From assembly GCF_037975245.1 (NCBI RefSeq), contig NC_092565.1, forward strand, positions 18,705,999 through 18,769,998: a DNA stretch of 64,000 nucleotides, given 5' to 3'. Both the position numbers and the translations under genes were made by a program. The notes under the pieces were generated by a model, which made no database searches, was not told the DNA's origin, and worked only from the letters and a program-made list of their open reading frames with translations. This document shows positions 1 to 64,000 of this stretch, in pieces; the stretch's first letter is position 1; each line of letters begins with the position of its first letter. This DNA is from Apostichopus japonicus (lineage: Eukaryota > Echinodermata > Holothuroidea > Aspidochirotida > Stichopodidae).

Positions 1-145
1 ATAAACAAAGCACCGAACCGGGGAATCCCTACTTGTCATATGACTGGTTGCAATGATAACGGCTATGGCAGGCCCTGTGGGACAAATATACCATATTATA
101 TCTGAATATCTACACGTACTAATTCGAATATGTATGTATGTATTT

Positions 146-338
146 TAGATCCTCATGCAAGCAGGGACTTGCGAAGAAGCCATCATTGGCTTATCAAAGC
201 CGCAAGCTGACCGAAGTCAGTCTCTTACATTCGTATTTAACGTCCATGATGATGAATTGTCAATTGGCAGCAACTCTGTAACTGAAATCAAAATCAAAAC
301 TCGAACTCGGGACCTTATGATTGAAAGGCACCGGCCTT
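146..338 (-). mobile_element. tRNA-derived SINE, minus-strand copy lacking most of the tRNA head
   Basis: This is the reverse complement of the SINE at 688-911. It shares the tail block (GATCCT...GCAGG), the GCAAGCTGACCGAAGTCAGTCTCTTA segment in pieces, and the block ending AAGGCACCGG. The tRNA-like head is cut at its A-box end and runs into a TATACCCG-type array. Confidence 0.75.
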
Positions 339-687
339 TATATAAATATACCCGTATATACCCGGCCTCTATATACCCGTAAAGTTTTCCCGTATATACC
401 CTTAATATACCCGGCCTTTATAAATATACCCGTATTAATTCGATAATATACGCATATTAATTGGAATACATACGCAAAATAAATCAGCCAATCATATTGG
501 TAGGAATATATAAAAGTATTGATTCGAGTATATACGCGTATTAATGCGAACATAATACGCGTATTAATTCAAATGTATCAGCTGATTTAATACGTGTATA
601 TATTCAAATCAATTAGCCTATATATTCCATTTAATACCTGCTCATGTGATTGCTTGATGTTATACGTGTATTTATTCGATTTAATTA
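339..687. repeat. Degenerate AT-rich tandem array between SINE arms
   Basis: The first part is irregular repeats of TATACCCG (about 340-440). The second is repeats related to ATACGCGTATTAATTCGAATA (about 430-680). No coding potential is seen; open frames here follow from the repeat. Confidence 0.6.
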
Positions 688-911
688 GGGAGTGTTAGCT
701 CAGTGGTTAACGCCGGTGCCTTTCAATCATAAGGTCCCAAGTTCGAGTCACTCCCAGATTAATTTATGTCGTCCAGTTACAGAGTTGTTGACAATTAACA
801 ATTCATAATTATGGAAGTTAAATATGAATGTAAGAGACTGACTTCGGTCAGCTTGCGGCTTTGATAAGCCTATGAGGCTTCTTCGCGAGTTCCTGCTTGC
901 AGGAGGATCTA
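688..911 (+). mobile_element. tRNA-derived SINE, full-length copy
   Basis: The 5' 68 bases (688-755) fold as a tRNA-like head: GGGAGTG at 688-694 pairs with CACTCCC at 749-755, an A-box-like TTAGCTCAGTGGTTAA follows, and a B-box-like GTTCGAGTC lies at 741-749. About 155 bp of unrelated body ends in GAGGATCTA and a (CATA)n tail. Related copies lie at 146-338, 4543-4696 and 58000-58212. A and B boxes would be an internal RNA polymerase III promoter; current activity is unknown. Confidence 0.8.
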
Positions 912-1030
912 ATATATATACATACATACATACATACATAATACACGTACATATTCGAATCAATACTTGTGTATGGTATATTTGTCCCTCGGGGTCTACC
1001 ATAATCGGCAGCGCAATTTGGGTCATTGTC

Positions 1031-1744
1031 AACAGTTCGACATAAAGAGATGTACATACGGCTTTGGTTGTTACACAGTTACAAGATGTGAAACCGGCCA
1101 AACTTCTGTGATTCCTTAGGTATCTCAAATACTGATGCCATTATCCCGTTTTGGATCATGTCCCATACGTCACCGGTCGGTATATTGTCATATTCAGTCA
1201 TATCGCAAACTTTTACTGTTATACTAAAAGATGGAGATGTATAACGAATTTGCATATTGATTGATTGCCATGCCAGTGACTTGTAGAACGGAAGCGAATC
1301 GAGTAAAGGTGAGGGTGATAGAAAACCTGGGATATTGTACGTGCTATACTCTTATGAACCCCTTTACTTATCGATGTTCTCTTATCGACCGATTAGAATT
1401 GGTAGTTCCATTCCAAAGGATGGCCTCAGTCATAAAATTATATTTAATTTGTTGTAGACACTGTTAATTGTGCGGGTTGTGTTTTATGACGCTTTCAATT
1501 TGGGAGACTGATTTTTTTCTTTAAACATCTGAGGTTCATCAAATAAAATCGTCCTTAAAATAAAAGAAGGTACGTGAAATGAATACACATATAGTGACAG
1601 TTCACGAAAGTTGTATCGGGAACCACGTGCTATCTATAATTTCTCGAATTAATAGCGTTTTACAAGTCCGTAATAGTAGGATATAAGAAGAGTCCTTATA
1701 CAAATCGATACAGACATTGCAGTGCCTTGCATCAGATCGTCGCG
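1031..1744. other. Intergenic, nothing recognised
   Basis: Unique-looking AT-rich DNA. Short open frames here have no family resemblance and no convincing splice context. Confidence 0.5.
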
Positions 1745-2466
1745 GTTGACACCAGGGACGTAGCCAGGGGGGAGCAGGGGGAGCGACCGCTCCCCCCCCC
1801 CCTTTCAGTGTCGATTTTTTTTTTAAACTCTCGTTTTTTTTAACATGGTATTTTGTCAGTGCTCTTTTGATCTTGAATACTCGTCAGCTCCGTTAACTCG
1901 ATTGTAATTGTAGTAACATACACGCCTACTGATTTAACTACTTACTTAGTTTGGCAGATGCAATTAGCTAAATTTAGCTTATAGCCAATTACAAGCCTAC
2001 AGTTGGCCACATATTGCCTACCTAACCGCACTCTATGGAATGTCACGAACTGTATGCACAACAACGTCGACAACGTTCGTTCAATGAGTCGTCCTAAGTT
2101 GTTGCACGAACAGCATGTTATGAAGCTAAGCTAGCAATCGTACGTGATACGCATGCACTTCCTATAAATAATTATAACACTGCTAATACACTGCGATAAC
2201 GATATTTGTTTTTAGGCCACTGCATATCTGGCTGTATTACAAAATATGAAAGTTTATATTGTCCATCAGTTAAGTTCATCAAATGTATTAAAGTCCAGAC
2301 ATTGGACAATAAACAAGAATCATCCTACTGGAAACTTGTAAAAGAGCACTATGTTTGTCTTTCTGATATTCTATGTAAAAGAACATGTAAAAGAATTTAA
2401 ACAGGAAACAAAATCTGCTGATAATGATATCATATGATCAGGGCGTAACCAGTATGTAGCACGATA

Positions 2467-3473
2467 GTTTCATTCAACACTCTACCCGCCGAAAAAGACT
2501 GTAGGATCCGATCTTGTCAGTTTTTTAACATGTAGTTAAGAACCCGTTTACGCAGATAATATTTCAGTTGAGAAAACACTTGAGAAATTTGCATCAGATG
2601 GCAATCGTCGCGGATAGCTCTCGCCTTCTCTTATTAGGCTAACTTAAACATTTACTAGCTATACAGTTGTATCAAAGACATTTCTGGACTATCTTTGTAT
2701 CTACAAGTCTCAGAAGTTGAAAAGTAAGACTACTCTGTACATGTACCTTCAAGGGCAGCGGAACCGGGGGGGGGGGGCACAGGGGGCAAGTGCCGCCCCA
2801 CTTTTCCTCAGGTTAAAAATGTGCCCTTTTTCTACATAAAACTTGTACTCTGATCACCTTATTAGGTCAGCGATATTTCAGTAAGAGATCTAATCCTAAT
2901 TTAGAACTATCAGGGGCGTAGCCAGCGGTATGTAGCACTGTAGGCCCGAGCCTACACTTTTTTTGGCCAAGTCATCTTTTTTATTAAAACACCCATAATT
3001 CAAATCCATAAGCTTGCTGGATGAGTTTAAGAGTCTAGACAGGAAAAACTATTGAAATGAACGTAGCAAGATTATGGCTAAATTAAGTGACCTAGTCTTC
3101 TGTCATCTAGGCTGTCATTCATATCGCGTGCCGTTTCATTCAATACTCTACCCGCCGAAAAAGACTAGGATACGATCTTGTCAGTTTTTTACATCTATTT
3201 AAGAACCCGTTTACGCAGATAAAATTTCAGTTGAGAACATTCCACAGTCAAATAAGCCTATCGTTGATTAACAGGCTTTATATGTATAGAGCTGCAGCAC
3301 TTTGTTGCCTGTTGTTGTCGCGATCGGTGTTCCAAGTTCCAAAACAGCCTTTTCGATAAACATTTACTAGCTACAGTTGTATCAAAGACAATTACTGGCT
3401 ATGGTTGTATCAAAGACATTTCTGGCCTATCTTTGTATCTACAAGTATCAGAAGTTGAAAAGTAAGACTACTA
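2467..3473. repeat. Two direct copies of a 270-340 bp block
   Basis: The block at 2467-2740 recurs at 3135-3473. Both contain CTACCCGCCGAAAAAGACT, then AAGAACCCGTTTACGCAGATA, then the segment ending GAAGTTGAAAAGTAAGACTACT. The second copy lies inside the nested element and carries a small extra duplication (TTGTATCAAAGACA twice). Each copy is preceded by a CAGGGGCGTAGCCAG-like terminus (2439 and 2911), which hints at a further hAT family in the nest. Confidence 0.75.
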
Positions 3474-3656
3474 AGACGGGGGGGGGGGGGGGGGAATTAA
3501 TGGAGTGATGTGTATATGCAAATAAGATAATACAATAAGATTTATAAAGGGTACTAAATATCAGGCTGCATCAGTCCAATCGAATTTCTGCAAAGTGCCC
3601 TTTGACGTCGGTGCCCCCCCCCCCCCCCAAGATTAAAAGTGCTTCCGCCGCCCTTG
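2750..3656. mobile_element. Second hAT-like element nested in the first
   Basis: The ends CAAGGGCAGCGGAACC (2750-2765) and GCTTCCGCCGCCCTTG (3641-3656) are inverted repeats differing at two bases. The flanks are the perfect 8-bp duplication TGTACCTT at 2742-2749 and 3657-3664. The interior has poly-G/poly-C runs and a copy of the host element's sequence; no transposase is seen. Confidence 0.8.
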
Positions 3657-3936
3657 TGTACCTTGCTAATTTTATTACATTATGTATTATTGAATTACGT
3701 ACTATTTTAACTCATGATATTGAATGAGGTGTCTCAAGTTAGCAAGAGGCCAGGGAACCAGAATGAACATTCGGGAAGGTGGGGGGTTTGTAAAGCCAAA
3801 AATTTTCTTGTACGCTCCGCGCCAACCGATGGTGGCGCTCCGCTCAGATAGTCGTGCCTACAACTTTGAAAATCCATATCAATCGCAAAAAGTGCTCCCC
3901 CCCTTTCAAATTCCTGGCTACGTCGCTGGTTGACAC

Positions 3937-4460
3937 GACCTCCAGTAAACTCTAACGCGCAACCAAAAAGAGCACGACAAACCAGGGAGTTGTTATGGAA
4001 CTCCCTGGACAAACATCCAAGCATATTTATGTTCACCGAGTCATGATCCAGCCAATCCTCACGTGACCTTGTCTTGAGAGATGAAACAAACTTGAGGTCC
4101 TGGTGCATGATCAATAAATAGGAATAGAGGGCAGTATCTCACAATAGTCTCAATTCGCGGTTAGCTCAGATTGGAATGGTACTGTAGAAAACTTTGTGGC
4201 CAACTGCTAATTCATTAGCCCAGTACCTTTTTATGGGGGATTTATCGAGTCTAAACTTTAATTTTCCTGTTGACAATGCGATAATCCGACGGCGATGAAA
4301 ACTGTTTAACACTTTTGTTAAGTTCTCTAAAGTCAGAAGGATTTGTGAAAGGATTGCTTTACAAAGACCACTAGCCTATTGTTTCACAGGTACCTATTCC
4401 ACGACATTGTGATAATTCTTCACTTATGCTTTAGGCCTACAGTACGCCACAGAGCTCCCA
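3937..4460. other. Intergenic, nothing recognised
   Basis: No gene, RNA or clear repeat is seen between the hAT nest and the next SINE. Confidence 0.45.
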
Positions 4461-4480
4461 ATGTTGACCAAACAGTCATG

Positions 4481-4532
<52 letters not shown>

Positions 4533-4542
4533 GTATTGTATG

Positions 4543-4696
4543 TATTTTAGATCCTCCTGCGAGCAGGAACTTGCAAAGAAGCCTGATTGGCTTATCAAAG
4601 CCGCAAGCTGACCGAAGTCAGTCTTTTACATTCGTATTACACGTCCATGATTATGAATTGTCAATTTTCAGCAACTCTGTAACTGAAATCAAAATA
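4543..4696 (-). mobile_element. tRNA-SINE copy, head missing
   Basis: Same SINE family as 688-911, in minus orientation, beginning at the GATCCT tail next to a (TA)n run (4478-4531). The copy stops before the tRNA-like head. Its break coincides with the start of the Penelope-like fragment at about 4697. Confidence 0.7.
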
Positions 4697-4860
4697 AAAT
4701 AAAACTGTTAGCAAACTGCTTATCCACGAGAGAGCCTGTGTAAGAAAATGTGTAAAAGTAAGTTGGCCTGATGTTTTGATCCTAGCAGGATCTTCTTCAG
4801 AGGCTAAAATGACAAGTAAGGTACAGTAACAGAAGGGACAAAAACACACACACACACACT
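4697..4860 (-). mobile_element. Penelope-like (ribozyme-bearing) element fragment
   Basis: This block matches those at 36735-37020 and 49114-49480. It starts with the shared AAACTGTTAGCAAACTG and carries a hammerhead-like core on the minus strand (4766-4804). Beyond the core, GACAAGTAAGG...AACAGAAGGGACAAAAACACAC is shared with the other copies before a (CA)n tract. Assignment to Penelope-like or retrozyme-type retroelements rests on the ribozyme core and the tandem/inverted organisation; no reverse transcriptase is present here. Confidence 0.55.
4766..4804 (-). ncRNA. Hammerhead-ribozyme-like core, decayed copy
   Basis: Read on the minus strand: stem I half GCCT, conserved box CTGAAGA, stem II GATCCT/AGGATC with a 3-nt loop, then AAAAC ATC where an active core would have GAAAC GTC, then the other stem I half AGGC. 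Stem I (4 bp) and stem II (6 bp) are intact. Two G-to-A changes at CpG sites destroy the catalytic G of GAAA and the GTC cleavage context, so this copy should be inactive. Confidence 0.5.
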
Positions 4861-4862
4861 GA

Positions 4863-4890
4863 CGTTGACCATACAGTAATAATATTTCTT

Positions 4891-4937
<47 letters not shown>

Positions 4938-4962
4938 AAATATAATTACTGTATGGTCAACG
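4863..4962. repeat. AT-looped perfect-style palindrome
   Basis: Arms of about 38 bp (CGTTGACCATACAGTA... and its inverse ending GTATGGTCAACG) flank a (TA)n centre. One small mismatch pair is seen. A related single arm (GTTGACCAAACAGTCATGATAT) lies at 4463-4484. This could extrude as a cruciform or be a MITE with microsatellite expansion at its centre. Confidence 0.65.
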
Positions 4963-7900
4963 CTGGGAGAGTCTAGGACTAGGCCTAGGCCCTAGGCCTA
5001 GTTGTTACAAGCGTTTGGCCTAACTTATAGGCTCGGATAAATACATAACACTAGCACATAGGCCTAGGCCGAGTTGTGTTTAATGTTGAATGCCTAATGA
5101 GCAGGTACAGGCACCAACTGAAATTAGCATACACTAAGCAACTACATGGGAGAAAAAGTTTGGGCAGTCCAATCACTAGGTTGTAGCCTAATATATTCTG
5201 CTATATATACTAATATTTTCTACGCGAGAAAATCGTAAAAGGGAAAAAAATGTTGACGGAGAATCGTACTCGGGATCTCGCATACACAAACCAAGAGCCT
5301 TAGCTATAAACCAACAGGCAGCTTATACATAAGCTAACATGGTACTGGTAGCACAGCCTACGTAGCTTCGAAATGTCGTCCAGTCAATCGGTAACTTTTA
5401 GGCTAGCCTCAGTCAAGATGAATTAGGATTATCCTAGCTGAAGCCTAGGCCTTACCTACTGCCAGTACTGTAGTGAAGTGAATGTATTAATATAAGCAAA
5501 ACTCCAAATCAAATCAGATACAAACACATCCTCATGTACGATAGGCCTGATAGAGATCTCCTCAACTACGAAATAAAGAGTGTCACCTAAATTATTTCAA
5601 ATGGAACTAGATGCCTAAGCTAGCCTTAGCCTAGGCTGTAGTCTGGGGCATGCATATGCCTAATGTTACTATGTATAGGCTGTGCAGGCCTTCAGTCATG
5701 TATATGGTAAGGCTGTACAAAACCGTTTGTTTGACCCATGAACTGATTTATACGTCGTGGCTACATATTTACATTTACTACTCATAGGCTAAGCTAAAAT
5801 TGCTTTTTAAAATCAACTTGATATGTTTTATTCCCAATGATGTTTTCAAGTGATCTATGAAAAAGTTTGGTAATTTGCAAACTGTGTGCAACTGTATGAC
5901 TTAACAAGCCTAACACAGTATATAACTGTGCAAATGATCCATTGAACAAATTTCTCGTGAAAATGTAGTTTGAGCGATTGAAAAATTCCTCAATGCATTT
6001 GTTGGGGTATATACATTATGCATTAAATGACTAAAAATGACTTAAATTGGAAGATAACTCGCAATACATTTTGCAAACCAAAAGTTTCATACTGGTCAGA
6101 AAGTTTCGGCACCAATCCATATTATTTTACTTGTGATAGGCCTATCCAACCTGTTCTTTCATTGCTGTTGCTCCAGGAGGTCCCAGCTATTTGTTGATTA
6201 GTTGGAAAATCCATATAAACTACAACACTGCCGGGCCTGCAGTACTTAGTAGTATTATGGTGGGGTGAATCATAGTGCATTTCAGCGTTGTACAAGCAAT
6301 TATTACTCATTGTAAAATGATTCAAATTATTTTATTGTTCTCACTTCTAAATGAAAATCTATAGAGTTGACATGTTTTAACATTCTGGACCTTTCCTGTG
6401 GTATTGCTCAAACATGATCATGCAGCATTGTTACGAATGCAGGATTCTGCGTCCGGGACACAATGTTTTAGCCAGGGACGCCAACTCTTCAAATTGCTTG
6501 ACGCAAACTTTTTTTTGAGAAACAAATCCCAAGTATACACACTCACACCTAGGTCAACGGAAAACATAACAAAACACATTTTTGAATGAACATCTTTCAT
6601 TATTTCTTTTCAAAACACCACAACTGCTTCTTACAATAACTAAAATTTCTCCTACTCCTACAGATCATTGAATTTGTTTGAAAATAAATATATCATAACG
6701 ATCAACCGCAATGTACAGGGTTAACAACACCCCATTACGGAGATTTTCATGCTAAAAATAGACGATGATGCTTTTCCATAATACCCGTGATTTGATTGGT
6801 TAATATTCCCATCCATTGTCTGTGAAAATTCTTGCATCTGTAGTGCTCAATGAACACAGAATATGTTGTTTAACAACAATTACTTTGCAACGTGTCCCCT
6901 GTGTAGAGATAGTGAGGTTTGTGTTTAGGCTATCATGTGTGTGCACTCCAATATCATAACGTTAGGCCTTGTCACATACAGTACGTATACCTTTTGACAA
7001 CGAAGATGCACTTGCATTGTTTCTGAGACTATCACGTAATATTTGAATCATTGTTTTGATCAGAAAATGTTAATGAGTGGAGACAATCTACGAAGTTTGT
7101 GGGAAGCTAATATCTCTGATCCTGAACAGGATATTTCAGCTCATAAGTCACAGTATGTTTCTTCTCTCTGCATTAAGAGTAACTAATGTAAAATGTGCAT
7201 TCTTACCATCAGTAGTTTCTGTTAAAAAATTTGTTCACAGTCCAATTAACCACGTGCTTCAGTAAATGTTATTTTGGCGCAACATTTGTGTGTAAACTAC
7301 TGTACTGTACTTTAGAACATTGGACTTAATAATTTTAAAATCTACATTGCGTAAAAAGCTATTCACATAGACCTACTGTAATTTTCGTATAGATGATTGC
7401 TTGCAAAGAGCCCAGGATAAATGTTGGATCAGATTTTAACGATTTGCGCATGTGTAGTTGAAAATGAAGCTCGAACAGGCATGTACATGCAGTAGTACAG
7501 TGAACTGGAATTTAGCGAGAGATATGCACATTGTAGGTACTGGGCTTTTTGAAGAGTTGGTTGTTGGAATCGCTGCAAGGTCAAAGCATGGAGCTACTAC
7601 AGAGTTGGCGAGAAGGGAAGTAGAAGGGCGGATGAAGGAAGGGGGACTGGGGGTAAAAATGGGTTGAAACAGCAGGGTGGTCGAAAGGAGAGGCGGGCCG
7701 GGCCGCCCCTGACAGCGAAGCTAGGGCACTGAGCATTTCTGCCCTATATATTGTGTATAACATTCACAAAGTATAAGCAGTGATACTTCACTAGTATAAG
7801 TAACAGTAGGGCATACGATAAACGTAAATTTTGGTTTTCGATTGGGACGCAAGCTTTTTTTACGGGACGCAAACTTTTTCGGGGGCTTGCATCCCTGGGA

Positions 7901-9229
7901 CGCAACCTTTTTTTCACTAATAACATTACTGAATTATTGCTAATATTTTCAGTAGTACAGTATGTATTATTGTATCTAAGTATACCTTCAGTGAATTGAC
8001 TGCATCTGAAATTCCAAATGTAGAGCCTCTAAGGAGATTGTCCTATAGAAATAGTATAGATGTTATTATGCAAATATATGATAATTTATAGTTATACAAC
8101 AAGCATGGTTTAGAAAGAATGATAAAGAGATACAGTATTCCTTCATTTTTTACCTTGGACAGACACAAGAAAGAGTTGCTGCATAGTGATGATTTAGACT
8201 TTGTGCAATAGAAAAAGTTCTAATCTTGTGGACTACACTTTTGTGAAAAACAGTGAGAGACTTACTACTGCGATATCAATGAATGTAGCTGTATTGTGAT
8301 TATGAATTTTCATATATTGGTTCATATTTTATCTTTATCGTTGGAGGGGCGGAGATGTTCATAATGTTTGCTCCATGAGTGTTTGTGTGTAACCGTTTCC
8401 CTCTCCACTGCCTTCCCCCTTATATTCTCCTTTCCTATTTTGTTTTTCAATGTAGCATATATCTCCGTGTTGACATTTTTGACAATTTTTTTGAAAAACT
8501 GGCCCTGGTCTATAACTTTGATAATAGCCTCAAGTGTAATATGATAATATTGAAGATTGATTAGGTAGCTACTGTATGTATTTAATTTTTTTTTTTTACC
8601 TTTCAGGGTTTAACCTATTCTACCGTAACAATATTAGATAAAATATTACCAAATGATCAACAAATCATTTATGACTTGTTCAAACTTGAAGAAACATTTA
8701 CCTTTTTTCCTCTCTTTAACTGTCTCCTATAAATTTGCATTAAGATCTACCTAACTTGAAGTTACAACACTTGGTAATCAACAAAATTGCACCTAAAGTT
8801 GCAATGATTAAGCCTCTTGAAGAATCTTGCACAACAATAGGGAATTGTCGTCACAGCTGACTGGTCATTTCTTTTACTCAATGTGTGGCTTAAACTCACT
8901 TGTATTTAAGCTGTCATCAGTTTGGCCTTTATAACCATAGGTGAAAAGCTTCCCTTTGTTCTTTCACAGCATGCATAGCACATGATTGCTCGATGACAGT
9001 CACACTCAGCAAGGAGCTTAGAATATATATAGAATTTATAGAATAAATATATATATATATATATATATGTATATAAATATATAGGAATAACAGAAAAACT
9101 GTTAAACAACTATGCTGCATTTAGAGAAAGGCGGGATCTCGAGTGAGATACAATAATTAAATTAGGTAAATGATTGGAAGTAAAACAGCCAATGTTTGCT
9201 TTTTGCAGAGCTTTCGAGCAAAACTATAT

Positions 9230-9266
<37 letters not shown>

Positions 9267-12200
9267 AATATATATATATATATGTATATATATACAGAGC
9301 AAAGAATATAGTATACAGGTCTATACAGTAACTTACAGCGGTAACTATATAGGTATACTATATGTCAGTTTGTACTCCATTTAATGTGCAGCACTATCAT
9401 GTAGCTACAAGGTTGGGCAATGAGTTACTTATTTACCGTTTCTTTGTTTATTTTTGCTTTGATTAAAGTGTGTACATGTGAGCGGAAGCTTCGACATGTT
9501 AGACAATGGATCCTGGTATATTTTCTGAGTGATCTAGTTTGGCAAGTTATCAAGGCTATATGCCCGTGGCCCATACTTACTTTCACCCTGGGTCACATTG
9601 TGTACTACAATGGCATCAACAGCAATCAGACTACACTGTAACTTTAATACTCCCAAATAGGTAAAATAAAATAAAATGGTCATTGTTATTTTGCTACATT
9701 TTTGGGGGCAACCAAGTTTGTTGTTGGACAACCAAAATGTAAGTCCTGGTTGTCCAAGGTTAGGTAGGGCTATCATGTTAATTTACATTTTGTATACAAC
9801 ATTAAAATAATTCCAATACAGTTTATATGAAGTTGGAAGAGGTATTGACTAATAAAACTGAACTTGTTTACACAATGGGAATTACATTCTAAGGCTGTGT
9901 GAGTGGTTATACAGTACATGTTCATTCATGTACAGTACTGTAGCCTGCAAAAGCCAGTACAAGTAGAGTTTTACAAATATTTGTTCGTAGGATTCTGTAA
10001 ATATCAATCATCTTTTGTATAGCTTTGTTTTCAATCCAATTAGTAGCAATGCCTGACATACATGTGTCCGGCGAGACTGGTCATACATGTGTACGGCGAG
10101 AGGTCAAGCTGGATTTAGGACAGCACACTGAATAGCCGGACTGTCTGGCCTAATGCTGGACTTCTGGCCACCCTAGGTGACTTCAAGGGTGGCTCAATGC
10201 ACAAAATTAGATCTGATACTTTGTAGAAGTCCTGTTAAAAACACTGACATCAATTCAGTTAGTATTTCTCTGTCACTTTACCTTTGGAGATATCACCCAT
10301 TAATCGTATGAAGCTCAAAGATCAATAAAAGTGGCTGGACTATTTAACACACAGACTATTAGATTCAGTTCTTCGGATGCAACACAACTTAGTCAGAAAA
10401 CATAAAACGTTTATTGCCTCAAATAAGATGTTCGAATTGTTCACAATTCCATTACAAAGATGTCAAAGGAGAAATGGTATCGACATGATCAAGTGAGGTT
10501 ATTCTTGTTGTTTACATGAGGGACATGTATAGTAAAAGGAAATGTTTATTGACTTCACCATCAAGTTAGCCCGGATTATTAAAGCATAACTTTGCCGATT
10601 TAGCATACTCCAATATGAAACTGAATATTGTGAAACCGGAATATACTCTACTGTATATAAAGACACATTACTAGAACTGACTCTTCTTTTTGTTTGTTTT
10701 TCTTGGACTATCACATATCAAGAATCAAGACTGGAATTCTGCCTAAAGTCATCCATAAATCTCATGCTCTTTTTAAATCATTATTTTTTGCCCCCCCCAT
10801 CCTCCGGGGGAGTCCCCTTTCCCCACATGTTGACAGTTGTATTTCAAGGGTTGTGATCTAGTCACACTATGGAACTTATCAGAATACACTTAGTTAGGCA
10901 CAACAAACACAGTAGGCGATGGTAAGATAATAACGTGGATAATATTTTTTTTTTTTGTCTAAACAATTAGTACAGAAGAAGATAATGTATAATAAAAAAT
11001 TCCAAAGATCTACTTCAACATGGACTTTGGACATTGTAATACAGCCTGGTACATGTATGCGCCGGTATTGAACATTTTTGCAGATTGTATAGTAATTTCA
11101 CGTACTGTACTTGACATTGGGAGAAGGCGGCCAGAAATGATTTCATTTGTAGGTTCTGTTTATATAAAATTTCCTCGTAAGGAGGAACTACAGTAAATTC
11201 AGTTAAAATGTACATTTTGCAATGCTTAGAGATTTCTAACAGTCATTGTTTATCATATCATATCAAAATTGAGGCGGAGGGGGGGGGGGGGGGATGGGGG
11301 ATGGAGATGGGGGAAGGAGTAATAATAATTATTAGCCTGGAAGGCATTATTTTAAGATGCTAAGCAGCAAAGTTGTATGTACCGTATGTGGCAGGCCCTG
11401 AATAGATTGTGACTGACACTTCACATAAGTCGTCTATCCAATTATACAGTCTTAGTCTCTTAGATCATGTTTGGACTTCTTTTCAATTAAGGCTTCTGTG
11501 TTTGGAGATGAGGCTTCCAAGAAAATATGTTGTACAAGCGATGGGAGAAGTAAGAAGTTCATAGTCAAGTTGGCAATAGAGAGCACCTATCTATTTGAGA
11601 CCAAATAAAATTATTTTCATGGTAAGAGGGAAAACAAAACATTCAAAGATGAGAAAACTTGTATTCATACACTCCACTTGTAGTATTAGTTGTGGTGGAC
11701 AATTGTAAATGAAGAAAAAAAACAAGAGTTAAACTCGTTAAAATTCATTGATTGCCCATACGTAATTTATTTCACAGAAAACGTGACATATGTGCACAAG
11801 ATAAGGGGTAGATTAAAAGCTAGTGCTTTAATTTAAGATTGCCATAAAGAGCACATTTTATGAAAAGGATTTTTCTATTCTTCTTAACTCATCTTCCTAT
11901 ACATGAACATTGGAAGATGATAAAACAACTATTATTGACATGCTTGTTGCTAAGAGTACTGATAAAGTTAATATTGTGCAAAATGAGCTTTAGTACATTA
12001 ATTACCCACTCTGCCCGCCCCCTTCCCCACCCTCACCCCACCTCCCCCTCCTTCCCGCCCCCAATCAAAAAAACTAATGATGTCATAAATACTGTAGCTT
12101 TCCCATAACCATAAGATTACCATAACAAGCCTAGAATATCGAAGGCAATTTTTCTCATCTTAATTTATCTTTGTACATTTAACATTAGGAGAATGCATCT

Positions 12201-12391
12201 GTCTCAAGTCTAAAGCAATCTCTTGGTAGATTGTACCCAAGGTAAACAAGTACTCTATAGATGTCTCTGCTTAACTGACAGATCTTTCACTCAAGTAACT
12301 TTTACTTTACCTTACTTTACTCTCAAAGCAAATTTTTTTTCTATGTACATTATCAGACAGTAGAAAAAAAAATAGTCTGATCCTTGTATGC
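4963..12391. other. Long intergenic region without a supported gene
   Basis: AT-rich DNA with AGGCCTA-type repeats (4970-5100, 5440-5720), AT microsatellites (9036-9083, 9223-9292), a G run (11279-11295), and repeats of GGGACGCAAVCTTTTT (6474-6520, 7848-7915). A segment ending TTCTGGCCACCCTAGG near 10170 looks like a DNA-transposon terminus, but no partner end was found. Short open frames such as 7458-7667 and 11860-12108 have no recognisable family and no coherent splicing. An unrecognised lineage-specific gene or UTR cannot be excluded. Confidence 0.5.
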
Positions 12392-12553
12392 TTTATTGGT
12401 CTGTTAAAGTTATCATAGAGTACAAATTAAGCTTTTGATGTGCTTATTTTAAAACAAAACACACACAAAAATTATAATTTTTTTACATGTTATTGGATGT
12501 TTGTGATTTCAAAATCAGTTGCCGAATTGCAAGAAATCAGAAGTTTTTATTTT

Positions 12554-14981
12554 CTAAAACATAATACCATCTGCAACAGCTTCGTTTTGCTGTTTCTCGT
12601 TCACCTCGATCTTGCTTTTGCGTTTGAAAAAGTCGGGATCGGCTGCCTTCCCCGCCAGGTACACTATCCCTATGTTAGTCGTTACGAGGATAACGCCGCA
12701 GAGCAGTAACCAGAATGAGTAGCCTACTTTAGCCGGATCTTCAGTCGAAAATTCATCTTCATTAGGGGATTGGATGTTATCTTTAATTGTGGTCTCAAAC
12801 ATAATGGTGTATAGGATGATAGACAGCAATCCAAACCCACCTAGAAAAAGAAACGAAAAAATATGAAAAGAAAGAAAGAAAAATCCATGCATCGTTAACT
12901 ATTATGAATACCTAAGATGTTGGACAATTAATTAGCAAAAGTGCCAAAAAATGTCTCATATTGTTGACATTTTTGCAACAAATCTTTGTGAAAAGGGCAC
13001 AGAAAAAAAAAATTGAATTAAAACTTGTGGTGGATATTTGTGGCAAATTAAAGGTTTGAAGTTCCTTTGCCTTTCAAATCTTTGATAATTTATATTATAT
13101 CCAATTTTCAACCACCCTCAAGGATTAAGGTTGTAAAAATAAGCATGACAAAAGGCTCTTCCATGTTAGGGGGTCAGTCCAATTCAAGGCCTTAGTTTTC
13201 AATTTCTGGCCTAGCTGGGTGAGGAGTCTTTAAGAGGAGAGGGTAAAGTCCTCCCCTTTTGACAAAGTTACCTGGCTTTAAGGAAGAGTGCTTGTTTATT
13301 ATTTTCTTCTTTGACAATATTGTTTGACCATCCCATGAATGATGTGACAACATGCACTGACCAAAGTCTTGCACAAACATTGATATTTAAGTAAATGACA
13401 CATGACAATAAAATGACACATAGGCAAAGTGGAGCTTTAATAAAATGTTCAAAAGGTCAAAACAATAACAATGTATTGAACTTATAGTATAGATCTGCTC
13501 ACTTGTTTTCAACATTTTTCTTTAACTATGAGTGAGTCCTGATCCATTTGACTCTAAAACAAGTTTGTTGCCCACATGCTTTCAAAAAGACATACATTAT
13601 ATATTATAAATAACATGAAATATGTGTGCGAAATGCAACTTGAAAATGATCAAAATTTACTAAAAATTGTTAGAAAAATGAAAAACATCTACTGTATCCC
13701 TAGTCAAAGATAAGGGATTCCATTACAATGTGATGTTGGATTTAATATCGATCACGATGTAGGAAAGAAGAAGTTTGCTTTGTCAAGATCAAAGGTAAAA
13801 GTTGAATTAAAAATTTACCTAAAAAAAACCCACAAGACACATATACATGTATGAGTGTGGACATTTTGGACAATGACACTAACCTGCGATGCCGTTCCAA
13901 ATGTACAAGCCCAACGATCCGTGTATGGTCTGAATAGGGACCGTGATAGTGTTCATGAGTGCGAATATCGTACTCACGACAGTAAAGATGGTCGCGACCC
14001 CAATGAAACTCAGCGTTGTGATGATCAGAGGAATGTTGTGCTGATCTTCATATTCGTTGTAGACTGTAATTAATAAGAAATGATCGTTAGTCATTGAGAT
14101 GTCTTAGGTTATAGTGAAAGGGAACACTAAAACTGCTAGTTTGGAATTGTGATGACAGTACCGTATAGGAATATATATATTCCAGTATAAACAAACACTG
14201 TGACATTTATATACAGTACTTATAAATGAAAAAATAACATAACATGTTTAGGATGCATTTCACAAAATTTGTCTTTCGGACAGAATTTGTGTTGAAAGGT
14301 CACGTACTGCTGCTCTGTTGTTCAAATATGAAAACGAAAAAGCCATGATTTTATCATTTTTTATGGAGTATTTAGAATGAATAGTCAATGGATCAAACAT
14401 TAACATTTTGGCATGCCATGAAGAGCTGACATTATCATAAATTTAGCCTTAAAGGAGCAATCCAAAGATTTAGTGTATTATAAAACTGGATATTTTGAAA
14501 ACTATCATAACTATATTTAACATAAATAGCACTCTTTTTTTCTCTCTTTTATTATATCATGTCTTGTTTTGTATTTTGACTATGACATATAAACAAGACT
14601 AAACTTCTGGCTATAAGTGGTCCTTCATTAAACAACATTTCCCTCATTGAATTATCTTATGTGATGATATCAATTGCAATACACTTATGTGGTATTTCTA
14701 CTTTAAATTAGAGAGATCAAAAGGATCTGATTATAAATAACATCAAAAACTTTACCAAGGTAGGTCTCTTCATCTCTGTCTCCGTAACCGTAGTTGTACT
14801 GCTTAGTACCCCAAATCAGTCCAAATTTGATGTTACCGTAATTAAGGGCCGTCACACGCGGATGTTTGAGTTTGCCAACAACCATCTGGTTTGTGCATAT
14901 CGCTGTCAGGAAACATCCCAGAACGATCAAGGAGACGATGAAAACATCGAGATACAACAACTTTTGTATTTTGTTAGTCAT
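12554..14981 (-). CDS. Clarin-like tetraspan membrane protein, gene A
   Basis: Three minus-strand coding exons: 14981-14756, 14063-13884 and 12840-12554, joined at two phase-1 introns with GT-AG ends, give 230 residues, close to vertebrate clarin-1 (about 232). What is seen: a short cytosolic N-terminus, membrane segment 1 (residues about 11-30), a polar loop, then three more hydrophobic segments in exons 2 and 3, and a basic C-tail. Exon 2 ends in GLYIWNG after an IHG, matching the clarin HGPLGLYLW-type signature before segment 3; exon 3 has YSFW at the start of segment 4, as in clarins. Vertebrate clarin-1 acts in hair-cell bundles and synapses; the role here is unknown. An AATAAA lies just past the stop (12551-12546) and another at 12397-12392. 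PMP22/claudin-like tetraspans are a less likely alternative. Confidence 0.85.
14449..14620 (+). repeat. Dispersed repeat, related to 32155-32345
   Basis: It begins TTAAAGGAGCAATCCAAAGATT and continues with alternating similarity to the block at 32155. It lies in intron 1 of clarin gene A. Family unknown; possibly a retroposon 5' region. Confidence 0.5.
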
Positions 14982-17900
14982 ACTGGCACTTTACTTCAGC
15001 TCTTTTTTTCCTTTTGTTTATAATTTCCTAATTGTTTTTTCCCTTTTCCCAAGTTACAAGATCTTCCCCTCCTTCCAAATTCAGTTTGGTTCACTACCTT
15101 GCTTGTTTATTGAATGATTCTGAAATTGCACAAAGCGAATGTGTTGCTTGGCTCATTCCAGAGCGTCGATAAATACGGCCTGTGTTTTGTCTTCTGGTCT
15201 CGTCTCTCTCTGTAAGAGGATTTTCGGTGTACGTGTATGTATATCAGTAGACTCAGTGATTACCACACTGTATTCACTACTAATCAGTTAACATTACCCA
15301 CTGTTACAGCCCTTGTCTTTCTGTGCACTTACTTTATCACTATGAAGGGCAGGTTTGATTAATGGTCAAAGTCCAGTTTGTATAAAGGGATCAGTTTGAG
15401 TGGAAAGCATACCGAGTTGTAGAAGGAAGTCAAAAATGTTCTCATAATTGAAATGTATGCGCCTTCTACGGATATCCCGAGAAATCGCTGGAATGTCATG
15501 ACTGCGTGGTCTAATGTTCAATTGGGTATTTGATTTCTTATCGCTGACAATCAATATTCAGAACCTTGAGATAAAATGTTTACCAGCAATCTGGACGACT
15601 GGTAAGTACGTACGGTGTGATATTTGATTACCCTTGATACTCCCTCCCAAGCTTATCTTGGACAGGAAGTCATCTGAAATTTACAAATGTGTCTTCCTCT
15701 TTCCTGTCTCCTCCCGTTCCCTTCTAAGTGGATAGATACCACTGTCATGAACAGCCCCCCCCCCCCCCGCTCACCCCACCCTCCACAGCCAGGAGACACA
15801 AATCCTACCATCACTATTGGTCTATGTGATATGATACAGTACCACTGTCATGAACAGCCCCCCCCTGCTCACCCCCCCCCCCCCTGGCTCAACCCACCCT
15901 CCACAGCCAGGAGACACAAATCCTACCAACACAATTGGTCTATGTGATAGGATACTGTACCACTGTCATGAACATTGTTTCCCAAAACGCCAAGAAATAT
16001 CCTACTCCATTTGGGAGGTATCGCAGATATAATGTTCCTTCACACATGAGAACTAAATATAAATGTGACATCATATTTATGTTTTCCTTTATTTATTTAT
16101 TTATGACAGTGTTTTTTTATTTTCTACAATGGACATGGATTTGCAAATGTATATAAAATTGAACTTCTTTTACATGACCTGATGATGTCATTAGTTTCAG
16201 AGTCAAAGCTATTAAAATTCTACCTTGAAAATATGATAAGTAAAAACAAAGAGTATGCATAAAACCAGAAATGAAGATCCATGTGGATCATGATGTCAGA
16301 GTAATGGAAATTACTTCTAGATACTTTGGGTTGTAGAATGAGGATGGGGAGTTTTGTTGACATACAACTGTAGGGTGAATGATCATATTAAGGGTGTACA
16401 GTGCTAAAACACTTACCAGTTCACTCTAGACATGGTAGAATGAGAGTGCTGGTATTTTTGAGATGGGTAAACAGTTGTCACCCACGCAAGTCAACACCCG
16501 GTATCCCGGTAACTTATGGGAATTTTTCTGCGCATTCTCTCCAACCCAGCTGGCTAGCTGGAACGTTTCATCTGTTTTGTGACATTTCTTAACAGTAATA
16601 GAGAACTTTGAGATCGTGAAATAGTAAAGGCCGATGAATTTCTAATATAATATGGTAATATACAACAACAAAAATATATGGAAATGTGACACTTGTTTGT
16701 AAAAATTTGCGGTCATGATAATTAAACCAAATTTCGCCCCTCCTTGTTATGGGTATCTAGATATATATATCTAGATATATTTGATTATTGCCATTGAAGG
16801 AAGTGTAAGAATCAAAAATGTTTAATATTATGTCTCAACATCAGCTCAAGGTCTGTTTCCTCTCCTCCCAACCCAACCCACCTCCCCGCAAAAGAGAACA
16901 GAATGAATCTTAAGATGTCAAATGGTGCACTCTTAGGCAGATTTACTTAAGTTTTACACAGTTATCGATTAGTTCTATAATTAGTTCTTAATGCAAGATG
17001 GTGCTAATAAATACTTTTTTGAATCATTTTTGATATGGGAGGAGGTGGGGTGGGAGGGAGAGTGTGCCATCCCCACACCTGCTGGATTCCCACATGAAGG
17101 CATCCTGGGACTGAAGTGTGGTGGAATGGTTATAAAAATTCCTCCTATCAAAGAAGCCCTGAGACGTCCACCCATACCCTCTGTGCATCCCACTTCAATG
17201 CATATTGCATACATGTGTGGGGTTTCTGTTCGATTGGTGCCTACTATAGGCATAATTTTACCTGTCCCATGAGTAGCTGGAACCTTAAAACAGCTTATTC
17301 TCTCACTCTGTACAAAGTTGGTTCATTCAGAGTTTTAAGGTTGGAAGAACGAAGTAGGTCAATTGCAAAATGTTTGTATTCCTCCCCACCCTCCCCCCTG
17401 TCTTTGTGTAAATTATTCGTTTAGTCACTAGTTGAGTTTGTCCAATAGATATAAAAGTATCGCAAAGTAGATATTGGTTCCATAAAAGCCCAGTACAGTA
17501 GTTGACTTAAAATATAAATCAGCCTGGAGGGTATAATATTACAAATAAGCAGCTCGGTGGTTTCGGGTTCATGTTAAAGAGTAAAAAAACATTTTATTTA
17601 CAATGAGTGTTAAGATACAGTATACTGGTTAATGAAGTTGGGCAAATGTAACAAGTGTAGCAAAAAGATGGGAATGGTGTGAAAAGTGGTTGGAATAGTA
17701 AATAAAGGACTTATACCGTTACAAATACAGAACTCATAGAGAAAAGCAGTTTTACTGACGTAGCTTGTTGCATTGCTTTGAACGATTTGTGAATGCTCGT
17801 TGTTCAATGAAAGGTAATCTATAATAACTACCTCATGAGAAAGAAGGGGGAATGTTGAAGGTAGGGGAGGGGGATGGACGATTTTCTATATCTAATTTTT

Positions 17901-18625
17901 GGCAAAGGGAGTGTCACTGTGTAGATGAACAATAACTGTTTTGTGCTATTGTGATCACAATTCACAAATAAGAAAGTTCTATTGTGTTCAGTAGCTCATT
18001 ACCCAAGACCAAAATATGATGTTAAGGTGGATAGCTGTTACAGTAGCTTCCATTGATTGCATTTGTCTTAATTTAGTCATCTTAAATTCCCCATTCTTTT
18101 ATTTCAATTTTGGATCTGTGGAATGTACTGTTTTTTGGAAGGGTTTTTCTTTACACCCTCCACCAGACTCCACCAGACTCGTACTGTGACTCGCGAGTTC
18201 GTACTCGTAATCAAGCAAGGTCGAATGAACTGCTACTCATCCGTTTGGATTTGTACTCGTACTCCGGATATTATGGAATTTAGTCAATGAGAGGAAATAA
18301 TACTTTCACAATTATCCTGTTTCAAGAGAAACAAAATTGATCAGATCTGATGGAAAGTAGATGTTCATGGATGGAAATATTTGCAGAAAATATTTTGCAT
18401 ATATATTTTTTTCCCTCCTGAACATTTTGTATATCTGGAAGTAGGGATAAATGGGCTGAGTCCCAGATGTAAGATTTGCTAGCAGGGGGGGGGGGGGGGT
18501 GAGGGAGAGGGACTGGGCAATGCAATGCTTAACTGTTGTCGCTGCTGGCGGTACAGTATTTTTTACAAACTGATGATTTACAGTAAATGTTCAAATGCTT
18601 CTTCAGAAAAATATAAGCTTTTAGA
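14982..18625. other. Intergenic spacer between two clarin genes
   Basis: No gene is seen in 3.6 kb. Contents: a tandem repeat at 15739-15971, a small palindrome TCTAGATATATATATCTAGA at 16756-16775, pyrimidine-rich stretches and a G run (18485-18499). The opposed open frames at 16981-17272 have no recognisable family. A segment near 16410-16450 (TTACCAGTTCACTCTAGACA) recurs near 21220-21245 inside the TIR element. Confidence 0.5.
15739..15971 (+). repeat. Tandem repeat, units of about 103 and 118 bp
   Basis: CCACTGTCATGAACA starts at 15739, 15842 and 15960. Each full unit contains a variable poly-C run, a CCACCCTCCACAGCCAGGAG block and ATTGGTCTATGTGATA. The units differ mainly in C-run length. 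Confidence 0.8.
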
Positions 18626-21600
18626 TTACAAAACATCCCTTGTCTTTGTTGATCTTGTCAGACGTGGAATAGCTGCGGCACTTTTGTCACTCCCTAAATT
18701 CTTGTAAGACTGTGCGAGGATTATTGTGCCGCAGTTCAAACTCAAAAGTGCGATGCTAGCCATCTGAAGCCAGAAGGAGTAACCCAAGGCTACACCGGTT
18801 GAAGAGTATCCCAGATTCTGCTCGGCCGTGCTGGTTACCTCTCCATCGAACGTACCGAACAGCACACTCGTGAGGAGAATTAACGTGACTGACGAGAGGA
18901 TAGCTGTGGAGAAAGAGAGGTAAAAATAATTTATTTTAGCCTTAAATCATAATGTGCTAAAGTCTAATGGTCGCATGCTAGCTCTTTATTTTTATCGAGA
19001 TTATATTCTCCCTTTTCTTCCTCTTCTCCCATTCCGAAGTAGGGAGACTATTTTGCTAATTAGTTGAAAATGATTTTCTGGTGGCTGAAGTTAATTATTT
19101 AGCATCGTTAGCAAGTTTTCTGTATCTTGAGGTGAAACCCAGATAATCATCTGAAGCATTTTGTATTGGAATTGGAAGGTTTCAAATTTTGTGATATTTT
19201 TGTAAATTATACATCTGGCAACACCAGAATTGATGTTGTCTTCAGGATAGTTCATCTGAATAGGTGTTTGTTTTACTTTATAATATTTCAATCATTTATC
19301 TACAGAGGAAAAGAATATTTCTTAATTTTTTTAGAAAAAAGCATATTGATGAAATTTTAAGTACAGAGAAAAATATTCCAAATTTATCAGATTTTAAGTT
19401 TATACCAATAAGAAGATAATAATAGCCTAAATAAAGCTTGCCCAGATGACTTCACAGACGCCCTACCGTGATCCAACTTTCTGGAGAAGTTGAAGGTTTA
19501 GCCAGTCAAAAAAATAGGGGGTTACATTCAATAAACCATATCTCAAATTAGAGAAGTTGAAGGTTTAGCCAGTCAAAAAAATAGGGGGTTACATTCAATC
19601 AACCATGTATCTCAAATTAGAGGGGAAGATATTGAGATAGGTTTCCAACTAGTAGTGTGGAAAGCTATTCCTCGATATAAGTTTCTCATTGTTTGTCACC
19701 AGAAAGTCCTCATTAGTCTCTTAAATCCTCTTAAGTCTCTTAAATCCTCTTATATCTCTTAAATCTCTTAAGTCTCTTAAATCTCTTAAATCTTCTCTAA
19801 GTCTCTTCTTTTAAGTCTCTAGTTCTCTTAGTCTCTCTAAGTCTTTTCAGTCTCTAGTACTTTAAGTCTCTCTAAGTCTTCTGTAGGTCTTCTCTAAGTC
19901 CCTCTTAAATCTTCTCTAAGTCTCTTCTTCTAAGTCTCTAGTTCTCTTAGTCTCTCTAAGTCTTCTCTAAGTCTTCTCAGTCTCTAGTACTTTAAGTCTC
20001 TCTAAGTCTTCTGTAGGTCTTCTCTAAGTCTCTCTTAAATCTTCTCTAAGTCTCTTCTTCTAAGTCTCTAGTTCTCTTAGTCTCTCTAAGTCTTCTCTAA
20101 GTCTTCTCAGTCTCTAGTACTTTAAGTCTCTCTAAGTCTTCTGTAGGTCTTCTCTAAGTCTCTCTAAGTCTTCTCTAAGTCTCTTCTTAAATCTTCTCTA
20201 AGTCTTCCTTAAGTCTCTTAAATCTCTTAAATCTAAAAAACTTAAATCTCTTAAATCTTAAATCTCTTAAATCCTCTTAAGTCTCTTAAATCTCATATGT
20301 TAGTATAAGCCTCCTCTTCAATCCCTCTCTCCCTCCCCTTTCCCATCTCCTTGATTCATCCAGGGAGTATTTTCTATTTGGTGTCATCTTACCTCCAAGC
20401 ATGTTATAAAATCCTAATGCCATCGGACCAACTGCACTGGAGAACTTTTCATTTTTGAAGATGTTAATGAATGATAGAATGGTTGCTATGAGTGCACTGA
20501 CAACTGCAAAGCAAGTGGTTAGGATGGCGATGTAGACGATCAGAGGGTGTAACGAATCATTGTATTCATCAAAAACTGAAACAAACAAGAAATAACTTGT
20601 AAATAACCCCAAAAACATGGTTAAAAATATAAAATAAACCAAAGCAGGATTCAGTATTCTGCACTGAATTTATTTTAAGTTTATTGGAATTAATACAACC
20701 CTAGTGCTGTTTCCTTCTACTGTATGTACATGACGATGTATTCAAATAGTCTGAGGACAACAACAAGCTTACATGCCTTGAATCTAATATGCGGTTTAGG
20801 CCAGTCCTCTACGGAACGCGAAAAGGACCACAACTTATGATGATCTAACTTTATACGTTCATGTACTCAAAAACTTACGATCATGTACTAAAAATATTCG
20901 ATGATGTACACAAATTTAAGATGTACATCAAAACATGCGATGATGTACTAAAAACGTAAGACATATACAATCATGTACTGAAAACTTGTGATGATGATGT
21001 AAAGCGTAAGTTACCAAAAAGTGGCGTATGAATATCCATTATTGTCGTTTGAATACGGGTATGAATATCAATATGTAAGTGTCTATTGGGGCGGTGCTTA
21101 TATTGGATGAATACACAGGGTCCCTATTATTTTGCTCCTTGGTACGAAGGTTAGTCTCAACGTAATGAGAAGGGCATTGACCAGAGTGGCCGGTCATAGA
21201 GAGCGCACAGATTTAAAAGGTTACCAGTTCATTCTAGGCACGGTAGTTCAAGAGTGCTAAGGTTGTGTGGGGAGACAGGTAAGAGAGGAGAAAAGTAAAT
21301 GTGTTTTTCTTAGGCTGCACTACAGTATACTTTATGTACAAGTAGTACTTTTAACCTTGCAGCTATACAGTAAGTATGGTGATTCTAACACTTTTTTCCC
21401 TCCTTAAGATTCTACAGTACAGTAGAGAACAGTATGTTTACATGAACAGTAGACTTTGCCATTTGGTTTCAGCCTACCTGCAAAAAAAAAAATGATTCTG
21501 AAACAATGATAGACCATTTTTCTTGATCATACTTAATCAACACCTGCACTTTAGAAATTGTTTTCCCCTCAAGCATTGCATAATTAGGCTACAGAACACA

Positions 21601-24600
21601 TTGCAGCTTAAAATGTACAGTAAAAGCCACATGAACAGAATAATGAGAAACAAAGTCTGTGCTGGGCTCAGTCAGTACAGTATATACTTTCTTCGAAATA
21701 ATTATACATGTAACGTTAGGGCTAGCCTATGCTTTAGTATATAGGCCTACCGTACTTAGCCTATGCGGGATTTTTAAAATAAAACAATTTACTACTACCT
21801 GATTTTAAGAAATGGATTCCCAAGATGCTACAGAAAAACGAATAGAGGAGTTTGTTAAAATGGGCTTTACTAAAAGGGAAATGGCAGATAGGCTCGATAT
21901 AAGCGTAACCAATTTGAAATGCATTACTGTAGGTTATCCTTGGGAATTAGGTAGAAGGATGTTACTTCAGTTGTAACTGGTGAGCATATCATTTACAAGC
22001 CTAGGGCAGTTCAGAGTTTATTTAACAACCAGTTAGTACTACAAGAAGTAGCAATCTGCATGACATCAATTTTTTTTTTTATGTTACAATTACAAAGTCA
22101 TTTATACCAATTAGAACATTATTGGCATTTGATGAACTATATATAGTTTTATTTGAGTGATGAAATGGCCAATGACCAACAACATCGAATCTGATGTGAT
22201 GTGATATAGGCAAATGATTAAAAAACAAAAAACTGACCAATAATAAGGCCTACTAAGCTAGGCCAAGCTAGGCCTAATAATACCTAGGCTAGCCTAACAG
22301 TTATTATTAGCTGGCCTACTGTAACACTAACAATTAATCCTACTTAAGACTACTGGCTACTAGAGGCCTAGCCAAGGGCAAGGCTATACAGTAGTATACT
22401 GTAAAGGCCCAGGCTTGTAATTTGGCCTCCTAGTATACTAGTTACTAACTTAGTCCCACTAGGCTGCAAAGTACAATAAAACTTAAAGACTAAACTACAG
22501 CATTAGGCCTACATAATTTTACTTATTATTAAGCCCTTTTCTCTCAGTCTCACTCTGAATCTGCCCGAAATGTGCAGTAGTGGTCAGCGGGATTGATTTA
22601 TATGGCACAGGTGGTACCAATGGACCTTAATAGAGAATTAAGTGACCTGGGCCATTAAATTCTTTGTGCATGAGAGATATGGGTCTTTGAGTTTGAGCCT
22701 AGCCTTAGGCTAAGCTAGCAGTAACACTCTATGTGCAGTATTATTACTCACTTTAAATGAATATTAGTATGCTACCCGTTGATTACAAAGTACATTACCC
22801 CGAGGAATATCAAAGTTGTTACCGAAGTCCCGCCCCTAATGGTTCTTAATGAGTTTACACTGAATATTCATACTCGTATGTAAACGCCACATATGAATAT
22901 ACATACACCTATGCAGACGCCACTTTTTTTTAACATAACATTATTAGCACATTACCGTACATGTTTTGATGTACATCGTACGTTTGTAGTACATGATCGT
23001 ATATATGTTTAGAACATGATCGTATACTTTTAGTACATGATCGTATATGTTTGGTACATGATCGTAAATTTTTAGTACATGATCGTGTATTTCAAGTACA
23101 TGATCGTAAGTTTTTAGTACATGATTGTATAAAATGAGATCATCACTATCATCATCACATGTTGTGGTCCTTTTCGCGTTCCATAGTCCTCTGTGTGGTA
23201 GTAATGACAGTGTTATACAGTAGGTTTTCAATTAGGTTAAAAATCAGGCTCTGACTCAACCATGGGTGTTTGTAGGGATAGGAACCCGGTCAACTTTGCA
23301 CCGGGTCCCTCGGGAGAGATAAAACAGTAGAAAGCAATTCCATAGTAAAGAATTAGACTATGTGCACAGAGTATGCTATATATAGCACTAGTCTACTAGA
23401 CAATATGTATCAGGGAACCAAACAAGGAATATATGTTTGCTCCATTATATTGATTATTCTTTGTGTATTAAGAGTCATTTTGCAAGTCTGCCCTCAATAT
23501 CCCTCCATTCTTTTAAGAAGTTGATAAATTGCTCTGTTGGCACTTTGCTGTATGCCAGCCAACTGTTACTGTTCATTTGTTAGTATTACAGTAGCAGGAC
23601 AATGAAAGCTAACAAACCGTTTTATTCATATATTTTCATGATGAATTAAACTGACTACTGAGAGTTATCATTTAAGTTCCCAACATATTGGAAAAAGAGT
23701 ATTTATTTGCTTTGTTTTCCTTCAGTATAATGATTTGTACTCTTTCTAAAAAATAACTGAATGAGATGGTGGTATATTGCAGATAATATCACATTTACTT
23801 ATCATTTGGAATAACTATTTACAGTGACCGTATATAAAGTTAAACATACTGTATATCCTATTCAAGTAGTCTGTGCTGAAATTGCTGAATAATGAAATGG
23901 TTGTTTGAACCTTAACTCAGATATATATGGGTTTACATTTTACCTTGCACAATGGACCTGAGCTCAAATAAATTGTATTAGTTTGTTCTGCATTTTTGTC
24001 ATAGAAGATTTTTTAATATATACAGGTAAAGGTCATTTGATAATCATTTTATGATTGCTTTAGTGTTAGACTTCACACTGGTGTTCTAAAAAGGGAAGCA
24101 AACCTCAAGACACATCCTGATATCCTAGACATGCTTGTGATGAGGAATCTTCAAAATATTAAAATAAGAGAAAATATCGCTCTATTCAGGAGATTTATAC
24201 CTTTGCTTAATTCACTATCAGTCAACCAATGCTCTTAATCAGCCCATTGGGCAACACACTTTTTTCAATTCCGTGAACACCCTGATGGGGCAAATGAGAG
24301 TATAAGACCAGGGAGCTTTAGAGTAGCAGCTCCCTGATAAGACAACAACTTTGGTAAATATGTAGATCCACACAGGTCATTCAATATGTCACTCACCAAG
24401 AAATTCTTTCACCTCACTGGCACCTGCGTCATCAGTAGTCAAGAGCTTACTGCCCCTGAAAATGCCAAAGTTGATGGAACCGGTGGTTTGTCCCCCACTA
24501 TTTACAATTGTTGCAGTAACCATGTACTCTGTAGGCAGACTCATAGACAGCATGATAAATGCACCCAAAGCAAATAGGAAAGTGATGTAGTAGAGAATCT

Positions 24601-24613
24601 TGACTGCGTTCAT
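18626..24613 (-). CDS. Clarin-like tetraspan membrane protein, gene B
   Basis: Coding exons 24613-24397, 20575-20393 and 18903-18626 join at two phase-1 GT-AG introns into 225 residues. Exon count, intron phases and membrane layout match gene A, and both run on the minus strand, so this is a tandem paralogue. Exon 1 has a hydrophobic segment at residues about 8-27 and an INFGIFRG motif aligning with IKFGLIWG of gene A. Exon 2 starts VFDEYND (gene A: VYNEYED) and ends GPMALGFYNMLGG, the diverged clarin signature. Exon 3 carries YSFW before the last hydrophobic segment and ends in a basic tail. The introns are much larger than in gene A and full of repeats. Function is inferred only from the family. 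Confidence 0.83.
19484..19620 (+). repeat. 67-bp tandem duplication
   Basis: GAGAAGTTGAAGGTTTAGCC starts at 19484 and again at 19551. The copies are nearly identical through AATAGGGGGTTACATTCAAT. It lies in intron 2 of clarin gene B. Confidence 0.85.
19706..20296 (+). repeat. Higher-order tandem array of AAGTCTCT-type units
   Basis: Short units (TCTCTAAGTCT and TCTTAAATC variants, about 8-16 bp) are organised into a longer repeat: the CTTCTCTAAGTCTCTTCTTC segment recurs at 19911 and 20041 (130 bp apart), with a shorter first unit at about 19792. The edges grade into simple TCTTAAA repeats. The strand bias is extreme (pyrimidine plus A). It occupies intron 2 of clarin gene B, about 100 bp from exon 2. 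Confidence 0.85.
20868..20995 (+). repeat. Left subterminal array of the TIR transposon
   Basis: About six degenerate repeats around ATCATGTACTAAAAAC and GATGATGTACTAAAAAC, mostly 22-27 bp apart. It is the inverted partner of the array at 22972-23125. Confidence 0.8.
21812..21976 (+). pseudogene. Short helix-turn-helix ORF, transposase N-terminal remnant
   Basis: A 54-residue frame starts MDSQDATEKRIEEFVKMGFT and continues with a segment reading KREMADRLDISVTNLK, a clear helix-turn-helix: a GFT/KREMA helix, then a recognition helix around ISVTNLK. The shape resembles the N-terminal DNA-binding part of integrase-type transposase-like proteins of fish and echinoderms (from memory). The last 18 residues look non-coding, and a potential donor (ACTGTAGGT) follows NLK, so the frame may be the first exon of a larger lost gene. 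It lies inside the TIR element. Confidence 0.5.
22972..23125 (-). repeat. Right subterminal array of the TIR transposon
   Basis: Six to seven units of TAGTACATGATCGTA with 7-9 bp variable spacers, period about 22 bp; inverted relative to the left array and more regular. Confidence 0.85.
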
Positions 24614-25034
24614 CTTGAGAGTTGCTTCATGGGATACAGTTCACATGGGTCGGCTCAGTAGTCTGTAGTTTTACTACTATAAACTGTATCAATCACCATG
24701 TAATCTGGTATCAATCACCATGTAATATGCGGCCTACCACTAACAGACTATAAAAATAGTCTAATGAACTCGCTCTGTCGTTGTTGTTGTTTTTTTTGGT
24801 ACCAGCAACTGTAACTATCCAATATCTTTCCAATGTTTGAAAGCTACTGTTAAAGTCAGGATCAAAAATAATCAACATTCACAGATCCAGATCTGTGAAG
24901 ACTTTCTGCCTGCAGACGTCTAGCATTTACATACATGTGTCTGTTACACTCCAGGTGAACTGCTGAACTGCTGGGAATATTGTCACAGATTTTTTTTGCT
25001 CCAGGGAGACTTTCCTGCACCAGCTGTGGACGAA

Positions 25035-26765
25035 ATGTCAAGAGCTCTGTTGGGATTCCTGGTCTTAGTTACCTGTGGTAAAATTGATAATATATGGAAT
25101 TAGTAGTTGCTAAGGCTGGTATATAGAGAGTTTCAAGCTTTAGTACTTAGAAAATTTTCCGACTAGAGGTTTCCTTATTATTATGCAGTGGAAAGGTCAT
25201 AGAAAGGTTGATAATCCAACTAGATATCAAGTGGTTTTACAGCTTGCCACTATATATGCAGTAAACTGTACAAAGTAGAACTTTGGAAAGTTTGAAAGGT
25301 TCAAGGAAAAGAACCACCATTGCAAAGCTACACTGTTGTTGCAGGGATTACAGCATTAAGCCCTGGCGGTTGTTTGTTATTCACATATATATCCTGTGGA
25401 TTTTTTGCTTGTTTTTTGCTTCATTTATTATTTTATTAGAGTTGCATTTTATAGTTATTTCTTTCTAGATGCCATTGTTGATAAGATATGATGTAACCCT
25501 GACCTATTTCATTGTTGAGAGATAAATACTCTGGGCTTGACTGGGTTTGGAAAACAGGTCATGATAAATGATGCTATATGCATTTGCTTAAATATATCAT
25601 TTTTACTTGTTATCATTAAAATGGTCAAGTGGAGAACAATTTCACCTTTGCCCCTATATTCATTCGAGTATAAAGCTGTAGCGTGGGTTTTTTTGGTCAC
25701 CAGTTTCCTGCCACTTGGAGGGGTTTAAGGAAATAGGGTACCCCTTCAGTTTTGGTAAAATTGAGGGTGTTTATATGCTAAATGGAGTGTACACTCTGTT
25801 ATGTTGAAGAAAGTTGCTTACATCGTATCCTAAATGCATGTTGTATTTACGAACTGAACACTTTTTGTTGTTGTAATGTTCTGTCTATTAGTTGCGGGGA
25901 AGGGGGGGGGGAGGGAGGCCTCAGTCCACCTTGATTTTACTTGGGAGAAAATGCTAAAGCTCCTCTAGAAGTACTGTATATGTGGTTGAGCCTGTGGCTT
26001 AAAGCCTACTCTTTGGTTTGGGTTTTACACCCAGTTTGGTGGAGCTGTTCCAGTAGGCGAGTTTTCTGAATATATCAATACATCGCATTAAAGTTCTGTT
26101 TTCCCCACAAAGAATATTGTGCTACATAATTTACAAAAAGACACATCGATTTTCATTTCCGCAAAAGTCAGTTGCAGTGAGTAGAATTTGCCGCAAGCAC
26201 GATGTTAAACTACAGTCTTGACAAATATATCCGTGTCAATGAAACACATACAGTACATACATACATATTAGACCCTTATATACACTGCTACATCAAGATC
26301 GTAGCGCTTTACAAAAAGAAAGCTAAATCTTAGAATATAGATAAGTTTTCAAAGCTTTCTTGAAAATTGGACAAAGAACAAGAACTCCTAATGCTAACAG
26401 GTAGGCTATTCCACATGCATGGGACAAAAAAAAAAAAGATTTGCCCTCTGCTGACTTGAGGGTCCTGATGGTACTCCCCAATTTCTCTGCCTTTTCAAAT
26501 CTACCGTGATCACTATGTTTTGGGGAGACTACTTTAATAAACCCATCTGACATTGAAAGATGAGAGACCAATGTATAGTATTCTTCATTGGTTTAGTCCT
26601 TGCCCAGATAATTGATTGAAAGTGTCTGCATAATCTCTTTTTTATCCAGGATTTAAGTCACTTATCTCTGATAAGGAATTTAAAAGGAGATTAAAGCTTG
26701 CTGAAGCTATTGCTAAAGGACGAGTTTCCAAAGTTGTTTTACAAGGCCGGTCTACTTTAATTTGA
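25035..26765 (+). CDS. Tentative two-exon gene for a 52-residue secreted peptide
   Basis: Exon 1 (25035-25077) would encode MSRALLGFLVLVTC, a good signal-peptide core, ending at GTAAAA in phase 1. Exon 2 (26650-26765), after a strong acceptor (TCTTTTTTATCCAG), is in phase and open to a TGA. The predicted mature part is cationic (about 10 K/R against 3 D/E) and has a KRR site followed by LKLAEAIAK-GR and VSKVVLQ-GR, which could be read as amidated-peptide processing sites. Against this: exon 1 is itself preceded by a good acceptor (TTTTTTTGCTCCAG at about 24990-25004) and the frame is open upstream of the ATG (PAPAVDE), so these may be the last exons of a longer gene. No family is recognised. 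The ATG lies 422 bp from the oppositely oriented clarin gene B start. Confidence 0.3.
25078..26240. other. Intron or intergenic DNA, nothing recognised
   Basis: AT-rich DNA with a G run at 25899-25911. The two overlapping open frames at 25509-25728 are on opposite strands and match nothing known to me. Confidence 0.4.
26250..26575 (-). mobile_element. LINE 3' end: frameshifted ORF2 C-terminus
   Basis: On the minus strand the conceptual protein contains GRFEKAEKLGSTIRTLKSAEG, then, after a shift at a poly-A/T run, PCMWNSLP, then after another shift FKKALKTYLYSKI and stop. The WNSLP...FK..LKTYL layout is the usual C-terminus of non-LTR retrotransposon ORF2 proteins. The 3' tail contains TAAAGCGCTACGATCTTG and TATATAAGGGTC, like LINE/SINE tails. 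It is unrelated in sequence to the LINE at 27500-29640. Confidence 0.65.
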
Positions 26766-27499
26766 ATATTATAGATATATATATATAAAGTGTATGGATT
26801 TCAAGTTAACAATATGGTATTTAATATTTTGAGTCAAAATGTAAGCGTTAAAAAAACTTGATTCTGATTTTCTTTTTTACTGGCACAGTACATAGTATCT
26901 ATTCTTGGCTGTAAGTGTGTATTTAGTACACTGTAAAGTAGAAAGATTAAGATTTTTCCCCTACCTGCGAAGTGTATCATGGATTATTTTCCCCGGCACA
27001 TAAGTTGTGTCAACTGCATCCTTTCCTCTGTACAATTGAACTTATTGTGTCAGTGATGTCCAAAGTAAATTCTCTCAATCCCGCACACAGTTTTGCTGAG
27101 TTCGAAGTTCAATGGTCGTTAAAAAAATTCCCACTGCCACCGCTTATACCCGTAGATAGGACCTTTTTTTGCTTGTTTACTTTCATTGGAATTCTAATAT
27201 ATTTGTTTACATACTGTCCAGGCCATAAATGCCATCTCACAAATTACCACGACTATTTACTCTAGGGCATGAAATTGCCAAAGTTTTTCTTCTTTTTGTT
27301 TTTAATTTGTTTTTCTATTTTATTGGGCAATTACAGTAAGTTACCTTCTTTGACCTTCTCGGCTCAAGTCCTCCAATTTTTGGTAACTTGCATAAACTCT
27401 TTGGACACAGGCAAAGAGAAGAGTGGGCTGAAGATTAAACATAACTCCTGGTGTGCAGATTGGTACTAAATTTAATTAATATGTAATGTTTAATACGGA

Positions 27500-29640
27500 A
27501 GAATTTGAATTTATTGTCCACAATCGGAAATTTCGCTTACACAGGTCATAAACGAAAAAAGAAAAAATAGAAAAGTAATAGTATAAGTATTAAAAGACTG
27601 CGATACACATACAGTAATACAACAAATATACAGCAAGTACTACACATAAGAAACTTATCTTCTCACTTGTGAATTAAATATATGGATAGAGTTAGGCACA
27701 AATGAGTATCTGTAGTGGCCCCTAAGTGTACGTGGTGGGCATAAACCCAGTCCAGAGCGGTTGTAATTATAGTGCTGAAACAAAGGGTTTGTTGGGTCTT
27801 GCATGATATGTTTCAATTTATTGCAGACCCTCTCATGGTACAAGTACTCTAACGATGGTAATTGAGCACCGATTACACGCTGAGCAACTTTCCTAGATTG
27901 CTCAAGCATCTTCACATCAATTTTTTTACCATTGGCAAAGTAACAAATTATGTTATACATCGAAACTCTATGAATGAGGGATTTATAGAACAAGGTCATG
28001 ATTGTTTTATCCACTCTGGGGTTCTTCAATTTTCTCAAGAAATACAGCCTCTGATTTGCTTTCTTATGGACAATTGTGGTATTACTAGACCAGTCAATTT
28101 TGTTACTCAGCATGGTTCCTATGTACTTATATTTATCTACTTGTTCTACTTGTTCCCCATGAACATAGATGGGGGCGTGAGTTACTGGCTTGCGACGGAA
28201 ATCTATAATCAGCTCCTTAGTTTTGGACACATTAAGTTGTAACAAATGATCATCGCACCACTGGACAAACCTTGCAATCATGGTGGGGTATGATTCAATG
28301 TCATCTGACAGGTAACCAGTAATGACAGTATCATCCGCATATTTGATGACGCTACAATCACTGGTGATACTCTGACAGTTGCTGGTATACAGGGAAAAAA
28401 GCCAGGGGGGGGGGAGGACACAGCCCTGAGGCTCACCTACACTTAAAATCATATCCCCTGAGTAGATATCGCCTACCTTCACCCTCTGAGGTCTATATCT
28501 AAGGAAGTCATGAATCCATAGGGTAATTCCATGGGATACACCGTATGGGATAAATTTAGCTGTAAGTAAGTGTGCGACAATTGTGTTGAATTCCCTAGAA
28601 AAGTCTATAAAAGTAGATCTCGCATACTGTCTATCTTTATCTAAATTAGAGTAAACTTTGTGAAGATATGTCAACACCGAATCATCACTCACCCTCCCTG
28701 CCCGATAAGCAAACTGCTTGGGGTCAATGAACTGTTCTGTAATACTGAGAAGGCGATTCATTATAAGTCTTTCGAAAGATTTCATGACGTTACAGGTAAG
28801 TGAGACGGATCGAAAATCATTAGGCTCAGTTGCATTCTTTTTCTTGGGGACGGGTATTACTAATGACGTTTTCCACAGTCGTGGAATTGAGCCGTTGTCT
28901 AAAGAACGTTGAAAGAGTTTTGTGAAAATCCCGGCCAGTTCAGTTTTGCAGAGTTTAAGGATCTTATTGCATAAACCGTCAGGGCCTTGGGCTTTGTTGG
29001 CTTTCAATGATCCAAACACTACCCTAACTTCATGTTCAGTAAAGCAAATCTCATTGTTGAACCCATTTTCCATTAATTCACTTATCAACCCACTCGTAAC
29101 TACATTGTTCTCAGTTGTAAAGTCCTTTTCGAATCTACTATAAAATACATTCCACGAAAGTTTGTGTGACTTCTGACTTGTGGGTCACCGACTTCTGTTT
29201 GTAACCAGTCAGCGTGTGCATCGTTTTCCATGCACCAGCAGAATTATTTTCAGCAAAGTTTCTTTCTAATTTGTCTCTGTATGTTTGTTTACATTCTTCG
29301 ACATTCTTTTGTTTTTTCTTCGACTTTCTTTCTTTCTTTTGTGTACATTCTTCGTTTGATGCACTTCTGTACCTCTTTCACCCTCGTTTTGTTCACTTCC
29401 ATTGGAGCTTCATTCTTTTCGTTAAGTAAATCTCTAAGTTCCTTTGTGAACCACGGCTTATTATTCGGATAGGTCTTGTAGGTCTGAAGAGGGATGATTG
29501 TGTCGACACAGAAGCTAATATAGCTAGTGACAATGTCCGTCGCCTCGTCAAGTGAATTAGCTGATGAGAACAATAGATCCCAGTTCATCTGTTGCTGTCT
29601 CCGTCCAAGCGTACCGTTGCTTAGTAACCGGTCAACTTCT
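27500..29640 (-). mobile_element. 5'-truncated non-LTR retrotransposon (CR1/L2-Jockey type)
   Basis: The minus-strand reverse transcriptase frame 29088-27655 (477 residues from the first Met) shows, in order: KAQGPDG (residues 33-38), the AYRAGR block (about 127-132), motif A as FIDFS (about 160-164), GEPQGCVL (218-225), catalytic YADD (250-253), then LNVSKTKELIIDFRR and a conserved C-terminal region ending SFVPNSI. Upstream pieces of the same polyprotein are in other frames: 29588-29289 (NKPWFTKELRDLL) and about 29290-29150 (YRDKLERNFAENN, AWKTMHTLTGYK), so at least two frameshifts exist. The endonuclease domain is absent. SFSREF replaces the usual SSAF, and a G9 run (28406-28416) turns the usual SPLLF into PPPWLF. 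The copy is dead. Confidence 0.85.
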
Positions 29641-29649
29641 TTTCAGCTT

Positions 29650-31774
29650 CTGATGTAAAGTAAAGAGATTATACCTTTAGTATGGATGGAGAGAGATGAT
29701 GGTGATATATCCATTCAATTTTAATGGAAATGGCCACAGCTTTAAGACTGCTTATTTCGTTGACTTGGCCACAGTCTGGTTGTAATCCATTACATCATTC
29801 AATGAAAATTGCACCAGATGTAGTAAGGCATACATGTATAAAAGTTTGTAAATAAAAAATTGAAAGATTTCAAAGCCAGGTGTTTCCAGGACACATTTTC
29901 AGTTATTGGATGAAAAAGTTGTAAATAAGGTTTTGATGTAATGGTTGTAATTACATACAGTAGATTTATGATATTGCAGACAAAGCTACTGTACCAGTAA
30001 TATATATGCTATTTGATTAACGACATATGCACACCCTCGTTGTTATTGACACACGTTTGTTATCTATTTAACTGAATATAATTATAGAGGCATATAATTT
30101 ATTTTTTATACACAGTACCTGCACATATCTACCATTGAGCCTGTAAGATGTCAACCACGCTTAGTGCTTACATGCAGTAGTATCATTAGTATACATGTAC
30201 AGTCGAATAGATTACAGTTCAGCTTTAATGGTTAAGAAACGTCACAGTAAATTGTGGGGTGGCATTCCATGATACTGTATTTCTTGAAATGGATATGACA
30301 TTCTCTGATTTAACTATTTCATACTGAACATTGTTTGACTACAGTTCAGTTGCTGAATAACTTTGTTAAGGTCATCAATATTGACCTCAAGTTTTAGCAT
30401 GCTTAAAACAATTGTTAAAGTTTTTTTTCCCTAAACATTTATGTATATTACAAAAATAAATTTTGAAAAGTACTTTCTTGGTGTCTCTAAATCTCCGAAG
30501 TTATTTCCAGTGGTTGAGAGGAGTGGTAAGTTATAGACGATTCAATGTCTCAGTGAGTGACCATTATTTGACTTTCTAGCATATTTTGGGTCAAGTTCGA
30601 TGTCCTTCAAGATGAAAGTCCTACAGCTGCCCAAATGGCTTTTACTGTCACCTGCATACACCTACATACATGATACATGTCACCTACTGTAGGATGCATG
30701 TCACCTAGGTTACATAATCAGCCATTTGATGCATTAGTCTGAAATAGAGATTTACTTGCGGTGAATGTAAATTGACACTGGAAACTGCTGTTAATGGTTG
30801 TATGACATATTTTTCATTGATGAAGGAAAGTGTTTGCCACACAGGATTGATATATCCTGAAAGATGCCCCATCCATTACACTGATAGTTTGTTAACTACC
30901 TGCAAAAAAGTACTAAATTTTAATTTGTTTTTCTTGCTCTATTGGCATTGTTAAAGTCAAAGATTAAAAAATAATAACATGGTAGTATTATTTACTGTTG
31001 CATACTTTGCAAAATTTAATCAGGTATTAGCAATTTTAACTTTTTAAACGTATATGTATCTCCCCGCATAATTTTTGTCACTGAGATGACTGCAGTGAGT
31101 GGATAACATTTCTTCTATAATGGAGGTAAACACCCAGCTCATTACTAAAGTCATCTCCACCATGGATTGCCAAGTCTGGAAGGAGAATTGTGGTTGATCC
31201 CATAATAAAACATTAAATGAAAATAATATCTAGAACGTTAATGCTTAATGAATTGAAACATCGAGAAGATTCGATGATATCTAAAAATTATTTCTATATA
31301 TCGTCAATTTGTCTTTGAAGAAGATCCTTCAAGGATTGAAATATTAGGCCCTCTAACTTTAATTAAAAATTAGTGGAAAGACAGAAAGTTTATGCTTGAG
31401 TTAACCAAAATGTCTCCTCAATATTGTGTGCATTTGATTGTGTTAAGGGGAGGAGAGGGGGCATGTAAATGATTTTAAGTTTTTAACCCCCATCCTCACC
31501 CGCTATCCTCCCCCCCTCCCCCAACATTCACCCAAACATACATATAAACAGTACATAGATTATTCTCTTAACCCAATCCTTGTCAGAAAATCTTTTGAAG
31601 TTTTACTCAACCTGCCAAGATTTCACAGAATTAAAGCTATAAACACATAACCGTGTACTGTACACGGTTCAAACATATAATAATACGGTTGAATTGAAAT
31701 TGAATTTGACACAATTTTTGTAAATTTTCACAGTGAACTCTAATCAGTTTCTGATGATTGACATTTTATTTCAG
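29650..31774. other. Intergenic or BRD8 5' region
   Basis: AT-rich DNA with no recognisable protein. The BRD8 promoter and any 5' non-coding or short coding first exon should lie here or within the LINE flank, but no exon could be identified by eye. Confidence 0.45.
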
Positions 31775-33801
31775 ATGGCTGTGAAAACACCCCCCTGTCA
31801 AGAGTGGTCCATCCGCGAGAAGCTGTGCCTGGCATCAGCTGTCATGCGAAGTGGTGACCAGAACTGGTGAGTTTTAATCCTAAAATATAAATGTGATGCT
31901 TTGAGCAAGTTGTCACAAAACAGGAAACTTTTCAGTCTGCTGTGATTCTTCATCTCTAAAATGTACACTTGTGATACTTTGAAAGGGATGTCTGTCACAA
32001 AACAGAAAACTATTCATTCTCCAGTGGTATTCATTCTCCAGTGGTGCTCAGTTGTTAGATAAAAGTTAAAAGATATATACAAACTGATTGAATTATTAGA
32101 ACTTATAACATTTTAGGCCTGCTCTGAGAAGCCAATATTATTATCCAGTAAGCCCTTAAAGGAGCGTTCCAGAGATTAAGCATATTTTAATGGTGTGTAT
32201 ATATCTTAAAAACCACAATAGCTATATGTATAGAAACACTTTTGGCAATCAGAGGTTTCTTTTATCGTTATTGGACTACAGGTATGTCACACTGTACCAT
32301 GACTGAAATTCTGCCTCAAGTCATCCTGTAATTGAGATGCAGCGAATCCTCAATGTAGTTATACTCCAAAGTCAGAGAGCTCAAACTGAGAGTCAAGACT
32401 ACCTAGTACTATTAGAGTACTATAAAGGCATACAGTATACAATGCATGATACTACACTGTTGTAATTTACATTCTATGCATGCATAGAAGATTAATTCTG
32501 TTGGTATCCAGATTACTGTACATCTATCTCCTCCCTCCCCTCTCCCCCTAACCCATCCAATTCCACATGTGGTGTTGAACTGACCCTTTGACATAGATAT
32601 TTTAAGTCCAGATCAGAATTAGGTATGTAAACATATCAATTAATAATGGCCATCTTGGATATTTGCGTTTGTTTCCTTTCCTCAGGATGTCTGTAAGTCG
32701 AGCCATCAAGCCATTTCCAGAACCGGGTAGACCCTCTGATTGGAATACACCTAAGGTAACTATCAAAATGGTCCATGTATTACCTAATGTTATATCAATT
32801 ATTTTGATTACTTCTACTATTTGTTATTTACATTTTGGTTATAGATAGGGTAACAACAGAGCTTCTTAGTAGTCCAGTGTCTTGTTTTTGTTTTAGGGGG
32901 GGGGGTTGGGATAAGGGGAGTGAGAGACAGTGAGGAGATGACTGGTGTAACCTTCCATTTAAAGATTGTTGGCCTTCCCTTATGAAAGTGCAACATTTAT
33001 TTGAGACAGTGGGTGGGAAAGATATGATAAACTCCTCCTTTCTACCTAGTAATCTCTTTGCTGACCGTTGCACAGATACCTCTGTTCCAATCAGCATACG
33101 GTGCAAACCGTATAACAACCCAACGTAGTGTAGATGTTCAATAGTGTACCATTGTTCTGCTGACCCATCCTTGGGTTATTAACCCGGGCCGGTCATCCCC
33201 TAGGCCCCCAAATCCTCCATTAACAAAACAAAACACACTAAAACAATGAAGACTTGCAACTTCTTGGAAACTGGGCAAGTGTTGCACTTTGGACACTGCT
33301 TTTATTCCTGCTCCTGTCTCCCCCCGGGCACCCCCCCTCCCCCCTCATCTCCAATTAGTTTGACAAATTGAGTATCATTTCAAGCAATGAAGAAAAAGTT
33401 GACACATTTGGAAAACATCCAAAAGTCTTTTGTCCATGATTACTAAAAATGATATGAAAAATTATCTAGACAAGGAATTGTTGTAGAATAGAATGGAATC
33501 AATATAAAAGTATTCCACATTTAATGTTCATTTGATGTACAACAAACAATACATGGGCATCTTAAATTGACCATTCGATGAAATATTTCGGGTGATATTC
33601 TGTATCTCTCTTAAAATAGTGAATGAACTCAAATGGCTGAATTTAGATTTCCCTTTTGCAGATGTTTAGGATTTTGGGAATTTAATTTTAACCTATCATC
33701 TTTTGAACTTTCCCCTTCTTTAAATTTTTTTTTTTAAATTTGTTTCTACAGAATTGCGCGATACAGTATTCATCTATGCTGAATGAAGTGGATACCCCAA
33801 A
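31775..33801 (+). CDS. BRD8 exons 1-3: SANT/Myb-like module
   Basis: The exons encode WSIREKLCLASAVM-SGDQNW / SVSRAIKPFPEPGRPSDW / NCAIQYSSML. Tryptophans at the start, end of helix 2 and in SDW match the BRD8 N-terminus almost residue for residue. The exon 1-2 junction splits the Trp codon (TG|G), and exon 3 ends in a split codon (AA|G). Confidence 0.88.
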
Positions 33802-36800
33802 GTAAGATACTTCCGGTCTTTATTTGTCATTCTAAGGTATTATTTTAGGGAGAAAATGAAAAGCAGAAAGAAAAAAAATTGACTACATGAGTGAGGGAGG
33901 GAAGTTGCAAGGTTGAGGAAAGAAATTGGGGATGGATGAAATTTGTTGACTAGATTTATTGATATCAGGAAATTAACCAGATGCATATTGAAGCTAGAAA
34001 ATTTAATTGTGTTGTATCATATTTTGTACATGTTGATGGAGAGATTTTCAGTTTTCAATGAAAAATTTGAGCAAAGTAGTAACATATTTTGTATTTGTGG
34101 CAGACATCAAGAGTCAGGTTGGGCTTTTGGGGATAAATATGTCACCAGGCCCACTTTATAGGACTCCCCATGTATCCCATGTTTTCTCAGCCATCTTCAT
34201 CTTTCTGTTGCCCCCAAATTGACCCTGAGCTGAACTGTAGGCTCACGAAGCCCCCCCCCCTCTTGTCAGACCTGGGGTGGGAGTAGATGTCCATCATCCC
34301 TATCAAATATAAGACACAGGTCAAGAGTTGCATTTGCTTCTCTTATTCATGAAACTATGATCATGACTTTCTTCTACAGGCGTAAGAGGTCTGGTGACAA
34401 AGGGGACGTGGTGGAGACGCCCGGCGACCTCATCGTTAAGAAGATGACCTTTGACCGAGTGGAAGAGCTGAAGCAGATGTTAGCTGACGACCGAAAGAAG
34501 TTCAAACTCTTGAGAGATGAAATCGAGCTGATCGAAAGTGGAGCCCTGGATGAAAAACTTCCGGAAATTTTACAGGATATTAAAGAGTGAGTGGTTTCAA
34601 TGACATCAGTGCATGTCTGATGATTCAAAGTAGGTTTTGTGTTGATTTTGATCAACATTTGTTACTTCTTTTGATATTTTTTATTTGATTTTTTTATGTT
34701 TAATACTTGATTTTTTTTTATTTGGATAATTTGGATAAACATTTGATACTTCTTCAAATTAAATTGTCACAACAAGGCAATTCTGTATCTTGACTAGTCA
34801 AGTGTCATTTCAAGAAATAATTTTTTTTTTAGAATTTTAAAAATTTCTGATATAATTTTTTGCATGAACTCAATAAAGCTATACAAACATGTACCTGTCT
34901 TGGTGATGTAAGGTTTGAAGCAGTATCGAATGAATTCATTGCTCGCTGAGTAATGTCCTATTGGTGAAAAATGTAGGATGAGTGTCTTTATGTGATCAAA
35001 TGTTATCTGTAGATGTGAAATTAGCCCACGTAGGAAATATTGATAGGCCAGGAAGAAAATACATGGATAACTTCGAAAAGAAATATGGCCACTAGAAAAG
35101 GGCAAATGCAATAGGGGAAACATATATCAATCTTTAAGAACACTATGTGAAGAAAACAAAGGCGTGTAAAAGAAAAGTACCAAAGCCATGTACAAAACAC
35201 AGTGCATGCTATGTAGAATAATACAAAGTGCATGTCATGTACAAAACACAGTGCATGCTATGTAAAAAAATACAAAGTGCATGCCATGTAAAAAAATACA
35301 AAGTGCATGTCATGTAGAAAATACAAATTGCATGCCATGTAGAAAAATACAAAGTGCATGCCATGTAGAAAATACAAATTGCATGCCATGTAGAAAAATA
35401 CAAAGGGCATGCCATGTAGAAAAATACAAAGTGCATGCCATGTAGAAAAATACAAAGTGCATGTCATGTAGAAAATACAAATTGCATGCCATGTAGAATA
35501 TACAAAGGCTATAAATTAACTCCACTGTCCGTAATAAATCAAAAACAAAGGTTAAATAGGAAACTACAAAAGCCGTGTATGAAATTAGCAAAAGCAGTTT
35601 TGAAGAACATGAAAGGCAGATAATTTAGAATAAATACAAAGGGTTATGAATAAGAACAATACAAAGGTTAGTGTGGAAAGGCTACATACTGTCGGAGATT
35701 ACAAAAAGCTCCCCCCTCCCCCCCCCAAAAAAAAAAATAAGAATAAAAAGGACATATAGAAAGTCACACTTGCCATGCTTAGACTTTAATTTTGGAAAAT
35801 ATAAATATGATTATTTAAATGTTAAATCATTAATTTTGTTTGCAGAAAGAAAAGACAGGCCGAAGAACAAAAGTTGGCAGAAGAAGCTGCCGCAGCTGAA
35901 CTTTTAGGTGGGTCAAAGGTCACCATCAGTATTGATTTGGTGCACTAGATATTCATCACATTTAATTAACATTTCTATCTTTATTCTTTTTTTTTTTACA
36001 ATTTCCCATATTCTGTTTTGCAAAAGTGGCAGTTTTCCTGTAACAGCTTCCACATATACTGTACATGTTAGTATGTATCAGAATGGCACTTCTTTCTCTT
36101 GGACTCCCTCCCTCTCAGTCATAATCGCTGCATGTTGGATTGCCTTTAAATGAAACAGGATCCTTTTGTTAATACACAGAACTTACTTATGCAAAGTTGT
36201 ATGGCTTCTGATTTAAACTATTTTTGTAAAGAAACGGCTTAATAGGGATGGTTCATCGTCAAGGCTGAAAAGCTTTATAGTATGTCTAGCATATAGCATC
36301 TGTTTTCTTTTGGTCACTGCTTTCAGTCCTTTTCTATATCAAACTCTCTTGTCTGGTTTTTGCTTTTCTTTTTTTTTACAGTTTAACTGTGCTTTTGTTT
36401 ACAGACTTAGTACTGTGTTAGAGCCAGCTAAGATTTTGTTTAATTTCCTTTGTATCATCGATCACATGCCATTCAGTTCTTTCGGAGACAGCTTGAAGTT
36501 TGTCAGTCATCTTGGTAAATTGTGATAATTGTTTGTTTTATTTGCTGCTAAACGGTTAGAATTTGTCATTTTTTTGTACAAATTGCAGCAAAGAAAGAAG
36601 AACAGAAGAAGTTGCCGATTGTGAGAAAAATTCCACGACAAACAGAGGCAGAGACAAAGGATGCGGGAGTTTCTTCACCTCTTGAACAGAAGGCAAGTGT
36701 AAATATTGTTACAGCATTTTGAGGTATTAAAAAGATATGTAAAAGTAAGTTGGCCTGACGTTTCGATCCTAGCAGGATCTTCTTCAAAGGCTAAATGACA

Positions 36801-39800
36801 AGTAACAGTACAGAAGGGACAAAAACACACACAGAATACAGACAGGTTAATGAGCATGGTGAACACAAGGAGATAGATGTAAGGGGATTAGTAGACAAGG
36901 GATGGAGAGAAGAAAGAAAGAAACCAACAGGGGAGGAGGAGAGGTAGGAGATAAACATTGGAGGGACAAAGAGAGGATTAAGGGAAGGGGGAAGGAAAAA
37001 GATGACAACTTTTAACATCTGGAATTTGTGAAATTTATTTTATTCAGGGAAAATTTTTAAATGCTTGTCAAGTCTTTCAGGACAACCAAATTTTCTGTTC
37101 GGAAGACCAAAATCAGCTTTGTAGGTCGTTGTTTATGTCAAAATTTGATTGCATCGTAACTTATCAGCTCCCCAATGGTAAATGATAAATTGGTATCACC
37201 CTCCATCACTTTGGTGTTACTGACATAAAACAAAAATAGTGGCAGGCCTTTGATCCACCCAAAAGGCAAGTTTTATTGGCCCCAAGCTGCTGTTCTATTC
37301 ACCAAACCTACACATCTCTCCTACATTTTTACATATAAGTCATTCTATTTTGCTACAGTTTTTCAGACAACCTTTTTTGCTGTTCTGACATGCAAACGTA
37401 ACACTTGGGTGTCCGAGAGACAACCAGAACAAAATCACTCAAATTTTGTCCTGCTTTATCGAAGGATTTTCGTAGCTAGCAACTCATTAATGGTCAACAT
37501 CGGATGACCTCTGACAGTGTCTTTATCAGAACAAAATCACTTAAATTAAAGGACTAATGAGGTACCCAATTTGAGTCAGGGTACTCCAGTCACACAGTTG
37601 AGGAATGAAGCCAGTTTCATGTTTTCACAAACCCCTTCAATCAAAATTAAACTTATTTAATTTACTGGACCCCTCCCCCCCCTCTCGCTGTTCATCCCCT
37701 TATGAGAAATGTAAACATGCTGTACCCAGCTGTGTCTGCTTATCATTGTAACATATCTGTATTTCAGGCATATCAGATTGACTACTTTAATTTCTGCTCG
37801 ATTGATTGATTAATCGATTGATTGATTGGCACGTATTTGTTCCACCTGCAGCCATCCGATGCTCCCGATGAAGCCAAAGAAACCCCTAAGAAAGTTAAAG
37901 AAGGAGATATTGCCAAGGATGTCCAGACTACTACTCCCTCCTCCACTACTAAGCAGACCACACCCACCCCTGTATTGCTTCCAAAATTATTGGTATCTGA
38001 GAAGAAGGAGGAGAAGAAAGAGACAATAACGAAGGTTTGTTTACAATGGCACTCCTCACTTTACACTAAACCTGGAGACCTATGTTTGATGTGGGTACAA
38101 GCAGCTATAGTTATGTGGGTTTATTCATAGCTCCATTTATATCTAGTAATAAAAATAATTATAATAATAATAATAATAAAAGCAAATGCTGTTTTATGTA
38201 CACAACAAAGTTAATATTTGGGACAAAGTGCTCTTTGGGAATAATTTTTTTGGGTACATTAACAGCCCCATGGATTTTGATGGAATGATGCAATTAGCAG
38301 TAATTAAATGCTACAAGCAAAATCTTTTTCTTCCCCCCCCCCTTTTATTTTTTGTCTACCAATAAATCATTTCAGTCAGTGCTTCTTATACAGCCAGCAT
38401 ACAGTGTTGAAGGCACATATAGCTCAAATGATTGTTTGGACTATACACCGTGCCATACATTTTTTACCATGTCTTGTATACAAGTGGCGTTCGCACTTTG
38501 TGAACGATCACAACTAGAATTTTGTTGTAATTTTCAAACAGTCAGTCAGCAACAGAAGGTTTGCTTAAAATTTATCATTGGTAGAACTAAACATGAATAG
38601 AATTTGGTTAAGTCACACATTAAGATATAAACTAACAATTTTGATTTAAGCAGAGTTCAGTCGACTATTCTTAAGCTCTTTTTAATTACCTTTCTTAGGA
38701 ACAAATATCCGATATTGAGGCAATGCTGGCCAAGCCAACGGTTGGGAAAGTGGTCACGCCTCAGGCAGATTCTCCTGCTCCTGGAGAGAGTAAGTACTCG
38801 TTATCTTCCCAGTTCTTGAAACCTCTGATTTTAGCATCACTGTTTGATAACTCCCACAATACTAAAAGCACAGGATGGGGTCCTGTCTCCCTCTGAAACC
38901 CATCATGACCTCAATACGATGGGGTCCTCTTTTCGGCCCTCCTACGTACCGGTAGAGATGTTGACACGTGAAAAGGATTTTCGAAAAAAGATATTCATTT
39001 GTACTTGATGAAGAGTTGGTTTTCTGATTTGGGCTTTAGTTTTTAAGAGAGAGGTAACTTTGACACTCTTTAATATATCCAGACCAGGTAAGTTTTGGAA
39101 TTTCTATTATGAAGAGTCTTTTTCAAACACTTCAGATGTAATGGCCATTGAACTTTGAGGAATTAAGTTTGTGACTGTTGTAGTCTTTATATTATTTGCA
39201 TTGGTTCCACTTGATTCAGGTACCAAGGTTTTTACTCCAGGAAAAAAAAAAAATTCAAACATGCAAAAATACTTCAAATTTGCAAGAAATCAAAGAATAA
39301 AAGATATGGCAGGTTTCAAGCCATGTCAGCAAACTGCCGTTGTGTCAAATGTATAATTATCGTGTCTCCAGGCAAAATTAGACTCTTTCATACTCAAAAT
39401 AATAAAAATAAAAAAACCTTTGGTTACTGGAAAACAGTGTCATTCTTTCACAGCCATGGCTACCGAAAATGTCTCCCCAACTCAGCCATGATGTGCACCA
39501 CTCATAAATGACAATGAATAAATTAATAAATGAAACTGTACCTTTCCCATATATGAAAGGAGTATTATGACAGTATCGCCCAATTAGATATCAGATAATA
39601 TCTGTTTGCCGCAATAATCTGCATCATAGAATTTTAATGATAATCGTCACGTCTGTTTCTCTCAAGACAATCATAAAATGCTGTACAGTGCATCATGCTC
39701 TCTTCATTATACCTTCCCCTGCCCCCTCCCACCTCCCCCCATGATTTCTACATTCAACAAACAGCCATGTGACAATTTGGTACTCGTTTGTTTTCCATCA

Positions 39801-42800
39801 GACAACTGTCATCTCTGTTTTTCTGCTGAATTCTTTTTTAACTTCTTGCTTCCTATAATCTTGCTCATGAAATTCAAAGGAAAAATATTTTTGATACCGT
39901 TTATGTAAAAATGTTCTGTTCCAATATCTCCTTCAGGAATTTAAAGTAAGGTTAATGTTTCATGCCCTTTCGATAAATTATTGCAAATTTGTTATCAACC
40001 TTGGGGGTTGGGGTTGTGTACAACATTCTCAATCATAACTTGAAATCTTTGATCTGAAGCAATAATGCAGATAATTTGGTACAGACTTTCAATTAAAATT
40101 CTCATTCTCAAAATGCCATAACATTGGCTAGACATGCCTACAAATTTTTTGGTTAAATCATCAAGAAAATTTTTTAAGGACTTTCCTGTTTGCATAAGGT
40201 TAATACTTATATGGGTGAATTTATTTTTAGAATCAGGGGGGTGATTATTTACAAGCAAAACTAGTACATATTAGTGCAAGAAATTTAGCATATTATCAGG
40301 GCTTGAAAATTGGGCTATTCACTGGCTATTTGCCAGTGGATTTCACTCTTTGCCACTAGAAACGAAAAAAGGAACTTGCCTTTTTCTGCCAGTGCAAATT
40401 AACACTGGTTTTGTATTAATTCAAGGAAAATGCCAGTGGAAATTTGATTTTTAGCAAATACATTTTTTATGCACTGGCATTTCTTAGCAAGTGGTTTAAC
40501 TTTAAATCGTTAAATTTAAGGACCCAACCAGGGCAGTTTGGCCAAGCAGATTGGTATTGTGGTTAAGATCGTCATAAATTTGGAAACCAAAGATATAAAA
40601 CGTTGTTACATGTGTTGACTTGCATTGTTGTAGAGAGATGTTTGAAGGGGCATGTAAATACTTCCATAATATCGCTAAGAGTAGAGTGCTCTTGTTCAAA
40701 TATTCGAGTTACAGACTGCTAAATAAGACCAGGAGGTAGCATTAAAAAGAATATGGATTAACAGAGAGCAAACAAATTTTCAGTAACCTCGATAGCACTT
40801 GCTGTAAAGCTGACACTAGATGGAAATAAGGCCTTGAGAAATTGCTTCTAAAGGAAATGATCATGTTTATATGAAATGTATTTTAATCTACAAATTATAA
40901 AGTCCTAAACAATTTCATTTCCATAGATTAATGTTTATAGAAATATTTTTTATATATTTTTTGTTATCTATTTCAACAACTTTAAAGTAACTTTAAAGTA
41001 ATCTTGAAGTTTTGTTTAAGTTGTCTGTGGTTTGGATTGTAGCCTGTTTTCCTTAGTTTTTCTTTTGCCTAGATGTAGTCCACAATATGTTACCCACAAT
41101 GCATTGGTGTATTGTGTTTGTATCTTTCTTCATAATTTTGTTTACAGAGGAAATTGCCAAGAGCCAAGCTAACAAGAAAGGTTTGAATCTTCCCAAGTTA
41201 TTGTTGAGGTCAAGGGTCATGAAGCCATTCCTGCATCCCTCTAGCGTTTTCTTTCCCTTACAAAGTCAAAAAGGACCGGTGAGAGGAATGTGGGGGGGGG
41301 GGGGGAGGGAGAGCAGAACAGAGACATCAGCAATCAGGGGAATTGAAACAGAGATTTTGGAGAAGAAAAAAATTCCACAACTTCTTTTGTAGATTGTTAA
41401 AAAACACCTATGATCAAAATTGCATGACTGAAAAGTTGCATTTGGAAGAGAAATATCCTTTGAATTTATAACAACAAATATTTGAGAGGAAAAAGAAATG
41501 TTTGTTTTGTGCCTCAGAGCAAGTGGGAGAGCTTCGACCCCCTTTGACCTCCAATTCAAATACATTCCGTCAAACAAAAGATCGACCTGTTTTTCGTCAA
41601 TCCAGGTGACTTTTGTTTTTTAACTCAGTTTATCACTTCTCATTCAAAATTGCATGCCGTGCCAGCCAAGCAAATTCATTTTTAGATTTTAATACACATT
41701 GCCAAAAATTGCATACCTTTGTACACATCATAATGTTCTACTGAACCCTATTGGAGAATTGAAGGTAGGTGCTCTGTAAGATCAGAAGAAGAGTCTTTGT
41801 TTTAACAGCTTTACATATTCATATCAAGATTGATCCTTGTTTTGATAGCTTTATTGTGAGAGTTTGACTGGTACTTTAGCAAGCAGTGATCTCACTACAG
41901 GACAGTCTTTTGACTATAAAGTTTTGAGTCAAATTAACACCCAATACCACTTCTTGCTGATTACAAAATTATTATCAAAGGTAAAACAGGGGGAAGGGGG
42001 AGGAGGGGGAGGGGAGGGGAGGAGTGTTAGGGATGTGGGAGAATGGACTTTGATCATAAAACATGGCATTAATTGTTCTGTTCACTACATGTGATTGTCA
42101 GCTTGCGGGATGTATGTGTCTTGGGAAAATGTAACGCTTGATCACATTTAGAGATGCCAGTCTGCTTACATCATTACAAGAAACAAACACCCCCCCCCCT
42201 CTCAAAGATATGCACACATAGTGAATCAGAATTTTTAAGGGAGAGCCAAGTTTGATGGGAAAGAATTTAACAATAAGCATAGGCTAGTCTGAAAGGTAAA
42301 GCATTCCAAATGTATGGATATAATTTCTGATCTAGTTTGTTCTTGAAATATGAATCACAGCCAGAATGTAGTTTCATTTTGTTGTCTGTAGCCTAAATAG
42401 TGTTAATCCAAACTAGTATAACAGCTCTAGGGACTACATTTTAAATTAAATCTCTCATTCCAGGGCAGAGGCTACAATAGCAATGATTCCCCTATCTAAA
42501 CTAACATTGATTTAAACAATTCTTGCAATTTTGTTTTTTTTATTTAATTTGAAAATAAAAATTGCAATTTCTTAAAGGCAATCTCTCTTCCATTTGATCA
42601 CTGTTTGAAAAGTGTGGATGTAAGTTTTAATTTTGACAAGAATTGATCAAACATCTCGCTGTTTTATACATTTATGTGTTTTATGTAGGAATAACTGGCA
42701 TCTGTGGTTCTCATGTAATAAGATATCATTTGCATCTCATTAGTGATGTACAAAAATGCATTATTTTGCATGTTTCCTACGCACAAAGATGAATAGGCAG

Positions 42801-45800
42801 AAATTTGTATAGACCTGCATATTCAAATAGAGGGGTGTGGCCGTCTTTACGGTCGCCAAAATATTTGGAAGGTTGCCAAAATATTTTGGAAGGAAAAAAA
42901 ATGTTAGATATTAGTTGGAAAACAAGTGGAAAAATCTTGAACTTGAAATTACTTCAAAACTTGCAAAATAGAGTTAAGCTCCCTTTTTGCAGCTAAGCAC
43001 CCTTAATTATACAAGTTACCAAAGATGAGGGATGGGGGATATCTTCTTCAGATAACCCTTCCCCAGGCCACAAAATCTGCCACTTGAGGTTCACCAAGAC
43101 CATCAAGGTAAAAAATTGGGTCATGCAACAAAAGAATAACAGCTAAGTAAGGTATAGCCATCGTTTTCATATGTTCCTGATTCTCGAAGAAGCAATTTGG
43201 ACCTTTTGCTATATCTGTTGATATTATTAATGAGAGACTGCTTTGAAATTATTATTCAAAACTCCCGATATGCTTTCAAGTTTCACATAGATATAAAAGC
43301 TTATAACCCTTGCCATGTTTTTGGAACCCCAAATATTAACACGTTATAGTCATGCATTTGCAAACCTTCTTAGTGCCAATTTCTGCAATCCATTACAGGT
43401 GTGGAATTTAGTGCAATTGTCTTTTTGTTTTCGTTTCAAATTTCATTCGATACTAACACCTCGCCATATTGCGTGGAAATTCTACTCATCGTGACTAACA
43501 TATCATCCCTCAGTTGTTTTCAAATGACATTTGATCCTGGGTTTCTTCCCATAAGTAAACAAATTTATTGTTTCTTACATTTTTTAGTGTCATAAGATTC
43601 ATTCACCACTGTAAGATATTTTGTTTTTCCTTTTCAAAATAACTATCACATTATGGAGTCAAACCCCATTGTGTGGTAAGTGTGGCACCAACAAAATATA
43701 ACTGTTGTTAATGGAATGCAGCTAGCTACTTCAATTTGGACAAGAATACTTGATGAGAAAAACTGTATTCCCTCTCTTTCTGATGCATATCCTTGCTCAA
43801 ATTCACAAGGAGATTGCTACAAGGTAGAATGCCTGGACAATACTTCCTCAATGTGTGTAGTTTCCAAGTTTATAATAATATGCCCGGGGTCACAATAGAA
43901 ATTTGAAATTATAGTCGATTCATATAAATAACAAATAGTAGCAATTTAATTTTTCAATCCTATTCAAAGACACCTGAATGAGTTTCAACTTACAGAGACC
44001 GATGGAAAATTATGAATATTAAAAGTAGTTGTCAGCTTGGCAATCAAAGAATAAAGCCTATGGTACTCATCAAATAATTTTACAGGTCACCAAATATAAA
44101 AGCTTTTAACTTGACTGTAAATTTTGGAAATTCTTGGATGCACTCAAGAACAGCAAGACTGATTCTTACCGGTTGTTTGATCTCCTGAGACGACTAAAGT
44201 CAGTATGTCCGATAACAGCTCCTTTTCAGGTTGCCTAGAATATATGACCATTCTAGAAATGGTAAACACCCTAACGGTCAGACGTGTGGTATTAAATTCA
44301 ATGTTTATTCGGCAACCAAGGTTTGCTATTTGTTCATCCAAGGATATTTCTTTCAAAAAAAGTCCGGACAAGATGGAGCAATTTTTCTTATTTTCAAGTT
44401 TCATTATTTGCTGTACGATATATATCTACCCGTATAAAACTGTTTAACACGCTTTGTTATTAACCGAATCTGTACATCGCAAACTTTTTTTTTGGGTGGG
44501 TATCTATTGATAACAGAATGCTTTCAAGGACTTTGCATAATCCTATCTAAGAATAATTCAGGTCCCCAGTCATCGAGACATCATGTGAAAGAAAGGAGAA
44601 AAAGAAAAGAAACCTGGAAGCTATTAAAGCTGATTTCTATGAATGAATAGGAACCTTGCTTACATGTTTGTACTGATATAAACACGTATTATTGCAAATA
44701 TTTCCTCCGTACTAATGTAAACATCTTAAATAGCAGAACATGTTTCTTGTCATTCATTCAAACATTTATGGTTATGGACAGCTTGTTCACAAGACATAGG
44801 TGACAGTATTCATTTGGATAAATGCTACTTTTTCTGCTGATGCAACTGACAGTGTGAACACCTTAGTCTTCTAGCAGCAAACCCTAGTAGTAGTAGTAGT
44901 AGTATCAAGCACACATTTCAATCTCTTGTCAGTAGATATATATCCAAGCTCTACCAGCCACACTTTATTTTACTAGTAGTAACAACTTAGTCTACTAGCA
45001 GTAACACTAGTAGTAGTTTCACACACACATTTCAATCTCATGTCAGTAGATATATATCCAAGCTCTACCAGCCACACTTTATTTCACTAGTAGTAACACC
45101 TTAGTCTACTTGCAGTAACACTAGTAGTAGTTTCACGCACACATTTCAATCTCTTGTCAGTAGATATATATCCAAGCTCTACCAGCCACACATTATTTCA
45201 CTAGTAGTAACACCTTAGTCTACTAGCAGTAACACTAGTAGTAGTTTCACGACACATTTCAATCTCTTTTCAATATATATGTACCAGCTCTACCAGCCTC
45301 AACAATTTATTCTACCTGCAGTAACACCTTAGTCTACTAGCAGTAACACCTTAGTCTACGAGCAGTAATACCTCATTGAAGTAGTAGTACAACCCTTTGA
45401 TCTGTGTACTCTACCAAAACTAAATACTTTCTTCCACTAGCAACAACAACACAGTATTAATTACATCATAGTCTACTAACAGTAGTATTAGATTGAAGTT
45501 TATAATTCATACTGAACTTTTATATAGGTTCATATATGGTTAAAATTGTTAAGTCACATAGTTGTCATGGATACAAAACTGCATGGAACATGTATACGTA
45601 TAATCTGCACATATTATATACCAGAACCATTACAATTGAACTGGACTCATTGGCTAATGTAAGTTGAAAACTGTTGTAAATTGTGAAAGGTGTCTTATTA
45701 ATTGGCAATAATCATTAAAGAATGACCTTTTTTCAAAAATAAATCATACAAGCAGTTCTAGTTAATCAGGGGCACTATAGTCTTGGATTTAATATCCTGA

Positions 45801-48800
45801 CACAAACTTACACCTTTTCCAATCGCTTCAGCTTTTTGATCGGAGGATGCTGATGACCATAAAAAATGACTAAACTAGAAATTGTAAATTTCTTTGCCAA
45901 TACTGGCTTAAATTTCTTCCCTTTTCTTTTCCCTTATTTTTTTGCTGTTTGTTGGTGGCTTGTCAAGCATTAAAAACAGAAATACAAAAAGCACGAGTAG
46001 ATTTAGTTTCCATTTCTTGCTTTAAACGTTAACTTAGAGTGCGTTCTCATTATATTAACCCCGCTGTCTTAGTTTTTGTCTTCTATCCACCTCCGCAGAA
46101 ACTCCAACACTCTCCAAGTTGTTGTCCACATCGACTAAATCTTACCCAACACCAACACAGGCCCCACTGGTGACAGTTGAGGCCAAATCATCGGGGGTCC
46201 AGCTCAAGACAAAGGCGGCGGTCACACCAAAGGTACCTACGGTGGTTGAGCCCGAACCAAAAGAAGAGGTAAGGTGGCCTTATTCCTTGGATTCTTCGTT
46301 GGGGAGTTTGGTTCCATTACTCGATCAAATTATTTCAAAAGAATTTCCCCAAGTGAAATGGTTTCTACGAAGCCATTGAGAAGTTTTCATTGCCAATATC
46401 TTCATTTAAAGCAATTAGGCTTAGCAATCGGGAGGTTCCGGGAGTGATACCAGCCTGGGTAACAGTAAGGTTGGTCTTTCATCCAAGAGCAATCTACGGT
46501 TTTCCCATCTGACATGACTTTCTAAGTTGAAAAAGATTCCAAAATTTGAGTTAAAATGTTGAATTGGAAGCCACCCAATGTGTAAGTTGTAATCCATAAG
46601 CCCTTGTGGGTTTCTCCCATATTTGCGGTCGCTTAATTAAGCATCGTAAAAATAACTGCTGATTATTATTATTATTTAATGTACATATTTTCATATTCCC
46701 TTGCAAGATTCAAGTGACTGTGGTGGAAGAACCACCGACCGATTCTCCGGTGCCCTCATCCCAGCTCCAGATACCAGGTCTGGAGAATTCTGAGGACTCC
46801 TCGGACGTTTCGGTGGTGGCATCCACTGCACCATCGTCACCCGCAGGTAATAAAGCGGAGGACCAGAAGAGGAGACGGAGAGGCCGTCCGACAAAGAAGA
46901 AGGTCAGTGTCGAGGTGAGCATAGGCGTATGAGGCGGGGAGGCTGGGTGGGCTGCAGCCCCCCAAACAACATTTTTGTGGAAATTCGGGCAATATGCTGA
47001 GAATTTTTCGGGCACCTACTGAAAGAAAAATAATTTGCAATGTGTTTTTCAATGGTTAAACTTATTATTATTATCATCATTAGTATTGTAACGACTTCCC
47101 CAATAGTTATAACCAATATGGAAGGGTTATAACACGGAAAATGATTGTATGTTATTGGCATGAGATGCAATAATTGATGCATGCCTATATGATATGCAAA
47201 ATTAACATGTTAAATTTTGGTTGTATTTTTCGGGCAAGTCGTTACAGACCCCCAAATCAAATTGGGTTCCTACGCCTATGGAGGTGAAAACATCTACATT
47301 CATCTAAAATTGCTTTAAAACCTGTTTTTTATTAAATTTTTTGCTCTTTACTAACGATCCTGAGGTTTGTTTTTATCACTTTCTTTTCTCTTTGTAGAAG
47401 TGAATTGCCTTAAAAGAATCAGTATCTGGGAAAATCCATTTTAATAATATTATTGTCATCATCTATGATATGGTTTAAAAAAAAAAAATCTTCATATGGT
47501 TTAATGTAGACATTAATGTAAAAAATTAGAAGTTAATGTAGAAAGAAGGTAATTGTACAATGAATATTTTTTAGTTCTAATGGCAAAGACTGATTTGAAA
47601 GTAAACTGCAGAATTAGTTGTAGATGCATGTTGTAATGGGAACACACAAATGTAGATGTCCTTTTATGGTGAGATATCTGAAGTCTTTAGAAAGTTCAAA
47701 ATATCCCAGCCAAACATTTGAATAGTTTCCAGAGTCTTCCAGATGACAAAGTAACTTTGACCAGATTAGAGACATTTTTTTCTGTTTAATTCCTCCCAAA
47801 AAGGGTAACGAAGAGGATGCTGTTGAGGTCAGGTCGGTCAGCGAATCGGCAGACGAGACCAAAGACGGTGCTAGGAGCGAAGCAGCGGAGTCTGAAGGGA
47901 CGGAAAGACCCTCCGAGAGTGACAGGGACGACGCCTCATTGTCTAATGCTCCCATAGCAGGAGCCTTCTTTACCGAATCACTACCAAACAGCCCCGCCTC
48001 TCAACAATCGTGAGTATCGTTGAAAGTGGGATGCGGAGAAAAGAGCTAAATAGTTAAGAGAGACCGGGGTGAGGGATAGGTGGGAGGGGGATTTGGGCAA
48101 GGGTGAAGCAACTGTTCATCAAGATACTGTATTTTAGTCATGTACAGTCATTGATCTATAGGCATAGGTTTTTTTTTAGTAAATAATAACTCATTTCTGA
48201 ATTCAATATCCACATTTTTAGTGGTTAGTGTCACTTTTAAACTGCATTTTAGATCTAATTAGTTCATAATCTGGGCATACCCTCCTTTACTGTGAAAGGA
48301 AAGGTGAGGTACTTGAAAACCATACTCTGATACATCCATCGATCTATCACATTAAAATGAACAGACAGAATCGACCACAAAAATTACACCAGGAATGATA
48401 AATATAGGTATGAAATTTCCACGGTTTTGTTCATTGAAAACTATATACATGCATGGAGCCCCAAATTGCTGTTACGTTTAATTTCTGCTTTTTCCTCAGG
48501 GAGGATCACCAGGATCAGCCAGATCGCCAGTGGAAGAAGGCAATCATGCTCGTCTGGAGGGAAGCTGCTAGCCATAAGTCAGTAACAACATTAATGTTTA
48601 TTACCATCAGAGAGCTTGAGTGACAGAACCTGATAATAGTTTGACATTTATATGGGTAGTCTCCCTAGCAACAGAATTTCTTTTTTTAAGGCCCTTTGAA
48701 GGCCCTTTATTTCTTGTTCTTCTTCTACTGGTTCAGTCGCCCACAGAACAGGAAATATTTGAGATGCCCAATACCACTGTATAATCAATTCAAATACAAT

Positions 48801-51800
48801 TGTGTCATGTGGTTACCATGGTAATATGCTAATCAACCACTTGCTAGCTTTGGTGGTCTATTTCTGTTAGTGAAAATTCACAATTATTTCACATTGTTTC
48901 AAGTTAGATCCAAACCCATAAATGTAAATAACAGATATTGTCAATCAGCTTCTGTTCAATAACACACAAAACCAAGGTTAATGCTCTCCAGATAACAGAA
49001 AGTAAAAGCTGGTACGGACCATCAGGAGTGGTTGCTAAATATTTATGAGAAATGTCCAATGTAACCTCACTTCTTAAAATGCCTGTTCAGTAGTACTGTC
49101 TTCTACTGGTCCAAAATAAAATAAAACTGTTAGCAAACTGTATATCCACTAGAGAACCTGTGTAATAGAATGTGTACAAGTAAGTTGGCCTGACGTTTCG
49201 ATCCTAGCAGGATCTTCTTCAACAGGGGACGAGGAGAGGTAGGAGATAAACAGTGGAGGGACAAAGAGAGAATTAAGGGAAGCGGTAGGGAATAAACTGG
49301 AGAAGCTTTGTTGCTTTCTTCTCTCCATCCCTTGTCTACTAATCCTCTTACATCTATCTCTTTGTGTTCACCATGCTCATTAACCTGTTTGTATTCTGTG
49401 CGTGTTTTTGTCCCTTCTGTTACTTGTCATTTAACCTCTGAAGAAGATCCTGCTAGGATCGAAACGTCAGGCCAACTTACTTCTACTGGTCCAGTAATGT
49501 TTTGTCCACATTGCCAAAGTTAAAGGGTACAAGAGCAGATTTAATGTTTGATATTTCATGCCATTTGTGATCTAGGCCTTGAACTTCCCTGTGTTCTTTA
49601 CATCTCACTCATCTCGCTTCTCACAAGCCCTCCCGAGAGTATTATGCCCAGACATGTTTTTACTTAGTAATCTTGTGGTATGATATCGTATATACTAAGA
49701 CCCACAATTTTGCTACTTTCCAAAAATGCTTTCAACTGTTTCTGTTAGATGGAATTGATCGATATCATATTCAAAGAGATTAGTTAGTGCTAGTCCAATG
49801 ACTCATACGAGCAAATTAAAAATAAAACTCATTCTGAGCATGTAAAACTCTGGCACGCCAAATAACTTGACTGTATTATGTGGCACTTTGAGGAATGAAA
49901 AAATTAATGAACATTATTAAAATACAGGTAGCTCGGGAACCGTGACACATAGCTTACATTAATACCCCACAAATCATAAAGCTCATTTTCAATGCAATTA
50001 TAACTTATGACGTGAGTACACACTTGCTATGAAGAATCAGAAGAAATATTATAGTTGTAAACTGCTTGCCCTTAGTGGTTGTGTGTGATGGAGGAGGCCG
50101 GGTATTAATTTGTTCGGTAGCCTTTGAAGAAACTGTACTGAATTCCGTTCAAATATAGCCGAATTGTAATTCACTCTTCTGGCCGTATCTGTAAACTGAG
50201 ACTCAATTCTCTCTCATATTCTCTCATAGTTAGTCTCATAGGTGCTCATAGTCGTTGATAATGTATACAACCATTTGGTAATCTTTATATCCACATGTTT
50301 GGGTCGCTATTAAATGTCTTTCTCTTTGGACAGATACGCCAATCTCTTCCTGCATCCTGTGACGGACGAGATCGCCCCGGAGTACACGAGCACGGTGCAC
50401 CGTGCCATGGACCTCTCTACCATAAAGAAGAACATCGAAAGTGGAACCATCAGGACCACAGAGACATTCCAAAGAGATATCATGTTGATGTTCCAGAATG
50501 CGATAATGTACAACAGATCGGACCACGACGTATACAAGATGGCCTGTGACATGCAGACAGATGTGTTAAAGACTATAGAGGTGAGTACCGATGGGCAAGG
50601 GTTAGGGTTAATTTAGGAGGATGAAGTGGGGAGGGGCAGGAGGGGAGTTGGTATTGTGATATGCAGACAGATGTATTAAAGACTATAGAGGTATGTACTG
50701 ATGGGCAAGGGTTAGGGTTAATTAAGGAGGATGAAGTGGGAGGGGGTTGGTATTGTTATATGCAGATAGATGTGTTACAGATTATAGAAGTACAAGGGGT
50801 AGGGTTAATTTTAATAGGAGGATGAAGGGGAAGGGGAAGGGGGATGGTTGGTATGGAGGATGGCTTAAGGATTAATAAGTGACTATGGATAGTCAACAGA
50901 ATGGGGCTGGTTGGTGTGGGGTTTGGGTGTTCATAAAGACATCTAATAGAAGTGACTATGGCTAGGCAGTGGACTCAGGCTGGGCTTAGTGGGTTTTGGA
51001 TGATATTTAAGACATTTCAAGGGCTGTGATAATAGTGACTATGGATAGGCAACAGAATGGGGCTGGTTAGTGTGGGGTTTGGGTGTTCGTAAAAGACGTC
51101 TTATAGAAGTAAGTCAAAGACTTGAATCAGGAAAATCATAACTAATGACTCGAATCATCCTTTAAATGACATGACTCGTTACAAACTCTGCTCAATCCAC
51201 CCCAAAAAATCACATTTTGTGTATGATTATTTAGAAGATTTTAGTAAGAAGTGGAACTGAAATGAAACTTAAGTTTCTCAGTAAAACACGAAAAAACCAA
51301 GAGACTTTACAAACTCTTTGCAATCCTCAGGAATTCATCTCTACCCAAAAGCTGGTCCAGAACCTCGATCCAGCGAAGAGTTTGAGAGGAAGAAGAACGG
51401 CGGATCTCACTCTCAAGGTAGCCAGTTAATTAATATTCACAGTGTAACAGTGTAGCAGCAGAATCATAGTGTTTTAATTAAAACTTTAATTAAATTTTAA
51501 TTGAAACTTAAAAAAAAAATAAAAAAAAGTTAAGTTGATTTATAAGAACCTCACGAATATGTGTGCTCAATAATGCCATGATCACAAAAGGACATTTCTA
51601 TATCTCTGTGGCAGAAATTTGTGAAAAACAAGTGAAAAAGTTTATACGTATGTAATTACATGGAAGATATTATTGATTTATTCAGTTTTGATATAGTGAC
51701 TATCAAACTTCCTATGCATAGCTTTTTTTGGTCGTACAGAAAATCCATTACAGAAAGTTAGGTTAAAATCTCCTCGCTATATTTAACTGTGCATTTAATT

Positions 51801-51950
51801 TTAATGTGACTCCTTGTAAAAAGAGTTACCACCTTGTATCTTTATTTTCATTTCTTGAACGTTCAGGAAGAGGATAAACCGAAACGATTCACATCAGAAG
51901 CAGAGTATACTTCGGGAAAGAAGCGAAAAACTAGAGCGGATGAAGTGTGA
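31775..51950 (+). CDS. BRD8, bromodomain subunit of the NuA4/TIP60 acetyltransferase complex
   Basis: Sixteen coding exons, all in phase: 31775-31866, 32686-32755, 33752-33801, 34380-34586, 35846-35907, 36589-36692, 37852-38034, 38699-38789, 41148-41180, 46099-46268, 46708-46902, 47804-48009, 48500-48577, 50334-50580, 51331-51417, 51867-51950 (TGA). They give 652 residues; human BRD8 long forms are longer, mainly in the low-complexity middle. Seen: an N-terminal SANT/Myb-like module (WSIREKLCLASAVMRSGDQNW to about residue 60), a charged coiled coil (about 85-175), a Ser/Thr/Pro/Lys-rich middle, an AT-hook (RGRP, 412-415), one bromodomain (about 500-600) and a basic C-tail (KKRKTR). The ATG sits directly after an acceptor, so an upstream coding exon is possible. 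The 33-nt exon 9 is the weakest call. BRD8 reads acetylated chromatin as part of TIP60; orthology is from remembered sequence. Confidence 0.9.
32155..32345 (+). repeat. Dispersed repeat in BRD8 intron 1
   Basis: Begins TTAAAGGAGCGTTCCAGAGATTAAG and is similar to 14449-14620. Its end, AAATTCTGCCTCAAGTCATCC, also recurs at about 10735-10758 (GGAATTCTGCCTAAAGTCATCC). At least three partial copies of one family are thus present. Confidence 0.55.
34380..35907 (+). CDS. BRD8 exons 4-5: charged coiled-coil region
   Basis: Exon 4 (34380-34586) encodes RKRSGDKGDVVETPGDLIVK and then a heptad-rich segment VEELKQMLADDRKKFKLL. Exon 5 (35846-35907) is EKKRQAEEQKLAEEAAAAEL, strongly helical. This matches the region after the SANT module in BRD8, which is likely used for contacts within the TIP60 complex (inference). 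Confidence 0.85.
35175..35510 (+). repeat. 25/26-bp minisatellite in BRD8 intron 4
   Basis: About a dozen units of GCATGCCATGTAGAAAAATA-CAAAGT, lengths 25-27 bp. Long minus-strand open frames across it are an effect of the repeat. Confidence 0.9.
36589..36692 (+). CDS. BRD8 exon 6 with probable GC donor
   Basis: It encodes AKKEEQKKLPIVRKIPRQTE and on to SSPLEQK. The exon ends AAG|GCAAGT, the usual context of a GC-AG intron, and phase 0 fits exon 7 at 37852. A GT donor 6 nt further (GTAAAT) would add Ala-Ser in the same frame and is the alternative. Confidence 0.8.
36735..37020 (-). mobile_element. Penelope-like (ribozyme-bearing) element fragment, BRD8 intron 6
   Basis: Shares with 49114-49480 the ribozyme block, the GACAAAAACACACACAGAAT segment, GGTTAATGAGCATGGTGAACAC, and the AGGAGATAAACATTGGAGGG region. 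It starts 43 bp after the exon 6 donor. Confidence 0.6.
36753..36791 (-). ncRNA. Hammerhead-ribozyme-like core, one key change
   Basis: On the minus strand: GCCT, then TTGAAGA (CTGAAGA expected), stem II GATCCT/AGGATC, GAAAC, GTC, AGGC. Stems I (4 bp) and II (6 bp) and the GAAAC-GTC block are intact. The C-to-T at the first base of the CUGANGA box should abolish cleavage. Confidence 0.55.
38790..46098. other. BRD8 introns 8-9, long, with repeats
   Basis: Apart from exon 9 (41148-41180) this 7.3 kb holds no convincing exon. Visible items: a CAGGGCTTGAAAATTGGGC segment at 40296-40314, which looks like a hAT terminus without partner; TGCCAGTG repeats (40330-40480); purine-only runs (41290-41312, 41990-42030); the 114-bp satellite at 44890-45300. 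Further low-complexity BRD8 exons could be hidden here, since human BRD8 is longer in the matching region. Confidence 0.45.
44890..45300 (+). repeat. 114-bp tandem repeat, about four units
   Basis: ACATTTCAATCTC recurs with the ATCTC at 44921, 45035, 45149 and 45262 (spacing 114, 114, 113). Units contain AGTAGATATATATCCAAGCT, CTACCAGCCACAC and a (TAG)n stretch. A degraded continuation of CTTAGTCTACTAGCAGTAA runs to about 45480. Confidence 0.88.
46708..46902 (+). CDS. BRD8 exon 11 with AT-hook
   Basis: Ser/Pro/Glu-rich, then KAEDQKRRRRGRPTKKK at the exon end. The RGRP flanked by basic residues is a classic AT-hook for minor-groove binding. The donor is GTCAGT at 46903; a second in-frame donor (GTGAGC, 46915) would add Val-Ser-Val-Glu. 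Confidence 0.82.
46920..47280. mobile_element. hAT-type MITE, 361 bp, next to a BRD8 splice donor
   Basis: The ends CATAGGCGTA (46920-46929) and TACGCCTATG (47271-47280) are perfect inverted repeats. The flanks GAGGTGAG (46912-46919) and GAGGTGAA (47281-47288) are an 8-bp target duplication with one mismatch. There is no coding capacity. The interior contains CGGGCAA repeats. It begins 17 bp after the end of exon 11. Confidence 0.78.
48500..50580 (+). CDS. BRD8 exons 13-14: bromodomain
   Basis: Exon 13 (48500-48577) encodes WKKAIMLVWREAASHK; exon 14 (50334-50580) continues YANLFLHPVTDEIAPEYTS and on to KTIE. The hallmarks are there: helix Z around WKKAIMLVW, the ZA-loop VTDEIAPEY, MDLSTIKKNIESG, and QNAIMYN with the acetyl-lysine-binding Asn at residue 574. 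The exon 13-14 codon is split AA|A. The match to human BRD8 is very close here, making this the most secure part of the gene. Confidence 0.93.
49186..49224 (-). ncRNA. Hammerhead-ribozyme-like core, degraded arm
   Basis: Minus strand: TTGAAGA in place of CTGAAGA, stem II GATCCT/AGGATC, GAAAC, GTC, AGG. Stem I no longer pairs well (upstream half is CCTG). Likely inactive. Confidence 0.5.
49435..49472 (+). ncRNA. Hammerhead-ribozyme-like core, best-preserved copy
   Basis: CCT (stem I, 49435-49437), CTGAAGA (49438-49444), one extra A, stem II GATCCT (49446-49451) with loop GCT and AGGATC (49455-49460), GAAAC (49461-49465), GTC (49466-49468), then AGG (49469-49471) closing stem I. All conserved boxes of a type I hammerhead are present. 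The very short stem III (AC/GT) is as described for Penelope-like elements, where cleavage needs dimers. The extra A between box and stem II makes activity uncertain. Predicted cleavage is after 49468. Confidence 0.6.
50546..50830 (+). repeat. Tandem triplication of the BRD8 exon 14 end and its splice donor
   Basis: Unit 1 (50546-50655) includes the last 35 nt of exon 14 and its GTGAGT donor. Unit 2 starts at 50656 and repeats the exon end with few changes, then AG|GTATGT at 50691. Unit 3 starts at 50755 and is more decayed (donor lost). All continue with GATGGGCAAGGGTTAGGGTT or a relative. Confidence 0.88.
50870..51110 (+). repeat. Direct repeats in BRD8 intron 14
   Basis: AGTGACTATGGATAG...CAACAGAATGGGGCTGGTT occurs near 50880 and 51030, each followed by GTGTGGGGTTTGGGTGTTC. 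A partial third copy lies near 50950. Confidence 0.75.
51867..51950 (+). CDS. BRD8 last coding exon
   Basis: Encodes EEDKPKRFTSEAEYTSGKKR and ends KTRADEV-stop. The basic KKRKTR could serve as a nuclear localisation signal. It follows exon 15 (51331-51417), which encodes SLRGRR, as in human BRD8 (SLRGR). Confidence 0.8.
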   Translation, partial: EEDKPKRFTSEAEYTSGKKRKTRADEV

Positions 51951-52604
51951 AGACGGAAGAAATAGCATCTGGGATGGCCCTTAAAGTAACAACATCTGCT
52001 CTGATGGGATGGCCCTTAAAGTAGCAGCATCTGCTCTAGAGAGAGATGATGGGATGGCCCTTAAAGTAACAGTCGTCTCTGCTATTGAGTGACATATTTA
52101 TTGCAACATTGTAGCTTCCAGTTTTGTACATAAATTTTGTTTTTGGGTAAGGGGGGGTGGGGAGTGGCAGGGAGGGTGGCGCAAACATGCTAGTGGAAGG
52201 TAAACCATGTATGATGTTTGCATTATTTCAATAAGGTCCTGCATCAGTACAAGACAGATATCCTTCTTATTGGTCTTGAAATTGAAATAGCCAGATTAAC
52301 ACAGATAAAACTGGACGTGACTGGAATAGCTGGAATTAATGTATACAAATATTTATTGAAAGCCTTTTTGTTCATACATACGTACGCATGTCATACAGAC
52401 ACAACTTTAACATTTTTCAAGGTACTTTAACATTTTTCAAGGACTGGAGACAGTGAAAGGTTCGAGTTGCGGATTACGGGTGTTGTTGCTGTGATATTAT
52501 GCAATGGTCTGGATAAAATGTGGGCCTTACTGTGTGATATTATTCTCACCCCCAACATTCTTAAAGTTTTGGGGGTAATATCTGGATTTCAAATACAGAA
52601 TAAA
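51951..52604 (+). other. Probable BRD8 3' UTR
   Basis: Starts after the TGA. It contains three copies of GGGATGGCCCTTAAAGTA (at about 51971, 52007 and 52050) separated by CTGCTCT-containing spacers. An AATAAA lies at 52599-52604; another candidate is at 53652-53657. Which one is used cannot be told from the sequence. Confidence 0.5.
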
Positions 52605-52645
52605 TCTACAGAAAACCTTGATATGGTAAATGCATAAATCTTAGA

Positions 52646-52672
52646 GGGTCTGACATTTCGATCCTAGCAACT
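52646..52672 (-). mobile_element. Tiny fragment of the ribozyme-bearing element
   Basis: Minus strand GCTAGGATCGAAATGTCAGA matches the 3' half of the hammerhead-like block (stem II 3' strand, GAAA, TGTC). Only about 25 bp are retained. Confidence 0.45.
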
Positions 52673-55066
52673 TTGTCTGATTCATCCCACTCTTTAAGTC
52701 ATTTTTCCTCTTACTTTTTTTTTTTTAAAGAACATTTTGATAAGATAAAAACAACAGGCCCTCTTAACTCTTATAAAAAAAATATCTAGACTTATATGAT
52801 GATGGATTCATGTAGCTAAATGCAAACTTCAAATGTATAAATTGTTCCAACCATCCATGCTAAAACCTTGTTTACTACTGGATACTAAATCCCTTAATAA
52901 TTGCAAATCACAAGCTTGACGAGCTTGACTATTCCAGCTGTCACCTCATGACGAGACAGTCAACATTGTTGGGATATTCTAATTTACTCTTTTGCAGTGA
53001 CGTGTACAAAGGGGGGGCGGGGTGGGGGACATTTACTTTCCCTCCCCCACCATCCTGTGGACCTCCATCATCAGTCAAGGGAATAGGTTCAGTCAGGGAT
53101 ATTGAGGAAAATGCACAGCCTTGCATTCAGACCTAATTATTGACCTTATGTATAATCTAAATATCCCTCAGAATGCATGATTTGGTGTCTCCCTCAGACC
53201 CGCCCCCCCCTTCCCCTCCTACCTAGGAGTTGCTTTCAATGTACCAACAACAACACTACTCATCTGTAACATTTGTTATTCCCCTACAGCCCATCACTAA
53301 ATTTGAAATCCTGTGCACATCCTCTGCCCCATTGCATGTGTTAGTATTAATACAATGTTTGAATAGTGTCTGGACAACAGAACTGTGAGTGTTGAATAGA
53401 ATCAATCATTTTAATTTGGTGATTTGAGATCAAGAGTTTTACTCTACAAGAATTGTAATTTTTTATTTAGGCTATGCCCCAATATGATTTGGAAATTAAT
53501 GACCAAATGCAAAAAGGTGTTTCAGGATGTAGATATCACCACACCAAAGGGCCAGTAGGGTATATGATAGGGCTTAGATAGCTTTTCATCAAGAGTTTTC
53601 AACTTTGCTTGTTAAAACCATCTAAATGACTTGTGTAATGAACGGTCGAGTAATAAAGCTTGGAAACATATTGACTGTTTCGTTTTATTTCAGATTTTGC
53701 ATGGGTTATTATTTCATTTATTAATTATTTATTTTTCGAAACTTGATTCAATGTATCAACTACAACATCTTCTATCAAGTTTTTGTATATGAAAGATGAT
53801 AATGGGTGTAACTTCTTATGAATAAAGTTGACACCATTATTGTAACAAGCAATTGTTACTAAATTTCAGATGAAAAATTTGTCATTTTTGATATCCCCTA
53901 TAGAGACAATGCAGTGACTCACGAATCAAAAACACGTCAGAAAAATCACTTTCGGTGACTTGACTCAGTTTAAAATGACGAGACTCGATACAGCTCATTA
54001 TGACAAGAACGGGACCTAAGATTTTTGTTAAGTCATCATATTAACTATAGTTTAAGACCATTGACTATGTACCCATGCCAAATAAATATTCCTTTGTAGA
54101 AATAATATCAACACAACTTTTTTTTGTGTTTAAAACAGTCTTCTATATCTTAATTTGTAACAGTTGTAATAGTGAATTGCTTTAAAAGTTACTCCAATGA
54201 ACAGATTACAAATGGATGTGTGTAGACATAACAAATATTCTGTTTTCTTAGAAACAATATATATACACAATAAATAGCTGTAGTGATATGAAAGTCAAGA
54301 ACTACGAAGGTTTGCTTTGACCTAGAAAACTATCCTCCCCGCCCCTCACCACCCCTTCTGGTCGCTTTACACTGGAAATGAATGAATGAATGGAAAGTAC
54401 ATACTGCATGACAATACAAAGTGATAGTTAAACAAGTGTGGGCTGCAATAATTACTTCCTATGGAATTTCCCGCACCATTGCCTCCCAACTTAAAAAGGT
54501 CCTGCAGAATGCAAACCCTACTCAACCTATGATAACCTTTTTTGGGGGCGGGTGGTCCCCTCATTTTGTTAGGGAGGTGCTGGGGAATCTGTTTTAATAA
54601 ATAAATCAAGAAATGAAACTGGCTGAGAAATTACAAAGAAAACGTTGAGAGAACCAACATTTGTTAATAGTTCCTTATTAATTGGTGGACGGTGAGAATC
54701 TTCAGAAAAACATATCTATGATGATGAGGCTATAACTGATTTTCCCAGGAATGTTGTTGAGTGTTGAACATTGAGCCTTAAATTACATATGAATAGCAGT
54801 TAGGCAGTGACACAATTGAGAAGTGACTTATTCGTTTTAATTTTCTTATTTTATTTTACATTAGTCCCCTCCCCTTCTGAACTACCACCCCCCCCCCCCC
54901 GCCCCTTCTTTTCTTTAAACAATCCTGTTTCGTTCTGCCGCTGCTAATGCTATCGTTTGTTTGTTAAATATTTTAGTTCTTCTTTAGCGCCCTCTCCATT
55001 TTAGTAATTCGTTTCTAGGGAAGCCTGCAAAGTTGAAGACGTTCTCGCAGCATAAAATCATCTAAA
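52673..55066. other. Spacer between BRD8 and WDR54
   Basis: No gene is seen. Contains a hAT-like start CAGTGACGTGTACAAAGGGG at 52996 without a partner end, pyrimidine-rich runs (53205-53222, 54887-54903) and AT-rich DNA. The WDR54 promoter should lie in the last part; no element was recognised with confidence. Confidence 0.45.
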
Positions 55067-58000
55067 ATGTATACCAAGTCGAAATCTGTCCATGTTAAAA
55101 GTAGCGCATCTCTACTTTACAATAATTTGTCAGCTCTTGTGATACCAGATAAGCAACTAACAACTTACGCTGTCGTCCACAAGACTGTAGCTAACTTGGG
55201 TTGCTGCTCATTGAGCGAGTCTAGTGCAGTCAGCATATCACACAAACAAGTTTCCTGCAAGGAACCTTCAATAACACACGCATCTTCAATATTACAGGTA
55301 GGAATCATTGCCTAACATGAAGCTTCCAGGTCCTAGCCTTCAGTACTCGACTAAGCCTAACCAAATAGGACTAGCCTAGTACAGGACTTATCGAATGAAT
55401 ACCTGAAGCCAATATTAGAGCTAGCTTTGTCAAGTAATGGAAAAAATGGGGCTAAGATTAGGCCAAAGTATTTGCCCTTATACAACGGTTCGTCACGTAT
55501 AGTATCATGTAGGTAGGTAAGGGCACAGTACTAACGGTAACACCAATCACAATTTTTTTGTCATGATCTCTGAGAATCTGGAAGAAACATAAACCTTCTT
55601 ATCATTCAAACAAAATAGATGATACCTATAACATTTCCTGACATTTTGGTCAAACTGCATCAAGAGGGAAACAAGCACACTGTTCAATTAAAGTTGCTGG
55701 CTTGTGATTTAATGCCCAGCCTCAAACAGTTGTAAATTTGTGAAAGTTAGGGCATGAAGGTGCACAGGGTTAATTTAGACCACTTAAGACTTTATAGTAA
55801 TTTAATTCATACAAGCATGGCGAGACACCCAGAAAAAGTATAAACTTTGATCATTCTTATATTTTATAACAGGGTAATGATCTCTCTTAGCACTTATTTT
55901 TGTTGTGTTTAATTTATGTAAGTTTTTAATTAAGACATGTTTCTGTGCTATTTTCGTCCAAAGTGGCTATTCTTACGACTGTTTGTCAGAATAATTTCCG
56001 ACTACGCATGCGTGGGCGCGTTATTTTTATGATAGGCGTACTATTTTTTATGACCAGGAGTAATAATAATTTCCGGTTAGTGTTAGGGTTAGGATTGGGG
56101 TTTAGGGTTAAAGTTAGGGTTAGGATTACCCCTACTACATGCGCAGTTGATTTATTTACTTTACTGCGCTTGAATTCGCCTTATGTCGTAAGAATATTTT
56201 ATAAATAATTGTTACGACTAGTCGTAAGAATAGCCACGGCCATTTTCGTCCGCCCGTATTGCATTTCGGCAACCCTGATGCTAATTTGGACCACCATTTT
56301 ATTTCCATTTCACCAGCAGTAGATACACACATGCGTAGTATGATGGATAGAATGTGACAAATTTGATTCCTGACACTATAAGTTTGTGTTTATATCTTGA
56401 AAAATTAGATTCAAATGTGGTTTTGGGCAGCAACAGAAATATAGTCATATCTTCAATGTACACCTGTTCTGGACTAACTGCACGTTCACAGGATGTAAAA
56501 TATTCATCAATTGTTTATTGGAACTTTTGGTGAATTGTGAACAGATCCAATGCAAATGTTGTACAATTATGCAGAATTCTAAACACTGAATTGAGATCCC
56601 AGACATGTCCCTAAATTCCCATTATTAGAGCAATTATTTACTGAATATGTTTCATAGCCAACATACAACATGAAATAAGCCAATAATGTTGTTATTTTTC
56701 GCTTACTGTGAATTTTTTGACTCACTGAAGTGCGTGCTGCAGGTTATAGCCCCCTTTAATTATATGGCATCTCTCAGAGCTATGATATTTCATTGAATAT
56801 AAATTAAAATTTTTCATGCATCAAGAGGTAGCCATGCATGTGAATTGCAGTCTATTATGTTGAAAGAATATTTATGTAAGATGGCATCATGGTATAAATG
56901 CATTTTATCAGCACCAGTTTTAATTATTGAAATGAAATGGTGAAGTCGACCAATATCACATAGCAGCCTTAAACATGGTTACCAGCTTACTCTAATGTTC
57001 TTTTAAAGGATAGCGGTGATGAAGATCTCGCTAATTATGCTCATCTGTTTAGTTCCATCTTTAAGTGCTGTGATTTCATCATCGATTTTACCAAATTCGT
57101 TGTAAATATAAAGTATTACTTGTTACAGTTGAACTGCATAAAGCAACCTGGGTAAATTTCCCTAACTTCGCACATGCATTGAAGGTTACTGTATACCTGC
57201 AGTTCCGCTAATTGGGTTAAACAATCGTCCACGAAACTGTCTCAAATTACAAATTTGCGTTTCATAGTTTCACTGTGGGAAGTTTGGCCGTTTCCTTTAA
57301 GGATTTGTAGATTAAAATTGCGATTCAATAAGTGGTTACAGTTTGACTATTGAACACAAGTACAGTAACTACATGTTTATCAGTACAGATACATATGAAT
57401 TTTAGGGAACATGTGAAACATGTGTTTCCTAAAAATTAGCAAATTTAGGGAACATGTGAAATTACCGTATTCTACCATTACCCAAGAAACTGACCCACTG
57501 TGCCTTGTGATTGAAACTTCAAATTCAAACAGCAAGTAGCCAAGTCAATATTTGACAAAAACGACTGAAAATAGGCTAGGTGATATAGAATTACACTTTT
57601 AAGGCATGAGCAATGTTTATGGAAATATTTGCTTTCTTAGTGCGATTTCACTCCATGGATGTTGCTTAAAGATAAAAGTCAAATCATGAAAATCACTTCA
57701 TTATGACCATTTTCCTTTTTAAACTGAATATTAGAACTTTGAACCAATTATGTGCTAATTGTGTTTAACAACAATAAATACTAATAAGCACCCCTTTCCT
57801 CTTCACATTGTTCTTGTGTAGGCAAAGTTTTGTTGCTTGTCAGGACGGAATATCTTGGTATTATGCTCACAACAGGGTGTTCAGGTAAGTATCATTGCAT
57901 GTTAAATTCCGTTATTGTCTAACCATAATGACAAACAAACATGTAAATTTTAATTAGACGTCAATCACTTACTGCTGATGGATTTTAGCTGATGTATGTA

Positions 58001-61000
58001 TTTTTAGATCCTCCTGCAAATAGGAACTCGTGAACAAGCCTCATTGGCTTATCAAAGCCGCAAGCTGACCGAAGTCAGTCTCTTAGATTCATATTTAACG
58101 TCCATGATTATGAATTGTCAATTGTCAACAACTCTGTAACTGGACGACAGATATTAATCTGGAGTGACCTTATGATTGGAAGGCACCGGCGTTAACCACT
58201 GAGCTAACACTCCTTATGATAGTCGAAAAAATGTTAGCAAACTTTTTTTTACAAATGAAATGGATTGAAAAAGGAGTGCTGGATGAAAAAAAAATTGCAA
58301 TGTTATAGGATGTGAGATAGAGCGTGGTTTTAATGAAAGTGGCACATCTTTGATCTTGAAAAAGAGGGGGAAAAATCTGCATTAAATGGGTCCTGCCTAG
58401 TTAGCATGCTGAAAATTACTATACAGTTGCTGAAAGAACTTTACAGGAAGCTTAATGCTACAAATTAATTCCCAGATTCTGGAGAGGGTCCAACTTGTAA
58501 ACCAAAATTGCAAAGTCTGAAATTGCTATGTAAGTGATAGCCAAATGGGAGGCAACAACCAAACCTTTCCTACGTGTGATAAACAATTTTCCCAACCTGC
58601 TATGGAAATTATTATTTCCAGAGGATTGGAAGATATCAAATATTATGTTTCTTCAAAATCAGAACTCAACATTTTGAGCAAGTCTAATTTTGATATCATT
58701 TAAAGATATATGGTCTTCTTAATTTATTAAATATTTCTTTCTAATTGTGAGTTTTTTTGATATATATTTTTTTTGATAGATGCTCAATCTGAAATCTTGA
58801 AGTTCTTAATATGACCTAATGCTACCATGGGTGAAATAGGGGGCAGTATTCTGTTTGCATTCAACTTAAAAATGTAAAAAGAAACAGGTTTCACTTCCTG
58901 TGGTGCAATAACATAAAAAAAATATTATGACTTTTGTTTTTTCATAAAAGAACCTGAAGGTAGTCTCAGTGTGTTGTCTGATTTGTCTGATCATCGGCCG
59001 TTCGTTACTTTCTAAATACCAGAATGCTTTGCAAAATGGACTACACATGTGCCAATATGTATAGCAGTTGAAGGCATTGAAGACTCGCCCCAAACCGCGT
59101 GTCACGCTCTGAAAAAGTTAACATTCCGTTGCTTGCAAGTGAAGTTTTCTGCTTGTTGCTACAAAATGCAGACAGTAATGAAACATGATACCTTGTTATC
59201 TTTAGCTGGACCTGAGATATCCATCGCTGTATCGTTTGTACACTGTGCTGTGGGTATTGGCCACAGCTGTATGTACTGACTGTACACTAGTGTCTAATTA
59301 CCAAAGGTAGCAAGCTGTGTGCGTATTTTCTAGGATCGATGGTGGTGTCTAACACTTCTGTTACACCTCATTCGAAACTAGGTCAGATTACCGGCATTAG
59401 ACATTTCTTTTTGCGAGAGTCTTCACACCCTTTACAGGATACAAAACCATAGCATTTTCTTTACTTTATCAGAAATTAAATTCATAAACCTGAAGAAAGG
59501 ACCCACAGAAATTTTGAATTGCAAAAGACTCTGTGTCATAAATACTTCAGATCTCTTTGTTTTCTGTTTTGTTTTTTCCTCAGATGTTTGAGTCAGATGG
59601 CTCTGTGATGGTCTTTTGGTATGCATTACCTGCAGCTGAATCTACTCAAGGTCTGTTAGTTATAATTAATTGATTATCAGAAAAATGATCCAGTAAAGAA
59701 CTCATTTATTGATTAGAAAATTGATGTTTGCAAATGATTTGTTGTTTAGTTTACTACAACATAAACATGAGAATATGCACAAAGCCCTTTTGAAAATCTC
59801 AACCACAGTAGTGAATACTTTATTTTATTGTCTACAGCCAGAAGCATGGTTGGAAAACCTTGCGAACCAAACGGATGCGAGGGCGTTGTGGTCAAGTGGT
59901 TAAGGCAGTGGACTTGTGATCTAAGGATTACAGGTTCGAGCCCTGGCCAGATCATTGCGTTGTGTCCTTGGGCAAGGGGCTTTATCTCCATTGCCTCTCT
60001 TCACCCAGGTGTATAAATGGGGACCTGCGAGGTAACTTGTAAATATAGTTGCGTGCGCCGGTTTGTGGCTGCACCCTATGGGAAGTCCCCCGGGGGACAC
60101 GTGGTTGTGGTGCACTATGGTGCCCCAGGAGAGATTGATTGAATTGTGCACACTTTGGTGTGTGGGTGTGACAAGTTACCAATGACCAGGGGTTAAGTTG
60201 TAAAGTCGTGTGAGGAGGCATTAGCCTCATAGAAGACTGTAAACATTCAACTTTAACTTTAACCAGAATAGTGGGAAATGTAGGGTCCTAGTGGGAATTC
60301 ACTGTACAAAAGAAAGTAGTAATAATAATGAGGGAAAAAAGATGGTAAAAGGTGTAGAGAATAGAATAGAATAGTGGGAAATGTAGGGTCCTAGTGGGAA
60401 TTCACTGTACAAAAGAAAGTAGTAATAATAATGAGGGAAAATAGATGGCAAAAGGTGTAGAGATCTGTGTCAAAATTAAAGATAGAGAGGATTGATCAGT
60501 AGAACAGTTCAGTTCAACAGTTCGTTTCATTGTTAAAAAAACAACCCTTTTTGTATCGGGATTGCTTGTTCATACACTATGTGACTAATAGCAGGAAATT
60601 GTCAATACTAGCAAACACGTTCACAGTGAAGTCAGTTAGGGTTTCCCTACTCAGGCTCGCAGTTGGTCTTAGCTCCGAATGCAATATTCATGTTTTACTT
60701 TAAAAGATTAAACGAACGATGAAAGGTGTTCTCCTGAGCTCATACGCCGGTCTGCAGTTGGTTCACGTTTTTTCTGATTTACTTTGCTTTTGTAGGCTTA
60801 CTCTTCACAAGGGGTATCGCAGTCTTACCGGACAATTTAATAGCCATTGGTGAGTCAGTTATCCTACGCATTTCTGTAGTACTTATTGCTTTATCAAATC
60901 ACGACAGTTAGAAACCGTAATGAAATGATTATCAGCCTAGCTGATATTATTTGTAGCCAACACATAACTGTCTGTGAAGCTGCATTTTGTATTTCACAGG

Positions 61001-63939
61001 AAGCTCTTGTCATTCTGGCAAAGCCCGATTTGCACATCAGTAGATATGCAGAAATCTAGCTTAGCCATGTATATATGGGAGTCCCAATCATTGAATAAAC
61101 ATCAGATTAATAGAGAAGTGAACCATTCAATAAAACCTATCAAAGCTTTGCTAAGTTATTTTTTTTTTTTTATTGCTAAGTTATTTTAAAGAACATTACT
61201 TTATACATAACAACAATTTTCTTGTTCAAATTCTTTGTCTGTCCTGCACTTTTTATGGACAGAAATCACAGATTTATGTTTTCAAGTGCCTGATCATTTC
61301 AGTAATGGTGGAAACTAGATGGCGGCAAATCCAATGCAAGCATCACCATGTTTGCTGAGGAAGCAGGACACTTCGCCCAACAACCATTTCGCCCAACTGC
61401 CATTTCGCCCAACCTTACCATTTCGCCCAACCAGCCTGGTCATTTCGCCTAACCAGCCTGGTCATTTCGCCCAACCAGCCTGGTCATTTCGCCCAACCAG
61501 CCTGGTCATTTCGCCCAACCAGCCTGGTCATTTCGCCCAACCAGTCTGGTCATTTCGCCCAACCTTGATTAAATATGATATTTCAAAAGGAAAACGTTCG
61601 GGAATTGTTAACGTTACAGGATACGAACCGAATATTAAGGAAACTTGAGGATTGATCAGTGTGTTAGGGGTTAGGTTTGATAGTAAACGTTCGAATATTA
61701 AGGAAACTTGAAGTCCTTTACTTTGTATAACTTTAGTAAGGAAACGTTCGGGAATTTTTAACGTTACAGGATACGAACCGAATATTAAGGAATCTTGAGG
61801 ATGGATCAGTGTTTTAGGGGTTAGGTTTGATGCTTTTTAGTCACTTCGCCCAACAACCATTTCACCGCCCAACAAACACAGGGGAATCGGTCTTCATAAA
61901 GACCTAGGTTTGATACTGTAGGTCTTTATGAAGACCGATTCCCCTGTGTTTGTATAATAATGTAACTTCCATTGTATGCGCAAACGCCTAAAGTAGTGTA
62001 ATCCTCCCATTATACCCGAAATAACTGCTCAGACTCCGATCGATATCGAGCGGACCTCATTTTTTTATTTACCTATTACGAAGTAACCTTACCCAAAATA
62101 AATCAAATTGAACTAGTGGAATAGAAAAAGTAATATTATTCTGACTGAATATTAGTAAAAATAAGGTTGGGCGAAATGACCATGCTGGTTGGGCGAAATG
62201 ACCAGGCTGGTTGGGCGAAGTGACCAGGCTGGTTGGGCGAAATGGCAGTTGGGCGAAATGGTTGTTGGGCGAAGTGACTAGAAAGCTTTGCTGACAGATG
62301 TTAATTTTTACGAATAAAATCAAGCGTCCTATTCTACACATATAAAGCCTGACAGAGGGCTTTGTTAATATCATAGTTAGGTTTCATATACCTTCAATTT
62401 CAACGAAAAATAAACCCATCTGAATCACCCTATGAATATTCAGCATACTTCTTCTCTCAAAGTTTTGGTCGTTAGGTTAAGACTAAACCACTTCTGCATG
62501 TACCATTCGATTGACTTCCAACGCAGGCTCGAAATTGTTATCCAAGGCTTAACATTTTTTCTTTTCAGGAACCCACTATGGTGGAATCCTAGTTTTCAGA
62601 GTGCCGAGCCAAGGAACGAACGTGACTCTTTGTCAAACCTTGAAATGTCATGACTACCCCATCACGGCAATAGCCACAGAGGGCGCTGTCATGGCCAGTG
62701 CTGACGATAGCGGAGGAATCACGGTTTGGGAGACGGTTCAGGACCAGGTTGGAAGAGTAGCTAAAATAAATGGAGGAGGGTAAGAGATGACTCCGAACAG
62801 TTTTAATTTGAAAAGTTTTTTTTTTACTAAAAGTGATTTAACAACAATTCTGTTCAATTCTTACAAATATGTTATTCAGACACTTTTGTTATATTATTAT
62901 TGTTAAGCCCATAAAAGCTTTTTCAAACACTGTTTAAATATAATTAAAGTTGTTTTGATTATTTGAAATTAAATTTCAATACTTAATCTAATGAACTGCT
63001 TGGTAATCCACAGAATGTTCCCAGTTTAAAGTAAAATGCCACTAAATAGCATAATATCAGAGTAGATGCAGTTCATTACCAGGAGAAGACAAAGCAATTT
63101 TTTTATTTATTTATCAATTTTATTTACTATAAAAAAAACTTGATATGTCGTTAAGTATATGAGTTTTAAGCATATGTTACCAGAAGTGCAGGGCCAAGGA
63201 ACCATGCCTTCTCCTGCGATGGTAGGCCAAGGAACCATGCCTTCTGTTATTGTAGGCCAAGGGAAAATGCCTTCTGTAATTGTAGGTCAAGGGACCATGC
63301 CTTCTCCTGCAATTGCAGAACTTTTAATGGAATATCGGCAGAAAGGAGTTAGCTCATGAAACAGGGCAAGTTCTTTTGCAAGTATAAATAAATATATAAA
63401 TTCAATCTTTTATGTATTTATTTATTTTTATTCTTTAGATCATCATGCACATCCCTGGTGGTCTACAAACAGATGGTGATTGCTGGTTATGGTTCGGGCC
63501 ATATCAGGATATTTGATGCATTCAAAGCCACCATGATGGTGGAGGTCTGCGCCCATGCCAGGTGGATCCATGCTATTGATTTAGCTCCAGACAGTGGTCT
63601 GGTAAGTAAGACGTTTAATTCTATGCATGTCATTAAAAGATCGCTTTGTTGTTTCATTCGACCAATACGCTCGTAGCTGCAAAGTTGTGAAGAGGAAACT
63701 GTTAACCATTACTTCTCTTCTAAAAGTTCCCCTTTGGCAAAAACCTAGACTACAGTCATCCTTTCTCTGCTCTTACCTTCCCTCCTAAAACCAAGTATGT
63801 GGAAATAATAGTTCTCAAATTCTGGACATTCATATTAATATTAACAAAATCTTTACTTCTTGTTTGATAGCTGGTGTCAACTTCTGAAGACACTTTTGTT
63901 AGAGTCTGGTCCATACTGAAGAAGCAAGATGACGTTCAT
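55067..63939 (+). CDS. WDR54, WD-repeat domain protein 54, 3' end beyond window
   Basis: Seven coding exons, phase-consistent: 55067-55297, 57822-57884, 59584-59650, 60796-60849, 62569-62779, 63439-63601, 63871-63939, then a GTAAGA donor. They give 286 residues against about 334 in human WDR54, so roughly 50 C-terminal residues are missing off the edge. Seen: N-terminus with NNLSALVIPDKQLTTYAVVH (human: NNLSVLQLPARNLTYFGVVH), LVLCSQQGVQMFESDGSVMV, HDYPITAIATEG then SADDSGGITVWE, VIAGYGSGHIRIFDA, and STSEDTFVRVWS. The repeated S.D...VW pattern marks beta-propeller blades. The start ATG is the first in the exon and fits the human N-terminus. Cellular role in this organism is unknown; the mammalian protein has been linked to growth signalling, which I would not transfer. 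Confidence 0.88.
55963..56237. mobile_element. MITE with 18-bp TIRs and telomere-like core, WDR54 intron 1
   Basis: The ends GTGGCTATTCTTACGACT (55963-55980) and AGTCGTAAGAATAGCCAC (56220-56237) are perfect inverted repeats. The direct repeat ATTTTCGTCC lies 3-4 bp outside each end (55950-55959 and 56242-56251), probably the target duplication. The centre (56080-56127) is a degenerate TTAGGG array. A second AGTCGTAAGAATA-like motif lies just inside the right end (56185-56195). Confidence 0.78.
57398..57437. repeat. Imperfect hairpin in WDR54 intron 1
   Basis: AATTTTAGGGAACATG and CATGTGTTTCCTAAAAATT pair with one or two mismatches around GTGAAA. The left half recurs at 57443-57460. Confidence 0.55.
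58000..58212 (-). mobile_element. tRNA-derived SINE, full-length minus copy, WDR54 intron 2
   Basis: The same family as 688-911 with body and tRNA-like head (GGAGTGTTAGCTCAGTGGTT on the minus strand at 58212-58193). It is about 10-15% diverged by eye and follows a TGTATGTATTTTTA tail. Confidence 0.8.
59876..60264 (+). mobile_element. Second SINE family, tRNA-derived, WDR54 intron 3
   Basis: The head (59876-59950) has A-box-like GTGGTCAAGTGGTTAAGG and B-box-like GGTTCGAGCCC, like a Ser/Leu tRNA. A 310-bp body follows with ATTGCGTTGTGTCCTTGGGC, TGTATAAATGGGGACC and CGTGTGAGGAGGCATTAGCC, then an ACTTTAACTTTAACC tail. The GC content is higher than in surrounding DNA. Relationship to named deuterostome SINE cores was not tested. 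Confidence 0.75.
60265..60470 (+). repeat. 103-bp tandem duplication
   Basis: AGAATAGTGGGAAATGTAGG starts at 60265 and 60368. The copies differ at only a few positions. It abuts the SINE tail directly. Confidence 0.88.
61369..62276. repeat. Foldback element with inverted TTTCGCCCAAC arrays, WDR54 intron 4
   Basis: The left arm (61369-61565) starts CACTTCGCCCAACAACCATT and has six tandem units of CAACCAGCCTGGTCATTTCGCC (24 bp). The right arm (62165-62276) is its inverse and ends GGTTGTTGGGCGAAGTG. Between them are two direct copies of ACGTTCGGGAATTNTTAACG... (61592 and 61744), a third internal terminus (61850-61880) and a perfect hairpin (61873-61952). No protein and no clear target duplication is seen. 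Confidence 0.8.
61873..61952. repeat. Perfect 32-bp stem hairpin
   Basis: Arms 61873-61904 and 61921-61952 are exact reverse complements (CAAACACAGGGGAATCGG... and ...CCGATTCCCCTGTGTTTG), loop 16 nt. It lies at the centre of the foldback element. Confidence 0.9.
63192..63317 (+). repeat. 30/33-bp minisatellite, open in frame, WDR54 intron 5
   Basis: Four units (33, 30, 30, 33 bp) of GGCCAAGGAACCATGCCTTC-type sequence. All lengths are multiples of three, so a frame reading GQGTMPS-P/V repeats stays open (63159-63359). It is preceded by GTGCAG, which could act as an acceptor. Most likely intronic. Confidence 0.8.
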
Positions 63940-64000
63940 GTAAGATGTGACATCATGTTTAATCATTATTGCCAAATCATGTGGTATATCATTTATTCAT

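What the first reader, a model, noticed from the sequence alone, without database searches (positions are those of the whole stretch)
20803..23192. TIR transposon with subterminal minisatellite arrays and an 8-bp target duplication, superfamily unclear
Sequence shows 24-bp inverted ends (one mismatch), perfect AGTCCTCT flanks, and inverted subterminal arrays of TACATGATCGTA units, which could be transposase-binding sites. The one ORF is a small helix-turn-helix. The end sequence is not one I can place. hAT, P, Zisupton and Novosib all make 8-bp duplications, so this may be a new family.
Basis: partly seen in the sequence, partly recalled or inferred. Interest (0 to 1): 0.8.

Follow-up and report, generated by a model that had tools for sequence, protein, structure and literature searches.

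The report
IS3EU transposon with phased end arrays
This is a non-autonomous "cut-and-paste" DNA transposon that fits the known IS3EU group, one of hundreds in this genome; it duplicates 6 rather than 8 target bases, and its transposase-bearing relatives carry evenly spaced repeats at their ends and often sit beside a ubiquitin-ligase-like gene.

Summary
The element is real and repeated: its end core occurs 284 + 255 times, against 3 + 1 for the reversed control. Its boundaries lie one base further out. Two paralogous empty sites carry one target copy. These are published IS3EU features; an 8-bp superfamily is not supported.

The "small HTH" is a frameshifted transposase exon 1. A sister-family copy (23,521 bp, TSD TTTTCG on both sides) has that exon followed by integrase-core (rva_4) exons. 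Among window-family copies examined, none encodes the rest.

Beyond the finding: end arrays with a 20-22-bp period, or its double, occur in six related families with different unit sequences, though not only in IS3EU. 33 of 82 rva_4 loci have a HECT-like gene downstream on the opposite strand; random placement gives 0.17.

The parts
20804..20809 (.). left target-site duplication GTCCTC (6 bp)
   Evidence: 21 of 28 copies have exact 6-bp duplications
20810..20834 (+). left terminal inverted repeat TACGGAACGCGAAAAGGACCACAAC
20850..21005 (+). left subterminal array, degenerate, units like TACGATCATGTA pointing inward (limits approximate)
   Evidence: TRF 20853-20914, period 21; 7 units, spacings 18, 22, 21, 39, 30, 24; autocorrelation alone shows no clear peak here (best z 2.9 at lag 43)
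21007..21068 (.). inner inverted repeat, left arm (TGGCGTATGAATATCC...), pairs with 22864-22937
   Evidence: pairs I3 and I18
21812..21976 (+). remnant of transposase exon 1 (helix-turn-helix-like); frame lost after TNLK, so only about 36 residues are homologous
22864..22937 (.). inner inverted repeat, right arm
   Evidence: pairs I3 and I18
22940..23131 (-). right subterminal array, 21-bp period, units TACATGATCGTA on + strand (inward-pointing when read from the right end; limits approximate)
   Evidence: 7.4 copies, period 21; lag 21, z 9.8
23161..23185 (-). right terminal inverted repeat GTTGTGGTCCTTTTCGCGTTCCATA
23186..23191 (.). right target-site duplication GTCCTC (6 bp)

Best explanation
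A 2,376-bp non-autonomous, internally deleted member of an IS3EU family of DNA transposons. Shown: exact boundaries, a 6-bp duplication, TAYGG..CCRTA ends, hundreds of related end sequences, single-copy paralogous empty targets, and homology of its ORF to exon 1 of an integrase-type (rva_4) transposase. Inferred: the element is moved in trans by a DDE transposase of its own family (not found here) or of the sister family with nearly the same end. That enzyme would bind the inverted repeat and, through its N-terminal HTH, the inward-pointing units spaced 21 bp apart (about two helical turns, so on one face of the DNA). It would cut the element out and join it across a 6-bp stagger that repair turns into the duplication. 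The window copy cannot itself supply transposase: its exon 1 is frameshifted and no catalytic exon was detected in it.
For: Ends and copy number: 284 + 255 sites against 3 + 1 in the reversed control. TSD: 21 of 28 exact 6 bp, 4 with one mismatch, 3 none. Paralogous empty sites with one target copy for L012 and L027. Published IS3EU features: 6-bp TSD, TIRs over 30 bp, TAYGG..CCRTA (PMC12730594, passages); TA..TA termini, TSD usually 6 bp (PMC10045372, parts 1-2 of 5). Exon-1 homology to sister copies. The sister copy on contig C6 has an HTH exon, then rva_4 exons (E 2.9e-07, 5.9e-42, 3.2e-21) and a weak, below-cut-off rve match, bounded by matching ends and TSD TTTTCG/TTTTCG, 23,521 bp. In 26 window-family copies the units point inward 429 times against 23, and 21 bp is the commonest spacing (185).
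Against: No copy with the window's own end-type and catalytic exons was found: 27 fetched pairs plus seven further copies fetched by their exon 1, some only in part (L030, L031/L038, L032/L036, L033/L037, L034, L035, L039), show at most exon 1. The probes there were sister-family exons, so a diverged exon could be missed. 3 of 28 copies lack a duplication. The window ORF has no Pfam match above cut-off (best E 0.19); its homologues match HTH models only below cut-off; the AlphaFold model from one sequence is poor (mean pLDDT 66). Array binding by the transposase is untested. The sister transposase was not placed in a tree with Repbase IS3EU proteins, which are not held here. The flank overlap (8 bases) does not by itself tell 6 from 8.
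Confidence: 0.93

Rival explanations
1. A member of, or new family beside, the 8-bp superfamilies (hAT, P, Zisupton, Novosib, Merlin).
For: AGTCCTCT is literally present on both sides of the window copy; 4 of 28 copies match over 8 bp in that frame.
Against: 6-bp duplications in 25 of 28 with at most one mismatch; the extra two bases are the element's own terminal T and A; empty sites fit a single 6-bp target; the related transposase is of integrase type.
Confidence: 0.02
2. The HTH ORF is a functional truncated repressor of transposition (in the manner of short P-element proteins), kept by selection.
For: The start and about 36 residues of exon 1 are kept in several copies (5 places at E below 1e-9 including the window, one of them with a stop).
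Against: The frame is broken in the window copy; the C1 copy has a stop, the C16 cluster copies have stops or frameshifts, and the C23 copy lacks six residues and the start Met; the tail of the window ORF is out of frame.
Confidence: 0.06
3. The terminal arrays are neutral minisatellites generated by slippage or gene conversion and have no role in transposition.
For: Tandem arrays are common in the window (48 TRF rows). Five of 243 control segments have a best lag of 20-22 with z above 4, none of them in an assigned IS3EU element, and two of these five lie in another element with 22-bp inverted arrays whose L040 copy has an apparent 8-bp duplication.
Against: Inward polarity 429 to 23 and dominant 21-bp spacing; a period of 20-22 bp or its double in six families with different unit sequences.
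Confidence: 0.3

Closest known systems
IS3EU superfamily (Repbase; Kojima)
   Same: 6-bp TSD, TAYGG..CCRTA ends, long TIRs, and integrase-core transposase in the sister copy; a second gene opposite in orientation to the transposase is also described for fungal TET+ IS3EU (alpha-kinase)
   Different: The window copy is non-autonomous; end arrays with about 21-bp period and a HECT gene are not mentioned in the passages I saw
GingerRoot (Selaginella; same lineage as IS3EU)
   Same: 6-bp TSD and mostly TA..TA termini
   Different: The original paper is not held, so only its summary in PMC10045372 was compared
IS481EU (parabasalids)
   Same: Related integrase-type transposase group
   Different: TSDs of about 4, 15 or 25 bp and TNT..AYA or TGT..ACA ends
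MtPH-A6-4 PIF/Harbinger elements of Medicago
   Different: 60-bp units and 3-bp TSD (start of abstract); another superfamily

Membership tests
IS3EU | 6-bp target-site duplication | tested here: met
   21 of 28 exact, 4 of 28 one mismatch, 3 of 28 none; single-target paralogous empty sites for L012 and L027
IS3EU | termini TAYGG..CCRTA | tested here: met
   TACGG..CCATA in the window; TATGG..CCRTA in 26 of the other 27 (L027 starts CATGG)
IS3EU | TIR longer than 30 bp (as stated for fungal families) | tested here: met
   36-nt arms at 92%; further inverted pairs lie in the arrays
IS3EU | autonomous relative with an IS3/integrase-type DDE transposase within the same ends | tested here: inconclusive
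   Met for the sister family (C6, 23,521 bp; its end differs from the window-family end by 3 of 24 bases); not found for the window's own end-type
IS3EU | transposase groups with IS3EU/GingerRoot in a tree | not testable with these tools
   Repbase proteins are not held
hAT / P / Zisupton (8-bp group) | 8-bp target-site duplication | tested here: not met
   4 of 28 copies in the 8-bp frame, explained by chance extension of the 6-bp TSD
hAT / P / Zisupton (8-bp group) | transposase of that superfamily | tested here: not met
   Tested on the sister-family exons only: rva_4 and a weak rve, no hAT, P or Zisupton model listed at E up to 1
IS481EU | TSDs of about 4, 15 or 25 bp and TNT..AYA or TGT..ACA ends | tested here: not met
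   6-bp TSD and TAYGG..CCRTA here; features

The most novel reading that the evidence does not exclude
The window element is a deletion derivative from an undescribed IS3EU radiation (host unnamed, probably an animal) in which the mobile unit is large, framed by inverted subterminal arrays whose 20-22-bp period is kept while their sequence changes completely, and in which transposase and a convergent HECT-type E3 ubiquitin ligase form an old two-gene cassette. The ligase would act on host repair or silencing factors, or on the transposase itself.
Probability: 0.55. Interest if true: 0.65.

Novelty: new member of a known kind. Interest (0 to 1): 0.5.

Why it matters
It removes a possible new superfamily and replaces it with a placed one, showing how a one-base misjudged end plus two chance matches turns a 6-bp duplication into an 8-bp one. 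Following it up exposed two features that can be tested directly: end arrays spaced about two helical turns apart in divergent IS3EU families, and a convergent HECT-like gene beside 33 of 82 transposase loci. If the second holds, these transposons carry their own ubiquitin machinery, as fungal TET+ IS3EU carry an alpha-kinase, which raises the question of what host or self protein is being marked.

Tried and rejected
Rejected: the 8-bp duplication. Rejected: the ORF as an independent small protein. Looked for and not found: sister-family exons 2-6 in the window-family copies held; an rva_4 match close to an HTH match of the window type, judged by eye from the two coordinate lists, the rva_4 list resting on 150 of 224 candidates; an empty site of the window's own insertion (only its two flanks match); HECT similarity in window-family copies with three HECT query pieces at E up to 0.01. 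Right ends of families F4, F5 and F6 were not found in the 12-12.5 kb held, so their ends and arrays are judged from the left end only. I first took the C6 element as lacking a right end; one search showed it 23.5 kb from the left end. No strong target preference stood out in 21 exact TSDs. The structure model was too poor for a fold search, so none was run. The organism was not identified. One facing pair of exact ends in the list (C17:4448713 and 4456218) was overlooked and not fetched.

A first version of the HECT/rva_4 pairing used 99 of 143 and 58 of 96 rows; it was repeated with all 143 and 96 and only those numbers are used.
Full report
What is there. The sequence at 20803-23192 was read. 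The inverted ends, the flanking AGTCCTCT and the arrays are all present. TRF gives 7.4 copies of a 21-bp unit at 22975-23131 and 2.9 copies at 20853-20914; the repeat finder gives 36-nt inverted arms with 92% complementarity at the ends. The 54-aa ORF is at 21812-21976 and has no Pfam match above cut-off (best E 0.19).

It is a repeat family. The 21-base end core with up to 3 mismatches occurs 284 times forward and 255 times reverse in the 671.6-Mb assembly, against 3 and 1 for the reversed control. Only the first places, all exact, are listed there. From them I fetched 27 facing pairs: 16 short elements (0.36-0.75 kb), three of 2.1-3.6 kb and eight of 6.4-8.8 kb; one further pair (C17:4448713 and 4456218) was overlooked. 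With the window copy that makes 28. The 15 short copies L012-L026 are a median 86.7% identical in 105 pairs; the window copy is a median 90.9% identical to them over 387 bp (best segments).

The boundaries. Moving each boundary outward by one base gives TAYGGAACGCG...CGCGTTCCRTA and an exact 6-bp duplication in 21 of 28, one mismatch in 4 (L006, L007, L009, L025) and none in 3 (L010, L011, L014). L027 starts CATGG instead of TATGG. In the window the duplication is GTCCTC; the outer T and A are the element's, and the matching genomic A and T are coincidences.

Empty sites. The joined flanks of L012 match window 4015-3978 across the junction with a single CATAAC (34 of 38 bases, a short palindromic motif; a match in L057 has a 3-base gap). 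Those of L027 match L058 (78%) and L038 (72%) across the junction with a single ATCGGT and CTCGGG in place of ATCGGG. These are diverged paralogous sites in repeats, not allelic ones. For the window's own insertion only its two flanks were found, overlapping by the 8 repeated bases.

Placing it. PMC12730594 (passages only) describes IS3EU of rust fungi as making 6-bp TSDs with TIRs over 30 bp ending TAYGG..CCRTA. PMC10045372 (parts 1-2 of 5, and passages) gives TA..TA termini, TSDs usually 6 bp, 45 Repbase families of which 17 autonomous, and one lineage with GingerRoot. The window element meets the end and TSD criteria. The superfamily name first came to me by recall and was then checked in these papers.

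The ORF. A protein search with the 54-aa ORF gave 43 places. Close copies continue past the window's break as ...TTLKRIRLSLGIRKKDVTSVVT, so the window ORF is exon 1 with its frame lost after TNLK. More distant matches (about 55% over 29 residues) lie in a sister family whose end differs from the window-family end by 2-3 of 24 bases.

The transposase. A genome search with rva_4 (PF24764; the accession was recalled, and the tool returned the name rva_4) gave 143 matches from 150 scored of 224 candidates. On contig C6 an HTH exon (L049:1250-1438) is followed in order by exons carrying rva_4 pieces: E 2.9e-07 (WHIDG), 5.9e-42 (SDKGGEN to NQRIERLW, which I read as the second D and the E) and 3.2e-21; two further exon-like frames have no Pfam match. 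A second copy on C17 is 97.7% identical over 6.4 kb. The end of this family, TATGGAACGCCAAAAGGACCAC, has 156 + 157 sites. The C6 copy runs from 17696204 to 17719724, 23,521 bp, with matching ends and TSD TTTTCG on both sides; about 1.7 kb near its right end was not read, and part of its length may be nested insertions. Shorter sister copies have TSDs CATTCA, AGTATC and CAGAGC. Sister exons other than exon 1 have no match in the window-family copies held, so the window family looks non-autonomous here; assembly gaps, unlisted end sites and divergence prevent a stronger statement.

The arrays. In the 26 of 28 window-family copies scanned (L009 and L011 left out), the 12-bp unit at up to 3 mismatches points inward 429 times and outward 23 times (16 in shuffled sequence); the commonest spacings are 21 bp (185), 42 (58) and 30 (36). 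The per-column conservation in that call is partly circular because the unit was used to find the rows. Autocorrelation was run on 16 ends of 8 of the 28 copies: the top lag is 21 or 42 in 13; the others are 43 (window left end, z 2.9) and 40 twice. It is 22 in 4 of 4 ends of F2, 42 then 21 in the three F3 ends (C6 left and right, C17 left), 42 in F4 (z 5.0, only 1.8 at 21), 22 in F5 and 20 in F6. Of 243 control segments of the window, 5 had a best lag of 20-22 with z above 4. From the re-scan these lie at 9251 (AT-rich), 45001 and 45251 (a minisatellite), 61251 and 62001; the last two belong to another element whose nested copy in L040 has an apparent 8-bp duplication, CTAATGTT. So arrays of about 22 bp are not exclusive to IS3EU. 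A second IS3EU-like element at 64-1003 also shows lag 22 (376-625, z 5.8). That arrays are transposase-binding sites, and that 21 bp puts them on one face of the helix, is inference.

A passenger gene. In the C6 element a HECT C-terminal piece (E 4.4e-08) lies on the opposite strand, downstream of the transposase; other open frames there gave at best HECT at E 0.045. Families F4, F5 and F6 each have an open frame with HECT matches (E 1.2e-07, 8.2e-06, 8.8e-08, covering the C-terminal third of the model) in the same arrangement. The F6 protein matches those of F4 and F5 at 25-37% identity; the two F3 pieces matched no other held locus. Genome-wide, HECT gave 96 matches. Using all 143 and 96 rows, merged into 82 and 58 loci, 33 of 82 transposase loci have a HECT locus within 15 kb downstream on the other strand, none has one within 15 kb in any other arrangement, and random placement on the same contigs (lengths known for some, else approximated by the largest coordinate seen) gave a mean of 0.17 and a maximum of 2 in 1000 trials. 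The genome search missed the HECT frames of both F5 copies, so 33 is a lower bound. Many loci are copies of one another, so these are not 33 independent captures. 49 of 82 transposase loci show no such neighbour; of the 19 best-scoring rows 12 have one. Fungal TET+ IS3EU have an alpha-kinase gene opposite in orientation to the transposase.

Print. Full-text searches for IS3EU with HECT, for 'HECT domain', 'DNA transposon', transposase and passenger, and for four of five related terms found no paper. 'HECT domain' with 'DNA transposons' and transposase found one, on bacterial death domains, seen as a listing only. IS3EU with subterminal found none. Repbase itself and the GingerRoot paper could not be read, so a description there is possible.

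Verdict. An ordinary but well-preserved non-autonomous IS3EU element, not a new superfamily. The more interesting result is the architecture of its relatives.

Noticed in passing
window 64-1003: A second IS3EU-like short element: TATGGCAGGCCCTGTGGGAC...GTCCCTCGGGGTCTACCATA, TSD AACGGC/ATCGGC (one mismatch), with about 22-bp-period arrays (422-570); a tRNA-like stretch (agtgttagctcagtggttaacgcc...) inside looks like a SINE (recalled resemblance, not searched)..
   Followed up: partly
window 61372-62273; L040:1885-2583; L011:235-1598: An element with inverted 22-bp arrays (CATTTCGCCCAACCAGCCTGGT). The L040 copy is absent from L041 and flanked by CTAATGTT, an apparent 8-bp duplication, so it probably belongs to another superfamily..
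   Followed up: partly
G000, 33 loci counted: Convergent HECT E3-ligase-like genes beside rva_4 transposases, at 33 of 82 transposase loci and 33 of 58 HECT loci.
   Followed up: partly
L042:2344-2676: An open frame containing MSQFCVVGGCSYTSSNK resembles a THAP domain (recalled, not searched); it lies in a stretch of about 1.6 kb that L040 lacks.
   Followed up: no
L007:1115-2644: A 510-aa open frame resembling a non-LTR reverse transcriptase (recalled, not searched) lies in a stretch that L003 lacks, nested in a long window-family copy.
   Followed up: no
window 44894-45373 and 35197-35507: Minisatellites of 114 bp with a 22-bp sub-repeat, and of 26 bp; no transposon ends were assigned to them..
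   Followed up: no
G000:C17:4315993-4494516; C16:1049124-1125381; C1:20037932-20072641: Clusters of window-family ends (7, 3 and 3 exact ends) within short regions, perhaps local duplication or a preferred region.
   Followed up: no
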